A stretch of 64,000 nucleotides of DNA from Janthinobacterium saanense (GTDB lineage Bacteria > Pseudomonadota > Gammaproteobacteria > Burkholderiales > Burkholderiaceae_D), in NCBI RefSeq assembly GCF_014200675.1, contig NZ_JACHCI010000002.1, positions 186,001-250,000 on the forward strand, read 5' to 3'. Made by a program: the position numbers and the translations under genes. This document shows, one piece after another, positions 1 to 64,000 of the stretch. The stretch's first letter is position 1. The number at the start of each line of letters is the position of its first letter. Under the pieces are notes generated by a model. That model was not told the origin of the DNA. It did not search any database and saw only the letters and a list, made by a program, of their open reading frames with translations.

Positions 1-444
1 GGACGTGCTGTAATTGGCCAGCAACAGATAATTGTCGCGGTGCGGGCGGAAGTTGAACAAGCCCCGCTTGGACGCGTCATCGAGTTCCCACAATTGCGTC
101 ACCCGCGAAATCGGTGCTTCCGGTGGCGCGGCGCCAGCCTGGGCCACGACCGGAATGGCGGCGTTGACGGCGTCTGGCGTGACGATGGCGGCCGGGTTGG
201 CGGCGGAACTGGTGGTCGAAGCTGCTGCGACTGCCAGGGTAGCGGCCGTGGCATGCGGGTTGCCGCCATTGGCGATGGTTGCTTCTTCGACGGCCTTGGC
301 CAAAGTGTCAAAACAGCCGAGGCGCGCGCTGGCGTCGCCGAGCACGGAGCAGCGTTGCATTTGCTGCTCCAGTTCGCCGGCCATGGCAAATGTTGGCGAG
401 GCCAGCAAGGTGGTCAGGATGAGGGTTTTTATTTCAATTTTCAT
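1..444 (-). CDS. pldA: Outer membrane phospholipase A (N-terminal part, runs off the window)
   Basis: Only the first 148 codons are present; the gene continues past base 1. The product begins with a signal peptide (MKIEIKTLIL... ending near TFAMA). A low-complexity Ala-rich linker follows, then the start of the OMPLA barrel with the segment VTQLWELDDASKRGLFNFRP and NYLLLANYS, which is typical of phospholipase A1. The enzyme is a calcium-dependent dimeric outer-membrane beta-barrel that hydrolyses phospholipids appearing in the outer leaflet. The catalytic His/Ser lie beyond the window, so activity cannot be judged. The start is taken at ATG 444; an in-frame ATG at 453 is possible, and neither has a strong ribosome binding site. 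Confidence 0.72.
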   Translation of the reverse strand, partial: MKIEIKTLILTTLLASPTFAMAGELEQQMQRCSVLGDASARLGCFDTLAKAVEEATIANGGNPHATAATLAVAAASTTSSAANPAAIVTPDAVNAAIPVVAQAGAAPPEAPISRVTQLWELDDASKRGLFNFRPHRDNYLLLANYSTS

Positions 445-677
445 AGGCGCCATAGCAGGGAGGGAATTACCGGTATTGATACTGATCAACTGGTCTTGCT
501 TATTGTCTTGGTAATTGATCGAAAGTATAGCGGAAAGCTTTATTTCTACGGGGTGGCTAGCGTGCGCACCAGAATGCGGCCCTGTCATGCCGGTGAAATC
601 GATGTCTGCTACACTGAAAAACCGTCGCGCAATCCCGGCGCGGCGTAGAGGTAACATGGCTAGCAATGGAGATTGTG

Positions 678-2786
678 ATGACCCGCAGAACACCTATCGA
701 GCGCTACCGCAACATTGGCATCAGCGCCCACATCGACGCCGGCAAGACCACCACCACCGAGCGTATCCTGTTCTATACCGGCGTGAACCATAAGATAGGC
801 GAGGTGCATAACGGCGCCGCCACCATGGACTGGATGGAGCAGGAGCAGGAGCGGGGCATCACGATTACCTCGGCCGCCACCACGGCCTTCTGGAAAGGCA
901 TGGCCGGCAATTTCCCGGAACACAGGATTAACATTATCGATACGCCGGGCCACGTCGATTTCACCATCGAGGTGGAGCGCTCGATGCGCGTACTCGACGG
1001 CGCCGTGATGGTGTATGACGCTGTGGGCGGCGTGCAGCCGCAGTCGGAAACCGTCTGGCGGCAAGCCAATAAATACCATGTGCCGCGCATCGCCTTCATC
1101 AACAAGATGGACCGGGTGGGTGCCGATTTCCTGCGCGTGCGCCAGCAGATCCGCGACCGCCTGAAAGGCATTGCTGTACCGATCCAGCTGCCGATAGGCG
1201 CTGAAGAGCATTTTACGGGCGTGATCGACCTGTTGAAAATGCGTACCATCACCTGGGACGACGCCAGCCAGGGCGTGCAGTTCAGCTATGGCGAGATACC
1301 CGCCGCCCTGCAGGAGCAGGCGCAGCAGTGGCATGACAATCTGGTCGAGCAGGCGGCCGAAGCCACGCCCGAATTGACGGAGCGTTATCTGAATGGCGAC
1401 ACATTCAGTGAAGCGGAGCTCAAGCAAGCCTTGCGCGCACGCACCATCCGCAATGAAATCGTGCCCATGCTGTGCGGCAGCGCCTTTAAAAACAAGGGCG
1501 TGCAAGCGATGCTGGACGCCGTCATCGAATATCTGCCGTCACCGCTGGAAGTGCCGCCCATCATGGGCCACGACGAACACGACAACGAGGTGGAGCGCCA
1601 CCCGGCCGACGATGAACACTTTTCGGCCCTGGCCTTCAAGATCATGACCGACCCTTTTGTCGGCCAGTTGACGTTTTTCCGCGTGTATTCGGGTGTGGTC
1701 AATTCTGGCGACATGGTCTACAACCCCACCAAGAGCGCGCGCGAGCGGCTGGGGCGCATCTTGCAGATGCATGCGAATGAACGCAAGGAAATCAAGGAAG
1801 TGTATGCGGGCGACATCGCCGCCGCCGTGGGCCTGAAAGCCGTGACCACCGGCGACACCCTGTGCGCCATCGATCACATTATCGTGCTGGAAAAGATGAT
1901 CTTCCCGGAACCTGTGATCTCGCAGGCGGTCGAACCTAAAACCAAGCCCGACCAGGAAAAGATGGGCGTCGCCCTGAACCGGCTGGCGCAGGAAGACCCG
2001 TCTTTCCGCGTGCATACGGACGAGGAATCGGGCCAGACCATCATGTCGGGCATGGGCGAATTGCACCTGGAAATATTGGTCGACCGCATGCGGCGCGAAT
2101 TCGGCGTCGAGGCCAACGTGGGCAAGCCGCAAGTGGCTTACCGCGAAACCATCACGCGCATGGTGGAAGATATCGAGGGCAAGTTCGTCAAGCAGTCAGG
2201 CGGACGCGGCCAGTACGGCCATGTGGTGCTGAAACTCGAACCCTTGGCGCCGGGTACCGGCTACCAGTTTGTCGACGCCATCAAGGGCGGCGTGGTGCCG
2301 CGCGAATTTATTCCAGCCGTCGACAAAGGCATACTGGAAACCCTGAAATCGGGCGTGCTGGCCGGTTATCCGGTGGTGGACGTGAAGGCAACCCTGACCT
2401 TCGGCTCCTATCACGACGTCGATTCGAATGAAAACGCCTTCCGCATGGCCGGTTCGATCGCCTTCAAGGATGGCATGCGCAAGGCGGCGCCCGTGCTGCT
2501 GGAGCCGATGATGCAGGTCGAGGCGGAAACGCCGGAAGACTTCATGGGCAATGTGATGGGCGACCTGACGGCCCGGCGCGGCATGGTGCAGGGCGTCGAC
2601 GACATCCCCGGCGGCACCGGTCGCATCGTGCGCGCCCTGGTACCGCTGGCCGAAATGTTCGGCTACTCCACCACCCTGCGTTCCTTGACGCAGGGCAGGG
2701 CCACGTACACGATGGAGTTCAAGCACTACGCCGCCGTACCCAAGCATATCTTGGAGCAGGTGGCGGCTGCGGGGAAAGCGAAGTAG
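678..2786 (+). CDS. fusA: Elongation factor G (paralogue outside the str operon)
   Basis: Translational GTPase EF-G, 702 residues, which catalyses ribosomal translocation and, with RRF, ribosome recycling. The G domain shows [13 protein letters not shown] (P-loop), DTPGHVDF (G3), NKMD (G4) and CGSAF (G5). Domain II, domain III ([16 protein letters not shown]), domain IV ([12 protein letters not shown]) and domain V follow, and the length is normal. The start at 678 ([10 protein letters not shown]) is preferred over the ATG at 666 because GGAG at 668-671 sits 6 nt upstream. No rpsL, rpsG or tuf neighbours are present, so this is probably a second fusA copy. Whether it does translocation or recycling cannot be decided from sequence alone. 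Confidence 0.95.
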
Positions 2787-2814
2787 TGTCGATGTAACCC
2801 GCAGGGCAGAGACT

Positions 2815-2841
2815 GGGGTCGTACCCTGAGGGTACGACCCC
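2815..2841. repeat. Palindromic intergenic element, copy 1
   Basis: Perfect inverted repeat with 12-bp arms GGGGTCGTACCC / GGGTACGACCCC and a TGA loop. It lies between the convergent ends of the EF-G gene and the efflux adaptor gene, where it may act as a two-way terminator. Closely related copies lie at 48335-48361 and 50392-50418. The two variable inner bases change together on both arms, which suggests that the fold is conserved. Confidence 0.8.
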
Positions 2842-2868
2842 GGCCTCTTTTGGGCTTGGCACGTTAAT

Positions 2869-4047
2869 TCAATGCGCCAGGTTCTGCGCAATAATGTTAT
2901 CCGCCATTTTCACCGCCTCATCCACCGGCTGGCTCAAGGCCTTGGTGCTGTACACGGTGGACGCCACCATCGGTTGATCCAGGGTTGCGCCTTCGCCATG
3001 GCTGGTGTCGACCGTGACGGTGGTCGACAGGCCGATGCGCAGCGGGTGGGCGGCCAGTTCTTGCGGGTCGAGCGCGATGCGCACCGGCACGCGCTGCACC
3101 ACCTTGATCCAGTTGCCGGTGGCGTTTTGCGCCGGCAGCAGGGAAAACGCGCTGCCCGTACCGGCCGACATGCCTTGCACCTTGCCGTGGTACACCACCT
3201 TGCTGCCATACAGGTCGGTCTCGATGGTGGCGGCCTGGCCCACGCGGATATTGCGCAATTCCGATTCCTTGAAGTTGGCGTCGACCCATAATTGATCCAG
3301 CGGCACGATGGACATCAGCGGCGTGCCTGGCGTGACGTGGCTGCCCAGCTGCACATTGCGCTTGGCCACATAACCGGAAACTGGCGCGATCACCGCGTTG
3401 CGGCGCACGGACAGCCAGGCTTGCACCAGGTCATCCTTGGCCGACAGCACGGCCGGGTGGCTGGCCAGCAGCACGCCCGCCACGCCGGCGCGCATGGAAT
3501 CGGCCTGGCGCTGGGCTACCGTCAAGGCGGCCCTGGCGTCATCCACAGCTTGTTTTGCATGCGCCAGGTCTTCACCGGAAATCGTGTGATCGGCCGCCAA
3601 AGGGGCGCGGCGGGCCAGGTTGCCTTGCGCCGTGGCCAGGGCCAGGCGGCGCTGTTCGACCACCGCGTCGTATTGCGCCACGCCCGTATAGCGTTCGCGT
3701 TCCTGGCGCACTACATTGCCCAAACGTGCTTGCGCCTGGCTCAAGGCCAGGTCGGCGTCGATACCGTCCAGTGTGATCAGGGGTGCGCCCGCCTGCACCA
3801 TCTGCGTTTCGTCGGCGCGGATTTCATTGACGTTGCCCGTGACTTGCGACGACAGGGTGACCAGGTTGCCGCCCACGTAGGCGTTGTCGGTCTGCTCTTC
3901 CTTCGACAGCACCAGCTTGTAGTAGCCGGCCCAGCCGATGCCCGCCAGCACGAACAGGGCTGTGATACCCAGCAAGACTTTCTTGCGCTTGTTGTTGCCT
4001 TCGATAGGCGTGTCGGAAGCTGTATTTGTATTGTTATCGTTGCTCAT
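2869..4047 (-). CDS. emrA: EmrA-type HlyD-family efflux adaptor
   Basis: Periplasmic membrane-fusion protein of 392 residues linking an inner-membrane pump to the outer-membrane channel. A short cytoplasmic N-terminus is followed by one membrane segment (about residues 24-46, LLGITALFVLAGIGWAGYY). Next come a biotinyl-lipoyl half (NAYVGGNLVTLSSQVTGNV), an alpha-helical hairpin (about 90-210), the second lipoyl half (VIAPVSGYVAKRNVQLGSHV) and a beta-barrel. It is the last gene of the marR-emrB-outer membrane factor-emrA operon and starts 24 nt after the channel gene. Substrates are unknown; the family exports hydrophobic drugs and uncouplers. Confidence 0.9.
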   Translation of the reverse strand: MSNDNNTNTASDTPIEGNNKRKKVLLGITALFVLAGIGWAGYYKLVLSKEEQTDNAYVGGNLVTLSSQVTGNVNEIRADETQMVQAGAPLITLDGIDADLALSQAQARLGNVVRQERERYTGVAQYDAVVEQRRLALATAQGNLARRAPLAADHTISGEDLAHAKQAVDDARAALTVAQRQADSMRAGVAGVLLASHPAVLSAKDDLVQAWLSVRRNAVIAPVSGYVAKRNVQLGSHVTPGTPLMSIVPLDQLWVDANFKESELRNIRVGQAATIETDLYGSKVVYHGKVQGMSAGTGSAFSLLPAQNATGNWIKVVQRVPVRIALDPQELAAHPLRIGLSTTVTVDTSHGEGATLDQPMVASTVYSTKALSQPVDEAVKMADNIIAQNLAH

Positions 4048-4071
4048 GATGAGTTCTCTAGTGTGCGATGT

Positions 4072-5547
4072 TTAGTGTGTAGCCGTGGAAGTTGTGACAG
4101 TTGCTGCCGTGCTGGTGTCCGGAAAATCGCTGGCGCCGCGGTAGCCGCCACCCAGAGCCAGGTTCAGGCTGATTTCCGCGTTTTGCCGCTGCTGCTGCAA
4201 TTGCATCAACAGGTCTTGCTGGAAGCGCACGGTCATTTCCGCACTGAGCTGCGTGGCGCGGTCGGCCAGACCCTGTTTCAGGCGGGCATTGGCGTTGCGC
4301 AATTGTTTTTCGCTGGTGCGCATGTTGTCATCTTGCAGGCGCAACTGGCTTTCCACGCCCTGCAATTTGGCGCCGGCCTGGGCCACGTCACGCACCACAT
4401 TGAAGACGCTCTGGTTGTAATCGGCGATCAGCTCGTTGCGCTCCGTGCGCGCGCCACCCAGTTGGGCCTGTAGCCGGCCCGCATCGAACAGCGGCAAGGA
4501 CAGCGCCGGGCCGATAAACAGGGTGCGGCTACCAGACTCCAGCAGCTTGCCCAGTTTTACGGCATCGAGGCCAAACGAAGCACCCAGGTCGATATCGGGA
4601 TAAAACGCGGCCTTGGCCGCATCGATGCGGCTTAACGATGCCTGCACGCGCCAGCGGGCCGCTTGCAAGTCGGGCCGGCGCGCCAGCAATTCCATGCCCA
4701 GCTTGCCCGGCATGGCGTGTGGCAAGGCGAGGGCCGTGCGCGGCTGCAAGTTGGCCAGCGCGGTGCTGTCGGCGCCCAGCAGGGCGCGTATGGCTTCGCG
4801 CTCGGTGATGATCTGCGTTTCCAGCAAGGCGATTTGCTGCTGTATCAGACTCAAACGGGTTTGCGCCGACAGGTGTTCGTCATTCACGCCCAGGCCATTG
4901 GCGATGCGCTTTTCCTTGTCGACTACCAGGTCTTGCTGCAGTTGCACCAGCGCATGCAGATTATCCATGCGCGCCCAGTTGGTCTGGATGCTGAAATAGT
5001 GCTTGGCGATTTCGGCTGCCAGCATCTGTTCCGACATGGCGAATTCGGCGCGGCGCGCATTGACTTCGCCCAGGGCCGAAGCGATTTGCGCCTTGTGCTT
5101 GCCCCACCAGTCGAGGTCGTAATGGGCTTGTACGCCCACTGTTTCTTCCGAGTAGTAGCTGCCGCCTATGGGGGCGGGGAACAGGCCATTGCCCGAATAA
5201 CGCTGGCGGTTGGCATTGGCGCTCAGGCTGACATTGGCGTCGCGGTCGGCGTGCTGGTAATCGAACGCGGCCTGGGCCGAGTTGATGCGCGCATTGGCCA
5301 CATCCAGGCTGGGGCTGGCAGCCAAGGCCTGGCTGATCAAGCCGTCCAGCTGATCGTCCTGGAACTGGCGCCACCACTGGGCGGCCGGCCAGCCTTCGCT
5401 GGCCAGGTGGATGTCGGCCGCCAGTTGCACCGTGGCCAGGTCTTGCTGCGGCAACACGAGCGTGTCGGGCGGAATGCTGGCGCAGCCGGCTAATGCCAAG
5501 CTAAAGGCCATTACGGTCAGGGAAAGTTTCATCGTTTTCTTATGCAT
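4072..5547 (-). CDS. Outer-membrane efflux channel lipoprotein (NodT/OprM type)
   Basis: TolC-like outer membrane factor, 491 residues. The start ATG at 5547 (MHKKTMKLSLTVMAFSLALA) has GGAG 8 nt upstream and gives a signal peptide ending in the lipobox ALAGC, so the protein is lipid-anchored. Two OEP repeats follow, with family-typical segments such as LVVDKEKRIANGLGVNDEHLS, LLARRPDLQAARWRVQASLS and GGYRGASD-like C-terminal sequence. It sits between emrB (stop 5 nt upstream of its start) and emrA, so the operon encodes a complete tripartite pump. An upstream in-frame extension to 5646 would remove the signal peptide from the N-terminus and is rejected. Confidence 0.88.
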   Translation of the reverse strand: MHKKTMKLSLTVMAFSLALAGCASIPPDTLVLPQQDLATVQLAADIHLASEGWPAAQWWRQFQDDQLDGLISQALAASPSLDVANARINSAQAAFDYQHADRDANVSLSANANRQRYSGNGLFPAPIGGSYYSEETVGVQAHYDLDWWGKHKAQIASALGEVNARRAEFAMSEQMLAAEIAKHYFSIQTNWARMDNLHALVQLQQDLVVDKEKRIANGLGVNDEHLSAQTRLSLIQQQIALLETQIITEREAIRALLGADSTALANLQPRTALALPHAMPGKLGMELLARRPDLQAARWRVQASLSRIDAAKAAFYPDIDLGASFGLDAVKLGKLLESGSRTLFIGPALSLPLFDAGRLQAQLGGARTERNELIADYNQSVFNVVRDVAQAGAKLQGVESQLRLQDDNMRTSEKQLRNANARLKQGLADRATQLSAEMTVRFQQDLLMQLQQQRQNAEISLNLALGGGYRGASDFPDTSTAATVTTSTATH

Positions 5548-5552
5548 GGTGC

Positions 5553-7127
5553 TTACTCCATGGCCGCGTGGTCGACCACGACAGGCGCATTTTTCTTGGG
5601 GGGACGTATCAATAACAGCAGCGGCAGGACGAGGATGGTCAGCCACATCATCATCCAGAAGTCATCGAGGTAGGCAATCATCGATGCCTGCCGCGTGATT
5701 TCATTATTCAGGGCCGCCATGCCGGTGCTGGTGCTCAGGTTAAACACGCTGGCAATGCCCGGGTCTTGCAGGGCCGGATTGGCGATCGTGATGTGTTCCG
5801 TCAGCGAAGCATGGGCGATCTGCGTGTTGCGTACCAGCAGGGTTTGCACCAGGGCAATCCCGATACTGCTGCCGATATTGCGCACCAGGCTGTAAATCGC
5901 CGTGCCTTCGGCGCGCATCTCGGGCGACAAAGTGGCGAAGGTGGCCGCGCTCAGCGGCACGAACACCAGGCCCAGGCCTATGCCCTGGATGATGCCGTTC
6001 CATACCACCGTGCCGGGCACCAGGGTCAGAGTGAAATTGGCCATTTGCCACAGTGAAAACGCGGTAATCGAAAAGCCTGCCGCCAGCAGCATGCGGGTAT
6101 CGATCTTGCCTGTCACCTTGCCGACCACCAGCATGGCCATCATCGTGCCCAGGCCGCTAGGCGCCGTAACCAGGCCGGCAATCGCGGCCGGGTAGCCCAT
6201 TAATCCCTGCAGCATCGATGGCGTCAGCGCGCGGGTGGCGAACAGCACCAGGCCGACGATAAAGATGAACAGCAAGCCGCTGACATAGTTCGAGTTTTTC
6301 AGCAGCCGGTAGTCGAGGAAAGACTTGCCGGCCGGGCGCAGCGCCGTATGGGCGATGAAATAGCACAAGCTCATGGCCAGCACGATGGCTTCTATCCACG
6401 TTTCCGGGGATGAAAACCAGTCATTTTGCTCACCCCGGTCCAGCAGCATCTGCAAGGCGCCGATGGACAGGCTCAGGGTGGCGAAACCGAACATGTCGAA
6501 CGTCATGCGGCCCTTGGGCGCATCCTTGCGGATATAGCGCCAGATGCCGTAAAAGGCCATCGCGCCGATGGGGATATTGATGAAGAATACCCAGCGCCAG
6601 CTATAGCTGTCCGTCAGCCAGCCGCCTAGGGTAGGGCCCAGGATGGGGCCTATCATCACGCCCATGCCCCAGATGGCCATGGCCGAGCCGTGTTTCTCGC
6701 GCGGATTGATGTCGAGCAGCACCGCTTGCGACAGCGGCACCAGCGCCGCGCCGAATACGCCCTGCAGCAAGCGGGCGGCGACGATTTCCGACAAAGTGCC
6801 AGACAGGCCGCACAGCACCGAGGCGATGGTAAAACCGGCAACGGAAACAAGGAAGGTATTCTTTTGGCCGAAGCGGTCGCACAGCCAGCCCGTGAGCGGC
6901 GTGGCGATGGCGGCGGCGACGATAAACGAGGTCAGTACCCAGGTGATCTGGTCTTGCGAGGCGGACAAGCTGCCTTGCATATGCGGCAGCGCCACGTTGG
7001 CGATGGTGCCGTCGAGCGCCTGGATGATGGTGGCAAGCATGATCGAAATCGTGATCATGCGCCGGTTCAAGGTTGGATCCTGCGAAGCGGGCAGAGAGGG
7101 GGGACTACCGACAGTGGCGGAGCTCAT
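5553..7127 (-). CDS. emrB: EmrB/QacA-type drug efflux MFS transporter (DHA2 family)
   Basis: Inner-membrane proton antiporter of 524 residues with about 14 hydrophobic segments. It carries the DHA2 signatures ALDGTIANVALPHMQGSL in TM1 and LTGWLCDRFGQKN between TM2 and TM3, plus WGMGVMIGPILGPTLGGWL (motif C), which is typical of antiporters. It works with the adaptor and channel encoded downstream to expel toxic compounds across both membranes. The ATG at 7127 overlaps the marR stop as TGATG, which implies translational coupling. An ATG at 7136 is also in frame. The locus is probably repressed by the MarR protein encoded first in the operon. Confidence 0.92.
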   Translation of the reverse strand: MSSATVGSPPSLPASQDPTLNRRMITISIMLATIIQALDGTIANVALPHMQGSLSASQDQITWVLTSFIVAAAIATPLTGWLCDRFGQKNTFLVSVAGFTIASVLCGLSGTLSEIVAARLLQGVFGAALVPLSQAVLLDINPREKHGSAMAIWGMGVMIGPILGPTLGGWLTDSYSWRWVFFINIPIGAMAFYGIWRYIRKDAPKGRMTFDMFGFATLSLSIGALQMLLDRGEQNDWFSSPETWIEAIVLAMSLCYFIAHTALRPAGKSFLDYRLLKNSNYVSGLLFIFIVGLVLFATRALTPSMLQGLMGYPAAIAGLVTAPSGLGTMMAMLVVGKVTGKIDTRMLLAAGFSITAFSLWQMANFTLTLVPGTVVWNGIIQGIGLGLVFVPLSAATFATLSPEMRAEGTAIYSLVRNIGSSIGIALVQTLLVRNTQIAHASLTEHITIANPALQDPGIASVFNLSTSTGMAALNNEITRQASMIAYLDDFWMMMWLTILVLPLLLLIRPPKKNAPVVVDHAAME

Positions 7128-7579
7128 CAGGCGCACCCGCTTTCAGACCCGCCCAGTTCCGTCATGCACTGCAAGGTTTCCAGCAATTCCGTGGCGATGC
7201 GTAATTGCTCAGGATCTATGCCTTGCAGCAACTCCTTGCGGAAACCATCGGCTTCCTTGCGCACCGTGTCATACACTTGCGTGCCCGATTCCGTCAGCAC
7301 CACCAGCTTGACCCGGCGGTCGGTTTCCGATTGCTGGCGCAGCACGAAGCCCGATTTCACGAGCCGGTCCAGCATGGACACCATGGTGGGGTTTTCCACG
7401 CCCAGCTGCTGCGCCAGCTCGCTTTGCGATGGCGGCTGGGGCGATTTGGCGATCATGGCGATGGTCAGCCAGCTGGCTTGCCCCAAGTCCAGGTCTTTCA
7501 GGCGCCGGTCGATGGCATTGCGCCAGCCCCGCGCCGTCCGGTGGAGCGCGGTCGAGAAGCGCTCTTCGATAGAGATCAT
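7127..7579 (-). CDS. MarR-family transcriptional regulator of the efflux operon
   Basis: Winged-helix repressor of 150 residues. The DNA-binding part includes QSELAQQLGVENPTMVSMLD (recognition helix region) and a wing around SETDRRVKLVVLTESG, where the DRR wing motif is classical for MarR. It is the first gene of the efflux operon and its stop overlaps the emrB start. By analogy with EmrR/MprA, ligand binding should release it from its own promoter. A dyad with TAGTT/AACTA half-sites lies just upstream, at 7594-7615. Confidence 0.9.
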   Translation of the reverse strand: MISIEERFSTALHRTARGWRNAIDRRLKDLDLGQASWLTIAMIAKSPQPPSQSELAQQLGVENPTMVSMLDRLVKSGFVLRQQSETDRRVKLVVLTESGTQVYDTVRKEADGFRKELLQGIDPEQLRIATELLETLQCMTELGGSESGCA

Positions 7580-7593
7580 AAGGTGAGTCGTCT

Positions 7594-7615
7594 AATAGTT
7601 AGGTTTCGAACTAAT
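7594..7615. promoter_or_regulatory. Candidate MarR operator upstream of the efflux operon
   Basis: Imperfect dyad AATAGTT-N8-AACTAAT (6 of 7 positions pair; inner TAGTT/AACTA is perfect), 15 nt upstream of the marR start codon. Position and half-site spacing fit an autoregulatory MarR site. Binding is inferred, not shown. Confidence 0.5.
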
Positions 7616-7717
7616 ATTCTAGCATGCCGTTTTGAGCAGCGTGCGGGCCTTCCTGTTTTTTCACGCCGCTGCTACATTAGGCGGTGGGACAACTACAAAC
7701 CATCATAGGGAGACAGC

Positions 7718-8242
7718 ATGAGCACGGCAGACCAGCAGGGACAGTACCGCGACAGTAGCGACTTTGTCATCAGCCAGACTTTCGACGCCCCGCGCGACCT
7801 GGTTTTTCAATCGTGGGTGGAGCCGCAACGCCTGGCGCAATGGTGGGGCCCGGCAGGCTTTACCCTCAGCGTGCTGGCGCTGGAGCTCAAACCCGGTGGT
7901 GTTTTTCACTACGGCATGCGGGCCGATAATGGTTATGAGATGTGGGGCAAGTTTACCTACCAGCAGATTGATGCCCCGGAGCGTATCGTTTCTATCTTGT
8001 CGTTTGCGGATCAGCAGGGCAATCCTGTGCAGCATCCGGCCAGTGCGACCTGGCCTCTTGAGTCGTTCAATACCATGACGCTCACGGAAGAGAATGGCAA
8101 GACGACCATGACGTTGCGCTCAACGCCGCACAAGGCCACCGACGAGCAGCACAAGACTTTTGTTGAAGGGCATGCTTCCATGACGGAGGGGTTCAAGGCT
8201 ACCTTCGCCCAGCTAGCCCGTTATCTTGCGACTGTTCAATGA
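7718..8242 (+). CDS. AHSA1/SRPBCC-domain protein
   Basis: Protein of 174 residues with the START/Bet v1-like fold of the AHSA1 group. Visible signatures are TFDAPRDLVFQSWVEPQRLA and QWWGPAGFT at the N-terminus and a C-terminal helix (EGHASMTEGFKATFAQLARY). GGGAGA stands 5 nt before the ATG. Such proteins bind hydrophobic ligands in a deep cavity. Many sit beside ArsR- or MarR-type regulators, as here with the divergent marR, but no specific ligand or reaction can be assigned. It could share the regulatory region at 7580-7717 with the efflux operon. Confidence 0.85.
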   Translation: MSTADQQGQYRDSSDFVISQTFDAPRDLVFQSWVEPQRLAQWWGPAGFTLSVLALELKPGGVFHYGMRADNGYEMWGKFTYQQIDAPERIVSILSFADQQGNPVQHPASATWPLESFNTMTLTEENGKTTMTLRSTPHKATDEQHKTFVEGHASMTEGFKATFAQLARYLATVQ

Positions 8243-8288
8243 TTTTTTAGAAGTGCGGGCCTGAGTCGCGGGCGTGAGAGTTGTCCAG

Positions 8289-8317
8289 GGCTGCGTTGCT
8301 TGGGCTTGCCGTACATG
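8289..8317. repeat. GC-rich dispersed repeat segment, copy 1
   Basis: A 29-nt stretch (GGCTGCGTTGCTTGGGCTTG and on to GCCGTACATG) matches 10090-10118 at 25 of 29 positions. It lies in a 296-bp gene-free, stem-loop-rich interval (8243-8538) with CCAGGGC/GCCCTGG and GCGGGCG/CGCCCGC pairings. No convincing protein is encoded there. Confidence 0.4.
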
Positions 8318-8538
8318 CGTACTGTCTGCGCCCGCGCGCCTTGCCCTGGCCATTTTTCAGGTCCGCTGGGCCCGGGGAGCCTTGGCGGAGGGCTTGGGCC
8401 CACGCGAGGTCTTGTGGTTGGTTTGCGGTCTTGAGATGTATGGTAATGTTGGATAAATTCTGTTTGCGACCCAATCCAAAAGTTCGGATCACGCTGAATT
8501 ATTCCGTGCCGCAGAACGACGTCGAATTGAATGAATTA

Positions 8539-9372
8539 TTATGCAATATCTATCAATGCGCGGTGAATTCGCTCAAGAAGATGCCGGAAGTGCATATGAT
8601 CCGCCTTCTCATCACATCGCATCATTAGTTCTTCAGCATCACGCATCAGTACATGCAATTGTTCAGCCCTTTCAGGGGCAGAAACGCGTTTTGATGCCTG
8701 AATTTTGTCAAGTGTATTAAGAATTCGCTCGTACTCGACTGCGGAAATGGATCCTTTGCGGCCACCACGATTTCTGTCGTACATGGAAAGCTCCATAAGC
8801 TTTCTCATCTCTTGCATTTCTGCTCGGAGCACTCCAAGCGCTAAGCCTTCTTTGTCACCCTTAAGCTCCGGAATTTTCGCAGATTGACTTAGTGCGAGAA
8901 GCTTAACGATTGAGTTGACATTGCCGGCTTCTCCGCTAGCCGTAACGGTTGCTTCAATAGCATCCTTTAGCTCGCGTTGATTTTTAAGTACGTCGTGATA
9001 CTTCATGTCCTTTGAGTACTCAAGATAACGAAGCGGCGCTATATCAAAAATCTTAGGGGTTCCAATTTCCTGGATCAGAACGACAGGCCTATCAAACGCC
9101 TGTCTGATACCAAGTTCAAATAGAACATTTGGATTTCGGCTGCTTAGATCGCATATGGCAACTGGCGCTTCAATAAGCTTTTTGAGAATGTCCAGATGAA
9201 TAAGATTTGTAGCCTTGACATCATCAGCTCTGACCGCGTTATAGCCAGACATATCACATGCGGGGGCCACGATGTTGTCGTAGACATGCTTAAAATGCCC
9301 CTGTGGATAGCCTTCCGTATCCGCTATTGGCATGATGATGAAGCAATCTTTACTTTTCGCCGCGTCCGTCAT
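8539..9372 (-). CDS. TIR/nucleoside 2-deoxyribosyltransferase-like protein (candidate defence effector)
   Basis: Protein of 277 residues. Its N-terminal half carries the CF(I/V)IMP-type fold: CFIIMPI at 10-16, HFKHVYDNIVAPAC at about 26-39, RADDV at 48-52 and DLSSRNPNVLFELGIRQA at 75-92. Glu86 (NPNVLFELG) matches the catalytic Glu of the deoxyribosyltransferase/TIR-like superfamily. These domains cleave N-glycosidic bonds (nucleosides, possibly NAD). The C-terminal half is mostly charged helix of unknown role. The gene stands alone, is poorer in GC than the core genes and is flanked by degenerate sequence, which suggests horizontal transfer. A stand-alone defence or stress role is inference; the exact substrate is unknown. 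Confidence 0.7.
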   Translation of the reverse strand: MTDAAKSKDCFIIMPIADTEGYPQGHFKHVYDNIVAPACDMSGYNAVRADDVKATNLIHLDILKKLIEAPVAICDLSSRNPNVLFELGIRQAFDRPVVLIQEIGTPKIFDIAPLRYLEYSKDMKYHDVLKNQRELKDAIEATVTASGEAGNVNSIVKLLALSQSAKIPELKGDKEGLALGVLRAEMQEMRKLMELSMYDRNRGGRKGSISAVEYERILNTLDKIQASKRVSAPERAEQLHVLMRDAEELMMRCDEKADHMHFRHLLERIHRALIDIA

Positions 9373-9604
9373 GATTGATTTCTCGTTAGTTTCATAATTA
9401 AAAACAAATATAAAAGATCAGAAGATTAGGACTAAGTTTGTTGCCAAGAAGGAATTTATTAAATCAAGGGGATTAATTATAAAGGTTGCATAGAAATTTT
9501 GTTGCATAAATATTTATTTTTTCGTGCGCTAGTAGATACGTAGCGCCGCACTCTAGCTATCTTTCAGACCTATTCCTCCATGCAGTCGAACAGTCTTCGT
9601 CTCA

Positions 9605-9970
9605 ATGGCTGACATGCATCATGAACAGATCGACTTACTTTACGGCAGCCATAGCGCCTGGTTGCGGGGGCGCAAGAAGATAGGGTGTACGGAGTAGGTG
9701 GTGGATTTGGTGCAGGGTACTTTTATGCGGCTGCTGGGCTTGCGCGATGGCTTGGGCGAAGTGTAGACGCCGCGTGCTTATTTGATGACGATGGCGAAAA
9801 GGCTGTTGATTGATCGGCCGCGCCGGCAGCTGATGGAATAGGCTTATTTGGCGTAGCTGGTTAGTCTTGCCGGCCAGTCTGATACTGCGCCATCGGCTGA
9901 AGTGCTTGTGATGGCGCTGCACGCGCTGGAGCAACTGAGCAAGTTGCTGATAGAACATAAGGATAGACCA
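9605..9970 (+). pseudogene. Decayed FecI-type ECF sigma factor
   Basis: Reading the frame from ATG 9605 gives a FecI-like sigma factor: LLYGSHSAWLRGRKKIGCTE, then VVDLVQGTFMRLLGLRD (region 2), TPRAYLMTMAKRLLIDRPRR and AYLA. The frame is interrupted by four stop codons, all TAG (first at 9695-9697; others in the EV*TPRAY, ME*AYLA and AYLA*L contexts), with no indel in this part. The frame stays open to 10135, and the weak match QFPRRLPASTMAIRIA may be the ruined region-4 helix-turn-helix. No FecR or TonB receptor gene follows. A fossil is the simplest reading. Confidence 0.65.
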
Positions 9971-10089
9971 GCTATGCCTTTCCGCTGTACTTCACAACTC
10001 CCGCAATTTCCTCGGCGCTTGCCCGCCAGCACCATGGCCATCCGTATCGCTTTTGCCGGCGGCCTTGCCGCATGGGCCGAGCCTGCCAT

Positions 10090-10118
10090 GGTTGCGTTGA
10101 CTGGGCTTGCCGTAAATG
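10090..10118. repeat. GC-rich dispersed repeat segment, copy 2
   Basis: Begins GGTTGCGTTGACTGGGCTTG and matches 8289-8317 at 25 of 29 positions. It overlaps the degenerate 3' tail of the sigma-factor fossil, about 85 nt before the PEP-CTERM gene. Confidence 0.35.
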
Positions 10119-10200
10119 ATATTTATAAAAATTAAAAATTTGTATACTAAAAGAAACAATATAGTTATCTTTATGTCTTGATTATATTTCAGGACACTCA

Positions 10201-10962
10201 ATGAAAACTTTGAACTTGCCTCGTCGCTTGCTTGCCGCAGCGTTGGCACTCGCCTGTATCTTCCCTGTGCAGGCTGCCAATTATGAAAAGTTGGTTGGTA
10301 GCAATATGGACTTTTATTACGACATCGATACATATGGCGTCGACGGCCTTAGCGTCAATGGCAATACGCTGGACATCCCCTTACACTTTTCCTATCCGAC
10401 TGGTAGCTTTGAGCGCTCATTCGACGGTCTGATCGTAGTGCCGCATGCCGGATTCAGCGTTAGTGTCGCGCCCACGATGGTGATGAGCGGTACCTATGAG
10501 ACGGCTCGCTTTGGAGGTGGAGAGGGTGGCGCTTATGCTCTGGTTGCGCACAATGCGATGTTTGGGACCTTCGCAGACGGGAAATTTGTGATCCGTCCCG
10601 AGGCCGATGGCTTGACCAGGGTTACTGTTGCGGTGAGCGCTATGAATCTGTATAACGGCCAGTCTGGTGTACAGGAATATACTTTGTCTGATGCTAAAGG
10701 TGCAAGCTGGCGCGATCAGTGGTATGGAGATGATGATCTCCCGCAATGGAGTACGTCGGCCCTTTCTTATGCCATGTATTTCAGTATTTTCGATGGCGGA
10801 CAAAATGGCGGTATTAATGTGATCACCAGCGCCACGGCAACGAGCGGCAAATGGATATTCGATGCTCAAGCCATTTCGGCTGTGCCGGAGCCCGGTAGTG
10901 TGACGATGTCGCTGGCTGGGCTGGCGTTGATAGGCTTTGCTTTACGCCGACGCCAGGTTTGA
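10201..10962 (+). CDS. PEP-CTERM sorting domain protein
   Basis: Secreted protein of 253 residues. An N-terminal signal peptide (RRLLAAALALACIFPVQA) precedes an unassigned beta-rich body, and the C-terminus is the tripartite sorting signal: AVPEPGS, a hydrophobic stretch (SLAGLALIGFAL) and basic RRR. In this system exosortase (EpsH/XrtA) cleaves near the PEP motif as the protein crosses the inner membrane, usually in exopolysaccharide-producing bacteria. AGGA stands upstream of the ATG. No exosortase gene lies in this window, so processing depends on a gene elsewhere. The function of the mature domain is not recognised. Confidence 0.85.
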   Translation: MKTLNLPRRLLAAALALACIFPVQAANYEKLVGSNMDFYYDIDTYGVDGLSVNGNTLDIPLHFSYPTGSFERSFDGLIVVPHAGFSVSVAPTMVMSGTYETARFGGGEGGAYALVAHNAMFGTFADGKFVIRPEADGLTRVTVAVSAMNLYNGQSGVQEYTLSDAKGASWRDQWYGDDDLPQWSTSALSYAMYFSIFDGGQNGGINVITSATATSGKWIFDAQAISAVPEPGSVTMSLAGLALIGFALRRRQV

Positions 10963-11071
10963 GTGTTATCTTGGGCGGGTCTTGAGCTGGCCAACTTCTG
11001 GCTATTCTCAGTCTCGCCGGGTATGGATACTAAAATGGGAAGTGAGTTCAGCAGCATTTTTTCTGGTTTGT

Positions 11072-11657
11072 TTATTTGACATCATTTTGGCAATCTGCAG
11101 GAATCAAGCGCTTGCGTCTCTCTGCTGCATATGCTTCTAGGCTTGGCAGGCCAATGGCAAGGCGGCGGCGGTTTACGGCGTCGATGTTGTCGACTGGTAG
11201 CATTTCCAGGTGGCAGCGGTCAGGCTGTGTGAACTGGGTGCCATATTCCTGTGGCCGGCCTTCGGCGGCTGCGATACGGTCGGCCAGATAAGCCAGGTTG
11301 CGTGCTGCAGCGCTACCGTTCTTGACGGCCGCTTCCAGCAAGCCTCTAGCCTGGCGCTGGAATGCGATGTCGCTATCGGCATGCTGCGCCAGCAACCAGG
11401 CGCTGTGGCTACCCTGTGCGCCGGACGGCCAGCCGCAAGCAGCGATGATGGTTTTGAGTTCCGCTAGGTTTCCTGCATCGATGGCGCGCCAGCGCTGTTG
11501 CAATCCTTCTTTTTCCGCATTGCTGGCATCGGGGTTTTGCTGTTGCTCATTCCATTCCTGCCGGATTTGCTGATCCGCACTGGCTCAGGCAGGGTTCTGT
11601 TGCCGAGGCAAGCGTATGACAGAGGGTCAGTAAGAAAATATAGAAACGAATCTTCAT
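11072..11657 (-). pseudogene. Frameshifted DUF6624 secreted protein
   Basis: The C-terminal 143 codons encode a DUF6624 domain: LQQRWRAIDAGNLAELKTII, CGWP, SAWLLAQHADSD, AYLADRI, YGTQF and RRRLAIGLPSLEAYA. The likely signal peptide, MKIRFYIFLLTLCHTLASAT from ATG 11657, is in another frame and reaches TGA after GMEWN-region codons. The DUF6624 frame upstream reads ADQQIRQEWNEQQ and meets a TGA just before it. Removing one base near 11590 (AGCCAGT to AGCAGT) joins them as ...EPCLSSADQQIRQEW. So either a +1 insertion inactivated the gene or the sequence has an error. The function of DUF6624 is unknown. Confidence 0.65.
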
Positions 11658-11680
11658 TGTTTTTCATTGCACTCAATAAA

Positions 11681-12397
11681 TTACGAATTGTTAAATACAA
11701 ATCGTATGATGAAAAATGCGATATTGAGAAAGATCACTGAACCTAGGCTTCCTGCACCGGCACTGGCGATCATGGAGAGTGTTCTTTGCTTGTTGACTTT
11801 AAAGCTGCGTATCTTGCCTATTTCACGCGTGGCTTTTCGATAGAGCGCGATGTTTGCCCAGTAAGCAATGACAAGGCGTGGCAGGACGAAGCCAAATAAT
11901 ACGGCGAGCAGTTCCAGAGGGACGCCTGATGGCTGATAGCCGGGCGACTGGATGATCTCGCCGACGGTGCCCAATGCGAGCAACAGCATGAAAAGTTCAA
12001 AAATTGCGGAAATGGTCGCCTTGCCGTACATCTTGTTGTAGACAAACCAATAGAATCCGAACACAAAGGTCCAGATGTTGAAGCCGCCATGTTTGCGCTT
12101 GCCGTCAGCATATTCCAGCCACTTTTTTGGCAACGTGCTTTTTACGCCGACAAATGTCTGCAAGGCTGTCATTTGATCGAGTTCCGGTTCGGATGCTGGC
12201 CGAACGCTTTCATGCTTTTCCACCGTGGCGGAATGCGTGAAGTATTGTGTGAGTAAATCTGGTGTGGACGGAGCAAAAGCCACCGGGTCCAGGGCTTGGG
12301 GTAATTCAGTTTTTTCAGCAACAACCTTCATAGGGCGCCCCAGTGCTCCCTTCGGCAGTTCAAAATATACATCGCCAACTTTGATACGGTCACTCAT
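11681..12397 (-). CDS. DUF2628 membrane protein
   Basis: Protein of 238 residues. About 105 hydrophilic residues are followed by a DUF2628-type membrane domain: KKWLEYADGKRKHGGFNIWT, then FGFYWFVYNKMYGKA and about four hydrophobic segments, with a basic linker KIRSFKVNKQR before the last. DUF2628 proteins are uncharacterised inner-membrane proteins. The gene precedes the frameshifted DUF6624 gene on the same strand by 24 nt, so they may once have been co-transcribed. The role is unknown. Confidence 0.65.
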   Translation of the reverse strand: MSDRIKVGDVYFELPKGALGRPMKVVAEKTELPQALDPVAFAPSTPDLLTQYFTHSATVEKHESVRPASEPELDQMTALQTFVGVKSTLPKKWLEYADGKRKHGGFNIWTFVFGFYWFVYNKMYGKATISAIFELFMLLLALGTVGEIIQSPGYQPSGVPLELLAVLFGFVLPRLVIAYWANIALYRKATREIGKIRSFKVNKQRTLSMIASAGAGSLGSVIFLNIAFFIIRFVFNNS

Positions 12398-12552
12398 ATG
12401 CGTTCCTATGTAAGTACCAGAGCGGGAAATATCCTGAATCTATCTCCCCGCTCATGGCCGCAAGAGGATATCAAATTGCCAAATGGAAATATGCGTGCAT
12501 TGTCACATTGACTGGAATATCTTGAGGCCGGTGACATGGAGCCTGGTTTGAG

Positions 12553-13089
12553 TCAGGCATCGTCAGGGATGGCATCGCGCTCCCTGCAACTGAGCGACGC
12601 ATAGTGTGCTTTGGGGAAGCGGGCCTTGATGGCGTCTTCGCGCAGTGCATGGTTGAGATCGACCGGGTCTAGCAAGGTGCAGCGATTGGTCTTGGCGAAG
12701 GCTGCCAGGTTTTTCGTACTGCCATTCACTTTCACCGTGACGCCGGCGCCGGGACTGACGCAGCAACCTATGTATTGCGTGATGTATTCTTCTTCGATCA
12801 GCACCAGTTCATGACCCAGGAAGCTTGCACCCTCGGCCACCAGATAGTAATCGGTGTAGTCAGAACGCTGGTTCGGTTTCTTGCCGACCAGGCCAGCTTG
12901 CATATAGGCCTGGATGGCCTTGCCTGAATAGCCGCTGCGCTCGCTTGTGCCTGGCTTGAGTTGCAGCGCATGGATCAAGCCGGTTTCCAGCTGCTGGCCG
13001 GTCTCGCCGTAGGCAAAGGCGGAACTGGCGGCAAGCAGCATGCCGGCGATGGCTTGAATGTGACATTGCAGGAACTTCAGTTCCTTCAT
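12553..13089 (-). CDS. Secreted protein of unknown function
   Basis: Protein of 178 residues with a signal peptide (IQAIAGMLLAASSAFA) and a mature part containing four cysteines (IGCCVSPG, TNRCTLL, LSCRERD), so disulfides in the periplasm are plausible. No family was recognised. Its ATG overlaps the stop of the upstream hydrolase gene as ATGA, so the two are probably translationally coupled and may act together. Confidence 0.6.
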   Translation of the reverse strand: MKELKFLQCHIQAIAGMLLAASSAFAYGETGQQLETGLIHALQLKPGTSERSGYSGKAIQAYMQAGLVGKKPNQRSDYTDYYLVAEGASFLGHELVLIEEEYITQYIGCCVSPGAGVTVKVNGSTKNLAAFAKTNRCTLLDPVDLNHALREDAIKARFPKAHYASLSCRERDAIPDDA

Positions 13090-14003
13090 GGGCGAGCCTC
13101 ACCAGCATCCATGCCCAGCATCTGGCGTATTACCGGCAAGATCATTTTCCAGGCATTCGACGTGGCGGCGATTTCATCGTAATGGCTGGCGCCTGGCAAG
13201 ATCAGCACTTCCGCCTGGTCGCCGGCCAGTTTGGCCTTGGCCGCATAGTCGTGGGCGACTCTCGGCGGGGAGATGGTGTCCAGTTCCCCGCTAGCGAGCA
13301 CGGTGCGGCTGCCGTTGGGCATCAGATTGGCCGCGTTGGTGTCGCTGTAGATGTCAGGGCGCTCGCTGCTGGCGCTGCCTGCCAGTTGCACCATTTCACG
13401 GTCGCAACTGCTCCTGATCAAGTCTTGTTCATGGCGCAGGTCGGCCAGGCCGCCCAGGCTGATGATGTTGTTGACGGGCAGGAAGTTGTCGCGGTACAGC
13501 GGGCTGGTTTTCGGCAACTTGGCGCGGCCGGCGATCCATTGCACCAGTTGCCCGCCGGCCGAATGGCCCATGGCCACGATACGGCTGGTATCGAGCTGAT
13601 ATTGCGTCGCATGGTTTTGCAGGCTGTCGAGCGCCGCATGCATATCCTGGTAAGTGCCGGGATACCCGCCACCGGCTTCATCGACGCGCCGATACTCCAC
13701 GTTCCACACGGCAATGCCTTGCGCAGCCAGCGCGCCGGCCACGTTATGCATTTGCGTGATGCCACCGAACTCCACCGTCCAGCAGCCGCCATGCACCAGC
13801 ACCACCACCGGAAACGGCCCCGCACCAGTCGGGCGGAACAGCTGGGCGTATTGCGAGGGCGCCGCGCCATAAGGGATTTGCACCGTCGGCTCGGGGCCAT
13901 GCAGGGCCAGATAATCATTGAGGCTCATGGGAGCGGCAACGGCGCCGTGGATGGAGGCGAGCAGGGCGGTGGCGATCAGGGAGTGAGACAGACTGTGGGG
14001 CAT
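13086..14003 (-). CDS. Secreted alpha/beta hydrolase (carboxylesterase/BD-FAE-like)
   Basis: Exported serine hydrolase of 305 residues. A signal peptide (LIATALLASIHGAVA) is followed by a fold with HGG in the oxyanion-hole loop (VVVLVHGGCW), nucleophile elbow GHSAGG, an acidic residue in ASGELD and the catalytic His in GASHYDE. The pattern fits lipase/esterase and peptidase S9-like enzymes acting on short esters; the natural substrate is unknown. The start at 14003 is chosen because it places the signal peptide at the N-terminus; an upstream extension to 14120 would bury it. The gene is coupled to the downstream secreted protein gene by an ATGA overlap. Confidence 0.8.
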   Translation of the reverse strand: MPHSLSHSLIATALLASIHGAVAAPMSLNDYLALHGPEPTVQIPYGAAPSQYAQLFRPTGAGPFPVVVLVHGGCWTVEFGGITQMHNVAGALAAQGIAVWNVEYRRVDEAGGGYPGTYQDMHAALDSLQNHATQYQLDTSRIVAMGHSAGGQLVQWIAGRAKLPKTSPLYRDNFLPVNNIISLGGLADLRHEQDLIRSSCDREMVQLAGSASSERPDIYSDTNAANLMPNGSRTVLASGELDTISPPRVAHDYAAKAKLAGDQAEVLILPGASHYDEIAATSNAWKMILPVIRQMLGMDAGEARP

Positions 14004-14118
14004 GGCATTCACACTTGTTGTTGGGGCAATTTCCCACTCTAGCATAGCCAGGGCCATCCCTGAAGCCTGCCCATTCCGGTGAGAGTTTTCACGCGCCTGG
14101 GCGATGAAAGCGGCAATC

Positions 14119-14132
14119 AATAAATATTTATT
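14119..14132. promoter_or_regulatory. AT palindrome upstream of the Zorya-like locus
   Basis: AATAAATATTTATT is a perfect 14-bp palindrome in the AT-rich 224-bp gap between the divergent hydrolase gene and zorA. It could be part of a promoter or regulator site. There is no direct evidence for binding. Confidence 0.2.
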
Positions 14133-14227
14133 GTGAAAACAATTTCCTGACGGCTAATTTCGTTAGTGATAAAATAAAAGGTTATTTTTATTAAAAGTCA
14201 TTTAATTGACTACGGCATCAGACGTTG

Positions 14228-15591
14228 ATGTTTCTGATTGCTGTTTTTCATGGGATTACAATGCGTTTTTTGTTACTGCTTTTCTTTACCAGTTTTCCAT
14301 CCTTCGCTTACGCAAGTACGGGCTTTGCCTCGATGTTTGATGAGCCAATAACGCCGATATTTATTGGAATTAATATTTTATTGACGATTTGGTTTGCTGG
14401 TTATCGCTTCAATCGTTTTGCCGTCCAACATGGACCAGAAGTGTTGACAACCGTCGGTATTCTTGGGTGCTTCCTGGGAATTGCAGTTGCCCTCATGGGA
14501 TTTGATACATCGAATGTCTCATCAAGTGTTCCGGAGCTGTTAAAAGGCGTGAAGACGGCATTCTGGGCGTCACTCAGTGGTGTTGCCGGATCGCTGGTTA
14601 TCCGTTTTGTGGTGTTGCCGGATCGCTGGTTATCCGTTTTCGTCATCATCAACAGAAAATCCCTATAGCGCCAAGTCCTGGTGCGGCCCATGTGGCAGGC
14701 ATGGGTGATGTTGTTTCAGCTGTTCAGGCGTTGCAGAAAAGTCTGGCAGGATCAGAGGAGGGAAGTTTATTAACCCAAATGAAGCTCATGCGTCAGGAAC
14801 AGGCAGATCAGTTAGGCGGGCTGCGGGCATCGTTCGATACATTTGCCAGCAAAATGGCGGAAGACGGTTCCAAAGCGTTGATTGAGGCTTTAAAGGAAGT
14901 GATCGGCGACTTTAATACTCAAATCAATGAGCAGTTTGGCGAAAACTTTAAACATTTAAATGCCGCAGTGGGGGAATTAGTCGTCTGGCAGCAGCAATAT
15001 CGCGTGGAGCTCGATCAGATGCAGACCGTGCAGCGTTCGGCTGCTGACGATTTGCGTATCGCCGCTGGCAGTTTGTCTGCCATGACGGAACGGGCCGGTG
15101 CATTCACTGATGCTGCGGCGAGTATGGAGTCGATATTGCGTGGACTGGCCCAGCAATCGGTGATTATTGAACAGTCCCAGCGTTCATTATCCACTGTGTT
15201 GATGGAAATGAAAGATGTCGCGCCCCAGTTTGCTCAGAAATTAGATGAGCTCGCATCGAGCATGCAGCGTGGTGTAGCGAAAGTGCAAGCGGATGTGAGC
15301 GACGTGGTACGCAATTTTGGTACCCAGGTACAAAGTTCGTCCGCCGAGATGAAACAGCTTTTGGCTGAAACCTTGAAAAAGTCACAGAAGGAGGTCAATG
15401 ATGAGCTTTCGAAAGGACTGGATGTGGTACGCCAGAGTGTTATCACGCTGGACAAGGGCTTGCAGGAAGAGCTGACGAAAAGTCTGGAATTGCTGGGACG
15501 ACAACTTGCTTCCTTGTCGGAGAAATTTGTCAGTGACTACACGCCGCTGACTGAGCGTTTGCGTGACGTCGTGCAAATGGCGGCGAGGTGA
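14228..15591 (+). pseudogene. zorA: ZorA (MotA/ExbB-like) of a Zorya type II-like system, interrupted by a 32-bp tandem duplication
   Basis: The first piece (to the TAG at 14668) has a hydrophobic N-terminus, further membrane segments and the MotA/ExbB core: GPEVLTTVGILGCFLGIAVA and LLKGVKTAFWASLSGVAGSL. The second frame (open to 15591) is a long helical tail ending in SLELLGRQLASLSEKFVSDY. Removing one copy of the perfect 32-bp duplication at 14577-14640 joins both frames as GVAGSLVIRFRHHQQKIP and gives a protein of about 440 residues. ZorA forms the proton-channel stator and cytoplasmic tail that senses phage infection. As written, the gene yields a truncated protein. Start choice is unclear: ATG 14228 or ATG 14261. 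Confidence 0.75.
14577..14640. repeat. Perfect 32-bp tandem duplication inside zorA
   Basis: Two identical, adjacent 32-nt units (14577-14608 and 14609-14640, each starting GTGGTGTTGCCGGATCGCTG). Thirty-two is not a multiple of three, so the extra unit shifts zorA out of frame and creates a stop at 14666-14668. Loss of one unit by slippage or recombination would restore the gene exactly. Confidence 0.95.
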
Positions 15592-15597
15592 TAAATC

Positions 15598-16296
15598 ATG
15601 GAAAACGAAGAAAGTAACCAGTCATACTGGATTCCGCTGGCGGACTTGATGACCGGGCTGATGATGATATTCATGCTGCTGACGGCCGCCTTCATGTTGC
15701 GGGTGGAGCAGACCACTACCCTGGTGGTGAAGGAATACGAAGATACCAAGAATGACATGCTGCAGGCGCTGCAGAAGGAATTCGCCCAGGACTTGAAGCA
15801 ATGGAATGCCGAGTTGCTGGGCGATATGACCATACGCTTTAATGATCCTACCGTGTTGTTTGCCACCGGTTCAGCACAGCTGAGGCCTCAGTTCAAGCAG
15901 ATACTCGCTACTTTCTTTCCGCGGTATATCGCGTTGCTGACCTCGGAGCGCTATAAGGCTGCTGTCAAGGAAGTACGTATCGAGGGGCATACCAGTCTTG
16001 ACTGGACCAAGGAAACGGATGTGAAAACCGCGTATTTTCTCAATATGGGACTATCGCAGGAAAGAACGCGCAGTGCGCTGGAGTATCTGTTGAGTCTCCC
16101 TGCCGTGTCGAATGATCAGGATTGGCTGATACAACATGTGACTGCGAATGGTTTGTCATCATCGCGGCCTATAGCGCCCGGTAAACAATCTGCTGCCGCC
16201 CAACTGGCAAATCAGCGGGTGGAATTTCGTATCGTCACCAATGCCAGCGATCGCATGGATCAGATTGCGCATGATCTCAAGGCGGGCTCATCTTGA
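15598..16296 (+). CDS. zorB: ZorB (MotB/OmpA-like) of a Zorya type II-like system
   Basis: Protein of 232 residues. A short cytoplasmic N-terminus is followed by one membrane helix with the MotB-type aspartate (WIPLADLMTGLMMIFMLL, Asp16), then a charged coil. The periplasmic OmpA-like domain contains VLFATGSAQLRPQFKQIL, VRIEGHTS, LSQERTRSALEYLLSL and ANQRVEFRI. ZorB dimers sit inside a ZorA pentamer, bind peptidoglycan and use proton flow. GAGGTGA lies just before the ATG, and the gene follows zorA by 6 nt. The frame is intact, but it probably has no partner while zorA is out of frame. Confidence 0.82.
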   Translation: MENEESNQSYWIPLADLMTGLMMIFMLLTAAFMLRVEQTTTLVVKEYEDTKNDMLQALQKEFAQDLKQWNAELLGDMTIRFNDPTVLFATGSAQLRPQFKQILATFFPRYIALLTSERYKAAVKEVRIEGHTSLDWTKETDVKTAYFLNMGLSQERTRSALEYLLSLPAVSNDQDWLIQHVTANGLSSSRPIAPGKQSAAAQLANQRVEFRIVTNASDRMDQIAHDLKAGSS

Positions 16297-17132
16297 AGTT
16301 ACCTAACTTTCTGGATTGGCCCTTGCTCAATAATCTGCGCCATCACATGGCGGCGCCCTTGGCCGAGGCTTTTGGACGCCAGCATCGTATGAAAGAAATC
16401 GAACTGCCCGTCGTCACGCGATTGCAGGAAAATGGTATCGACGTGGGCCTGGAAGAGATACAAATTCTTTCAGATAAGACGCTTGCCTATCGTGGTCACC
16501 GCGTGCTGTTATATATCCGTGATGTTAGCAACTATGGCGGAAAGCAGGAGTTGCCTAAATTTCACCTGACGTTTTGTAAGACGCTCGACGGCATGCGTCA
16601 AAAACGGCGTTTTGAGCGCTATGTGGTGGCGAATCGCGATGATGGTCATTTTCAGGTGAATCTCATTGGCCAACCGGTTGTTTCCAAGATGGCGATGCTC
16701 AATGTCTGCCAGCTTTGTCTGGTCCACATACGCTGGCAAGATTTTCATATGGGCTTGGCGCAAGACGTGCGCTTAGGGCGAGTCCGGCAGTTTGAATTAA
16801 AGGCATTTTTTAAAACTTACCCCAAAGATCTCAACGCAGTGAGGCCGGCACATACATCGGACACGGCCCCATTGAATGATTATCCGGCGGATTGGCAAGA
16901 TATCGCTTTGGCGGTCAAGAAAAATCGTGGGTATTCGTGTAATAAATGCAGGGTGAACCTGAACGGTGTAATGGCGCAGTATCTTCATTTGCATCATCGC
17001 AATGGGGTAAAGAGCGATAATGTTGACGAGAATCTCGAGCTGCTATGCATCCGCTGCCATGCTGAGGAACCCTTCCACGGCCATATGAAGAGCCTGCCGT
17101 CCTATCAGGAGTATATGCAGGCCCGTCATTAG
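16293..17132 (+). CDS. zorE: ZorE-like HNH nuclease of a Zorya type II-like system
   Basis: Protein of 279 residues with a unique N-terminal region and a C-terminal zinc-coordinated HNH domain: CNKC, then YLHLHHRNG, DENLELLCIRCHAEEPF. The two CxxC pairs bind zinc, and the HH and Asn residues form the betabeta-alpha-metal active site. Type II Zorya systems combine ZorA, ZorB and an HNH effector, ZorE, that attacks DNA. The TTG start overlaps the zorB stop as TTGA; an alternative is ATG 16348. The last base of its TAG is directly followed by the stop codon of the convergent monooxygenase fragment. GC content is below that of the core genes. Confidence 0.75.
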   Translation: MKLPNFLDWPLLNNLRHHMAAPLAEAFGRQHRMKEIELPVVTRLQENGIDVGLEEIQILSDKTLAYRGHRVLLYIRDVSNYGGKQELPKFHLTFCKTLDGMRQKRRFERYVVANRDDGHFQVNLIGQPVVSKMAMLNVCQLCLVHIRWQDFHMGLAQDVRLGRVRQFELKAFFKTYPKDLNAVRPAHTSDTAPLNDYPADWQDIALAVKKNRGYSCNKCRVNLNGVMAQYLHLHHRNGVKSDNVDENLELLCIRCHAEEPFHGHMKSLPSYQEYMQARH

Positions 17133-17514
17133 CTAAGCAAGTAAATTTCTGCTTAGCGGCAATCCACTGCCCCAGCCGCGCGCCATATCGGCCATGATTT
17201 GCCGCGTATCGGCCTGGCGCGCCTGTTCGTCGCGTTGCCGGCAGGCGTGTTTATCTGTGTTGAACAAGGCTTGCGCCACGGCGCGCGCCTGCAAGGTGAT
17301 CTGGCTTGTCTTGGTTTGCCGGCGGGCCGTGAACGCAGGCAAGGCTGTCTCCAGGTCACTTCCTTGCAGACACTGTTGCAGGCACTGCGCCAGGTGATAC
17401 GCATCTTCCAGTGCCTGGCAGGCGCCTTGGCCCGAGGTGGGCAGGGCGGCGTGGGCGGCATCGCCTACCAGCAAAACATTGCCGCAGTGCCAGCAATCGA
17501 CAGGATCGTGGTCA
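17133..17514 (-). pseudogene. C-terminal remnant of a FAD-dependent monooxygenase
   Basis: The frame encodes only the end of a FAD monooxygenase: HDPVDCWHCGNVLLVGDAAH, ALPTSGQGACQALEDAYHLA (the GD-box that binds FAD ribityl) and a C-terminal tail ending NLLA. The N-terminal Rossmann motif (GxGxxG) and substrate domain are missing. Upstream codons beyond about 17514 are antisense to a LysR remnant. The fragment cannot be a functional enzyme. Confidence 0.7.
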
Positions 17515-17687
17515 TGAATGGCGGCCTGGCGCAGGGCAATCTGGTGCATGTCAAGCTCGATCTTGACGCGATGCCGCTGGACGTGGTGGCTTGTTATCCC
17601 AGCCATCGCCACCTGGCGGCCAAGACGCGCGCCTTGCTGGCGCTGCTGCAACAGCGCTTGCCTGGGATGGTGAAGATGGCGGCCTGA
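17505..17687 (+). pseudogene. C-terminal remnant of a LysR-family regulator
   Basis: About 60 codons match the end of a LysR substrate-binding domain: GLAQGNLVHVKLDLDAMPLD, then VVACYPSHRHLAAKTRALLA and LLQQRLPG. The helix-turn-helix and most of the sensor domain are absent. Together with the opposing monooxygenase end, this is what remains of a divergent regulator/enzyme pair after an internal deletion. Confidence 0.6.
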
Positions 17688-17750
17688 TAGAAAACACTGT
17701 TATGCTTTTCTGTCTTGATAGGCTTGCACCATGGTATATTCCGGGCATCA

Positions 17751-20700
17751 GTGACATGGCTTATCGACAAGGTGCACGCAAACAACATCATCAAACTGCT
17801 GGACGCCGAACATGGCGCCTTGGGAAGCATTGCAGCGGGCAGCAGCCTGGTCCATGTGCTGGAACATCTGTTGCTGGCGCTGCAAGGCCAGTCAGAGGAG
17901 ATCATGCATGGCTGCGTCGTCACGATCGACGAGGCTGACCGCATCAGTGGTCTGTCCGCTCCCAGCCTGCCACACGATCTTTGCCATAGCCTGCAGCAAG
18001 ATACGCCGCCGTCGCCGCTGTCGCCCTTCGGCGTGGCGGCTTTTTCCGGCGCGCCCGTGTATTGCGGCGACATTGCGCGCGAGCAAGGCTGGAGCCTGGG
18101 CCGCAAGGAAGCCTTGTTGCACGGCTACCGTGCCTGCTGGGTCGCCCCCGTGTTTAGCGCCAAGGGCCACATCCTGGGCGTGCTGGGCCTGCTGTTCCAG
18201 GCGCCTGGACATCCTACACAAGACGAAATCGAATTACTGCTGGTCGCGGCGCGCATTACGGCCCATGTGATCGAACGCAGCGAGCTGGAAGCGACCTTGC
18301 ACGCCAGCCGCGAACATTTTCAGTACGCTATCGAACTCAACGCCCAGGTGTTGTGGACCGCCGACAAGCAGGGTCAGCTCGATTACGTGGCCCAGCGCTG
18401 GCGCGAATGGACGGGTAATCCCGGCCTCGGCGACGACTGGCGCGATGCAGTCCACCCCGAAGACCTGGCGCGCACCGAGGCGGCCTGGCGCGAGGCGGTT
18501 GTCAGCGGCCAGCCCTGCGACGTGGAGTTGCGCGTGCAGCGGCGTGGCGGGCGCTACCGCTGGGTAAGGGCGCGCGCCTATTGCCGGCGCGATGAGGCTG
18601 GCCAGCCCATGAAATGGTATGGCTCCACGGAAGATATCGATGACCACTGGCATGCGCGCCATGCCTTGCTTGACCGGGAGGCCCAGTTCCGCTCGCTGGC
18701 TTCGGCCATGCCCAACCAGGCCTGGCTGGCCTGCAGCCAGGGCAACACTTACTGGGTCAACGAGCGCGTCTGCGAATACACGGGCTTGTCGCTGCAGGCG
18801 CTGGTCGAAGGCGGCTTGCGTGCATGCGTGCATCCCGATGACCGCCAGGCTTCCAAAGACAGTTGGCGGCAGGCCGTGGCCAACGCCAGCGCCTATGAAA
18901 ATGAATTTCGCATGCGCTGCGCCAGCGATGGCAGCTACCGCTGGTTCCTGGCGCGCGCCATGCCCTTGTTCGACGAGCAGGGTCTGGTGTTGCGCTGGGT
19001 AGGCACCAACACGGACGTGCAGGAACAAAAAAATCTGCTGGAAAAGATGGCCTATCTGAATTCTTCGCTGGAAGAGGAAATGGCCAACCGCACGGCGGAC
19101 CGCGACCGCATGTGGCGCTTGTCGACCGACATCATGCTGGTGGCCGATATGCGCGGCAAGATTATCGCTGTCAATCCGGCCTGGACCCATATACTGGAGC
19201 GACCTGAAATCGAGTCGCTGGGCATGGATTTCATCAGCCTGGTGCATCCCGAAGACCGCAGCGCGGCGCTGGACGATCTGGCGCGCATGGCCCGCTGTGG
19301 CGCCACCTTGCGCATGGAAAACCGTTACCGGCGCCGCGATGGCAGTTACCGCTGGATCTCGTGGACGGCCGTGCCCGCGCAAAACCTGGTGCATGCGATC
19401 GGCCGCGACGTGACCGATGAGCGCGACGCGCGGCTGGCGCTGGTGCGCAGCGAGCAGGCGCTGCTGCAGGCGCAAAAGCTGGAATCGATTGGCAAGCTGA
19501 CGGGTGGTGTGGCGCACGACTTTAATAACGTGCTGCAAATTATCTCGGGCAATCTGCAATTGCTGAAACTGACCCTGGCCGACAATTCGCAGGCGGCGCA
19601 GCGCCTGGCCTCGGCTGCGGCAGCCGTCGAACGGGGCGCCAAGCTGTCGTCCCAATTGCTGGCCTTTGCCCGCCGCCAGCCTTTGCGGCCTTTGGTGACG
19701 GACCTGGGACGCTTGCTGCGCCGCATGCATGAATTGATACGGCGCGCGCTGGGCGAACAAATCGCCGAAGAAACGTTTATCAGTGACGGCCTGTGGCACA
19801 CCCTGGTCGACCCGAACCAGATGGAAAACGTGCTGCTGAACATGGCGATCAATGCGCGCGATGCGATGGAAGAGGGTGGCCGCCTCACTTTTACCTTGAG
19901 CAATGTCACGCTCGATGCTGCCTATGCCAGCCAGCAGGCCGATGTGCTGCCCGGCCAGTATGTCTTGCTGACTATCACCGACACGGGCCATGGCATGGAG
20001 CGCCACGTGATCGACCAGATTTTCGAGCCGTTCTTTACCACCAAGAAAGAAGGTGATGGCACCGGCCTGGGCCTGAGCATGGCCTATGGTTTCATACGCC
20101 AGAGCGCCGGCCACATCAAGGTCGATAGCGCGCCCGGCGCCGGCACCACCTTCAAGATTTACCTGCCGCGCTCGCTGGAGCGCCTGGCCGAACCGCCACC
20201 TGGCCTGGCCGGCCCCGTGCTGGGCGGCGGCGAAACCATTTTGGTGGTGGAAGACGACGCCGCCGTGCGCAACACGGTGGTCGACATGCTGCGCGGCCTG
20301 GGCTATGAAGTACTGCACGCGGGCGATGGCGCGACTGCCTTGACGATTCTGCGCGGCGGCGTCAGCGTCGACCTGTTGTTTACCGACGTGGTCATGCCCG
20401 GCGCCGTGGGCAGTACCGAACTGGCGCGCCAGGCCAGGCTGCTGCTGCCGGAACTGGCCGTCTTGTTTACCTCGGGCTACACGCATAACGTGATCATGCA
20501 GGATGGACGATTGGCGCCCAGCGTGGAGCTGCTGAGCAAACCTTACCGGCGCGAAGACCTGGCGCGCACGGTACGCCATCTGCTGGCCGACCGCCGCCTG
20601 CCGGGCGCGCCCGACCCCTCGGGCCGGCGCGTGCTGCTGGTGGAAGACAATGACGATGCCCGTGTGATGAGCACGGAAATGCTCAATATCCTCGGCCATA

Positions 20701-20981
20701 CCGTGCACGGCGTGCGCAGCGCCGAAGAAGCCTTGCCGCTGCTGGCCTTGCCGGGGTTGGACATCCTGGTGACCGACATCAGCCTGCCCGGCCTGTCCGG
20801 CGTGGAACTGGCCCGCCACGCGCGCGCCGGCTGGCCCCACCTGGACGTGGTGTTTGCCTCGGGCCACGACTGGGGCGCCAGCCTGGCGCAAGACCAGCAT
20901 GCGCATTTCCTGCAAAAACCCTACAGCCTGGATGAACTGGCAGCCGCGCTCAAGCGCAGGCGTGCTGCGCAGGCAGGCTAA
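17751..20981 (+). CDS. Hybrid histidine kinase with GAF, three PAS and two receiver domains
   Basis: Cytoplasmic sensor kinase of about 1076 residues with no membrane segment. Order: GAF-like (to about 180), PAS 1 (around 195-310), PAS 2 (325-440), PAS 3 (470-580), HisKA with GGVAHDFNNVL (His589), HATPase (INARDAMEEGG, DTGHGM, GTGLGLSMAYG), REC 1 (TDVVMPG, Asp near 878) and REC 2 (TDISLPG, Asp near 1009). It autophosphorylates and can relay phosphate to its own receivers. The start is uncertain: GTG 17751 is used, while TTG 17715 or a later GTG near 17772 are alternatives. Its stop overlaps that of the convergent pseudo-kinase. Confidence 0.88.
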   Translation: MTWLIDKVHANNIIKLLDAEHGALGSIAAGSSLVHVLEHLLLALQGQSEEIMHGCVVTIDEADRISGLSAPSLPHDLCHSLQQDTPPSPLSPFGVAAFSGAPVYCGDIAREQGWSLGRKEALLHGYRACWVAPVFSAKGHILGVLGLLFQAPGHPTQDEIELLLVAARITAHVIERSELEATLHASREHFQYAIELNAQVLWTADKQGQLDYVAQRWREWTGNPGLGDDWRDAVHPEDLARTEAAWREAVVSGQPCDVELRVQRRGGRYRWVRARAYCRRDEAGQPMKWYGSTEDIDDHWHARHALLDREAQFRSLASAMPNQAWLACSQGNTYWVNERVCEYTGLSLQALVEGGLRACVHPDDRQASKDSWRQAVANASAYENEFRMRCASDGSYRWFLARAMPLFDEQGLVLRWVGTNTDVQEQKNLLEKMAYLNSSLEEEMANRTADRDRMWRLSTDIMLVADMRGKIIAVNPAWTHILERPEIESLGMDFISLVHPEDRSAALDDLARMARCGATLRMENRYRRRDGSYRWISWTAVPAQNLVHAIGRDVTDERDARLALVRSEQALLQAQKLESIGKLTGGVAHDFNNVLQIISGNLQLLKLTLADNSQAAQRLASAAAAVERGAKLSSQLLAFARRQPLRPLVTDLGRLLRRMHELIRRALGEQIAEETFISDGLWHTLVDPNQMENVLLNMAINARDAMEEGGRLTFTLSNVTLDAAYASQQADVLPGQYVLLTITDTGHGMERHVIDQIFEPFFTTKKEGDGTGLGLSMAYGFIRQSAGHIKVDSAPGAGTTFKIYLPRSLERLAEPPPGLAGPVLGGGETILVVEDDAAVRNTVVDMLRGLGYEVLHAGDGATALTILRGGVSVDLLFTDVVMPGAVGSTELARQARLLLPELAVLFTSGYTHNVIMQDGRLAPSVELLSKPYRREDLARTVRHLLADRRLPGAPDPSGRRVLLVEDNDDARVMSTEMLNILGHTVHGVRSAEEALPLLALPGLDILVTDISLPGLSGVELARHARAGWPHLDVVFASGHDWGASLAQDQHAHFLQKPYSLDELAAALKRRRAAQAG

Positions 20982-22093
20982 CTGCCGGTTCGGCTGGCCA
21001 GCAACTGCGCGGCCAGTGCGCCGCCCTGTTCGACGGCGGCGCTGCAAGCGGCCAGTTGCAGTGCCGCTTGCGGATCGTTGGCCACGCTGGCTTGCAGCAA
21101 TTGCAGCTTGCTGGCAATAATTTGCAGCACCTCGTCCAGATCGCGGGCCACGCTGCCGTGCAAGGGGCGCGAGGCCTGCAGCAGTTCCGCTTCGAGTTTT
21201 TTCTCCAGGCTGATGTCGCGGGCGCTGCAATATACTTTGTTTCCCTCGGGCACGGCCACCCACGATAGCCAGCGCCATCCGCCCAGCTTGTGGCGGTAGC
21301 GGTTTTCAAAGCGCAAGGCGGGCTGGCCCTGTTTTGCCGCTTCCCAGGTGGCCTGGGTGCGTAGCAGGTCGTCGGGATGCAGCAGTTCCAGAAAGCGCGT
21401 GCGGCGGATTTCTTCTTCGCTCCAGCCCAGGGTGGCTTGCCAGGCGGGATTGGAATGCTCGAAATAGCCATCGAGGTTGAGCACGCCCAGCAGGTCCGGG
21501 CTGACTGTCCAGGTACGGCCGAATGCGTGCGTGCGCTCTGCCAGCAGGCGTTCCATGTTGGCGCTCAGCGCGCGCAGCCTGGTTTCGACCTGCGCCCGCA
21601 AGATGGTCGACCAGGCCCGCTCCGACACATGCACGGCCAGTTCGATGTCGTCCGCGTGCCACAGCCTTGCCGTGTGGCTGTGGATGGCGACCAGCGCGGC
21701 CAGCCGTCCTTCCCTGGTGATGGGCACGTAGAGCAGGGCCTGCACGGACAGGCGAAAGAATGCTGCCAGGGCTGCCGGCGTGGACGTGCGCGTATCGTGG
21801 GCCACGTCGCTGATGGCGACGGGACGGGCGGCCGCCAATTCCGCCTTTAATTCATCTCCGAGCACATACTCGCCCGCGGCGCCAGGCACCATGCCGTCGC
21901 TCCAGGCATGCTGCACGATCAGGCCAGCATGCTTTGGGTCGACCTCAAAACAGCTGACCTGCTGCGCGCCCAGGCGCTGGCCCAGCATCTGCGCCGACAG
22001 GGCGAGGATGTCGTGCGTATCGTGCAATGGCCGCAAGCGGCGTTCCAGCTGCAGCAGAAAGGCGGCAGTGCCAGATTTGTTGATCTCGGTCAT
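20978..22093 (-). CDS. GAF-PAS protein with degenerate HisKA region (pseudo-kinase)
   Basis: Protein of 371 residues: GAF (about 25-165), PAS (about 190-310, with GYFEHSNPAWQATLGWSEEE and FENRYRHKLGGWRWLSW) and a HisKA-like helix pair. The phospho-acceptor box reads SVARDLDEVLQIIASKLQLL against GVAHDFNNVLQIISGNLQLL in the convergent neighbour kinase, so the His is Arg317. No ATPase domain follows; the protein stops at LASRTGS. It cannot be a kinase on its own. It could form mixed dimers with the neighbour or relay a GAF/PAS signal. It is the last gene of the four-gene operon, 8 nt after the REC-kinase gene. Its stop codon shares bases with the opposing stop (20978-20981). Confidence 0.85.
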   Translation of the reverse strand: MTEINKSGTAAFLLQLERRLRPLHDTHDILALSAQMLGQRLGAQQVSCFEVDPKHAGLIVQHAWSDGMVPGAAGEYVLGDELKAELAAARPVAISDVAHDTRTSTPAALAAFFRLSVQALLYVPITREGRLAALVAIHSHTARLWHADDIELAVHVSERAWSTILRAQVETRLRALSANMERLLAERTHAFGRTWTVSPDLLGVLNLDGYFEHSNPAWQATLGWSEEEIRRTRFLELLHPDDLLRTQATWEAAKQGQPALRFENRYRHKLGGWRWLSWVAVPEGNKVYCSARDISLEKKLEAELLQASRPLHGSVARDLDEVLQIIASKLQLLQASVANDPQAALQLAACSAAVEQGGALAAQLLASRTGS

Positions 22094-22101
22094 GCCGGGC
22101 C

Positions 22102-23292
22102 TCAGCTTCCTGCCAGCGGCAAGGTGACGCTGAACAGCGCGCCGTGGCCGGGCTGGCTTTGCAGGGTGATGGCGCCGCCGTGGGCGTCGACCAGTTGCTT
22201 GGTGATGAAGAGTCCCAGGCCCAGGCCGCCGCTGCGGTCATGCTGCACCACCCGTTCGAAGGCGTCAAAGATACGTTCCTGGTCCTTGGCGCTGATGCCG
22301 ATGCCGTGGTCGCGCACTTCGATGACGGCGCTGTTTTGCGTGGCCGCCAGGCTGATGGCAACCGGTTTCCCCCCGCCATAGCGCAAGGCATTGCTGATCA
22401 GGTTGACGACGATCTGTTCGACGCGGAAGGCGTCCCAGTAACCGCTGATCTGCTCCAGCGCCTGCAGCTCCAGCGTGCTGCCGGTCGATGCCGCATAGGG
22501 TGACAGATCGTCGGCCAGGCGCCGCACCAGTTCGCTCAGGTCGACCAGTTCACGGCGTATCGACAGCTTGCCGCTGCTGATGCGCGATACGTCGAGCATG
22601 TCGTCGATCAGGCGCACCATGCTGCGGATCTGGCGCCCGTCGCGCTCGACCATTTTTTGCAGCTTGTCTGGCGCGAATGCGGCCAGATTGTCGCGTTCCA
22701 GGTTCAAGGTGCGCATCTGCGTTTCCAAAAACAGGGTATTTAATGGCGTGCGCAATTCGTGCGCCACCATCGACATGAATTCGTCGCGCATGCGCAAGGA
22801 ACGCTGCAGCTCGGCCTGGGTGGTGCGCAATTCCTGCAGCAGCGCTTCCTGTTGTAAACGACTTTGTTCCAGCGCCAAGACCTGGCGCCGCGTTTCCATG
22901 CGCTGCTGGTGCAGGGCCACGAAGACGTTGACCTTGCTTTGCACGGCATTGATGTCGAGCGGCTTGTGCAGGAAATCGACGGCGCCGCTTTCATAACCCT
23001 GGAAGGAAAAATTCATTTCCTTGCCGGCCGCCGTGACGAAGACGATGGGAATATGGCGGGTTTTTTCGGTGCCGCGCATCAATTGCGCCAGCTCGAAACC
23101 ATCCATGCCGGGCATTTGCACGTCGAGGATGGCCAGCGCGAAATCATGTTCCAGCAGCAAAGCCAGCGCTTCTTCGCCCGACGAGGCTTGATAGATGCTG
23201 CGGTCGTGTTCGCGTATCAGGGCGTTCAGGGCGCGCAGGTTTTCAGGCAGATCGTCGACGATCAATAATTTGGTGCTGCTGTCATGTGTCAT
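22102..23292 (-). CDS. Response regulator-histidine kinase hybrid (REC-HisKA-HATPase)
   Basis: Soluble protein of 396 residues. An N-terminal receiver (ILDVQMPGMDG, Asp57; HKPLD with the conserved Lys) is followed by a coiled coil (about 120-170), HisKA with SMVAHELRTPLN (His178) and a HATPase domain (ISNALRYGGG, DHGIGI, GLGLGLFITKQLV). This architecture lets an upstream kinase switch the output kinase by phosphorylating the receiver. Its start overlaps the end of the cheR-like gene by 11 nt. The large CHASE3 hybrid kinase two genes upstream is the obvious input partner. Confidence 0.93.
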   Translation of the reverse strand: MTHDSSTKLLIVDDLPENLRALNALIREHDRSIYQASSGEEALALLLEHDFALAILDVQMPGMDGFELAQLMRGTEKTRHIPIVFVTAAGKEMNFSFQGYESGAVDFLHKPLDINAVQSKVNVFVALHQQRMETRRQVLALEQSRLQQEALLQELRTTQAELQRSLRMRDEFMSMVAHELRTPLNTLFLETQMRTLNLERDNLAAFAPDKLQKMVERDGRQIRSMVRLIDDMLDVSRISSGKLSIRRELVDLSELVRRLADDLSPYAASTGSTLELQALEQISGYWDAFRVEQIVVNLISNALRYGGGKPVAISLAATQNSAVIEVRDHGIGISAKDQERIFDAFERVVQHDRSGGLGLGLFITKQLVDAHGGAITLQSQPGHGALFSVTLPLAGS

Positions 23293-24157
23293 GGCGTACT
23301 CCTGAAACGTGTTTCCTGGCGCGCTTGCGGTACAGCTTTGCTACTTCAGGCAGAGGCTCGAAATCGTCGGCAACGCTGGAAAAGTTGGGTACTTCGCGGC
23401 TGCCCAGTCCCAGGAAACCCCGGTGGCACAGCGATTCGTGAAACAGGCCCAGCGCCCGGTCTTGCAAGGTTTTGTTAAAGTAAATCAAGACGTTGCGGCA
23501 ACAGATCAATTGCGTTTCCGCAAACACGCTGTCCGTCGCCAGGCTGTGGTCGGCGTAATTGATGTGTTCCAGCAAACGGGCATCGAAACGCACCGTCGCA
23601 TGCTCGGCCGTGTAATAGTCTTGCAGCCAGCCCGTGCCGCCCGCCGCCAGATAGTCGGCACTGGCCTGCTCCATGCGCAACAGTGGATACACCCCTTGGG
23701 CTGCTTTCTGCAGCGCCTGCGGATTGATATCGGTGGCGTAGATCAGGCTGCGCGCCAGCAAGCCTTCTTCGTGCAGCACGATGGCCAGCGACAGCGCTTC
23801 CTCGCCCGTGCAGCAGCCGGCCACCCAGATCCTGGGCGAAGGGTAAGTCTTGAGCACAGGCACTACCTGCTGGCGCAAGGCCAGGAAAAAACCGGGGTCG
23901 CGGAACATTTGCGTTACCGGCACGGTCAAAATCTGCAGCAGCTGGCCAAAAGCGACGGCGTCGTCCAGCACGATCCGCTGCAAAGCGGGCAGGCTGGCGC
24001 ACTGGAAACGCTCCAGCGCGTGGTTCAGGCGGCGGCGCTGCGAGGGCAGGGCGTAGTGGCGAAAGTCGTAGCTGTAGCGCTGGTACAGCGCTTCCATCAA
24101 CGCTTGCAGTTGCGCATCTGTATAGGGTACTACCGAGGCATGCATCGTTTGCGTCAC
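23282..24157 (-). CDS. CheR-type SAM-dependent methyltransferase
   Basis: Protein of about 291 residues with the CheR fold. A helical N-domain (LMEALYQRYSYDFRHYALPS, where the YDFR/Y patch is typical) is followed by a Rossmann-like SAM domain (VTQMFRDPGFF, WVAGCCTGEEALSLA, YATDINPQALQ, CCRNVLIYFNK). Classical CheR methylates glutamates of chemoreceptors. Here it lies between two kinase genes, so it may modify a sensor rather than a chemotaxis receptor. The GTG start at 24157 overlaps the upstream kinase stop as GTGA; ATG 24145 is the alternative. No C-terminal TPR region is present. Confidence 0.88.
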   Translation of the reverse strand: MTQTMHASVVPYTDAQLQALMEALYQRYSYDFRHYALPSQRRRLNHALERFQCASLPALQRIVLDDAVAFGQLLQILTVPVTQMFRDPGFFLALRQQVVPVLKTYPSPRIWVAGCCTGEEALSLAIVLHEEGLLARSLIYATDINPQALQKAAQGVYPLLRMEQASADYLAAGGTGWLQDYYTAEHATVRFDARLLEHINYADHSLATDSVFAETQLICCRNVLIYFNKTLQDRALGLFHESLCHRGFLGLGSREVPNFSSVADDFEPLPEVAKLYRKRARKHVSGVRHDT

Positions 24158-27100
24158 ATGCGTTCCATCTTCGGCATCCACACGCGCAGCAGCGAATACA
24201 GGCGGTCGAGGTCGATAGGCTTGGCCAGATAATCGGAAGCGCCCGCCTGCAGGCATTCTTCCTGGTCATTTTTCATGGCCTTGGCCGTGATGGCGATGAT
24301 GGGCAGCTTGTTGAAGCGGCCGTCGGCGCGGATCTGGCGCGTTGCTTCCAGTCCATCCATGCCGGGCATCATCACATCCATCAGCACCAGGTCAATATCG
24401 TCCACGCTGTTGAGCTTGCTGATCGCTTCGAAACCATTGCGGCCGATTTCCACCAGCACGCCTTTTTGCTCCAGCGCATTGGTCAAGGCAAAGATGTTGC
24501 GCACGTCGTCGTCCACCAGCAAGATTCTGCGGCCTTCGAAGACGCGCTCGCGGCTGCGCACCTGTTGCAGCATGCCTTGCCGCTCGCTCGACAGTTCCGA
24601 CTCTACCTTGTGCAGGAACAAGGTCACTTCGTCCAGCAGGCGCTCGGGCGATCGGGCGCCCTTGATGATGATGGAGCGCGAATATTTCATCAGGTCCGCT
24701 TCTTCTTCGCGGCTCAGGTTGCGCCCCGTGTAGACGATGACGGGCGGGAAGGAGCACAGTTCCTCGTGTTCCATGCGCTCGAGCAACTCGTTACCCTGGA
24801 TATCGGGCAGTTTCAAGTCGATGATCATGCAATCGAAAGTCTGGGTTTTCAGCAAGGCCAAAGCCTCTTCGCCCAGCGCCACGGCAGTGATCTCCACGTC
24901 ATCGTCGCTGATCAGGCGCACCACGCTTGCGCGCTGGCGTTCATCGTCTTCCACCAGCAGTATGCGTTTCATCTTTTGCGTGAACTTGGCCTCGAGCTTG
25001 AGGAATACGTCTTTCAGCTGGTCGCGCGTACGCGGTTTTGTCGCGTAGCCGATGGCGCCCAGCTGCATGGCCGCTTGCACCTGGTCGTTGCCGGACACGA
25101 TGTGCACGGGGATATGGCGGGTCAGCGGATTTTCCTTGAGCATCTGCAAGACCAGCAAACCTGGCCGGTCGGGCAGGCCGATATCGAGCAAGATGGCGTC
25201 GGGCAAGAACTCCAAGGCCAGGCGCAAGCCCTCGTCGGCGCCGTGCGCCACCAGGCAGCGGTAGTGCATTTCATGCGCCAGGTCGAACAGGATGCCGGCA
25301 AACGCCGGTTCATCCTCGATCACCAGTACCGAGCGCTGGCCCGTCTTGGCGGCGCCTGCCTGGTCGCGGTCATCCTTGAAAGTAGGCAAGGGCACGGCCC
25401 TTGCAGGTATGGCTACAGGTGCGGCAGGCTGGCTGGCTGGTGCGCTAACGAGGTCTGGGCGATGCGGCGTTGCCGCTGCTTGCCAGGCCAGCGGCAGGGT
25501 CAAGCTGAACGTGCTGCCCTGGCCCGGCGTGCTGGCCAGCTCGATGCTGCCGCCCAGCAATGCTGCCAGATCGCGTGAAATCGACAGGCCCAGGCCCGTG
25601 CCGCCATAGCGGCGGCTGGTCGTGCCATCGGCCTGGTGGAAGGCGTCGAAGATGCGCTGCTGCTGGTCGCTGGCGATGCCGATGCCGGAATCCTGTACCT
25701 GGAAGCGCGCATTGCCGGCCTCGTCCACGCCGGCGTGCAGGGTTACCGTGCCCGCATCCGTGAATTTGATGGCGTTCGACAGCAGGTTCTTGAGGATTTG
25801 TTCCAGGCGCTGGCGGTCGCTGACAAACGCGGGCGGCGTATCGGGCGCCACTTGCACCACAAAGTCCAGATGCTTTTGCTGGGCTTGCGGGCCGAACAGC
25901 ATCTTCATGCTGCTTAATAACTCTTCGAAAGGCACGGATTCCGGCACCAGTTCCAGCTTGCCGGCTTCGACCTTGGAAATGTCGAGGATGTCGTTAATCA
26001 GGGTCAGCAAGTCGTTGCCGGCCGAATAGATGGTTTGCGCGAACGTCACTTGCTCGGGCGTCAGATTGCCGCCGCTATTGTCGGCCAGCAGTTTCGACAG
26101 GATCAAGGAGCTGTTGAGCGGGGTGCGCAGCTCGTGCGACATATTGGCCAGGAATTCCGACTTGTAGCGGCTGGCCTTTTGCAATTCCTCGGCGCGCGCC
26201 TCGAGCTGGGTGTGGGCTTCGACTATGGCCATGTTTTTCTGGTCCAGCGCCAGTGCCTGCACGGCGAGTTGCTCGTTGGAGTGTTCCAGCGCCGTTTTTT
26301 GCGTTTCCAGATGCGCTTGCGACTGTTCCAGCACGCGCGACTGTTCACCCAGTTCTTCGTTGGCGGTGCGCAATTCTTCTTGCTGCACTTCCAGCTCTTC
26401 ATTCAGTTGTTGGGTTTCTTCCAGTACATTTTGCAGACGCTGACGGTATTGCGCCGCTTCCACCGAAGTGCCGACATTGGCGGCGATCAGGCGCAGCAAT
26501 TCCAGGTCGCGTTTGTCGACGGGGTGCGTAAAGGCCAGCTCGATCACGCCATTCACGGTGCCTTCATTATCCACCGGCAACAGCACCAGTTCCAGCGGCG
26601 CGCCATGGCCCACGCTGGAATGGACGGTCAGATAGTTGCCCGGCACCTGGCGGATATGCTTGAGGCGTTTTTCGCGCGCCGTTTCACCCACCAGTCCTTC
26701 GCCCAGCTTGAACACCTGTTTTTCGCGCGCGCCTTGCTCGGTGAAACCATACACGGCTGCACGGCGCAGGCTGCCATCGTCATCGACCACATACAGGGTG
26801 GCGACAGCAACTTCCAGCCGCCTGGCCAGGAAATCGAGTACTTGCCGCCCCAGTTGCTGCAGGGCCAACTGGCCACGCGTGTGTTCCGCCAGTTCGGTTT
26901 GCCCCGTGCGCAACCACGCCTGTTCTTGCAGCACATCATTATCCTTGCCGCGCTGCTCCAGTGCCTCGTTGTAAATGGACGATAGCTGTAGCAACTCACG
27001 CCGGCCCAGGTAGGCCAGCAGGCCCGACAAGCCCAGGCTCAGGAAAAGAAATACCAGCACCGTGAACGTGGTGCCATTTTCGGCCTGGTCGCTGCGTTCC

Positions 27101-27621
27101 TGGCGCAAACGCTGCTCCATGGTGATGAAGTTGAGGAATTCGCGGCGGATTTCATCGAATTCCAGCTTGCCTTCGCCCTGGCGTACGCGGACCAGGAATT
27201 CCTGGTTGTTGCGGCGCTGTGCGATCACGCTTTCCGCGTAGTCCATCCACTGGCCTTGCAAGGCGCGGATGCGGCGCAGGCGGTCGACCTGCATCGGGCT
27301 GTCGGCTACCAGTTCCAGCAGGGTAGACATTTCGACGGCGATCTTGGCCTTGCCCGATTTATAGGGCGCCAGGAAGGTTTCATCTCCCGTCAGCAAATAG
27401 CCGCGCATGCCCGTTTCCAGGTCGACCGACAATTTCATGACTTCATTGGCATTGCCGATCACCCGTTCCGAATGCTCGACGGAACGCAATGAGGACAAAA
27501 GGTAGGCGATCAGGCCGACAAACACCAGCGCCGTCACCACACCCACGATCAGGGGCAGGGTGACATTGCGGGCCAGTATGCGGCGGAAACTGAAGGTGTC
27601 GATAGGCGTCTTGGTATTCAT
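24154..27621 (-). CDS. Large CHASE3-GAF hybrid histidine kinase with three receiver domains
   Basis: Inner-membrane protein of 1155 residues. TM1 (about 20-45), a periplasmic CHASE3 domain (METGMRGYLLTGDE-like LETGMRGYLLTGDETFL) and TM2 (about 188-208) precede a GAF domain (250-400), a long coiled coil (400-490) and HisKA with FLANMSHELRTPLN (His496). HATPase (LLSNAIKFTD, DSGIGI, GTGLGLSISRDLA) is followed by three receivers (ILLDIGLPD, MIIDLKLPD, VLMDVMMPGMDG). It heads an operon with the CheR-like, REC-kinase and pseudo-kinase genes, all overlapping or 8 nt apart. It probably senses a periplasmic signal and relays it through several receivers. Confidence 0.93.
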   Translation of the reverse strand: MNTKTPIDTFSFRRILARNVTLPLIVGVVTALVFVGLIAYLLSSLRSVEHSERVIGNANEVMKLSVDLETGMRGYLLTGDETFLAPYKSGKAKIAVEMSTLLELVADSPMQVDRLRRIRALQGQWMDYAESVIAQRRNNQEFLVRVRQGEGKLEFDEIRREFLNFITMEQRLRQERSDQAENGTTFTVLVFLFLSLGLSGLLAYLGRRELLQLSSIYNEALEQRGKDNDVLQEQAWLRTGQTELAEHTRGQLALQQLGRQVLDFLARRLEVAVATLYVVDDDGSLRRAAVYGFTEQGAREKQVFKLGEGLVGETAREKRLKHIRQVPGNYLTVHSSVGHGAPLELVLLPVDNEGTVNGVIELAFTHPVDKRDLELLRLIAANVGTSVEAAQYRQRLQNVLEETQQLNEELEVQQEELRTANEELGEQSRVLEQSQAHLETQKTALEHSNEQLAVQALALDQKNMAIVEAHTQLEARAEELQKASRYKSEFLANMSHELRTPLNSSLILSKLLADNSGGNLTPEQVTFAQTIYSAGNDLLTLINDILDISKVEAGKLELVPESVPFEELLSSMKMLFGPQAQQKHLDFVVQVAPDTPPAFVSDRQRLEQILKNLLSNAIKFTDAGTVTLHAGVDEAGNARFQVQDSGIGIASDQQQRIFDAFHQADGTTSRRYGGTGLGLSISRDLAALLGGSIELASTPGQGSTFSLTLPLAWQAAATPHRPDLVSAPASQPAAPVAIPARAVPLPTFKDDRDQAGAAKTGQRSVLVIEDEPAFAGILFDLAHEMHYRCLVAHGADEGLRLALEFLPDAILLDIGLPDRPGLLVLQMLKENPLTRHIPVHIVSGNDQVQAAMQLGAIGYATKPRTRDQLKDVFLKLEAKFTQKMKRILLVEDDERQRASVVRLISDDDVEITAVALGEEALALLKTQTFDCMIIDLKLPDIQGNELLERMEHEELCSFPPVIVYTGRNLSREEEADLMKYSRSIIIKGARSPERLLDEVTLFLHKVESELSSERQGMLQQVRSRERVFEGRRILLVDDDVRNIFALTNALEQKGVLVEIGRNGFEAISKLNSVDDIDLVLMDVMMPGMDGLEATRQIRADGRFNKLPIIAITAKAMKNDQEECLQAGASDYLAKPIDLDRLYSLLRVWMPKMERM

Positions 27622-27772
27622 CGGGGCCGGGGTGGGTGAGCGGTGGAAAGGATTTTAACTGAAGTGCAATGTTTTTCATGCACGGGAGCGCAGCTTGCAT
27701 TAGCATGTCTGGCGAGTTGTCAGCAATGCCATTCTGCTTGGTGTTTTTCCATCATTCAAGAATAGGGAGTCT

Positions 27773-28264
27773 ATGCTTCGTCATATTATTTTCGGCGCCA
27801 TGCTGGCTGGCAGTGTCCAGCTGAGCGCGCAAGCGGTGGTGCTCGGTAACCAGCAAAGCCAGCAACTGGTGCAGCAGGGCATAACCTTGCTGAGTTCGGG
27901 GCAAATGAAGGAAGCGCGTGGAAAATTTGAACAGGCAAGCGAGGCCGATCCTGTGGCGTCCAATCCGGTCAGTGCCCTGAGTTTGCTTTATTACGTGGTG
28001 TCGAATGAAAAGAGCCTCACTGCTGAACAACACAAGGATGCACGCAGCGCCTCGCAGGGCTTGGCGGCGCGCGCAATTGCCCTTGACGCCAATGATCCGC
28101 TGGCGCAAGAGGTGATGCGCAAACTGGCCGATGCCGGCCAGCTGGAAACCGCCTTATTGATGCTGCAATATAAAGAAGCTTACCGGCCCGAACTGGAAGC
28201 GTGGAAAACGGCCCATCCTGATGGTGTGCGGAAATTTATCAATGTGTATCACCTGATGCCGTGA
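27773..28264 (+). CDS. Small exported TPR-like protein
   Basis: Protein of 163 residues with a signal peptide (IIFGAMLAGSVQLSAQA). The rest is all-helical, with a TPR-like repeat (QLVQQGITLLSSGQMKEARG, then KFEQASEADPVASNP) and a second helical pair near ARAIALDANDPLAQEV. GGGAG stands upstream of the ATG. The function is unknown; TPR units usually mediate protein contacts in the periplasm. It is divergent from the sensor-kinase operon and ends at a strong two-way terminator. Confidence 0.7.
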   Translation: MLRHIIFGAMLAGSVQLSAQAVVLGNQQSQQLVQQGITLLSSGQMKEARGKFEQASEADPVASNPVSALSLLYYVVSNEKSLTAEQHKDARSASQGLAARAIALDANDPLAQEVMRKLADAGQLETALLMLQYKEAYRPELEAWKTAHPDGVRKFINVYHLMP

Positions 28265-28294
28265 TTGGCTGATGCGGCTGCTACTGGGTAAATG

Positions 28295-28327
28295 AAAAAG
28301 CGCCGGACAAATTGTCCGGCGCTTTTT
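28295..28327. terminator. Bidirectional intrinsic terminator
   Basis: Perfect 16-bp arms (AAAAAGCGCCGGACAA / TTGTCCGGCGCTTTTT) around a single A. The A-tract and T-tract on either side serve both the + strand TPR-like gene and the - strand transporter gene, which converge here. Confidence 0.9.
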
Positions 28328-28357
28328 GTTGGCTTGAAGTTGACGGCTACATATATG

Positions 28358-29704
28358 TCAGTCGCGTATCTCCAGCGCCCGGTTCAGGCTGAGCGCGGCC
28401 AGCGAGGCGACGGCGCCCGACAGCAGGTAGAAGCTGACGTAGGCCAGACCGAAGTTGGCCGACAGTCCCAGTGCCACCAGTGGGGCGAAACCGGCGCCGA
28501 CCAGCCAGGCCAGGTCGGAGGTCAGGGCGGCGCCCGTGTAGCGGAAGCGGGCAGGGAAGTTGGCGGTCACGGCGCCGGCGGCCTGGCCGTAGGACAAGCC
28601 CAGCAGGCTGAAGCCCACCAGGATGAAGACGTCCTGGCCGGTATTGCCGCCGCCCATCAGGGTAGGCACGAAGGCGCTGAAGATGGCGATCAGCACGGCC
28701 AGCACGCCCAGGGTAGTGCGGCGGCCGAAGCGGTCCGCCAGCAAGCCCGACAGGACGATGCCGACGGCGGCCAGCACGGCGCCCACCATCTGGACTTTCA
28801 GGAAGTCGGGCGCCGAACGCGTCTGGTAGACGGAAATCCACGACAGCGGGAACACGGTGACCAGGTGAAACAGGGCGTAGCTGGCCAGCGCGGCGAGGGC
28901 GCCGATCACCACGTTGCGGCCCTGGCCGCGGCTCATCTCGAACACGCTGACCGGCTGCAGTTCGCGTTCATCGAGCAGGCGCGCATATTCATTGGTCGAT
29001 ACCAGGCGCAAACGGGCAAACAGGGCTACCACATTGATAGCGAAGGCCACGTAGAAGGGGTAGCGCCAGCCCCAGTCGAGGAATTCATCGTCGGACAGGG
29101 TGACCAGCATATATAAGAACAGGCCGGCGGCGATCAAAAAGCCGACCGGTGCGCCCAGCTGGCCCAGCATGGCGTACCAGCCGCGCTTGTTGGCTGGCGC
29201 GTTCAGGGCCAGCAAGGACGGCAAGCCATCCCAGGAACCGCCGAGCGCGACGCCCTGGCCGATGCGCAGCACGGACAGCCAGATGATGGCGGCGAAGCCC
29301 AGATGGGAGTAGGTGGGCAGGAAGGCGATGCCGGCGGTCGATACCCCCAGCAGGAACAGGGCGATCGTCAGCTTGGCGCTGCGGCCCATGCGGCGCTGGA
29401 TCTCCATGAAGATCACGGTGCCGAAGGGGCGGGCGATGAAAGCGAAGGAGAAAATCAAAAAGGCATATAAGGTGCCCTCTAGGCGCTCTTCAAACGGAAA
29501 GAAGACGCGCGGAAACACCAGCACCGAGGCGATGGCGTACACAAAGAAGTCAAAGTATTCGGAAGCGCGGCCGATGATGACGCCGACGGCAATTTCGCCA
29601 GGGTCGATGTGCGACTCTTCGGTGCCGGCCCCGCGTGCGTCGCGCAGGGAATGTGGGGAAAAGTCGGCAGGAACGTCCCCGTTGTGTGTGCGCGTGCTGG
29701 ACAT
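28358..29704 (-). CDS. MFS transporter, metabolite:H+ symporter (MHS) type
   Basis: Inner-membrane protein of 448 residues with about 12 hydrophobic segments. MHS-family features include EYFDFFVYAIASVLVFPRVF in TM1, ARPFGTVIF, the loop RMGRSAKLT and the duplicated loop LLADRFGRRTTLG between TM8 and TM9. Related proteins import organic acids, citrate, shikimate or betaine with protons; the substrate cannot be read from sequence. The start at 29704 (MSSTRTHN) has GGAG 9-10 nt upstream. An in-frame extension to 29740 lacks such a site. It is transcribed away from cyoA. Confidence 0.85.
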   Translation of the reverse strand: MSSTRTHNGDVPADFSPHSLRDARGAGTEESHIDPGEIAVGVIIGRASEYFDFFVYAIASVLVFPRVFFPFEERLEGTLYAFLIFSFAFIARPFGTVIFMEIQRRMGRSAKLTIALFLLGVSTAGIAFLPTYSHLGFAAIIWLSVLRIGQGVALGGSWDGLPSLLALNAPANKRGWYAMLGQLGAPVGFLIAAGLFLYMLVTLSDDEFLDWGWRYPFYVAFAINVVALFARLRLVSTNEYARLLDERELQPVSVFEMSRGQGRNVVIGALAALASYALFHLVTVFPLSWISVYQTRSAPDFLKVQMVGAVLAAVGIVLSGLLADRFGRRTTLGVLAVLIAIFSAFVPTLMGGGNTGQDVFILVGFSLLGLSYGQAAGAVTANFPARFRYTGAALTSDLAWLVGAGFAPLVALGLSANFGLAYVSFYLLSGAVASLAALSLNRALEIRD

Positions 29705-29924
29705 GATGATCGTCTCCAATATAGTTTCGAGTTCGGCCAACGCGTTTGCTCACTACCCCGGGGGTCTCACGCCCGGAGGTGGACTATTCATGCGGTAGTA
29801 GCAAAAAAACCAGCTGCTGCCGAGTAAAAGTCCGAGCCAGGGGGTGGACAAAACGTCCAATTGCCAACGCGCTCCAGTAAGAATACAGTAACATATCTTC
29901 ATCCCCTGTACTGGATTTTCCTGT

Positions 29925-30908
29925 ATGTTTTCATTAAAAGTTCGTCACGGACTGGCTTTGTTACCCCTGACTCTGTTGGCTGGTTGCAATACAGTGGTAC
30001 TGAATCCGTCCGGTGACATTGCTATTCAGCAAGGCAATCTCATTGTCATCTCGACATTGCTGATGCTGTTGATTATCGTTCCGGTGATCGCCCTGACCCT
30101 GCTCTTCGCATGGCGCTACCGTAAAAACAACACCGCGGCCAAATATGAGCCGGACTGGGACCACTCGACTCGCCTCGAGCTGATCATCTGGGGCGCGCCC
30201 CTGCTGATCATTATCGTGCTGGGCCTGCTGACCTGGATCAGCACCCACACCCTGGACCCATATCGTCCATTGAGCCGTATCGACGCCAACCGCCCGATTC
30301 CGGCCAGCACCAAGCCGATGATCGTGGAAGTCGTGGCGCTGGACTGGAAATGGCTGTTCATTTACCCTGAGCAAGGTATCGCCACGGTCAATGAGCTGTA
30401 TGCGCCGATTGATCGTCCTATCCGCTTCAAGATTACCGCTTCGTCCGTCATGAACTCGTTCTTCATTCCAGCACTGGCAGGTCAGATCTACGCCATGCCG
30501 GGTATGGAAACGAAACTCAATGCCGTGATGAACAAGACCGGCGTGTATGACGGCTTCTCGTCGAACTACAGCGGCGCCGGCTTCTCGGGCATGCGCTTCA
30601 AGTTCCATGGCGTGAGCGACGCGGACTTTGATAAATGGGTAGAAACGGCACGTGCCGGTGGCGGCGCGCTGAACCGCGACGATTACCTGGCATTGGAAAA
30701 GCCGAGCGAGCGCGATCCTGTGCGCCGCTACAGCAATGTGCCGGCTGATTTGTACAAGGCTATCCTGAACCGCACCATCGTTTCGGACGCCCTGTGTGTT
30801 ACGCCGGTCGAGCCTTACAAGGCGCCGGTGGCAAACAGCCCGGTAGCGGCCGTAACGGCAGTAGTCGCTAGCGATGCAGTCGTTGAAAAGGGCGTTCAAT
30901 CCAAGTAA
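29925..30908 (+). CDS. cyoA: Cytochrome o ubiquinol oxidase subunit II
   Basis: Lipoprotein subunit of 327 residues. The signal peptide ends at the lipobox LLAGC. Two membrane helices (about 40-62 and 85-108) and a periplasmic cupredoxin domain follow, with EVVALDWKWLFIYPEQGIAT and SSVMNSFFIPALAGQIYAMP. The CuA-ligand cysteines of cytochrome c oxidases are absent, as expected for a quinol oxidase. It is the first gene of the cyoABCD-SURF1-regBA run. The C-terminal extension (about 270-327) is Ala/Val-rich. The complex oxidises ubiquinol and reduces O2 while pumping protons. Confidence 0.95.
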   Translation: MFSLKVRHGLALLPLTLLAGCNTVVLNPSGDIAIQQGNLIVISTLLMLLIIVPVIALTLLFAWRYRKNNTAAKYEPDWDHSTRLELIIWGAPLLIIIVLGLLTWISTHTLDPYRPLSRIDANRPIPASTKPMIVEVVALDWKWLFIYPEQGIATVNELYAPIDRPIRFKITASSVMNSFFIPALAGQIYAMPGMETKLNAVMNKTGVYDGFSSNYSGAGFSGMRFKFHGVSDADFDKWVETARAGGGALNRDDYLALEKPSERDPVRRYSNVPADLYKAILNRTIVSDALCVTPVEPYKAPVANSPVAAVTAVVASDAVVEKGVQSK

Positions 30909-30998
30909 CAACTGCATGAATCAGGCAGCGCATGGTATTGGCGCTGCAGATACTGGCGCCGTTTGCCTGGCGCCTCCCTTTTTTCTCTGAGAGTAACA

Positions 30999-33002
30999 AT
31001 GCTAGACCATATTGATCTGACGAAGCTTATATTCGGCCGTCTGACTTGGGATGCAATTCCATTTCACGAACCTATCCTGCTCGCGACCTTTGCCATGGTC
31101 GGAGTGGGCGGCGTCGCACTGCTTGCAGCGCTGACGTATTTCCGCGTCTGGGGTACCCTGTGGCGCGACTGGATTACCAGTATCGACCATAAAAAAATCG
31201 GTATCATGTACATGATCCTGGGCCTGGTCATGCTGTTGCGCGGCTTTGCCGACGCGCTCATGATGCGTACCCAGCAGGCGATCGCCTTTGGCGACAACCC
31301 TGGCTTCCTGCCTCCGCATCACTACGACCAGATCTTCACCGCCCACGGCGTGATCATGATCTTCTTCGTCGCGATGCCTTTCGTAACGGGTCTGATGAAC
31401 TATGTCGTGCCGATGCAGATCGGCGCCCGCGACGTGGCGTTCCCATTCCTGAACAACTTCAGCTTCTGGATGACCACCTTCGGTGCCGTGCTGGTGATGG
31501 CTTCCCTGTTCGTCGGCGAATTCGCGCGCACGGGCTGGCTGGCATATCCACCGCTGTCTGGCATCGCTGCCAGTCCGGATGTGGGGGTAGACTATTACAT
31601 ATGGTCATTGCAGATTGCCGGGGTCGGGACGCTATTGTCTGGCGTCAACCTGATCGCCACCATCGTCAAGTTCCGCGCGCCTGGCATGACCTGGATGAAA
31701 ATGCCAGTGTTCACCTGGACCGCTCTGTGCACCAACATCCTGATCGTCGCTGCTTTCCCGGTGCTGACCGCTGTATTGGCCATGCTGTCGCTGGACCGTA
31801 TCGCCGGCTTTAACTTCTTCACCACCGAACTGGGCGGCAACGCCATGATGTACGTCAATCTGATCTGGATCTGGGGTCACCCAGAGGTGTACATCCTGAT
31901 CCTGCCACTGTTCGGCGTGTTCTCGGAAGTCGTCGCCACCTTCAGCAGCAAACGCCTGTTCGGCTATGCTTCGATGGTCTACGCTACCTGCGTCATCATG
32001 ATCCTGTCCTACCTGGTGTGGCTGCATCACTTCTTCACCATGGGTTCGGGCGCCAGCGTCAACTCCTTCTTTGGTATCACCACCATGATTATCTCGATCC
32101 CGACGGGCGCGAAGATCTTCAACTGGCTGTTTACCATGTACCGCGGCCGTATCCGTTTCGAACTGCCCATGATGTGGACGATCGGCTTCATGATCACCTT
32201 CACCATCGGCGGCATGACCGGCGTGCTGCTGGCCGTACCACCTGCTGACTTCGTGCTGCACAACAGCCTGTTCCTGATTGCTCACTTCCATAACGTGATC
32301 ATCGGTGGCGTGGTGTTTGGCGTGTTCGCTGCAATCAACTACTGGTTCCCGAAAGCATTCGGCTTCAAGCTCGATAACTTCTGGGGCAAATGCTCGTTCT
32401 GGTTCTGGTTCGTTGGCTTCTACCTGGCCTTCATGCCGCTGTACGTGCTGGGCCTGATGGGCGTGACCCGCCGCATGAACCACTTTGAAGATCCATCGCT
32501 GCAAGTGTGGACCATCATCGCCTGGTTTGGTGCTGTCTCGATCGCGCTGGGTATCGGTTCGATGCTGGTGCAGTTCTATGTCAGCTTCCGCAACCGCGAA
32601 GCACTGCGCGATGTGACCGGCGACCCATGGGGCGGCCGTACGCTGGAATGGTCGACGTCGTCGCCACCGCCAGACTATAATTTCGCCTTCACGCCGCAAG
32701 TGCACGAACTCGATGCATGGACCGACATGAAGAAACACGGTTACCAGCGTCCGACGTCGGGCTTCACGAAGATTCACATGCCTAAGAACACCTGGGCTGG
32801 TTTCGTGATCGCCGCCTTGAGCGCCGTGATTGGTTTTGGCCTGATCTGGCAAATGTGGCTCGTCGCCGGCCTCGGCTTCGTGGTCATGATGGCTGCCATC
32901 ATCACCCATACCTTTAACTACAAGCGCGATTTCTATATTTCGGCGGAAGAAGTGACCCGTACCGAAGACGCTTACACTAAATTGCTGAGCAGCCATGTCT
33001 GA
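30999..33002 (+). CDS. cyoB: Cytochrome o ubiquinol oxidase subunit I
   Basis: Heme-copper oxidase catalytic subunit, 667 residues and about 15 membrane helices. Visible signatures are [15 protein letters not shown] with the low-spin heme His, the [20 protein letters not shown] copper-B/Tyr cross-link region, WLHHFFTMG (the two copper-B His), and [14 protein letters not shown] with the heme ligands. The start at 30999 ([10 protein letters not shown]) follows GAGAG. It overlaps cyoC by 8 nt. It binds heme b, heme o or a, and CuB, and carries the proton-pumping channels. Confidence 0.96.
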
Positions 33003-33630
33003 TACCATCGCCCATAACACCGGCGCCGCTGGCGCCGCACCATCGCGCAGCTACTTTGTGCGCGAGCACCACCCGGAAAACGCCAGCTTGCTGGGTTTCT
33101 GGCTCTACCTGATGAGCGATTGCCTGATCTTCGCCTGCCTGTTTGCCGTCTATGCAGTATTGGGCCGCAACTATGCAGACGGTCCGACCGGCGCCGCACT
33201 GTTCGACCTGCCGCTGGTGGCCGTCAACACGGCCATGCTGCTGCTGTCGTCGATCACCTATGGCTTCGCCATGCTGACCATGCAGCGCAAGAAACTGGGC
33301 GCTACCCTGGTATGGCTGGCCATTACCGGCCTGTTCGGCCTGGCCTTCCTGTCGCTGGAACTGTATGAGTTCCATCACCTGATCCACGAAGGCGCAGGCC
33401 CGCAACGCAGCGCGTTCCTGTCTTCGTTCTTCGCGCTGGTTGCCACCCACGGCTTGCACGTGACGTTCGGTATCGTCTGGCTCGTGACGTTGATGTTCCA
33501 GCTGAAAAAGCATGGCCTGACGCCTGAAAATGGCCGCCGCATGATGTGCCTGTCGCTGTTCTGGCATTTCCTGGACGTGATCTGGATCGGCGTATTCACC
33601 TTTGTTTATCTGATGGGAGTCCTGCCATGA
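32995..33630 (+). CDS. cyoC: Cytochrome o ubiquinol oxidase subunit III
   Basis: Membrane subunit of 211 residues with five predicted helices and typical segments [40 protein letters not shown] and [15 protein letters not shown]. It carries no redox centre and stabilises subunit I. The start overlaps the cyoB end by 8 nt and its stop overlaps cyoD as ATGA, so translation is tightly coupled. Confidence 0.95.
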
Positions 33631-34028
33631 GCGACCACACCACACACGGCGACCATGATCACCATGACAGCCAGCACCATGACCAGCACGATCATGGCAG
33701 CCTGAAAAGCTACACCATCGGTTTCATCCTCTCGGTGATCCTGACGGCAATTCCTTTCTGGCTGGTGATGAACAAGGTCATCACCGATTCGGGCACGATG
33801 GGCCTGGTACTGCTGGCGTTTGCAGCAGTGCAAGTGGTGGTACACATGGTGTACTTCCTGCACATGAACGCCAAGTCCGAAGGCGGCTGGAACATGATGG
33901 CACTGGTCTTCACCATCATGGTGGTGGTCATTGCCATGGCCGGTTCGCTGTGGGTCATGTACCACATGAACCACAACATGATGCCTAGCATGATGCCTGA
34001 CGCCATGCACATGCAATCGGCTCCATGA
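33627..34028 (+). CDS. cyoD: Cytochrome o ubiquinol oxidase subunit IV
   Basis: Small membrane subunit of 133 residues with three helices (SYTIGFILSVILTAIPFWLV; LLAFAAVQVVVHMVYFLHM; LVFTIMVVVIAMAGSLWVMY). The hydrophilic N-terminus is unusually His-rich (ten His within the first 23 residues) and the C-terminus is rich in Met and His. These may bind copper or another metal, which is inference. It overlaps cyoC and the SURF1 gene by ATGA-type junctions. CyoD assists assembly of the CuB centre in the E. coli enzyme. Confidence 0.93.
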   Translation: MSDHTTHGDHDHHDSQHHDQHDHGSLKSYTIGFILSVILTAIPFWLVMNKVITDSGTMGLVLLAFAAVQVVVHMVYFLHMNAKSEGGWNMMALVFTIMVVVIAMAGSLWVMYHMNHNMMPSMMPDAMHMQSAP

Positions 34029-34843
34029 TGAGTCAACCGCGCCCAGGCAGTATCGGGCGCGCCCCTGGCGCCGCATCGCAAGATGCCGCGCCAGGCCCAC
34101 GCGGCACAGTCATGCGTTATGTATGGCTGGTGCTGGCGGGGATCTTGTTTGCCGGTTTCTGTGCCCTGGGCACCTGGCAAGTCAAGCGCCTGCAATGGAA
34201 GCTTGACCTGATCGCGCGCGTCGACCAGCGCGTACATGCGCCCGCAACGGACGCACCTGGACCTGCAGCATGGGCCAGTGTGACGCAGCAAACGGATGAA
34301 TACCGCCACGTGCGGCTCTCCGGTACTTATCTCCCCATATTCAATACCCTGGTGCAAGCCACCACCGAACTCGGCAGCGGCTACTGGCTGATGACGCCTT
34401 TGCGCCTGGCAGACGGCAGCACCGTGCTGATCAACCGGGGTTTCGTGCCCAGGCGCGAAAGCATCGCCGCCAGCACGCCGGCCGGCATCGTCACCGTCCA
34501 GGGCTTGCTGCGCATCAGCGAGACGGGCGGCGGCTTTTTGCGTGAAAACAGTCCTGCCACGCAGCACTGGTATTCGCGCGACGTGGCGGCGATTGCCACC
34601 TCGAACATGCTGACCAAGGTGGCGCCATATTTTGTCGATGCCGAAAAAAATCAGGAAACCGCCGCCGACGCCCCGGTCGGTGGCCTGACGGTGATTTCCT
34701 TCCATAACAGTCACCTGGTGTACGCCTTCACCTGGTATGCGCTGGCCCTGATGGTGGCCGGCATCAGCTGGTGGCTGCTGCGCGAAGAGCGCAAGCGCAA
34801 GGCCAAGGCCGAGGCAAAACAAGCTGGACAGCAGGGCGGCTAA
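34025..34843 (+). CDS. SURF1-family oxidase assembly protein
   Basis: Protein of 272 residues with two membrane helices near the ends (VWLVLAGILFAGFCALGTWQVKR and FTWYALALMVAGISWWLL) around a periplasmic SURF1 domain (YRHVRLSGTY, VLINRGFVPR, NSHLVYAFTWYALAL). SURF1 delivers or inserts heme into subunit I of heme-copper oxidases. It replaces cyoE, the heme o synthase gene usually fifth in this operon. Two adjacent ATGs (34025 and 34028) are possible starts. Confidence 0.9.
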   Translation: MMSQPRPGSIGRAPGAASQDAAPGPRGTVMRYVWLVLAGILFAGFCALGTWQVKRLQWKLDLIARVDQRVHAPATDAPGPAAWASVTQQTDEYRHVRLSGTYLPIFNTLVQATTELGSGYWLMTPLRLADGSTVLINRGFVPRRESIAASTPAGIVTVQGLLRISETGGGFLRENSPATQHWYSRDVAAIATSNMLTKVAPYFVDAEKNQETAADAPVGGLTVISFHNSHLVYAFTWYALALMVAGISWWLLREERKRKAKAEAKQAGQQGG

Positions 34844-34844
34844 G

Positions 34845-36182
34845 GTGGAAATACTGCCTAACCGCGCTGTGCTGGAACGCGGTGCGGTGGCGGCCGAGAT
34901 GGAACATCCGGCCGGCCACCAGAACATGAAGCTGCTGATCCAGCTGCGCTGGCTGGCCGTGATCGGCCAGATCAGCACGATTTTTGGCGTCGGCGTCGGC
35001 CTCGGGATCGCATTGCCCGTGCCGTATATGCTCGAAGTGCTGTCTTGTCTGATCGCCTTCAACCTGGCCAGCCTGTTGCGCTGGCACGAACGCCAGCCCG
35101 TCTCGAACACGGCGCTATTCCTGGCCTTGCTGGTCGATGTGACCGTGCTGACAGCCCAGCTCTACCTGAGCGGCGGCATCAGCAACCCGTTTGCCTTCCT
35201 GTATTTACTGCAAGTCATCCTCAGCGCCGTGCTGCTGGAAGTATGGTCGACCTGGATCATGGTGGCCATTACCAGTCTGTGCCTGGGCGGTCTGGCCTTG
35301 CTGCCGGGGCCACCGCTGATCCTGTCCATCGATCCCGAGCGCGGCTTTTCCAGCCTGTACGTCCAGGGCTTGCTGATCTGCTTTATCCTGAACGCGGCCT
35401 TGCTGGTGGTGTTTATCACGCGCATCAACCGCAACCAGCGCGCCGGCGACGCCAAGGTGGCCGATTTGCGCCAGCGCGCGGCCGAAGAAGAACATATCAT
35501 CCGCATGGGTCTATTGGCTTCCGGTGCGGCGCACGAACTGGGCACGCCGCTGGCCACTTTATCGGTCATCCTCGGTGACTGGCGCCGCATGCCCGAATTG
35601 AGCAAGAATGGCGAGTTGCTGGAAGAAATCACCGAAATGCAGGCGCAGTTGCAACGCTGCAAGAGCATCGTCAGCGGCATCTTGCTGTCGGCTGGCGAGG
35701 CGCGCGGCGAATCTTCCGTCAAGACCACGATCAATACCTTTTTGGGCGACCTGGTCGACGAATGGCGCAGCAGCCGCCCGATCCATGATTTTGAATACGA
35801 CAACCGCATCGAACACGATGTGCCGGTGGTGTTTGATTCGACTTTAAAACAAACCATTTGCAATGTGCTCGATAATGCACTGGAAGCATCGCCGGACTGG
35901 CTGCGCTTCGAAGCCACGCGCGAACAGGATGCCTTGCACCTGGTCGTCACCGACGCCGGCCCCGGTTTCGAGCCCTCGATGCTGAATCACCTGGGCAAGC
36001 CGTATCAGTCCAGCAAGGGCAAACCCGGCGGCGGACTGGGCTTGTTCCTGGTGGTCAACGTGGCGCGCACCCTGGGCGGCACGGTAACGGCGCGCAACCG
36101 CGTGCAGGGCGGGGCGGTAGTGCACCTGACCTTGCCGCTGGCGGCCATCAAACTGGAAACGGAAAACAAGAATAATGACTGA
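34845..36182 (+). CDS. regB: RegB/PrrB-type redox-sensing histidine kinase
   Basis: Membrane kinase of 445 residues with six hydrophobic segments. The loop GGISNPFAFLYLLQV matches the quinone-binding heptad of RegB. HisKA GLLASGAAHELGTPLATLSV and HATPase (LDNALEASPD, DAGPGF, GGGLGLFLVVNVA) follow. RegB kinases read the ubiquinone pool redox state. The start is a GTG directly after the SURF1 stop; ATG 34899 is an alternative. Its end overlaps the regulator gene by 8 nt. Being in one run with cyo genes suggests feedback on respiration. Confidence 0.85.
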   Translation: MEILPNRAVLERGAVAAEMEHPAGHQNMKLLIQLRWLAVIGQISTIFGVGVGLGIALPVPYMLEVLSCLIAFNLASLLRWHERQPVSNTALFLALLVDVTVLTAQLYLSGGISNPFAFLYLLQVILSAVLLEVWSTWIMVAITSLCLGGLALLPGPPLILSIDPERGFSSLYVQGLLICFILNAALLVVFITRINRNQRAGDAKVADLRQRAAEEEHIIRMGLLASGAAHELGTPLATLSVILGDWRRMPELSKNGELLEEITEMQAQLQRCKSIVSGILLSAGEARGESSVKTTINTFLGDLVDEWRSSRPIHDFEYDNRIEHDVPVVFDSTLKQTICNVLDNALEASPDWLRFEATREQDALHLVVTDAGPGFEPSMLNHLGKPYQSSKGKPGGGLGLFLVVNVARTLGGTVTARNRVQGGAVVHLTLPLAAIKLETENKNND

Positions 36183-36711
36183 CGAGCGTTTGTTACTGAT
36201 CGTGGAAGACGACGCGGCGTTTGCGCGCACCCTGGCCCGCTCGTTCGAGCGGCGCGGCTACACCGTGATCCACGCCACCAATCATGATGAAGCGAGCGCC
36301 TTGCTGGAACACCACAAGCCCGATTACGCGGTGGTCGACCTCAAGCTGAACGGCAACACCTCAGGCCTGGCTTGCGTGCAGATGCTGCACCAGCGCAATG
36401 AAGACATGCTGATCGTCGTGCTGACCGGCTACGCCAGCATCGGCACGGCTGTGGAGGCGATCAAGCTGGGCGCCTGCCAATACCTGGCCAAGCCATCGAA
36501 CACGGACGATATCGAGGCGGCCTTCGGCCACGTGGCCGGCAGCGCCGAAATCGAACTGACCAGCCGCGCGACCAATATCAAGACCCTGGAATGGGAGCGC
36601 ATCCACGAAATGCTGGCCGAAACGGATTTCAATATCTCGGAAACGGCCCGCCGCCTGGGCATGCACCGGCGGACTTTGGCGAGGAAGCTGGAAAAGCAGC
36701 GGGTGAAGTAG
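36175..36711 (+). CDS. regA: RegA/PrrA-type response regulator
   Basis: Protein of 178 residues: receiver with LLIVEDDAAFARTLARSF, VVDLKLNG (phospho-acceptor Asp), LTGYASIGTAVEAIKLGA and the KPSNTDD loop, then a short linker and a Fis-like helix-turn-helix, NISETARRLGMHRRTLARKL. This compact REC-HTH form is characteristic of RegA/PrrA/ActR, global regulators of respiration. It overlaps regB by 8 nt, so the pair is certainly expressed together. Confidence 0.9.
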   Translation: MTDERLLLIVEDDAAFARTLARSFERRGYTVIHATNHDEASALLEHHKPDYAVVDLKLNGNTSGLACVQMLHQRNEDMLIVVLTGYASIGTAVEAIKLGACQYLAKPSNTDDIEAAFGHVAGSAEIELTSRATNIKTLEWERIHEMLAETDFNISETARRLGMHRRTLARKLEKQRVK

Positions 36712-36853
36712 GGGCTGATCTGCCGGCTCTGCTTCCCATACCCGACGGCGCGCATGACAACGGCTAGTGCGACTTCGGGCTGTTTGATTGAGGATGAAGG
36801 TTGAATTCCCAAAAATTCTCGCCCGGTCGGGCAGTGATTAAGCACAGAATAGT

Positions 36854-37267
36854 TCACTGATCGAGATGGTCGAGATGGTCGATCCCTTCCATTTTCCCGC
36901 CAAAGAGGGACAAGTGCTCGCGAGAGCGCACTAGCAAGTCAGCTTGGTCTGCACGCGGGTCGTCTACAAGTCGCACTTGCAGTATCATTTCATCGTCAAG
37001 TTCCTCAGTCTGCAAGCTGTCTAGCGCATGAAGTCCCACATATCGCTGTGTCACGGCCTTGCCCTGACGATTCATGTAAACATGTTCCGACGATTCGCAG
37101 AGTAAATTGGCCTTCATATAGGCCGCGTCCGGACAGTCAGCCTTGATCAATACGATTTCAATGAGTAAGGTCGGCTGCGCGCAATTCGTGACGGCCACAT
37201 CGTCACCTGCGCGACCATTGCAAGCACAGATAGAAAGCTTGACACGCCTACGACGAGGAACTGCCAC
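36854..37267 (-). CDS. Hypothetical protein
   Basis: An open frame of 137 codons with GTG start at 37267 (GGAA about 8 nt upstream) and a real-looking body: MKANLLCESSEHVYMNRQGK, ELDDEMILQVRLVDDP and a terminal Asp/His-rich tail (GIDHLDHLDQ). No family was recognised. A later start at M50 (MKANLL) is also plausible. It stands at the border of the AT-rich island that follows regA and may be remnant material. Some similarity to immunity-type small proteins cannot be tested here. Confidence 0.4.
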   Translation of the reverse strand: MAVPRRRRVKLSICACNGRAGDDVAVTNCAQPTLLIEIVLIKADCPDAAYMKANLLCESSEHVYMNRQGKAVTQRYVGLHALDSLQTEELDDEMILQVRLVDDPRADQADLLVRSREHLSLFGGKMEGIDHLDHLDQ

Positions 37268-37305
37268 TGGCCAGGTTCCGGCGATATTATCCTGCTCTTT
37301 AAGAA

Positions 37306-37614
37306 TTAAAAATATTTGCAGTTACCCGACCAAACGAATTCCCGTTTTTTCAGCATATATGCGCATGTTAAGTATTCTGCGGCTTCATCCAATTCACTTT
37401 TCTCTAATGCACATTGTTCCAAGCGAAGATGCAAGAATTGAATGTCTGCGCCACTAGGGAAGATCATTGTATAGCAAAACGCATCCAAACTGACAATACC
37501 CCCAGGGGAAGCGTGCGTCTGCCATTGCTGCCAGGAATCAGGTGCTAGCCTCCCATTCGCTTTTAGGTTCAGAAACAATCTTCCAAGTCTCGTTGTACTT
37601 CGAACTCGCACCAC
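37306..37614 (-). CDS. Hypothetical protein, probably 5'-truncated
   Basis: A frame of 102 codons from a weak GTG. The same frame stays open upstream to a TAA near 37660 and reads ATYLVKVNDCVVRVRSTTRL, which looks like coding sequence without a start. The body includes LAPDSWQQWQTHASPGGIVS and LEQCALEKSELDEAAEYLTC. No family was recognised. It is best taken as a gene that lost its start. Confidence 0.35.
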   Translation of the reverse strand: MVRVRSTTRLGRLFLNLKANGRLAPDSWQQWQTHASPGGIVSLDAFCYTMIFPSGADIQFLHLRLEQCALEKSELDEAAEYLTCAYMLKKREFVWSGNCKYF

Positions 37615-37759
37615 ACAGTCATTGACCTTTACTAAGTAAGTTGCATTAAATTATTGTTATTCCTGAATTTCATAAGCGGCGCGCTGTAGGGCTGTCAGTA
37701 AGGTTCATCCTCTGCTCCATTGCATCGCGGCGGCCACCTTGCAGCGCATCCGCTTCTGT

Positions 37760-37942
37760 TTACGACCAATGCACAATAATTTCGTGGAGATTACTTAGCT
37801 AATCAACTGATGCCGAGAGCGACATTATTCTTTCTCGCACTGCGGTGGTTAGTTCTAGTTCCATATCTAAGTAGTTCATCAATTTTTTGCTGTCAAAGCC
37901 TGATGGGCTGGTGAAATGCCGTTGTTGTCTCAGCTCAATGCG
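37760..37942 (-). pseudogene. Fragment of an unknown protein with in-frame stop
   Basis: Reads RIELRQQRHFTSPSGFDSKK, then LMNYLDMELELTTAVRERIM and SLSASVD, a TAG at 37799-37801, and continues LSNLHEIIVHWS to TAA. The sequence continues naturally across the TAG, so this appears to be the decayed end of a real gene. The family is unknown. Confidence 0.3.
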
Positions 37943-38483
37943 TTAGGGAGCCACCGATTAATTCGACTTTTCGTCCAAACCATGTATGTAAGTTCTTGAT
38001 TTGTAAGGGGACGGATTTTTAGAAACTGAATTAATCAGCGCTTCCTTAGAGAAGTGCCGTCGATGAATAATCAGTATTTTCCTAGCGCCTTATTTTCTAC
38101 CTTTAAACTAAAATGGAATATTCGTCCTATTGGAAATTCATATGTCGGTCACCTCTGAATTTACGCATAGCCATTCGAGAAGTAATTACATGATTGAAGT
38201 GTTGAGGGAGTGAAATTTATACCAATAGTAAAAACCCACTTCATTATCCAAGGAATAAGGCCTATTTTTTTATTATTTATAAATCATATATTTATTTAGA
38301 TTTACAAATAAAAAGGGATGTAGGGAATCTCTAGCTATTTTTTTTCTAGATAATTTTCTTTGTGATTCTTGGTTTAATTATGTTGTTAAAGAAATAAGTC
38401 TGGAGTAAATATAATTCCCCAAAAGGATGGAACTATGGTAGTGTGGCATTTCTTGCAATTTAAATTATAGCAATGGAAGATAA
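37943..38483. other. AT-rich gene-free interval
   Basis: About 540 bp, strongly AT-rich (long A and T runs near 38200-38400), with no convincing gene on either strand. It probably contains the promoter of the DUF262 gene. No clear terminal repeats or attachment site could be seen. Confidence 0.5.
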
Positions 38484-38486
38484 ATG

Positions 38487-40487
38487 ATGAAAACGGAGCT
38501 CTTTACAGTATCAAAAATATTTCACGAATCACTCTTCCGCATTCCAGATTACCAACGTGGCTACTCTTGGGAGGAGCGTCATTTGAAAGATTTTTGGGCA
38601 GATTTGGAGCAGCTCGTCGAAGGAAAGAACCACTATACCGGTGTGTTAACTTTAGAAGCTGTACCTGCAACTATTTGGGAGAATTGGGTTGATGATAGGT
38701 GGATAATTGAATCGAGGAGATATGCGCCATACTATGTCGTTGATGGTCAACAACGTCTTACAACTATCACTATATTACTGCAATGTATATTGGAAATTTC
38801 CGGTGATGACGATTTAAATTTTACTCCTGCCGATTCTGTTGAGAAAAAATACATTTTTGATCATCGTGCAAAAAGTCACTCTAGAGCCTATATATTTGGA
38901 TATGAAAAAGACAATCCAAGTTATGAATATCTAAAAACAAAGATATTTGGTGAACCATCTGACCATCATTCCACAAACGAAGAAACAATTTACACAAGAA
39001 ATCTTTTAAATGCTAAAGATTTTTTCATAAAAAAATTAAAAGATATAAAGAAGTCAAGCCTAGAAGTTTTATATACAAAAATTTCTCAACAATTAGTTTT
39101 TAATGTATATGAAATAGCAAAAGAAATAGATGTATTTGTCGCATTTGAGACTATGAATAATCGAGGGAAGCCACTGTCAACTCTTGAGCTGCTGAAAAAT
39201 AGATTAATATATTTAGCAATGCAGATGCCTGATGCTGGTAATGGTGATGGAACAAGATTGAGGCGAGTTATTAATGATGCATGGAAAACTGTTTATCATA
39301 ATTTAGGGAAAAATGAAAGGCGACAACTTGCAGATGATGATTTTTTAAGAACTCATTTTTCATTATATTATCATTTATATGTAAGCCCAGAACTTCCTGT
39401 GGACGAAGATGAGAGTCAGCGATATATGTCAAAATATATGACGGTTATTGATAATACATCTAGCTTTTTATTGGGTAGATTATTTACAAGAAAAAGGCTC
39501 TCTGAGAGTCCGAATGATCCTCTTCCGAATATTACGTCTGAAACACTTCACGACTATGCTGCACACTTAAAATCTTCTGTAGAAATTTATTTTAAAATAA
39601 GCACTCCTGATAGAAGTGATTATTCAGAAAATGAGAAAATAATGCTCGAGCGCTTAGGGCGATTGCGGGGATATGGTGCAAGTCCTTTGTTGTTGACATT
39701 GTATGTTTTGGAAAAAAATTCGGCAAAACGTCATACTTTGCTTCATGCATTTGAGCGTTGGAACTTTTTAACATCCATGAAGTGGGGTGTTCAAAGAACC
39801 TTATATTTTAATCGCTATATAAATATTGAAGTTGTTAAATTCATGAAAGGCAAAGTAAAAATAGATCATTTGGTAACTTTTTACACAAACACTATCGATC
39901 AGATATTAAAAGAAGAATCTGTTGCTGATTCAATAAATAATTGGATAAAAAATGGGCCAGGATATTACGGATGGAGAAGCATTAACTATTTTTTATTTGA
40001 ATATGAACTTTCTTTAAAAGAAAAATCTAAATCTTCCAGATCAAAAATTGATTGGGATGCATTTTGTGCTGAAAATTTCCAAAGCGATTACTCGTCTATT
40101 GAGCATATATATCCTCAGAAAGCAAGATCTCCGTACTGGACTGAAAGGTTTGGGAGTTTTACACCTACTCAAAAACGTCTCCTAAGAAATTCTTTGGGTA
40201 ATTTACTTGCTCTTTCGGCTCCGAAAAATTCCAGCTTAGGTAATAAATCATTTCATGAGAAAATTGGAAGAGAAAGTGATACTGTTGGATATCGGTATGG
40301 TAGTTATTCAGAGAATGAAGTTGCTGCATATGCAGATTGGGGTGCGCCTGAGATTGTTGAGCGTGGAATTAAAATGTTAAGTTTTATGGAGTCAAAATGG
40401 GGATTTGTTATTGGTGATAATGAGCAAAAAATTAAAGCACTTGGACTTTCGTTTTTGCTGAGAAGTAATAAATTCAGTTCTCAATAA
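38487..40487 (+). CDS. DUF262-DUF1524 protein, GmrSD-like putative type IV restriction enzyme
   Basis: Protein of 666 residues. The N-terminal DUF262 (GmrS-like, ParB/Srx fold) shows IPDYQRGYSWE and VVDGQQRLTT near residues 86-93, the nucleotide-binding DGQQR motif. FETMNNRGKPLSTLELLKNR follows. The C-terminal DUF1524 (GmrD-like) carries an HNH-type motif SSIEHIYPQ with NSLGNLLALS and an Asn/Lys-rich end. Such enzymes cut modified phage DNA. GGAAG lies before two ATGs (38484, 38487); the second has better spacing. Base composition is far more AT-rich than the flanks, which indicates recent transfer. No partner methylase or regulator is present. Confidence 0.8.
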   Translation: MKTELFTVSKIFHESLFRIPDYQRGYSWEERHLKDFWADLEQLVEGKNHYTGVLTLEAVPATIWENWVDDRWIIESRRYAPYYVVDGQQRLTTITILLQCILEISGDDDLNFTPADSVEKKYIFDHRAKSHSRAYIFGYEKDNPSYEYLKTKIFGEPSDHHSTNEETIYTRNLLNAKDFFIKKLKDIKKSSLEVLYTKISQQLVFNVYEIAKEIDVFVAFETMNNRGKPLSTLELLKNRLIYLAMQMPDAGNGDGTRLRRVINDAWKTVYHNLGKNERRQLADDDFLRTHFSLYYHLYVSPELPVDEDESQRYMSKYMTVIDNTSSFLLGRLFTRKRLSESPNDPLPNITSETLHDYAAHLKSSVEIYFKISTPDRSDYSENEKIMLERLGRLRGYGASPLLLTLYVLEKNSAKRHTLLHAFERWNFLTSMKWGVQRTLYFNRYINIEVVKFMKGKVKIDHLVTFYTNTIDQILKEESVADSINNWIKNGPGYYGWRSINYFLFEYELSLKEKSKSSRSKIDWDAFCAENFQSDYSSIEHIYPQKARSPYWTERFGSFTPTQKRLLRNSLGNLLALSAPKNSSLGNKSFHEKIGRESDTVGYRYGSYSENEVAAYADWGAPEIVERGIKMLSFMESKWGFVIGDNEQKIKALGLSFLLRSNKFSSQ

Positions 40488-40973
40488 TTTTATTTGTTGC
40501 AATAAATATGCGGGTTGGTGTTAAGTGTAATAAGTATCCTAAGAGTATGAGATTTATTGCTCTGGATAAATAAAGGTCTTTCTGCCAATCCGATTAGATC
40601 TCGCTGAATTTTTAAATTTATGAGGATGTTTATACTGAGCGAATCAATGAGCGATAATGAAGGGGGATTTCTATACTGTAATTTTTTTAGAGATTCTAAA
40701 ATTTATAGTTCAAGCCCTATCAAAGTCTTAAACATGGTTTCAATCGATCAGCGCTACTGATACAGATCTGCTTTCTAGTTGTTTCAATGGATACGTATCT
40801 CCATGCGAGCATCAATCAGAGCTGATATGGTCGTATAAATGCTTTACCTCGTCTTTGAGTTAATTGGCTGTATATCCTTTGTAAACTTCGAAAGTATCGT
40901 GATGAACTGATTGCAGAATTTTTTTCTGTCGTATAGATTCTTGATGCAGGGCAACCCGTAGCAAATAGGATTC
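40488..40973. other. AT-rich gene-free interval
   Basis: 486 bp between the DUF262 gene and the DUF4019 gene. Stop codons fill all frames and no RNA gene or clear repeat was seen. The AT-rich character ends near 40970, which marks the likely right border of the foreign island. Confidence 0.5.
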
Positions 40974-41396
40974 CTATCCATTGATATTAAAGCCGGACAC
41001 TTTCCAGCTATTGTCTTTCTCCAAGGTCGTCGTGACGGTTTCTTTCACGTCGGCCTTGTTTTCATACTGGCTCACGTAATCGATGATGACCTGGTCCGGG
41101 CCCGGCTTGCCGGCGGGCGCTTTTTGCAGCACGGCCGACTTGAACTTGCGCGACTTGAAATCGCCCAGCGGCCAATGCAGGGCTGTAATCAACATCTTCC
41201 AGCTTGATTTCGACATCTCGCTGCGCATGGAAGCGGCGCTGGTTTCCCAGCTTCCCGCATAATCTGCCGTATCGACGCGCTTGAGCCAGGCATCGGCCGA
41301 TACCTTGGCGGCTGCAACGGCCGGGGATTCCTGGGCAATCACGGGTTGAGCGGCAAACACGGTGGCGGCGACGATCAGGGCAGACAGGGTTTTCAT
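40974..41396 (-). CDS. DUF4019 periplasmic protein
   Basis: Exported protein of 140 residues with signal peptide (LSALIVAATVFAAQPVIAQ) and the DUF4019 core: ADAWLKRVDTADYAGSWETS-like segment, LHWPLGDFKSRKFKSAVLQK and DYVSQYENKADVKETVTTTL, ending SGFNING. The fold resembles NTF2-like small domains. Its role is unknown. The start at 41396 leaves the signal peptide at the N-terminus; ATG 41426 is also in frame. Confidence 0.8.
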   Translation of the reverse strand: MKTLSALIVAATVFAAQPVIAQESPAVAAAKVSADAWLKRVDTADYAGSWETSAASMRSEMSKSSWKMLITALHWPLGDFKSRKFKSAVLQKAPAGKPGPDQVIIDYVSQYENKADVKETVTTTLEKDNSWKVSGFNING

Positions 41397-41514
41397 GGTG
41401 GCGATGGAAAATGTTGGTAATCTCACATATTATCTCGAAGGCAATGCCCAGCATAGTATTTTTAAAAGCAGATGTCGCCGCGTAGCATCATGCTGGTGGA
41501 AGGCCAGATGAACG

Positions 41515-42618
41515 CTAGCGTAGCAGATCAAAAAAACTCTGCGCGACCAGCTGTCCATTGACGATCAATTCCACCTGATGACGGCCGGCATAATGCGTGC
41601 GCGTCGTGAAGTCGCGGATCTGCTGCCTGCGCTCAAACGCAATATGCTGGCCAGGTTCCAAAGTCACTTCCTTGAGCTTGAAGACCTTGGCCGTGGTGGC
41701 CTGGTTTTGCCGCACATAGCCGATGCGGTGGTGTATCAGCAGCTTCTGCGGCCCGGGCGCGGTCGAGCTGAGCTGGCATGCCACAGTGAGGGTTTCGCCA
41801 AGAATGATCTGGCCCGGCGTCACCTCGAACTTGCCCACGATAATCTCGGGTGCGGTTTCCGCCCCCAGCATGGCCAACGCTTGCGGGTTGCCCTGTTTGA
41901 GCAGGGTGCGCAAGGCGTGGCGCACGATCCAGCGCGTGTGCGCGTTTTCCACGCCCCATAACGCCGCCCGTTCCAGTACCCAGGCAGGATGGCTCTTTGT
42001 CACATCGTTCAGATGATTGGCGACCGACTTGCGCACGTACAGGCTAGCGTCGGCGCGCAGATTGTCGAGGATGGGCGCGGCCAGTTCGGGCGACTGTTCG
42101 ATCATGCGCAAACGGAATGACCAGGGCAAACGTGGCCGGCAGCCCTCGCATGCCAGCCGGCGCACCGCCGCATCGGCGTCCTGCGACCAGCCCTGCATGA
42201 TGTCCAGCGCGCGTAAAGTATCGTCGCGCAGGAATGTGCGCACGGCGAACTCGGAAGTGCTGTAGCGCGTGAAGAATTTCAAGGCATCCATGGAGCGCTC
42301 GAAGGCATGGCGGCCATACTGGCTCACATAATCGGGCGCCACCAGCGAAACGAAACCGCTACCGAGCTTGGGCGCCGCTTCCATCAGCATGGGCAAGACC
42401 GCCTCGTAGCCATCCATGGCCAGGCTGGCTGCGACGATGGCCTCGCTGGCGCGGCGCACGCGCTGCATCAGGCTCAGTTGATCGAGGCCCTCGAGTGCGC
42501 AGGCAAGAAAGGCTGTGGCATCAAATGCGGGCGCGATCGCGGCCAGAGTGGCCGACAGGGTGCGCAATTGCTGTGCGCCCATCGATTGCTTGAGTGGCGT
42601 ATTGGTAGATGTTGTCAT
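41515..42618 (-). CDS. AlkC-type DNA alkylation repair protein with C-terminal Ig-like domain
   Basis: Protein of 367 residues. The first 265 residues are HEAT-like helical repeats of the AlkC/AlkD DNA glycosylase superfamily (FFTRYSTSEFAVRTFLRDD, CRPRLPWSFRLRMIEQSPEL, LYVRKSVANHLNDVTKSHP, WIVRHALRTLLKQGNPQAL). The last 100 form a beta domain (VGKFEVTPGQIILGETLTVA, FKLKEVTLEPGQHIAFERR) typical of long AlkC proteins. These enzymes remove N3-alkylated adenines (and N3-alkylcytosine in some) without base flipping. It is monocistronic, about 50 nt from the GNAT gene. Confidence 0.82.
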   Translation of the reverse strand: MTTSTNTPLKQSMGAQQLRTLSATLAAIAPAFDATAFLACALEGLDQLSLMQRVRRASEAIVAASLAMDGYEAVLPMLMEAAPKLGSGFVSLVAPDYVSQYGRHAFERSMDALKFFTRYSTSEFAVRTFLRDDTLRALDIMQGWSQDADAAVRRLACEGCRPRLPWSFRLRMIEQSPELAAPILDNLRADASLYVRKSVANHLNDVTKSHPAWVLERAALWGVENAHTRWIVRHALRTLLKQGNPQALAMLGAETAPEIIVGKFEVTPGQIILGETLTVACQLSSTAPGPQKLLIHHRIGYVRQNQATTAKVFKLKEVTLEPGQHIAFERRQQIRDFTTRTHYAGRHQVELIVNGQLVAQSFFDLLR

Positions 42619-42669
42619 GGTGACGCAGGGTTCGATTGCTGGGAGGCGTGAGTATGCTGCACGCTGCTG

Positions 42670-43179
42670 TCAGTTTCTGTCAGTAGCCAGCCATTCCATT
42701 TTCTGCACCTGGATATGCGGATGGCTGGCCAGCGGCTCCCATTCCGGCAAGAACACAAAACCCTGGTTGCGGTAAAACGCCGCCGCCCGTGCATTGTCTG
42801 CCGCCACATCGAGCACCAGCCGGCGATGGCCGCTTGCCATGGCGCGCTGCTTGACGGCATGGACCAGTTGCGCGGCCACGTCCATGCCCCGGTAAGCGGG
42901 ATCGACCCACATGGCGATCAGCATGCATTCTTGCAGACTATTGACGACCTGCGCGGCGATGCCGACCGCCTGTTCGCCATGCCAGGCCAGGAAAAAGGTC
43001 CGCTGGGCCGAACTGCTGGCCCGTTGTTGCCACTCTTCATCGCCCTGGGCCGCCGCGCTGGCGTGGCTGACGCCAAACGCCGTCGGCGCGTCGAGCAGGG
43101 CGGCCAGGCGGATAGCTTTCAGCGCGCCCCAGTCGAGAGGAGCCGTGGGGCGGATGGTGATGCAAACTGTCAGGCTCAT
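42670..43179 (-). CDS. GNAT-family N-acetyltransferase
   Basis: Enzyme of 169 residues that transfers an acetyl group from acetyl-CoA. Motifs: ALKAIRLAALLDAPTAFGVS (N-terminal helix region), LIAMWVDPAYRGMDVAAQLV (motif A, CoA pyrophosphate loop YRGMDVA), then RRLVLDVAADNARAAAFYRN with GFVFLPE (motif B). The substrate is unknown. The ATG at 43179 follows the stop of a 27-codon upstream peptide by 4 nt, so its translation may depend on that peptide. AlkC follows about 50 nt downstream. Confidence 0.82.
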   Translation of the reverse strand: MSLTVCITIRPTAPLDWGALKAIRLAALLDAPTAFGVSHASAAAQGDEEWQQRASSSAQRTFFLAWHGEQAVGIAAQVVNSLQECMLIAMWVDPAYRGMDVAAQLVHAVKQRAMASGHRRLVLDVAADNARAAAFYRNQGFVFLPEWEPLASHPHIQVQKMEWLATDRN

Positions 43180-43183
43180 CAGC

Positions 43184-43267
43184 TTAGTGGGGCATCGTAC
43201 CTGCACTGGCGGCGCCAGCGGCGAGCAAACGCAAGGTGGCGAGTGCACCAAGGAATAATTTTTTCAT
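43184..43267 (-). CDS. Small signal-peptide-like upstream ORF (27 aa)
   Basis: Peptide MKKLFLGALATLRLLAAGAA followed by SAGTMPH, with AAGG spaced 5 nt before its ATG. It has a complete Lys-start signal sequence and almost no mature part, and it ends 4 nt before the GNAT start. It may be a leader peptide controlling GNAT translation, a tiny secreted peptide or the stump of a longer lost gene. Confidence 0.4.
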   Translation of the reverse strand: MKKLFLGALATLRLLAAGAASAGTMPH

Positions 43268-43557
43268 ATTGCCTTCAAAGTTGTTCAGGTGAGGGGGCAC
43301 TATCCAGTATCGCCAGAATATTTATTTTTAACAACTCCTTTTGTGCCTGATAGTAAAAGGAGTGGCAGAGAACAGACAGCAGGGCTCATGGCACGAACAT
43401 TAACAATGTAACGCAATGTGTACAATCCGCAATAATAATTCCTTAGTGAAACATTTGTCTAATATGCTATTTTGGTAGATTGCCTCAAGATCAACGCGAT
43501 CAGCAGTAGGGGCAGCACGACATGCAGCGTACCTATATTTATCACTCAAGGAAGAAA

Positions 43558-45120
43558 ATGGATGTCAAGAATTTGCGCATCGGGCACAGGCTGAGCCTGA
43601 GCTTCGGTGTGGTGGCGGCGTTGCTGGCGATTATCGCTGCGCTGACCTTTGTGCGTATCGATGCGCTGGACCGCGATATCGATTCCACCAATAATTATCT
43701 GTACCCGAAAACCGTGCTGGCCACCCAGATCAAGGGCAAGGTCACGGAAGCCGTCATCAGCATGCGCAATGCCATGCTGCTGTCCGATCCGGCGCAGATC
43801 AAGCGTGAACTCGACAGCATAGAAACCGGCGCGAAAGTCATCGTAGCCTCCATAAACCAGCTGGAAAAGAGCGCCAGCACGGACGAAGACCGTCAGTTCA
43901 TCACCAATCTGGCCCAGGTACGCGGCAAATTCGTGACGGCGCGCACCCGTTTTGCAGGACTGGTGCGCGAGCAGAAGGTCGACGAAGCCTACGCGGCCCT
44001 GTTCGATGAAGTGGGACCGACGCAGATGGCTTATTACGGCGTGCTCGACCAGCTGGTCGCGCATGAAGACAAGCTGATGCAGCAGTCCGGCAAACAGGCC
44101 ATCGATAACGCCGCCAGCACCAAGCATCTGGTGCTGGCACTGACCTTCGCTGCCCTGGCCATCAGCGCTGTGGTGGCCTGGTATGCCACGCGTTCGATTA
44201 CCGAACCACTGGCCAACGCCGTCGCCGTGGCCCGCAAGGTGGCCGATGGCGACCTGACCAGCGTCATCGTGTCCGATACCCGCGATGAAACGGGCCAATT
44301 GCTGCATTCCCTGAAGGATATGAACCAGGGCTTGCTGAATATCGTCAGCCAGGTGCGCGACGGCACGGGTGCGATTGCCACTGCCGCGGGCGAGATCGCG
44401 GACGGCAATGCCGATTTGTCCAGCCGTACGGAACAGCAAGCCAGTTCGCTGCAAGAAACGGCGGCGGCGATGGAAGAATTGACCACCACCGTACAGCAGA
44501 ATGCCGACAACGCCGACCTGGCCAACAGCAAGGCGGCCAGCGCCTCCAAGGTGGCCGCTGCAGGTGGCCAGGTGGTGGGCGAAGTGGTCAAGACCATGTC
44601 GTCCATCAATGAGTCATCGCGCAAGATCGTCGACATCATCGGCGTGATCGACAGCATCGCTTTCCAGACCAATATCCTGGCCTTGAACGCCGCCGTGGAA
44701 GCGGCGCGCGCAGGCGAGGCGGGCAGGGGATTTGCGGTGGTCGCCACCGAAGTGCGCAGCCTGGCCCAGCGCTCGGCCGCCGCCGCGCGTGAAATCAAGG
44801 GGCTGATCGACGATTCCGTGGAAAAAGTCGGTTCGGGCACCCGTCTGGTGGAGAAGGCTGGCAGCACCATGGACGAGATCGTGCACAGCGTGCGGCAAGT
44901 AGCCGAAATCATTGCCGACATCAGCGCCGCCAGCCGCGAGCAGACGGTCGGCATCCAGCAAGTGAATCAGGCGATCACGCAAATGGATGAAGCCACCCAG
45001 CAAAACGCCGCCCTGGTCGAACAGGCGGCAGCCGCCTCGCAAGCCTTGCGCAGCGAAGCGGGCAATCTGGCGCAGGTGGTGAGTGCGTTCAAGCTGCAGC
45101 GTTTGGGAAGCTACGCTTGA
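43558..45120 (+). CDS. Methyl-accepting chemotaxis protein
   Basis: Chemoreceptor of 520 residues. TM1 (about 12-32), a periplasmic four-helix bundle (about 33-190), TM2 (191-211) and HAMP (212-265) lead to a cytoplasmic signalling hairpin whose tip is [20 protein letters not shown] / [13 protein letters not shown]. Methylation helices contain the pattern [21 protein letters not shown]. It senses periplasmic ligands and controls the CheA-CheW array. No C-terminal NWETF pentapeptide is present. AAGGAAG stands 5 nt before ATG 43558. An upstream in-frame ATG at 43522 has no such site. It ends at a strong terminator. Confidence 0.95.
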
Positions 45121-45134
45121 TAACATGACATTAT

Positions 45135-45165
45135 AAAAAAAGGCCGGAATTTCCGGCCTTTTTTT
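45135..45165. terminator. Bidirectional intrinsic terminator
   Basis: A7-GGCCGGAA-T-TTCCGGCC-T7 hairpin between the convergent chemoreceptor and carbonic anhydrase genes. The last T residues form part of the carbonic anhydrase stop codon. Confidence 0.92.
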
Positions 45166-45796
45166 ATGGCTGCGACGCGGGATGTTCCGCCAGCGGCACA
45201 AACTGGCCGGTGGCTTCGTCGAGGGCATCGAGGGAGCCGTTCTCGATGTCATATACCCAGCCATGCAGGTTCAAGCGTTTTTGCGCGATGCCCAGCGCCA
45301 CCGAGGGATGGGTGCGCAGGTTGTTCAGTTGCGCGATCACGTTGGCGCGCACCATGCCATCGATACGATGCTGTTCGGTCGGATGGTCGACCGATTCATT
45401 GATCATGCGCGCCGCATCGGCGTAGTGCAGCCAATGCTTGACCGCCGGCATATGATCCATGCAGGCGCAGGTGGCGATCGCCTTCATGGCGCCGCAATCG
45501 GAATGGCCGCAGATCACGATGTCGGTCACCTGCAGGGCGGCGACTGCATATTCCACGGTCGCGCTCACGCCGCCCGGCTCCGGGCCGAACGAGGGCACGA
45601 TGTTGCCGGCGTTGCGGATCACGAAGAGCTCGCCAGGTTCGCGTTGCGTCACCAGTTCCGGCACCATGCGGCTGTCGGAGCAGGAAATGAACAGGGCCTT
45701 GGGTGTTTGGCCTGTGGCCAGGGTCTTGAACAGCTCCCGGCGTTCAGGGAAAACGTCTTTCTGGAAACGTAGAAATCCAGCAATAATATCGCGCAT
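45164..45796 (-). CDS. can: Beta-class carbonic anhydrase
   Basis: Zinc enzyme of 210 residues interconverting CO2 and bicarbonate. The zinc ligands are seen: Cys39 and the Asp41-Arg43 dyad in [10 protein letters not shown], and His98 and Cys101 in [19 protein letters not shown] and the RVRANVI-like [15 protein letters not shown] segment are also typical. It is separated by 65 nt from the end of the transporter operon on the same strand and has its own terminator. Confidence 0.93.
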
Positions 45797-45861
45797 AAAT
45801 CAAAAGAATAGTTATCTGACGCGGTATTGTCGCTGATTTTCTAGTGTCCATGTTGCTTTGA

Positions 45862-46653
45862 TCAGCGTGTCATGGCGCGCCGCAGCACGTAGCTGAGGCC
45901 ATCGACGGCAGCCACCATGAGCAGCATGGCAACAATGACGGTAGCGGCCGGCTGCATCTGGAACAGCGATAAATGGTATTTCAACATCTGCCCCAGGCCA
46001 CCGGCGCCCACCACGCCCAGGATGGCGGCGGCGCGGATATTGTTTTCCCAGCGGTACAGGGTGTAGGACAGCATTTGCGGGCTGCACTGGGGCAAGGTGG
46101 CGTACAAAAAGGTTGCAGCCGGGCCGGCGCCATTGATGCGCAGGCTGGCGGCGGGCAGGGGCGGGCAGTTTTCAAAGGCATCGGCAAACAGCCGCCCCAG
46201 CACGCCCACCGTATGCAGCGCCAGCGCCAGGGTGCCGGCGAACGGACCCAGGCCGGCCGCGATCAGCAGGATGGACGCCCATACCAGTTCCGGTATCGAA
46301 CGCAGCACATTCAATATGCCCCGCGTGGCATTGCGGGCCAGCTTGCCGAAACGCCCGCTGGCCGGTAAAGCCAGCAAGGCGCCCAGGATGGCGGCGATCA
46401 TCGTGCCGATGGCCGACATGGCCAGGGTTTCAAAGGTGGCAGTGCCGACCTTGAGCAGGAAATTGGGTGACAGTTCGGGCGGCGCGAAGCCATGCAGGAA
46501 GTCGGCGGTGGTGCGGACGGCGTCGGCGCTGAAGAAGTCGCCCCATTTCAGGGGCAGGGTGGCAAAGCTGGCGATGACCAGCAGCAGCAAGCCGGCCAGC
46601 AAGGCCCAGGTGGACCAGTGCGTGCGGGGCGGGACGGGCAACAGAGGGTTCAT
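45862..46653 (-). CDS. PhnE-type ABC transporter permease, second copy (selenium-linked transporter)
   Basis: Inner-membrane permease of 263 residues with about six helices and a BPD_transp_1 EAA-type loop (FADAFENCPPLPAASLRINGA followed by Y-A-T-L-P-Q). Its ATG overlaps the stop of the upstream permease as ATGA. With the sister permease it should form a heterodimeric channel driven by the PhnC-like ATPase. Annotation by similarity would be phosphonate transport, but the neighbourhood (selD, mnmH) points to selenium oxyanion uptake. Confidence 0.82.
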   Translation of the reverse strand: MNPLLPVPPRTHWSTWALLAGLLLLVIASFATLPLKWGDFFSADAVRTTADFLHGFAPPELSPNFLLKVGTATFETLAMSAIGTMIAAILGALLALPASGRFGKLARNATRGILNVLRSIPELVWASILLIAAGLGPFAGTLALALHTVGVLGRLFADAFENCPPLPAASLRINGAGPAATFLYATLPQCSPQMLSYTLYRWENNIRAAAILGVVGAGGLGQMLKYHLSLFQMQPAATVIVAMLLMVAAVDGLSYVLRRAMTR

Positions 46654-47480
46654 GAGAGCCTCCTGCGCAGCATGGCCGAGACCGCATCGGCGCCCGCCAC
46701 CAGCACCACGAACACCATCAGCATGGTGGCCAGTTCGTCGCCCGCCATCATCTTCATCGATTCATCCATGCGCTGGCCCAGGCCGCCTGCGCCGACGAAA
46801 CCCATCACGACAGAGCCACGGATCGCGCATTCCCAGCGGTAGATCGTGTAGGACACCAGTTCGGCCGCCGCGTCGGGCAGCGCGCCATACAGCAGGGCGG
46901 CCAGGCGGCTGCTGCCATTGTTCAGCAAGGCGTTGCAGGCGGAGGCGTCTGATGATTCCAGGATTTCTGCGTAGACCTTGCCCAGCATGCCGCAATAAGT
47001 GAGGGCGATGGCGATCACGCCAGCCGTCGGCCCCAGGCCCACTATGCGCACCAGCAACAAGGCCCAGACCAGTTCCGGCACGCTGCGCAGCACCACCAGC
47101 AGGGTGCGCACGGCATGGCGCAAGGCAGCGGACCAGGGCGCCACCTTGCCGCTGCCCAGGCGTGAAATCGACAAACGCTCCGTCACCAGCAGGGTCAAAG
47201 GAATCGCACCCAGCATGGCCAGGGCCATGCCGGCCGTGGCCATGGCGATGGTTTCCCAGGTGGACGTGGCGACGATGGCCAGGAATTCGGCGCTGTGGGC
47301 GGGCGGCGCAAAGCTGGATAAAAATTGCCAGGTAGCCGACAGGCTTTGTGCATCCCATAGAATCCAGGGCTTGAATTCGGCTTGCACCAGCATCGGCCAC
47401 AGCACGATCAGGACCACTGCGGTCGTGATCAGGCGGCCGCGCCAGGCCGGGTCACGCGGCATGGTCTTTGCTATTAACAA
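46650..47480 (-). CDS. PhnE-type ABC transporter permease, first copy (selenium-linked transporter)
   Basis: Permease of 276 residues with about six hydrophobic helices and the family loop (YAEILESSDASACNALLNNG, LLYGALPDAAAEL). It overlaps the ATPase gene by 7 nt and the second permease by ATGA. A start at M7 (MPRDPAW, 47462) is possible. Two different permease genes in tandem are common in PhnCDEE-type cassettes. Confidence 0.82.
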   Translation of the reverse strand: MLIAKTMPRDPAWRGRLITTAVVLIVLWPMLVQAEFKPWILWDAQSLSATWQFLSSFAPPAHSAEFLAIVATSTWETIAMATAGMALAMLGAIPLTLLVTERLSISRLGSGKVAPWSAALRHAVRTLLVVLRSVPELVWALLLVRIVGLGPTAGVIAIALTYCGMLGKVYAEILESSDASACNALLNNGSSRLAALLYGALPDAAAELVSYTIYRWECAIRGSVVMGFVGAGGLGQRMDESMKMMAGDELATMLMVFVVLVAGADAVSAMLRRRLS

Positions 47481-48286
47481 TGCAGCCTCACGGCAGCGCC
47501 ATCGGCATCGATTGTTGTAAAGGGGGAAGGAACATCGTCCTTGTTTTGGTACAAAGCGGCAATCATGCCATCGCTGACGTCAAGCCGGGCCGCGTCGAAG
47601 ACGATTTTGCCATCGCGCAAACCGATAATGCGGGGAAAGCAGCTGCGGGCGATATCGACCTGGTGCAGGCTGCAGATCAATGTTGCATTGCGCGCCCTGG
47701 CTTCGTCTTGCAGCACGGCGATGGTTTGTAGCGCCAGGGTGGGGTCGAGTGCAGACAGCGGCTCGTCGACCAGGAACACTTCGGCGTTCGACACCAGCGC
47801 GCGCGCCATGCCGCAGCGCTGGCGTTCGCCGCCCGACAAGCGGTCCACGCGCGCATACAGTTTGTCCTGCAGATTGAATTTGCCGAGCGCCTCCCACGCG
47901 GCGCGCGGATCCAGCGGCACGAACAGCGAGCGGATGGCCGTCCACAAGCCCCATTGCGGCAAGCGGCCGGCCAGCACGGCATTGACCACCCGCTGGCGCG
48001 GCGGCAACGGCGGCGTTTGCGGCGCCAGGAACAGACGGGTACGCAAGGCGTGGCGTTCGGCGCTGCTTACTTGCCACGGTTGCACGCCAAGAATTTCCAG
48101 ACTGCCTGAAGCTGGGCGCAGTGCGGCAGCCAGCGTATGCAGCAAGCTGGTCTTGCCCGCGCCCGACGGGCCGATCAGCGCGATCTGCTCGCCGGGCGCG
48201 ACCGTCAGGTCCAGCTCGCGCAAGGCTAGCGCATTGGTGGCGGCGCCTGCGTGGTGGACGCTGAGTTTGTTAAGTTGGAATGTCAT
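47474..48286 (-). CDS. PhnC-type ABC transporter ATPase (selenium-linked transporter)
   Basis: Cytoplasmic ATPase of 270 residues. Walker A GPSGAGKTSLL, Q-loop region LFLAPQTPPLPPRQ, signature LSGGERQRCGMARAL, Walker B VFLVDEPLSALD and the switch His in LICSLHQVD are all present. It powers the two permeases downstream. The start at 48286 (MTFQLNKLSV) matches family N-termini; ATG 48304 is also in frame. A 27-bp palindromic element lies in the gap between it and the binding-protein gene. Confidence 0.88.
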   Translation of the reverse strand: MTFQLNKLSVHHAGAATNALALRELDLTVAPGEQIALIGPSGAGKTSLLHTLAAALRPASGSLEILGVQPWQVSSAERHALRTRLFLAPQTPPLPPRQRVVNAVLAGRLPQWGLWTAIRSLFVPLDPRAAWEALGKFNLQDKLYARVDRLSGGERQRCGMARALVSNAEVFLVDEPLSALDPTLALQTIAVLQDEARARNATLICSLHQVDIARSCFPRIIGLRDGKIVFDAARLDVSDGMIAALYQNKDDVPSPFTTIDADGAAVRLHC

Positions 48287-48334
48287 GCGGTGGGTGGGGG
48301 CCATTTACATTGATTAAGCCAGCGACAAAGAGCC

Positions 48335-48361
48335 GGGGGCAGTCCCGTCGGGACTGACCCC
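48335..48361. repeat. Palindromic intergenic element, copy 2
   Basis: Arms GGGGGCAGTCCC / GGGACTGACCCC with a GTC loop; 11 of 12 positions pair. It lies inside the transporter operon between the binding-protein and ATPase genes. It could stop part of the transcription or protect the upstream mRNA, so that the binding protein is made in excess. Related copies lie at 2815-2841 and 50392-50418. Confidence 0.75.
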
Positions 48362-48382
48362 AGAATTGCACCTCTGGCTTTC

Positions 48383-49249
48383 TTACTTCAACAAGCCCGC
48401 ATTGCGCGCGGCTGCTTCGATATCCTTGTAGTTCTCGGCCTTGGTCGGGATGAATTTGCTGGCGCGCTGCAGGTCGAGGATTTCCTTGCCTTCAGGCGTG
48501 GATGGGTTCAGTGCCAGGAATGCGTCCGTCAGCTTCTGGCGCACGGCGGGATTCATGTCGGCGCGCACGCTCCAGTTGTAATCGAAGTAGCCGGGCGTGG
48601 TGTAGAACACGCGCACTTTGCTAGGGTCAACCTTGTTGGACGACACCAGTTTTTCCCACACGGAGATATTCAGTGCACCCGCATCGACCTTGCCACCGGC
48701 GACAGCGGCCACGGTGGCGTCATGCGCGCCGGAAAACGCGATGCGTTTCAAATCGGTGTCCGGGTTGATCTTGGCGGACAGCAAGTAGTAGCGCGGCATC
48801 AAGTGGCCGGAAGTCGACGATTCAGAACCGAACGTGAAATTCTTGCCCTTCAAGTCAGCCAGCTTGTTGATGTCCTTGCTGGTGGTAATGAAGACGGACT
48901 GGAATTTGGTGTCTTCCTCGCGCTGCACCAGCGGCACGATCTTGCCGCCGCTGCGCTCATTGGCTTGCACGAAGGTAAAGCCGCCAAACCAGACCATGTC
49001 CAGCTTATGGTTGATCAAGCCTTCCACCGATGCCGCGTAGTCGGTCACGGGCGTAAATTCCACCTTCATGTTCAGCTTTTTTTCCAGGTAATTGCCCAGC
49101 GGCTTGAACTTGCGCTGCAATTCCGTCGGCGCTTCATCGGGGATGGCCGACACGCGCAGCACTTGCTGCGCCTGCGCCAGGCCGCAATGGATGGTCAAGG
49201 TGGTGGCCACGGTGACCAGGATGGCGGTAAATTTGGTAAAAGCACTCAT
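48383..49249 (-). CDS. PhnD-like substrate-binding protein, putative selenate/selenium ABC transporter
   Basis: Periplasmic binding protein of 288 residues with a signal peptide (ILVTVATTLTIHCGLAQAQ). It has the PhnD-like fold: VSAIPDEAPTELQRKFKPLG, VEFTPVTDYAASVEGLINHK and LDMVWFGGFTFVQANERSGG. These segments match the branch described as putative selenate transporter binding proteins, which occur beside selD. The gene starts 24 nt after selD, which supports a role in selenium supply. Binding of phosphite or phosphonate cannot be excluded by reading alone. Confidence 0.8.
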   Translation of the reverse strand: MSAFTKFTAILVTVATTLTIHCGLAQAQQVLRVSAIPDEAPTELQRKFKPLGNYLEKKLNMKVEFTPVTDYAASVEGLINHKLDMVWFGGFTFVQANERSGGKIVPLVQREEDTKFQSVFITTSKDINKLADLKGKNFTFGSESSTSGHLMPRYYLLSAKINPDTDLKRIAFSGAHDATVAAVAGGKVDAGALNISVWEKLVSSNKVDPSKVRVFYTTPGYFDYNWSVRADMNPAVRQKLTDAFLALNPSTPEGKEILDLQRASKFIPTKAENYKDIEAAARNAGLLK

Positions 49250-49273
49250 GGTGTGTGTCTCTTTATTAGCTAA

Positions 49274-50338
49274 TTAAAATACGGAAACCCCGGTACTGCC
49301 TTCAGCCATCTCGCCAATCACGGTCGCCTCGGCAAACCCTTCGGCGTGGAAGATCGCCAGCACTTGCTCGACGGCGTCCGGCGCGCAGGCCACCAGCAGC
49401 GGGCCGGCCGTTTGCGGATCGGTCAATATCGCCTTGTCGATAGCGTTCAAGCTGTCGTCCAGCTGCACTTGCGCGCCGTAACCTTGCCAGTTACGGTTGG
49501 ATGCGCCCGTGATATTGCCGCTGTCTGCCAGTTGCCGCACTTGCGGCAGCAGCGGCACCTCCGCCAGATTGATGCGCGCCTGCAACTTGGCGCCGCGCGC
49601 CAGTTCCAGCGTGTGGCCCAGCAAGCCAAAGCCGGTCACGTCCGTCAGCGCATGCACGCCGTCCAGCAGGGCCAGTTTCTTGCCCGGGGTATTCAATTTG
49701 GTGGTGTTGTCGATCAGCGAGGCATAACCGCCGGCGTCGAGCGCATTCTTTTTCAGCGCGGCCGACAAGATGCCCACGCCGATAGGTTTGCCCAGCACCA
49801 GCTTGTCACCGGCGCGCGCGCCTGCATTGCGTTTCACTTGCGAAGGGTGCACCAGGCCCAGCACGACCAGGCCATAGATCGGTTCGACGGAATCGATGGT
49901 GTGGCCGCCCGCAATCGGGATACCGGCCTGGGCGCAGACGGTTTCGCCGCCTTTCAGTATCAGGCCGATGGTTTCCACGGGCAACTTGTTGATCGGCATG
50001 CCGACCAGGGCCAGCGCCATGATGGGCGTGCCACCCATGGCGTACACGTCGGAAATGGCGTTGGTGGCGGCGATGCGGCCAAAATCGAACGGGTCGTCAA
50101 CGATGGGCATGAAGAAATCGGTAGTGGCGATCAGCGCCTGCTCGTCGTTGAGCTGGTAGACGGCCGCGTCATCGGACGTTTCTATGCCGACCAGCAATTC
50201 TTTCGGCAGGGGAAAGCCGCCGCTGCCTTTTAATATGTCGGCCAGCACGCCGGGCGCAATCTTGCAGCCGCAGCCGCCGCCATGGGCGAACTCGGTCAGG
50301 CGGATAGGGGTGTGTTGGGTTGTGGCGCTATCTGACAT
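49274..50338 (-). CDS. selD: Selenophosphate synthase
   Basis: Enzyme of 354 residues making monoselenophosphate from selenide and ATP. The N-terminal loop FAHGGGCGCKIAPGVL carries the catalytic Cys23 and Lys26; this form has Cys rather than selenocysteine. ATP-binding segments include TTDFFMPIVDDPFDFGRIAA, SDVYAMGGTPIMALALVG and GGHTIDS. It is placed between mnmH and the binding-protein gene on one strand. In this window its product would feed MnmH, which makes 2-selenouridine in tRNA. No selA, selB or selC was seen. Confidence 0.95.
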   Translation of the reverse strand: MSDSATTQHTPIRLTEFAHGGGCGCKIAPGVLADILKGSGGFPLPKELLVGIETSDDAAVYQLNDEQALIATTDFFMPIVDDPFDFGRIAATNAISDVYAMGGTPIMALALVGMPINKLPVETIGLILKGGETVCAQAGIPIAGGHTIDSVEPIYGLVVLGLVHPSQVKRNAGARAGDKLVLGKPIGVGILSAALKKNALDAGGYASLIDNTTKLNTPGKKLALLDGVHALTDVTGFGLLGHTLELARGAKLQARINLAEVPLLPQVRQLADSGNITGASNRNWQGYGAQVQLDDSLNAIDKAILTDPQTAGPLLVACAPDAVEQVLAIFHAEGFAEATVIGEMAEGSTGVSVF

Positions 50339-50391
50339 GGGAATTCCTGCGGATAAGGTATTCTAAAATTATTAACCCAAGAGCAAGGACT

Positions 50392-50418
50392 GGGGTCGGA
50401 CCCTGAGGGTCCGACCCC
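50392..50418. repeat. Palindromic intergenic element, copy 3
   Basis: Perfect 12-bp arms GGGGTCGGACCC / GGGTCCGACCCC with a TGA loop, between mnmH and selD. The flank GGACTGGGGTC also resembles copy 1 (GAGACTGGGGTC). The centre bases differ from copy 1 but keep pairing. Confidence 0.8.
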
Positions 50419-50446
50419 GGCATTTCGCAGTTGGGGGTAATCAAGT

Positions 50447-51523
50447 TCACAGCCTGTTGCCGACGATAGCACATAATGCCGTCGCGGCAAGTTCAAAAGC
50501 TTGCTCTGAAATATCGTTCAAGACCAGCGGCGCGGCCTGTTCGTAGCGGCTGAAATTGCGCTTGATCGATTGTTGGTAAGCCGGATCGTAATGCTGGAGC
50601 AGCAGTTCTTCCACCAGTTCGGCCATGCGGCCAGCCAGGGCCAAGGTTTGCCAATGAGCGATTTTTTCGCGCCCATGCAGCTGCGTCAAATGGCCCAATT
50701 GCAGGTTCAGCTGCTCCGGATCGGCCACGAAATGGCTGTAATCATCGATCAGCAATTGCACGCGGTGGCGGGTATCGAGTTGCACGGCAGTACAGTCGGC
50801 GGCGCGCATTTTCTCCATCAGCGCGTCGGGCACGCGCAAGCGGCCCACTTTTTTGCTTTCCGATTCCACGAATACGGGTTGCGCCGGGTCGAAATGGCGC
50901 AATTGCTGCCACAAGCTGCTTTCAAACGCTTTTTGCGATGGCTGGTCCGCTTCGGGCAAGCCGCCCAGTACCGAGCCGCGGTGAGCGGCCAGGTGTTCCA
51001 GGTCGATCACTTGCGCGCCTTGCCGGTCCAGCACTTGCAGCAAACGGCTCTTGCCGCTGCCGGTGGGGCCGCACAGCACGTTGATGAAGTCAAACTTCGC
51101 GGGCAGTTCGGCCAGTTCGGCGTTCACATGGCGCCGGTATTGCTTGTAGCCGCCATCGAGCTGGGTCACGGGCCAGCCTATGCGCGCCAGGATATGCACC
51201 ATGGCGCCACTGCGGTTGCCGCCGCGCCAGCAATACACGAGCGGCGTCCAGTCGTGTGCGTGGCCCAGGAAATGCTCTTCGATATGGCGCGCGATATTGG
51301 CGGCGATCAGCGCCGCGCCCAGTTTCTTTGCCTCGAAGGCGCTGGTCTGCTTGTACAGGGTGCCCACGCGCACGCGTTCTTCGTCATTGAGCACGGGCAA
51401 GTTGATGGCGCCCGGAAGATGGTCTTCGGCAAATTCGGAAGGGCTGCGCACATCGATGATGGCATCGAAGGCGCCCAGGCGCGGCAGGATCTCGCCAAAC
51501 GGCAAGATGGCTGGATATTTCAT
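50447..51523 (-). CDS. mnmH: tRNA 2-selenouridine synthase
   Basis: Enzyme of 358 residues that replaces sulfur of 2-thiouridine at tRNA position 34 with selenium, through a geranylated intermediate. An N-terminal rhodanese domain (IIDVRSPSEFAEDHLPGAIN; active Cys98 in VYCWRGGNRSG) is followed by a P-loop domain (GPTGSGKSRLL, about 152-162). It is the first gene of the selenium operon. Start 51523 (MKYPAILPFG) is the family start; the open frame upstream lacks similarity. Confidence 0.93.
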   Translation of the reverse strand: MKYPAILPFGEILPRLGAFDAIIDVRSPSEFAEDHLPGAINLPVLNDEERVRVGTLYKQTSAFEAKKLGAALIAANIARHIEEHFLGHAHDWTPLVYCWRGGNRSGAMVHILARIGWPVTQLDGGYKQYRRHVNAELAELPAKFDFINVLCGPTGSGKSRLLQVLDRQGAQVIDLEHLAAHRGSVLGGLPEADQPSQKAFESSLWQQLRHFDPAQPVFVESESKKVGRLRVPDALMEKMRAADCTAVQLDTRHRVQLLIDDYSHFVADPEQLNLQLGHLTQLHGREKIAHWQTLALAGRMAELVEELLLQHYDPAYQQSIKRNFSRYEQAAPLVLNDISEQAFELAATALCAIVGNRL

Positions 51524-51587
51524 TGTGGCAAAGTTGACAGGACGTGGGCGCCTATTATCCCCGATAAACGTCGCTGGCGTGCGCCTG

Positions 51588-52718
51588 TCACTTTGCTTCC
51601 TGAAAACTGTTGAAGAATCGCAGCAGGCTATGCGGCGCTTCGTCGCCGAAGCACATGGCGAACAGTCGTGCGGACTCTTCGGATGCTTGCGCGCTGCGCA
51701 GGAACAGCGCGGTTTCATAGACCAGCAGCGCCGCTTCCACGTCGCCGGGGTGGGCGGCAATCGCTAGTGCCAGCTCGGCGCCGTCATACATGGCCAGGTT
51801 GGCGCCTTCGCCGGATGGCGCCATCAAATGCGCCGCATCGCCCAGCAGGGTGACGCCAGCCACGCGCTGCCAGCGGTGCTCGACGGGCAGGGTATGCAGG
51901 GCGCGCAGCACGGGCGTGGTGCCGCCATCGGTGATCAGGGCGGTCAGCGCTGGCGCCCAGCCGTCAAACTCTGCCGCCACGCGGGCCAGGGCCGCCGCAT
52001 CGCTGAAATCGCTGCCGGTGAACCACTCTTGCGGTTTGCTCAAGGCCACATAGGTGTGCAGCAAGCCATCGGGTTCGCGGTGGGCCAGTATGCCTTTACC
52101 GGGCGCCAATGCAAACAGGGCGCCGCCGCCCACGGCCACGGCGCTGGCCGGGTGATGGTTGTCGCTGTCGTACAGATAGGTTTCAACAAACGAGGTGCCG
52201 GTGTACACCGGTTTCGCCTCGGAAACTAATGGACGGACTTTGGACCAGGCGCCGTCCGCGCCGACCAGCAAGCCGGTGGTGACTGTCGTGCCATCGGCAA
52301 AGTGCAAGCTATGTTGTCCGCCATCGAGCGTGTTGACGGCCGTCAGCTTATGGCCCCAGCGTACCGTGCCTTCAGGCAAGGACTCGAGCAGGATGCGGCG
52401 CAGCTCGCCTCGTTGCACTTCAGGCCGGCCACCGGTGCCATCGTCTGCCTGCTCGAACAGGACTTCGCCCTGGCTGCCCAGCATGCGGGTGGCTTGTCCA
52501 CCTTCATGGATGAGGGCGCGGAAGGTGTCGTACAGGCCAGCGGCCTTGAGCGCCAGTTGCCCGTTGTAATCGTGAATATCGAGCATGCCGCCCTGGCTGC
52601 GCGCCTTGGCCGAGGCTTCTGCCTCGTAGACCGTGGCGGCGATGCCGTGTACGTGGAGGACGCGGGCCAGCATCAAGCCGCCCAGGCCCGCGCCGATGAT
52701 GGCGATAGAAGTATGCAT
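51588..52718 (-). CDS. FAD-dependent monooxygenase (TetX-like)
   Basis: Flavoprotein hydroxylase of 376 residues. It starts with the Rossmann motif IAIIGAGLGGLMLARVLHVH and has VYEAEAS, the middle motif LLVGADGAWSKVRP and the FAD ribityl motif VTLLGDAAHLMAPSGEGANL. The pattern is close to TetX and related enzymes that hydroxylate aromatic compounds using NADPH and O2. Start 52718 has AAGGA upstream; longer in-frame starts are rejected. It is divergent from a tetR gene with a perfect operator between them, so it is probably induced by its substrate. Confidence 0.9.
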   Translation of the reverse strand: MHTSIAIIGAGLGGLMLARVLHVHGIAATVYEAEASAKARSQGGMLDIHDYNGQLALKAAGLYDTFRALIHEGGQATRMLGSQGEVLFEQADDGTGGRPEVQRGELRRILLESLPEGTVRWGHKLTAVNTLDGGQHSLHFADGTTVTTGLLVGADGAWSKVRPLVSEAKPVYTGTSFVETYLYDSDNHHPASAVAVGGGALFALAPGKGILAHREPDGLLHTYVALSKPQEWFTGSDFSDAAALARVAAEFDGWAPALTALITDGGTTPVLRALHTLPVEHRWQRVAGVTLLGDAAHLMAPSGEGANLAMYDGAELALAIAAHPGDVEAALLVYETALFLRSAQASEESARLFAMCFGDEAPHSLLRFFNSFQEAK

Positions 52719-52750
52719 GGTGTTTCCTTTGAGGAAAGTCATAAAAATGT

Positions 52751-52769
52751 AATGGAACATTGTTCCATT
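52751..52769. promoter_or_regulatory. Candidate TetR operator
   Basis: Perfect dyad AATGGAACA-T-TGTTCCATT (9-bp arms) between the divergent monooxygenase and tetR genes. Length, symmetry and position fit a TetR-family operator acting on both promoters. Confidence 0.75.
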
Positions 52770-52809
52770 CAGATTTTGCGCCTGGCCGTCATCTGTGTCA
52801 AGATAAGTC

Positions 52810-53499
52810 ATGACTGAAAATGTAACGAAAAATTCAAGACGCGCCTCAAGAGGGGAAGCAGCCTTATCGCGCGACACCATCATCGATGCGGCCATCGCAT
52901 TGCTCGATAGCAGTGGCGAGAACGGCCTGACCTTCCGCGCGCTGGCAGCGAAACTGGCCACGGGCGCCGGGGCGATTTACTGGCATGTGGCCGACAAGGA
53001 TGCCTTGTTTACGGCTGCCTCCGATGTGATCGTGGCCCGTACTATGGGCGTTTCCTTGCCTGATGCCACGCCGCAGCAACATATCCAGACCCTGGCGTTG
53101 GCCATGTTCGAGGCCATGGATGCGCATCCGTGGCTGGGCTCGGCCTTGTCACGCGCGCCGGGCCAACTGCCCACGATCCGTATCCTGGAACGGCTGGGCC
53201 AGCAAGTGGCGGCGCTGGGCGTGCCGGGTGGCCAGCAATGGGGGGCGGCCTGTACCTTGTTGAATTATCTGCTGGGCGTCGGTGGCCAGAATGCGGCAAA
53301 TGCCTCGATAGCCCAGGTCCAGGACCTGGAACGAGAGCATTTCCTGCAAACCATGGCGAGCACCTGGTCGCAGCTCGATGCGCAAGAGTATCCGTTTACC
53401 CGCAGCATGGCCGGCAAATTACGCGAGCATGACGACCGGGCAGACTTTCTGGCAGGGATCGATCTGATCGTGCGGGGCATAACGGCGTCAGCCCAATAG
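52810..53499 (+). CDS. TetR-family transcriptional repressor
   Basis: Protein of 229 residues. The N-terminal helix-turn-helix (SRDTIIDAAIALLDSSGENG, LTFRALAAKLATGAGAIYWH, VADKDALF) is typical of TetR. The C-terminal helical ligand domain is of the TetR_C type. It should repress the divergent monooxygenase gene and itself through the dyad at 52751-52769, and be released by a small aromatic or drug-like ligand. Its 3' end overlaps the convergent lrgB by 12 nt. Confidence 0.9.
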   Translation: MTENVTKNSRRASRGEAALSRDTIIDAAIALLDSSGENGLTFRALAAKLATGAGAIYWHVADKDALFTAASDVIVARTMGVSLPDATPQQHIQTLALAMFEAMDAHPWLGSALSRAPGQLPTIRILERLGQQVAALGVPGGQQWGAACTLLNYLLGVGGQNAANASIAQVQDLEREHFLQTMASTWSQLDAQEYPFTRSMAGKLREHDDRADFLAGIDLIVRGITASAQ

Positions 53500-54186
53500 C
53501 CGTCCCAGCAAGGGCCCCAGCAGCGGCGACAGCAGCACCGTGACGATGCCGGAAAAAATCATCGTCAGGCTGGCCACCGCGCCTTCTTCGCCACCCACCT
53601 TGTTTGCTACCGATAAACCGAAACCATGCGCGGCCGCCCCGTATGGCGCACCACGGGCAATGCGCATGCGCAAGGGCAGCAGTTGCAGCAGCGGCCTGCC
53701 GAGCAGCAAGCCGAACAGTCCCGTGATGATCACGAAGACGCCCGTCAACTGGCTGGAGCCGCCCATATGGCGCGACGCTTCCAGCGCGAATGGGGTCGAC
53801 ACGGAGCGGGCCAGCAAGCTGCGCGCCATGCTGCCGTGCAAGCCCAGCAGATGGTCCAGCAGCACGGTGGCAAGCAGCGAGGCAGCGATGCCCGCCAGGC
53901 TGCCCAGCGACAGGGCCAGCCAGTGCTTGCGGATCAGCTTGCGTTCCTGATACAGGGGCAGGGCAAACGCCACCGTAGCCGGACCGAGCAGCCACGACAG
54001 CCACTGCGTTTCGCCAAAATAGGTGGTAAACGGGGTCGACGTCAGGGCCAGGATGGCGATCAGGATGGCCGAAGTACAAATGGCTGGCGTCAGCAGAAAG
54101 TGCGGATGACGCCGGTGCAAGGACTGGTTGGCGTAAAACAGGACCAGGGTCAGCAGCAAAAATATCAGTGGCAGCACAGCGCTCAT
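53488..54186 (-). CDS. lrgB: LrgB/CidB-family membrane protein
   Basis: Inner-membrane protein of 232 residues with about seven hydrophobic segments. Family motifs are GPATVAFALPLYQERKLIRK, ARSVSTPFALEASRHMGG and GAPYGAAAHGFGLSVANKVG. LrgB works with the holin-like LrgA in control of murein hydrolase activity and export of small metabolites such as pyruvate. The start overlaps the lrgA end as ATGA. Its tail overlaps the tetR tail. Confidence 0.92.
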   Translation of the reverse strand: MSAVLPLIFLLLTLVLFYANQSLHRRHPHFLLTPAICTSAILIAILALTSTPFTTYFGETQWLSWLLGPATVAFALPLYQERKLIRKHWLALSLGSLAGIAASLLATVLLDHLLGLHGSMARSLLARSVSTPFALEASRHMGGSSQLTGVFVIITGLFGLLLGRPLLQLLPLRMRIARGAPYGAAAHGFGLSVANKVGGEEGAVASLTMIFSGIVTVLLSPLLGPLLGRLLG

Positions 54187-54641
54187 GCAGCCCTCCGCGC
54201 GGCGCGCTGGCGGCGCAGCATGGTCAGCCTCCGCTGCCGTTCATAGCGGCACACGTGCTCCACAGTCCAGGCCGTGGCCAGCAAGACGCAGATGAAACCG
54301 AGGCCGATATCGAGCAGCAAGCTCAAGCCCTGGTCTTTCAGCAACTGGGTAAATTGCACTACCGACACCACCAAAGGGATAAAAAACAGCAGCATGTTCG
54401 CCAGCAGCCAGTTGGCGCCCCGTTCCACGCTGGCCGGGCGCACCTTGCCCGACAGTAGCAAGGCCACCAGTACGAACAGGCCCACCACGCCGCCGGACAA
54501 GGGTAAATGCACAGCATTGACGGCACGGTCCGCCAGCCACCAGACCACGCTCAGCAGCCCCACTTGCCATAGCGTTTGCAAGGGCGCCCATGCGTGGAAG
54601 GCGCGGGCGGAATACGGCAGGGAAGACACAGGGGCTTTCAA
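54183..54641 (-). CDS. lrgA: LrgA/CidA-family holin-like protein
   Basis: Protein of 152 residues with four hydrophobic helices. The core LPLSGGVVGLFVLVALLLSG, then ASVERGANWLLANMLLFFIP matches LrgA/CidA. The C-terminal tail is highly basic (RRQRAARRAA). The gene is first in the lrgAB pair and divergent from a LysR regulator, the arrangement of the CidR type that responds to pyruvate or acetate in other bacteria. Confidence 0.9.
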   Translation of the reverse strand: MKAPVSSLPYSARAFHAWAPLQTLWQVGLLSVVWWLADRAVNAVHLPLSGGVVGLFVLVALLLSGKVRPASVERGANWLLANMLLFFIPLVVSVVQFTQLLKDQGLSLLLDIGLGFICVLLATAWTVEHVCRYERQRRLTMLRRQRAARRAA

Positions 54642-54715
54642 GACAGGCTTTCAGGAGGGCGAAAATGGCATTGTAGGGGCCACGCATCGAAAGATAAAAT
54701 GACTTAAAATCATGC

Positions 54716-54729
54716 ATATCATTCGATAT
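54716..54729. promoter_or_regulatory. Candidate LysR binding dyad
   Basis: ATATC-ATTC-GATAT, a short perfect dyad of the LysR T-N11-A kind, 11 nt before the lysR start and 74 nt before lrgA. Position fits autoregulation; function is inferred only. Confidence 0.35.
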
Positions 54730-54740
54730 TGGAATGCATC

Positions 54741-55649
54741 ATGGATATACGCTCCTTGCGCTACTTCGTTGAAGTGGTCGAACAAGCCAGTTTTACGCGC
54801 GCCGCGGCCAGGCTGCACGTCACGCAACCGACTGTCAGCAAGATGATTGCGCAGCTGGAACAGTCGCTGGGCCTGGACTTGCTGGACCGCCAGGGCAAGC
54901 GTTTTACCTTGACGGATGCGGGCAGGGTGGTGCTGTCGCGCGCCCATGCCCTGCTGGCCCTGCATGCGGAACTGGGCGTGGAATTGCGCGACCTGCAACA
55001 GATGGAACGCGGTGAGTTGTGCATAGGCGTATCACCGCAGACGCATTCGGTGATGGCGCCCTGGCTGGCTGAATATCACCGGCGTTATCCACGCATCGAG
55101 CTCAAAATGTATGAAAGCGGCTCGCAGGCGATCGAGCGTGAATTGCGCAAGGGCGTCATCGAGCTGGGCACCATGCTCGATTACGCGGGCAATGCCGGCA
55201 TCTGGCAAGATTTCGAAGCGCTGCCGCTGGTGCGCTCGCCCTTGTGCCTGCTGGCACCGCTGGAGTCTCCCTGGCGCGGCCGGCAGACAGTTGCCATGGC
55301 CGAACTGGCTGACAGTCCCTTTGTATTTTATGGCGATTCCTACGCCCTCAATGATGTGGTGCTGGCCGCTTGCCAGCAAGCAGGTTTTACGCCACGCATT
55401 GCCGGCCGCAGCGGCCAGTGGGATTTTATTGCCTCGCTGGTGCGCCTGGGCGTGGGTGTCTGTCTGCTGCCGAAAACCTTTTGCGACACCCTCGATGCGC
55501 GCCAGTTTGCCATCGTGCCCCTGGCCGAACCGGTGCTGGAATGGAACTTGATGCTGGCCTGGCGCCGTGGCGGCCGGCTGTCGTTTGCGGCCCGCGCCTG
55601 GGTTGAACTACTGCAATCGCACATGGCGCACGCCGCCCGCTTACAATAG
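54741..55649 (+). CDS. LysR-family regulator, CidR-like
   Basis: Protein of 302 residues. The N-terminal winged helix (MDIRSLRYFVEVVEQASFTR, AARLHVTQPTVSKMIAQLEQ) precedes a linker helix and a periplasmic-binding-protein-like effector domain (ELCIGVSPQTHSVMAPWLAE, DFIASLVRLGVGVCLLPKTF). GGAA stands 8 nt before ATG 54741. Divergent orientation to lrgAB strongly suggests that it controls them. The inducer may be pyruvate or acetate by analogy with CidR. Confidence 0.9.
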   Translation: MDIRSLRYFVEVVEQASFTRAAARLHVTQPTVSKMIAQLEQSLGLDLLDRQGKRFTLTDAGRVVLSRAHALLALHAELGVELRDLQQMERGELCIGVSPQTHSVMAPWLAEYHRRYPRIELKMYESGSQAIERELRKGVIELGTMLDYAGNAGIWQDFEALPLVRSPLCLLAPLESPWRGRQTVAMAELADSPFVFYGDSYALNDVVLAACQQAGFTPRIAGRSGQWDFIASLVRLGVGVCLLPKTFCDTLDARQFAIVPLAEPVLEWNLMLAWRRGGRLSFAARAWVELLQSHMAHAARLQ

Positions 55650-55676
55650 GCGCTTCTCCACTTTTTGCCACTACAG

Positions 55677-56495
55677 ATGAACACCACCGGGAAAGCCAAT
55701 TGGAAGCGCCACGCGGGATCTTTGCTGCTGGGCTTGTTATGCACCGTGGGCCTGATGAGCGAGATGGGCTACGCCCAGGCCGCCATCCCCGTGTATGGTT
55801 ACTTCGTCAAGAATACCTATCCGCACGATCCCCAGGCGTTCACGCAGGGTTTGCTGTTCAAAGATGGCCATCTGTATGAAAGCACGGGCCAGAACGGGCA
55901 ATCGTCCTTGCGCAAGGTGGAACTGACCACCGGCAAGGTGTTGCAGCGCGCCATGATGGACAAGGATGTGTTCGGCGAAGGCATCACCGATGTGGGCGAT
56001 GAGATCATCGGCCTGACCTGGACCTCGCAAGTCGGTTATGTATTCGATCAGAAGACCTTCAAGCTCAAGCGCAAGTTCAGTTACACGGGCGAAGGCTGGG
56101 GCCTGGCCAGCGACCGGAAATATGTCTACATGAGCGATGGCAGCGCCTTCATCCGCGTGCTGGACCCGAAAACCCTGGCCGAAGTGCGCCGGGTCGAAGT
56201 CAAGGCCGAGGGCAAGCCGATCACGCGCCTGAATGAGCTGGAAATGGTCGATGGACAATTGTTCGCCAACGTCTGGGGCGCCGACGTGATCGCCCGCATC
56301 GACCCGGCCAGCGGCAATGTGGTGGGCTGGATCGACCTGACGGGCTTGCTGCCAGCCGGTCAGCGGGGCACCGATAATCCCGACGCCGTGCTCAATGGCA
56401 TCGCCTGGGACGCCCGTGGAAAACGCTTGTTTGTCACCGGCAAGCTGTGGCCCAAGCTGTTCGAAATCGAGCTGATCGAGATTCAGCGTCATTGA
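55677..56495 (+). CDS. Glutaminyl-peptide cyclotransferase (secreted, beta-propeller type)
   Basis: Exported enzyme of 272 residues with an N-terminal hydrophobic signal (GSLLLGLLCTVGLMSEMG). The beta-propeller motifs of plant and bacterial glutaminyl cyclases are present: PHDPQAFTQGLLFKDGHLYE, STGQNGQSSLRKVELTTG, EGWGLASD and LNELEMVDGQLFANVW. It turns N-terminal Gln into pyroglutamate and protects exported proteins from aminopeptidases. The start at ATG 55677 is 27 nt after the lysR stop; an upstream TTG is unlikely. Confidence 0.88.
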   Translation: MNTTGKANWKRHAGSLLLGLLCTVGLMSEMGYAQAAIPVYGYFVKNTYPHDPQAFTQGLLFKDGHLYESTGQNGQSSLRKVELTTGKVLQRAMMDKDVFGEGITDVGDEIIGLTWTSQVGYVFDQKTFKLKRKFSYTGEGWGLASDRKYVYMSDGSAFIRVLDPKTLAEVRRVEVKAEGKPITRLNELEMVDGQLFANVWGADVIARIDPASGNVVGWIDLTGLLPAGQRGTDNPDAVLNGIAWDARGKRLFVTGKLWPKLFEIELIEIQRH

Positions 56496-56585
56496 TATCC
56501 GAGGTGTCGTAGCGGACAGTGTTGCTAACGAGTAATGGTCTATGATGGCGTTTTTTTCACGCCGACGCGATCTTTACAGGTAACC

Positions 56586-57425
56586 ATGCTGTCTCTGCCC
56601 CATCTTTCCCTTGCCGTGCTGCTGACCACCTGCTTGTCAGCGGCGCAGGCCCAAGCGCCGTATGTGCCGGTAACCAGGCAATACGGCGACTTCCTCGTCA
56701 GCAATGACCGCTTCCTGACCCAGGTAACCTTGTCTTTCCGCAAGCAGGGTTATTGGCCCGGCGGTGCGCGCGAGGTGGTGGAAGTGCGGCCCTTGCCGGC
56801 CAAACGTGAAGGCCAGCCCATGCTGCTGGCCTTTACCAAGGGTTTTACGGGCCTGGGCACCATCCTCATCGGCGTGCAGAATGGCGTGCCATTGATGCGC
56901 CCCATCAGCCCCTTGCTGGAAAACCGTCTGGTGCAAACCGAGCGCGACCCGGAATGGGGCGTGCCGCAGCCGGGCCGCAGCGAGGTGCTGCTGTTTGCCC
57001 GCGACGCGCGTGCGCTCGATACCGGCACCGGCGACTTGCTGTGGTTTGACGTGCCGGGCGTGGCGACCGGTGCATATCCGAGTGCCATGCTGCTGTCCGT
57101 CTCGCCCGACAATACGCGTGGCGCCTACCTGACGAAAACGCAGATTATCGTGGCCACCCGCGACGAGGGCGTCGTTGCCGCCTTGAGCTTGCCGCCAGAC
57201 AGCGCTCAGCGCTGGTTCAAGCCGCTGTCGGATACTGCCAGCGCGCAGGCGCGTGCCGCCATCCAGGCTGGCCAGGGCCGCACGGACAATGTGCGCATAG
57301 AGCGTGAGCTGAAACTGGCCTGGTTTGGCCAGCAATTTCAATGGAAAGAAGGCAAGTACGGCTGGCAAGTGACAGGCCTGGGCCTCACGTCCACGCCGGT
57401 TGCCGGCAAAGGAGTACAGCCATGA
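56586..57425 (+). CDS. Exported protein of unknown function
   Basis: Protein of 279 residues with a signal peptide (LSLAVLLTTCLSAAQAQA). The mature part is beta-rich and unassigned; recognisable stretches include REVVEVRPLPAKREGQPMLL and DVPGVATGAYPSAMLLSVSP. AGGTAA stands upstream of ATG 56586. Its stop overlaps the next lipoprotein gene as ATGA, so they probably work as a pair at the cell envelope. No family was recognised. Confidence 0.7.
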   Translation: MLSLPHLSLAVLLTTCLSAAQAQAPYVPVTRQYGDFLVSNDRFLTQVTLSFRKQGYWPGGAREVVEVRPLPAKREGQPMLLAFTKGFTGLGTILIGVQNGVPLMRPISPLLENRLVQTERDPEWGVPQPGRSEVLLFARDARALDTGTGDLLWFDVPGVATGAYPSAMLLSVSPDNTRGAYLTKTQIIVATRDEGVVAALSLPPDSAQRWFKPLSDTASAQARAAIQAGQGRTDNVRIERELKLAWFGQQFQWKEGKYGWQVTGLGLTSTPVAGKGVQP

Positions 57426-58054
57426 AGCTGCATGTTGTCGCCGCCTGTGCGAGTGCGGCTGTGCTGGCCGGCTGCGTGCATGGCGAGATGTTCCCCAGGG
57501 ATTATCTGGTCCAGGACATAGCCCAGCAGCAAGCCTTGCTGGAACTGGAGGTCGTCTTCGCGCAGGCGCCCGACTACAAGCTCAGTTCGCGCAGCTCGGC
57601 CCGCGCCGATGGCAGCGTGCAATATGCGGGCGGACCGCATATCGTGGTGCCGTTTTACCAGAAGGGGCTGGGTTTCGACCAGGGATTCGCGGGGACGTAT
57701 ATGTTTGCCGTACCGTATCCGGTCGCCAAGGTCGAGACGGCCACCGCCAGCAGCAGGGTGTTTGGCCAGCAGCTCGACCAGCAGCGCTACCGCTTCCGCG
57801 TGCCGGGCAAGGCGCAATGGAATAGCAATGAAACCTTTATGCTCAGCTTTGAGCGCAAGGGCTTGCGCGACGACCTCAGCTTCCGCTTCAGCCTTGAAAA
57901 GAGTTGTCCCTCTACTTTCAATGCGATCACGCCCAAATACGGTTTCCCGCTGGCCATCAAAGCCAGCTTCAACGGCAATAAAGGCTGCCTGAAAGTATGC
58001 GACCGCCGCGAACAGTATCCGGGCTTTTGCGCCTTCCAGCCACCGGCCGCCTGA
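57422..58054 (+). CDS. Lipoprotein of unknown function
   Basis: Protein of 210 residues with a lipoprotein signal (HVVAACASAAVLAGC). The mature region has no recognised domain; it ends with a Cys-containing part (GNKGCLKVCDRREQYPGFC). Its start overlaps the stop of the preceding exported protein as ATGA. The two are an operon whose role is not known. Confidence 0.72.
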   Translation: MKLHVVAACASAAVLAGCVHGEMFPRDYLVQDIAQQQALLELEVVFAQAPDYKLSSRSSARADGSVQYAGGPHIVVPFYQKGLGFDQGFAGTYMFAVPYPVAKVETATASSRVFGQQLDQQRYRFRVPGKAQWNSNETFMLSFERKGLRDDLSFRFSLEKSCPSTFNAITPKYGFPLAIKASFNGNKGCLKVCDRREQYPGFCAFQPPAA

Positions 58055-58065
58055 GCATGTGAAAA

Positions 58066-58098
58066 GGGCTGGGTTCTGTGCAATACAGAACCCAGCCC
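58066..58098. terminator. Intrinsic terminator hairpin
   Basis: Perfect 14-bp arms GGGCTGGGTTCTGT / ACAGAACCCAGCCC with loop GCAAT. On the - strand it is followed by TTTT, so it best serves the DUF3297 gene. It also lies just after the + strand lipoprotein gene. Confidence 0.75.
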
Positions 58099-58120
58099 AG
58101 GCTAGCCGGCAAAAGCGGTC

Positions 58121-58369
58121 TTAGCGGTAAAACGCTTCGACCGTGCCCTTCAGCTTGATTTGCAGAGGACGGCCGCGGCGGTCCAGCGACTTGGCGGAAG
58201 CGACCTTGATCCAGCGTTCGCTGATGCAATACTCTTCCACGTCAAGGCGTTCCTTGTCGTTGAACTTGATGCCGACATCGTGCTCGAATACGGCGGCGAC
58301 GTGGAAAGGGCTGCTGGGATCGATCGACAGGCGATCGGGCAATGGGGGTAAGGTGGTGGTATCGTTCAT
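58121..58369 (-). CDS. DUF3297 small protein
   Basis: Protein of 82 residues matching DUF3297: LPDRLSIDPSSPFHVAAVFE, then HDVGIKFNDKERLDVEEYCI, SERWIKVASAKSLDRRGRP and KLKGTVEAFY. The family is widespread in proteobacteria and has no assigned function. Start 58369 (MNDTTTLPP) is chosen as the usual family N-terminus; an in-frame ATG at 58405 adds an unmatched hydrophobic lead. Confidence 0.88.
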   Translation of the reverse strand: MNDTTTLPPLPDRLSIDPSSPFHVAAVFEHDVGIKFNDKERLDVEEYCISERWIKVASAKSLDRRGRPLQIKLKGTVEAFYR

Positions 58370-58545
58370 GGGCAGAATTATCGCCCAGAATGCCGATCCA
58401 GACAACCGGGACGTGCTTGCCAGCCTGCCTGACCTTCCCGAGCTTTAATCAAAATTTCATGAAAGCTTAATAAATGTGCCGCAACCGATGCTCATACTGG
58501 AAACCATCGATACCGATACAAATCGCTCTCATTGAAAGAAATAGT

Positions 58546-58899
58546 ATGATGTCCACATTGAAAAAACTCGTCGCCTCAGCCTCCATCGCCGCGCTGTCTT
58601 CCATCATGCTGGCGCCAGCCGCACAAGCGCAAGCCCCTGGCGGCAGCCCCGCCGATTACGGTACGCAGGTAGCGCAAGACACGCCGGCGCGTGTCGTAAA
58701 CATCGACGCGAAAACCACCTACGTCAACGTCGAAGATGGCGAAACCGTCAAATTCAATGTCAGGGGCAAAATCTTTGTGTGGCATTTCGACACCTATCCC
58801 GAGACCTTCAGCGTCAAACTGTCACGCATCGCGCCGGCTGGCGTCGATAGCAAGGGCGTTACCGTGTATATCGACGGCAATCCGCTGTATCTTGGTTAA
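58546..58899 (+). CDS. CzcE-like periplasmic metal-binding protein
   Basis: Exported protein of 117 residues: signal peptide (LVASASIAALSSIMLAPAAQA) followed by a small beta domain similar to CzcE: DYGTQV, VNIDAKTTYVNVEDGETVKF, KIFVWHFDTYPETFSVKLSR and VTVYIDGNPLYLG. CzcE proteins bind copper or related ions in the periplasm and belong to heavy-metal resistance loci. Only single His and few Met residues are present here, so actual metal binding is uncertain. No czcCBA genes are near. Adjacent ATGs at 58546 and 58549 are both possible. Confidence 0.7.
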   Translation: MMSTLKKLVASASIAALSSIMLAPAAQAQAPGGSPADYGTQVAQDTPARVVNIDAKTTYVNVEDGETVKFNVRGKIFVWHFDTYPETFSVKLSRIAPAGVDSKGVTVYIDGNPLYLG

Positions 58900-58915
58900 G
58901 CGCAGCTGGCAAAAC

Positions 58916-58947
58916 TGGCCGTTGCCGGCTTTACTCGGCAACGGCCA
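58916..58947. terminator. Hairpin between convergent genes
   Basis: Perfect 12-bp arms TGGCCGTTGCCG / CGGCAACGGCCA around an 8-nt loop. On the - strand the hairpin is followed by GTTTTG, so it most likely ends the KGG-like gene and also blocks read-through from the CzcE-like gene. Confidence 0.6.
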
Positions 58948-58977
58948 AACGCAGTCCGGCGTCGCGATGACGATCAA

Positions 58978-59343
58978 TTACGACTTGTCATCATTCTTGT
59001 GGCTTTGACGGCCTGCTTCCGCATGCTGTTCCGGCGTGCCGCCGCGCGTGCCAGAACCTGAGCCGGAACCGCCGCTGGCACTGCCGCCCGAACCCGATTG
59101 CTGGCTGCCGCCTTTCTGGCCCGATTGCTGCGAAGCCGAACCTTTGTCCCCTTTGTCCATATCGTTCTTGTGGCTTTGACGGCCAGCCTCGACATGCTGC
59201 TCGTGTGTTCCACCCTGCGTGCCGCCCTGGGTACCTGTGGATTGCTGGCTGCCTGACTGTTTTCCCGATTGTTGATTTTGCTGATCTTGCGTGGTCGATG
59301 GTTTGCCGGTCGTGCCGGTTTTATCGTTGCTGTTCGTAGTCAT
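58978..59343 (-). CDS. KGG-repeat-like disordered stress protein
   Basis: Very hydrophilic protein of 121 residues, rich in Gly, Ser and Gln. It has two copies of a KGG/YciG-type unit, THEQHVEAGRQSHKND and TPEQHAEAGRQSHKND, separated by a Gly-Ser linker (SGSGGSASGGSGSGSGTRGG). KGG proteins are induced by general stress or starvation. Here the typical GRKGG end is changed to GRQSHKN, so it is a variant. GAGGAATCATC precedes the ATG. The protein should be intrinsically disordered. Confidence 0.7.
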   Translation of the reverse strand: MTTNSNDKTGTTGKPSTTQDQQNQQSGKQSGSQQSTGTQGGTQGGTHEQHVEAGRQSHKNDMDKGDKGSASQQSGQKGGSQQSGSGGSASGGSGSGSGTRGGTPEQHAEAGRQSHKNDDKS

Positions 59344-59493
59344 GATGATTCCTCTTTGAGTAAATGGATGATCCTGCCTGACCCATTCTCCATGCCTGAC
59401 CCGGCGCTTGCTATAGGGGCACCGCCTGCCGGTATGTAGGAAAACTCTTGAGGGGGCGGCAACCATTTCTTGGTTGCATCAACTACGACAGCA

Positions 59494-59901
59494 TTACAGG
59501 TGGCGCGTCTCTTGCGGCGGCGTGTCCCAGGCATCGTGCCAGCCATCGACAAAGGTGATGGGGGCGGCGGCCAGTTCCGCCACCGAGGCGTCGTCGAGGC
59601 AGTGCACGCTGATGCCGTAAAAGGGGCCGCTACGGGGCGAATCGCCCTGGCCGAAGGGCCGCACGCCGCAATGGCGGCAAAAGTAATGGCTTTCCCTGCC
59701 AGCGCCGAAGCGGTAAATGCCCAGGTCTTGCTCGCCGGCCAGCAGACGGAAGTCTGCAGGCGGCACCAGGCTGGCCCAGCAGCGCACTTTCAGGCAGTAG
59801 GAACAATTGCAGCGCAGGGTGGGGGCGGCCAGGTCGATCTCGGCCGCAAAGCGTACGGCGCCGCAGTGGCAACTGCCATGGTAGGTTTTTTTCACTGCCA
59901 T
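59494..59901 (-). CDS. GFA/CENP-V-domain zinc protein
   Basis: Protein of 135 residues with the GFA fold and its zinc cysteines: GSCHCGAVRF, LRCNCSYCLK and YFCRHCGVRPFGQ. The family was named after a glutathione-dependent formaldehyde-activating enzyme, but the role of most members is unknown. AGGATGGCAG is at the start. It stands alone, between the KGG-like gene and the di-heme lipoprotein gene. Confidence 0.9.
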   Translation of the reverse strand: MAVKKTYHGSCHCGAVRFAAEIDLAAPTLRCNCSYCLKVRCWASLVPPADFRLLAGEQDLGIYRFGAGRESHYFCRHCGVRPFGQGDSPRSGPFYGISVHCLDDASVAELAAAPITFVDGWHDAWDTPPQETRHL

Positions 59902-59955
59902 CCTCGTTCAGCGTGGGCGATGCCTGACTGTACTGGAATGCAGCGCTGAAATGCA

Positions 59956-59987
59956 AGACGCCGCAGACCTTGCGGCCTGCGACGTCT
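59956..59987. terminator. Weak hairpin after the di-heme lipoprotein gene
   Basis: AGACG-C-CGCAG / CTGCG-A-CGTCT with a 10-nt loop, located 37 nt after the stop on the - strand. One mismatch in the stem and no clear T-tract make this only a candidate terminator. Confidence 0.35.
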
Positions 59988-60023
59988 CGTTCGTCACCGG
60001 GGAGTGACGCTCTTACCTGACAG

Positions 60024-63000
60024 TTACAGCGACTTCAGGAAAGCCAGCAGCGAATCGCGGTCTGTCTTGGACAGGTTGGCGAAACGTTGACGGGCTGCCG
60101 TGCCTTCGCCACCGTGCCACATGATGGCTTCGGTGAGGTTGCGGGCGCGGCCGTCATGCAGGTAGCCAGCCTTGCCGCTGGTGCCCATGACTTTATCCGA
60201 GTAGCCGATACCCCACAGCGGGGAGGTACGCCACATGCTGCCTGCTGCCTGGCCTTCGGTGAACTTGTCGGCCAGATCAGGACCCATATCGTGCAGCAAC
60301 AGGTCGCTGTACGGACGGATGGTCTGGTTGCGCAGCTCTGCAAACAGGTGGCCGTTGCCGGTTTTCATCTCTACCGTATGGCAGGCAGCGCAACGCATGC
60401 CCTGGAACAGCTTGGAGCCGGCAGCAACTTTCGCAGGATCAACGTCGAGCTCTTCGATCGGGGCCACGCCTTTCGGGAAGCCGCTCGGGATGCTGCGCTG
60501 GGCCGGTACCGCCACCAGTGCCAGATAGTTGGAGATCTTTTGCAGATCCGCTTCCGACACGCCAGGCTGCGAGCCGCCCGAGGCGCAAGCGACCGGACCG
60601 TTCATGCAGGCACGGTTCGGATACACCGGCGAGGTGACTGCCATGTCCAGCATCAGCGCTTCGGCTGCCTGATGGCGCAAGGTGGACTTGCCGGCTTTCC
60701 AGCCGAAACGGCCCAGGCGTACGGCGCCCGATTCAGGATCGTAGACATAGTTAGCCTGGCCCTTGACGCCATCGGCGTCCGGTGTGGTGCGGGCACGGGC
60801 GATGATGTCCGCTTCCGGTATGGCTTCCAGCAGGCCGGTACCGATCATCGGCTGGGCAGAGCGCAGCGAATAGATCTCGGGTACCGGGCCTTCGAAGGCC
60901 AGCACGGGTTTGCGCAGTTCGACCTTGGTGCCGTCAGCCAGGCTGACGTTGCGCGTGTCGAAGCTGCCCACGCTGACGGTGGTGCCCCAGTTCTGCGGTG
61001 CGCCGGTCGACGAGACGGAGTTCATCTGGATCGCGGTGCCGTATTGCGGATGCGGCACTTGCTTGCCATCCGGGCCCGTCACAGCAACGCGCACGCCCAT
61101 GGTGTCGAGGCGCTGGTTGATCGAGTTTGGCGCCGGGCTGCGGCCATTGTCGATGTGGCAGGCGATACAGACCGATTGCGTGAAGCGCGGGCCTTGCTTG
61201 CCGACAGCCGGCTGGTAGCGGTCGTTGCCATTCTCGTTATGGTCACCGGTGGTGAAGTTGGTGTGCACCAGGCGGCGGCCCTCAACAAAGCGCTGCATGT
61301 TTTGCATGCCGATATTGTTGTGCGGCTGCTGGAACATGAACAAGGCATTGTCCGAGTAGTTATAGGACACCGAGCCCAGGCCGCCCGACAGGGTTTCCTC
61401 TGGCAGTGGTACCGAGTTCAAACGCGGTTGCACGCCATACCATGGGCGCAGGCCGGCGCCGACCACATAGCTCCACTCGTAGGAGTAGTAGCGGATGCCG
61501 CCATTGTCGCCAATCGCGCCCATCGACTGGGTGGTGGTAAACATCGATGGCGACACTTCGATGATGTCGCCGGCCACCAGGTTGCGCGCCTTGATGTCCT
61601 GGCCATTCGGGAAGCCGTTCGCGTCGAGGCCGCCGTGGCCTGGATATTCCTTGACCAGCAAGGTACAAGCGCCATTGATGCCGTTAGGCGAGCTCAGCTT
61701 GTTGTTGGCAGGGTAGGGAACCGGTTTGCAGACCGGTACGTTGCGGTCCACCAGTTCGCCTGGCGACATCCAGCCGTAGCCGGTCACGCCTGGACGGTCG
61801 TAGCCACGGAAGAAGGCTACGCCGCCGTTCAGGAAGTCGACGGTGGTGTACTGGTTGACGATCAGGGTCGGCTTGGTCACGCCGGCAACACGGCTGTTGT
61901 CGATGATTTCGACGCCCCAGGTACGGTTCTGGAAGTATTGCGGCACGAAGGTCAGGTAATTGCCCGGGCCTTTGTCGACCGGCAAGCCGGTGATCGGGTC
62001 CACCGTTTCGTTCGGGCCATAACCGATCTCGTTCCACTCTTCACCGCGCTCGCGGCCATGGCGGGCCAGGCCGCGCGCGCCGAAGCGGGTGACCAGGGTG
62101 CCGTCTGGCAAGGTGAATTGCAAGGTTTCCAATGGTTCAGCTACCGCAGGCAGCGGCTGCATGGCGGTGCCATTGGCCGGGTATTTCAGTGCCGAAGTGG
62201 TGTTGGCAGGCAAGCTGTTATCGCTGCCTGGCGATTTGAAGCCCACTTCCAGCAAGGAATAACCGTATTGCGAGGAGCGCGCGATGCCTTGCAGGCGGAT
62301 GTAGCGCGAGTTGATGCCCAGATTATAGAATTCCTCGGTGCCGCCCTGGCCATTGGCCACATAGCGCACTTGCGTCCAGGTCTGGCCGTCATCGGACACT
62401 TGCAGCGCATACTGCTTGCCGTAGGCTGCTTGCCACTGCAGCTTCATGTAGCCGACCTGGGTCTTGGCGCCAAAGTCGAACTGGATCCAGGCGCCATCTT
62501 CAAACGCGCTGCCCCAGCGGGTATCGAGTTTGCCGTCGATCGCCATGGCGGCTGACAGGCCCGGATTTTCCAGGCGCGACGCTGTAGCGGTTACCGGTTT
62601 GATGGTCACGCCAGGCAAGGTCGGATCGAATACCACCGGTGGTTGCGGTTCCGTGGTCGGCGGTTGTTCGGCGGGGGTGCCGGTAAAAGCCTGGATTTCA
62701 AAGATGGAATAGCCGTACTGGCCCGAGCGTTTTACGCCCTGCATGCGCAGGTAGCGGCCCTGGCCCGAAAAGCCCGTGATATCTTCGATGCCACCCTGGC
62801 TGTCGTTGACTTCCTTGACCGTGGTCCAGATTTTATTGTCATCCGACACTTGCAGCAGGTATTGGCTGGCGTGGGCATTTTCCCATTCGATATGCACGCG
62901 CGTAATCGTTTGCGTGCTGCCGAAATCGAGCGTCAGGTATTCATTGTCGCTAAACCCGCTGCCCCAGCGCGTATTCGGGTTGTGGTCGATGGCCGCGGCA

Positions 63001-63236
63001 GCACTCAGGTCGCCCCGTTCGGACGAGCTGGCCGCTGCGCTGACCGGTGTCAGCACCGTTTCGACCGACGAAACGGAAGAGCCCAGCAAACGCTGCGACT
63101 GCGGGCTGTTGGCGTCGCTACCGCCGCCGCCGCACGCTGCCAGCAATAGCGCCAATGCCAGCGGCGCTCCCCGTGTTGAAAGATGGCGCAGAGTGGGCAT
63201 CGTCATGCTCCGCCTGTGTACCGCTTTATTATGCAT
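60024..63236 (-). CDS. Lipoprotein with two discoidin domains fused to a di-heme oxidoreductase
   Basis: Large exported protein of 1070 residues. The lipobox LLLAAC is followed by a Gly linker. Two F5/8-type C (discoidin) domains follow: about 60-190 with NTRWGSGFSDNEYLTLDFGS, and about 210-340 with DTRWGSAFEDGAWIQFDFGA. The rest is a DHOR-type di-heme domain with heme motifs CIACH (near 680) and CAACH (near 960), plus VSPSMFTTTQSMGAIGDNGG. This family includes putative peroxidases. The discoidin units probably bind a polysaccharide at the cell surface. Start 63236 has AAGGA upstream. It may respond to the dyad at 63380-63402. Confidence 0.82.
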   Translation of the reverse strand: MHNKAVHRRSMTMPTLRHLSTRGAPLALALLLAACGGGGSDANSPQSQRLLGSSVSSVETVLTPVSAAASSSERGDLSAAAAIDHNPNTRWGSGFSDNEYLTLDFGSTQTITRVHIEWENAHASQYLLQVSDDNKIWTTVKEVNDSQGGIEDITGFSGQGRYLRMQGVKRSGQYGYSIFEIQAFTGTPAEQPPTTEPQPPVVFDPTLPGVTIKPVTATASRLENPGLSAAMAIDGKLDTRWGSAFEDGAWIQFDFGAKTQVGYMKLQWQAAYGKQYALQVSDDGQTWTQVRYVANGQGGTEEFYNLGINSRYIRLQGIARSSQYGYSLLEVGFKSPGSDNSLPANTTSALKYPANGTAMQPLPAVAEPLETLQFTLPDGTLVTRFGARGLARHGRERGEEWNEIGYGPNETVDPITGLPVDKGPGNYLTFVPQYFQNRTWGVEIIDNSRVAGVTKPTLIVNQYTTVDFLNGGVAFFRGYDRPGVTGYGWMSPGELVDRNVPVCKPVPYPANNKLSSPNGINGACTLLVKEYPGHGGLDANGFPNGQDIKARNLVAGDIIEVSPSMFTTTQSMGAIGDNGGIRYYSYEWSYVVGAGLRPWYGVQPRLNSVPLPEETLSGGLGSVSYNYSDNALFMFQQPHNNIGMQNMQRFVEGRRLVHTNFTTGDHNENGNDRYQPAVGKQGPRFTQSVCIACHIDNGRSPAPNSINQRLDTMGVRVAVTGPDGKQVPHPQYGTAIQMNSVSSTGAPQNWGTTVSVGSFDTRNVSLADGTKVELRKPVLAFEGPVPEIYSLRSAQPMIGTGLLEAIPEADIIARARTTPDADGVKGQANYVYDPESGAVRLGRFGWKAGKSTLRHQAAEALMLDMAVTSPVYPNRACMNGPVACASGGSQPGVSEADLQKISNYLALVAVPAQRSIPSGFPKGVAPIEELDVDPAKVAAGSKLFQGMRCAACHTVEMKTGNGHLFAELRNQTIRPYSDLLLHDMGPDLADKFTEGQAAGSMWRTSPLWGIGYSDKVMGTSGKAGYLHDGRARNLTEAIMWHGGEGTAARQRFANLSKTDRDSLLAFLKSL

Positions 63237-63379
63237 ATGCTTCCTTTTTTATCGCTGCGTAAAATACGCCACCTTCTCCGACCCGTGCGGATGCTCCCGT
63301 GCTGCTGTTTTATCGGCCCGGTGGGGCCGGCGCCGACAACGTTTTTCTTGATGGGGATGGGGTGTGCGTGAATTTATTT

Positions 63380-63402
63380 CATACGGCAACTATTGCCGTA
63401 TG
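63380..63402. promoter_or_regulatory. Perfect dyad in the gap upstream of the di-heme lipoprotein gene
   Basis: CATACGGCAA-CTA-TTGCCGTATG, 10-bp arms, about 144 nt before the start codon on the - strand. The outer bases (TATTT / GAAATA) extend the symmetry with one skipped base. It is operator-sized but could also be an RNA hairpin. The rest of the 334-bp gap (63237-63570) shows no gene. Confidence 0.4.
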
Positions 63403-63570
63403 GAAATAGTGCGCCTAAGTTATCGCAGGCAGAAAGGCATGTCAAGCGTACATCGCATTGCTTGATTGAAAACGACAAAAGATTAATGCGTATTGACAAA
63501 AGGTAAGGTTTTGAAGGCAGATGACGGTGAGATTTGGCTAGATTTAGCTTATTATTCAGCCCGTTAACGC

Positions 63571-63615
63571 CAGAGGCCCGGCCTTGCCGCTGCATGCGAC
63601 AAGGCCGGGCCTCTG
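63571..63615. terminator. Large hairpin after the ferredoxin-NADP reductase gene
   Basis: Perfect 16-bp arms CAGAGGCCCGGCCTTG / CAAGGCCGGGCCTCTG with a 13-nt loop, 15 nt after the stop of the reductase gene on the - strand. No strong T-tract follows, but the stem is very stable. Confidence 0.65.
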
Positions 63616-63630
63616 CTAAGGTGAAAAAAA

Positions 63631-64000
63631 TTACTTTTCGGCGAAGGCGCGCTCGACCACGAAGTCGCCAGGCGTGGAAGTATTGCCTTCCTTGAAGCCG
63701 CGCTCTTCCAGCATTTCCTTCAGGTCGCGCAGCATGTCGGAGCTGCCGCAGATCATCACGCGGTCGACGGCCGGGTCCAGCGCAGGCACGCCCAGGTCTT
63801 CGAACAGCTTGCCGTTTTCGATCAGCTCGGTGATACGGCCCGTGTTGCGGAAGTCTTCGCGCGTCACGGTCGGATAGTAGCGCAGCTTGTCGGTCACCAT
63901 TTCGCCGAGGAATTCATGGTTCGGCAAATGATCGACCAGCAGATCGTGGTAAGCCAGTTCATCGACCTGGCGCACGCCGTGCACCAGAATCAGCTGGTCA
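63631..64000 (-). CDS. fpr: Ferredoxin-NADP reductase, C-terminal part (gene runs off the window)
   Basis: The last 122 codons of an FNR-family flavoenzyme. The NADP-binding part shows ILVHGVRQVDELAYHDLL, YYPTVTREDF, VDRVMICGSSDMLRDLKEML and the C-terminal GDFVVERAFAEK. This short bacterial class (Fpr) ends in an aromatic-less VERAFAEK tail. It moves electrons between NADPH and ferredoxin or flavodoxin, supporting Fe-S repair and oxidative stress defence. The N-terminal FAD domain is outside the window. Confidence 0.92.
   Translation of the reverse strand, partial: DQLILVHGVRQVDELAYHDLLVDHLPNHEFLGEMVTDKLRYYPTVTREDFRNTGRITELIENGKLFEDLGVPALDPAVDRVMICGSSDMLRDLKEMLEERGFKEGNTSTPGDFVVERAFAEK

What the first reader, a model, noticed from the sequence alone, without database searches (positions are those of the whole stretch)
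14577..14640. Perfect 32-bp tandem duplication switches zorA out of frame
Two identical adjacent 32-nt units break the frame; dropping one rejoins both halves of ZorA perfectly. Both copies are still identical, so the event is recent. Such duplications revert by slippage, so the locus may act as an on/off switch for a costly defence system, or it may have been silenced in this strain during growth.
Basis: seen in the sequence. Interest (0 to 1): 0.85.

Follow-up and report, generated by a model that had tools for sequence, protein, structure and literature searches.

The report
Zorya gene broken by short duplication
In this Janthinobacterium assembly an anti-phage defence gene carries a 32-letter stutter that breaks it; the break is probably a recent, ordinary loss of function, and nothing found here shows that it works as an on/off switch.

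Summary
Bases 14577-14640 are two identical 32-nt units with no further shared base at the join. They lie in zorA of a type II Zorya operon (zorA-zorB-zorE, 14261-17132) in a Janthinobacterium genome. The frame closes at 14668, leaving a 135-aa membrane stub without the cytoplasmic tail that published work finds necessary for defence. Of 28 relative loci given to one check, 24 matched both parts of ZorA and all 24 keep them in one frame without a stop between (two rows are one genome). In ten close relatives the alignment opens one 32-nt gap there. The rest of the operon shows no lesion, so the break looks recent. It is the only perfect tandem unit above 15 nt in 464 kb sampled of this genome.

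The switch reading is not supported: no relative shows the two-unit state, the single unit has no end homology to promote repeated duplication, and none of 60 listed E. coli zorA2 rows (of 526 genomes) has a net insertion. Best reading: recent strain-level loss of function, perhaps revertible. An assembly or culture artefact is not excluded. Bold origin kept as the novel case: damage by the operon's own nickase, sealed by end joining.

The parts
14577..14608 (+). first 32-nt unit; in the N-terminal frame it reads GVAGSLVIRF, the end of the membrane part of ZorA
14609..14640 (+). second, identical 32-nt unit; a 32-nt gap stands here (placed at 14610-14641) in all 10 aligned relatives
14261..14668 (+). 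5' part of zorA, ATG 14261 (earlier starts 14225 and 14228 possible); 135-aa product ending at TAG 14666-14668; keeps the MotA-like membrane part
14692..15591 (+). 3' part of zorA, the cytoplasmic tail (299 aa from GTG 14692, the first start codon of that frame after the stop at 14503); no good ribosome-binding site seen by eye
15598..16296 (+). zorB (MotB-like, OmpA-type domain), open
16293..17132 (+). zorE (HNH-type nuclease; a studied type II ZorE is a nickase), open
   Evidence: PMC11890865 passages
14109..14118 (+). AGCGGCAATC, left 10-bp direct repeat at the edge of the Zorya cassette
17155..17164 (+). AGCGGCAATC, right copy; relative G031 has one copy and no cassette

Best explanation
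A type II Zorya operon, probably acquired horizontally, sits in the chromosome of this Janthinobacterium, and its zorA was recently inactivated by one 32-bp tandem duplication at the boundary between the membrane motor part and the cytoplasmic tail. Shown: the duplication, the frame break, the otherwise open operon, the one-unit state in relatives, and the site without cassette in a near relative. Inferred: the ribosome stops at 14668 and leaves a tail-less 135-aa stub; the motor can no longer recruit ZorE, so standalone defence is off; zorB and zorE expression may also fall through polarity. The lesion is a chance loss-of-function allele at strain or colony level, possibly favoured because Zorya II can damage the host chromosome. 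A perfect tandem repeat can be lost again by slippage (general knowledge), so it is revertible in principle, but it is not an evolved switch.
For: Perfect 2.0-copy duplication. Frame analysis. PADLOC type II matches: ZorA2 on both halves (2.8e-38 and 1.1e-127), ZorB2 1.2e-90, ZorE2 3.7e-117. Of 28 relative rows given, both ZorA parts were found in 24, all 24 in one frame with no stop between; L004 and L038 are one genome, so 23 of 27 distinct loci. Window departs at 9 of 127, 5 of 143 and 2 of 74 columns invariant in 10 relatives (tail, ZorB, ZorE), against 15 of 133, 5 of 143 and 15 of 87 for the intact Janthinobacterium homologue L038 left out in the same way. The cytoplasmic extension of ZorA is required for defence in types I and II, and under native expression ZorE alone shows no DNA damage (PMC11890865, passages). 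No X-XXY-YYZ heptamer in the frame overlap.
Against: No reads, transcript or protein data, and no second strain of the species. Recency rests on identity over 32 bp and on absence of decay, which cannot date the event finely; the nine other relatives depart at fewer invariant columns than the window (0-6 tail, 0-4 ZorB) though not clearly for ZorE (0-4), which I put down to their nearer kin within the set. The tail frame could be translated separately from GTG 14692 or ATG 14701. A preprint reports one phage context where ZorE is used without ZorAB, given Druantia III (PMC13192584, passages), so 'defence off' may not be total.
Confidence: 0.7

Rival explanations
1. Phase-variable switch: the strain flips between one and two units by slippage, turning Zorya on and off in part of the population.
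For: A perfect tandem repeat with a unit not divisible by 3 in a coding region. Zorya II can damage host DNA (PMC11890865, passages), so an off state could pay. Tandem-repeat copy number is reported as phase-variable in another bacterium (PMC12817950, title and start of abstract in the listing only).
Against: The single unit has no end homology to promote duplication. 0 of 23 other distinct loci show two units. 0 of 60 listed E. coli rows show a net insertion, although that zorA2 is distant (31% identity over 62% of the tail). Under native expression host DNA stays intact without phage, so the standing cost may be small.
Confidence: 0.08
2. Assembly or sequencing artefact: the real genome has one unit and the second copy was made when sequences were joined.
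For: Exactly 2.0 copies with no end homology is what an uncollapsed overlap would look like. It is the only such repeat in 464 kb, and the genome is a draft of 48 contigs.
Against: The site lies inside a 539-kb contig with no N in the window. 64 nt is shorter than common read lengths (general knowledge). No similar doubled join in the 464 kb sample.
Confidence: 0.12
3. Functional split: stub and tail are made as two proteins, or joined by ribosomal frameshifting, and still work.
For: Tail frame is open from 14506, so a -1 slip anywhere up to 14668 would reach it; start codons at 14692 and 14701.
Against: No canonical slippery heptamer in the overlap (other slip sites not tested); none of the 24 relative rows with both parts has the arrangement; no clear ribosome-binding site before 14692 or 14701 (by eye); the five ZorA tails bundle below the motor (PMC11890865, abstract).
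Confidence: 0.03

Closest known systems
Zorya type II (ZorA2-ZorB2-ZorE)
   Same: Gene order, MotA/MotB-like pair, HNH-type effector; best PADLOC matches are type II models; best solved-structure match of both ZorA parts is 8VVI, which I take to be the type II ZorA of PMC11890865 (accession list and length)
   Different: zorA is interrupted; the proteins score below the NCBIfam cut-offs for these names
Loss of function by short tandem duplication (recalled kind)
   Same: Perfect unit not divisible by 3, the only lesion seen in the operon
   Different: No end homology at the junction, unlike duplications between short direct repeats (recalled)
Phase-variable defence genes (restriction-modification, BREX; recalled)
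   Same: A repeat in a coding region sets the frame
   Different: Two units only, one genome only, no such repeat in relatives, no mixed population shown
E. coli zorA2 pseudogenes
   Same: zorA broken while zorB and zorE stay annotated as intact (GPEC464, SCPM-O-B-12142)
   Different: Lesions are a 1-nt deletion and an N-terminal loss next to an IS1 transposase

Membership tests
Zorya type II operon | zorA, zorB, zorE adjacent in this order and matching type II models | tested here: met
Zorya type II operon | single open ZorA with membrane part plus long cytoplasmic tail | tested here: not met
   both parts present but in different frames; so filed as an inactivated type II Zorya locus
Zorya type II operon | ZorB with conserved membrane Asp segment (ADLMTG) and OmpA-like domain | tested here: met
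   that this Asp carries the ion is from the literature, position equivalence not tested
Zorya type II operon | ZorE with HNH-type motif | tested here: met
   conserved C..C / LH.HH.NG / C..CHA columns kept and PADLOC ZorE2 match; the motif reading is mine, Pfam gave no match
NCBIfam equivalogs ZorA2, ZorB2, ZorE | score above curated cut-off | tested here: not met
   ZorA pieces 50.6 and 86.0 of 700; ZorB 186.6 of 400; ZorE 144.2 of 600
Phase-variable (contingency) locus | more than one repeat state seen among isolates | tested here: inconclusive
   two-unit state in 0 of 23 other distinct loci, but no second strain of the species came up
Phase-variable (contingency) locus | repeat or end homology in the on state that promotes switching both ways | tested here: not met
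   no extra homology at the junction
Phase-variable (contingency) locus | switching measured in a population | not testable with these tools
   needs reads or culture
Programmed -1 ribosomal frameshift | slippery X-XXY-YYZ heptamer in the frame overlap | tested here: not met
   the only heptamer, at about 14266, lies outside the overlap 14506-14668

The most novel reading that the evidence does not exclude
Self-inflicted silencing: the operon's own nickase ZorE nicked the two strands about 32 nt apart inside zorA. The overhangs were filled in and the ends sealed by Ku/LigD, which leaves a tandem duplication without end homology and disarms the system that made it. Defence systems with nickase effectors would then carry a built-in mutagenic off route, revertible by slippage when phages return. 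Facts consistent with it: no end homology; Ku and an 846-aa open frame with an ATP-dependent ligase C-terminal domain, about 3.7 kb apart, in this genome; and a studied ZorE that makes single-strand breaks in host DNA (PMC11890865, passages). None of this shows that it happened.
Probability: 0.04. Interest if true: 0.75.

Novelty: new member of a known kind. Interest (0 to 1): 0.22.

Why it matters
As it stands it is one broken allele: a caution that strong profile matches to both halves of zorA do not mean an active Zorya system. If reads showed a mixed population, or if nickase-type defence operons carried duplications without end homology more often than other genes, it would make the cost and self-damage of Zorya II testable in natural genomes.

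Tried and rejected
Switch reading: looked for a second copy state in relatives and found none. Frameshifting: no canonical slippery site. Hairpin: a CGGAT/ATCCG stem lies in each unit, but the region folds no better than shuffles as single-stranded DNA (z -0.07). Terminator-like scan of 14000-17300: 8 found against 4.0 (sd 2.2) expected; 4 of the 8 are 5-pair stems in the two units; not pursued. A 33-nt stretch 197 nt upstream (14391-14423) is 73% like part of the array, too weak to call a third unit. Burkholderia multivorans zorA without annotation looked like a possible pseudogene, but the record has only 3 annotated features and the two ZorA parts are in one frame without a stop. E. coli survey with a homologue from Escherichia sp. 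ESNIH1: no match; repeated with the E. coli zorA2.

Rows left out of the frame count: L018, L020, L021 (no tail match) and L048 (neither part matched). Not given to it: L006, L007 and L022-L037, weak profile matches; none of these matched either ZorA part at 1e-5. The check covers only the best-matching segments, partial in distant loci; one search shows one stop inside a further segment in the genomes of L011 (1 TGA) and L014 (1 TAG), not looked into.

Literature: I saw no paper on Zorya phase variation or a zorA frameshift switch in the listings (4 of 4; 13 of 13; 10 of 16 listed; passages of two opened, neither on this). Searches (20 of 99 listed; 20 of 39; 1; none; 5) gave nothing that I used on reversion of small duplications beyond the title of PMC12817950; (1 paper, on human cells) gave nothing on LigD. 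These cover open-licence PMC papers only.

Full report
What is there. Window bases 14577-14608 and 14609-14640 are identical. A scan for perfect tandem units of 8-400 nt over the window and 20 further stretches of the same genome (464 kb of 6.1 Mb) gives this as the only unit longer than 15 nt, with no matching base beyond two full copies. In 71 other fetched loci (353 kb, overlaps not removed) the only perfect tandem units of 14 nt or more are two of 33 nt in one locus, L032.

Which gene. Both sides match type II ZorA models (PADLOC PDLC00637, 2.8e-38 for the 5' part, 1.1e-127 for the 3' part), followed by ZorB2 (1.2e-90) and ZorE2 (3.7e-117). NCBIfam gives the same names, all below its curated cut-offs. 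The 5' part aligns to residues 10-90 and the 3' part to residues 127-323 and 319-376 of PDB chain 8VVI_F (378 aa). The paper models the type II (Sulfuricurvum) cytoplasmic extension as residues 110-378 (PMC11890865, figure legend; that 8VVI is this protein is my reading of its accession list and length). So the break falls at the passage from the membrane part to the tail. The frame closes at 14668, giving 135 aa from ATG 14261; the tail frame is open from 14506.

Host and locus. The genus is inferred: the same-genus genome G063 that carries the system has the hit on a contig of 114432 bases, the length of the Janthinobacterium sp. BJB426 contig in the named collection. Among 40 genus genomes (own included) strong ZorA2 matches occur in 2, the own one and G063; two more have weak matches. 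The nearest flank relative, G031 (92% DNA identity), has no cassette: its matches run to window 13985 and resume at 17155 with 70 bp between. A 10-bp word, AGCGGCAATC, stands at both cassette edges (14109 and 17155) and once in the G031 stretch. G+C is 0.42-0.53 over 14000-17000 and 0.58-0.66 to its right. This suggests acquisition in this lineage; loss in G031 was not tested against it.

Ancestral state. Of 11 hits in the named genome collection, ten carry zorA (L038-L047) and align with one 32-nt gap at the second unit; the eleventh, L048, has no zorA match on the held DNA and a zorE matched in two frames. Over 28 relative rows, both ZorA parts were found in 24, and all 24 are in one frame without a stop between. 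L004 and L038 are one genome, so 23 of 27 distinct loci.

Is it recent. At columns invariant in the ten relatives the window departs at 9 of 127 (tail), 5 of 143 (ZorB) and 2 of 74 (ZorE); the intact Janthinobacterium homologue L038, left out in the same way, departs at 15 of 133, 5 of 143 and 15 of 87; the other nine depart at 0-6, 0-4 and 0-4. The conserved motifs of ZorB and ZorE are kept. No other lesion was seen in the operon. Together with the identical copies this points to a recent event, but does not date it.

Effect. The cytoplasmic extension of ZorA is required for defence in types I and II; ZorE is a nickase; under native expression, DNA of Zorya II cells stays intact without phage, and ZorE-only cells show no detectable DNA targeting (PMC11890865, abstract and passages). 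The two-unit allele should therefore be off for standalone defence (inference). One preprint reports a ZorAB-independent use of ZorE with Druantia III (PMC13192584, passages); Druantia was not searched for here.

Switch or not. A single unit without end homology gives slippage no foothold to make the duplication again, so the path from on to off is not promoted by the sequence. No relative is in the two-unit state. In E. coli, 526 of 5,426 genomes carry a near match to E. coli zorA2. Of the 60 rows listed by even steps, 57 span exactly the query's 1653 nt and none spans more; one is a 1-nt frameshift, one a truncation beside IS1, both with zorB and zorE annotated as intact, and the third short row is an intact gene. 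That gene is distant (31% identity over 62% of the window's tail), so this is a weak control. A search for Zorya with phase variation gave four papers, none with either term in title or abstract (listing only).

Origin. Absence of end homology argues against the usual duplication between short direct repeats (recalled). Ku (6.5e-47, G000:C19:108337-108891) and an 846-aa open frame with an ATP-dependent ligase C-terminal domain (2.8e-29, G000:C19:112604-112885) are present, so end joining is available; the LigD reading is inferred from that domain and its nearness to Ku. A pair of opposed nicks, filled in and joined, would give this product, and ZorE is of a nickase family, but this is speculation and is scored as the novel case.

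Limits. No reads, no second strain of the species, one draft assembly of 48 contigs. An artefact is the main unremoved rival.

Noticed in passing
window 17133-17651 (-): Scar of a deletion of about 1.66 kb relative to G031 (L090): the end of an FAD-dependent monooxygenase gene abuts the end of an oppositely oriented LysR-type regulator gene, with a 3-nt overlap of the match coordinates at the joint (17535-17537) (LysR naming is my reading of the L090 translation).
   Followed up: partly
window 14109-14118 and 17155-17164: 10-bp direct repeats at the edges of the Zorya cassette, single in the G031 stretch without the cassette; may mark the insertion event.
   Followed up: partly
window 38484-40487 (+): 667-aa protein matching PADLOC HEC-06, Orf5 and SspE models (best 8e-43), a possible DUF262-type defence protein (domain name recalled).
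   Followed up: no
window 8539-9372 (-): 277-aa protein with a weak TIR-effector match (2.2e-07) in PADLOC and no Pfam match.
   Followed up: no
L048 (Paraburkholderia franconis) 4001-5344: Remnant Zorya II: ZorB matched only from residue 59, no zorA match on the held DNA, zorE matched in two frames.
   Followed up: partly
L041 zorA (Paraburkholderia saeva): ZorA tail match is longer than in the other close relatives (tblastn alignment length 362 against 296-298; ORF 500 aa), an in-frame tail-length variant.
   Followed up: no
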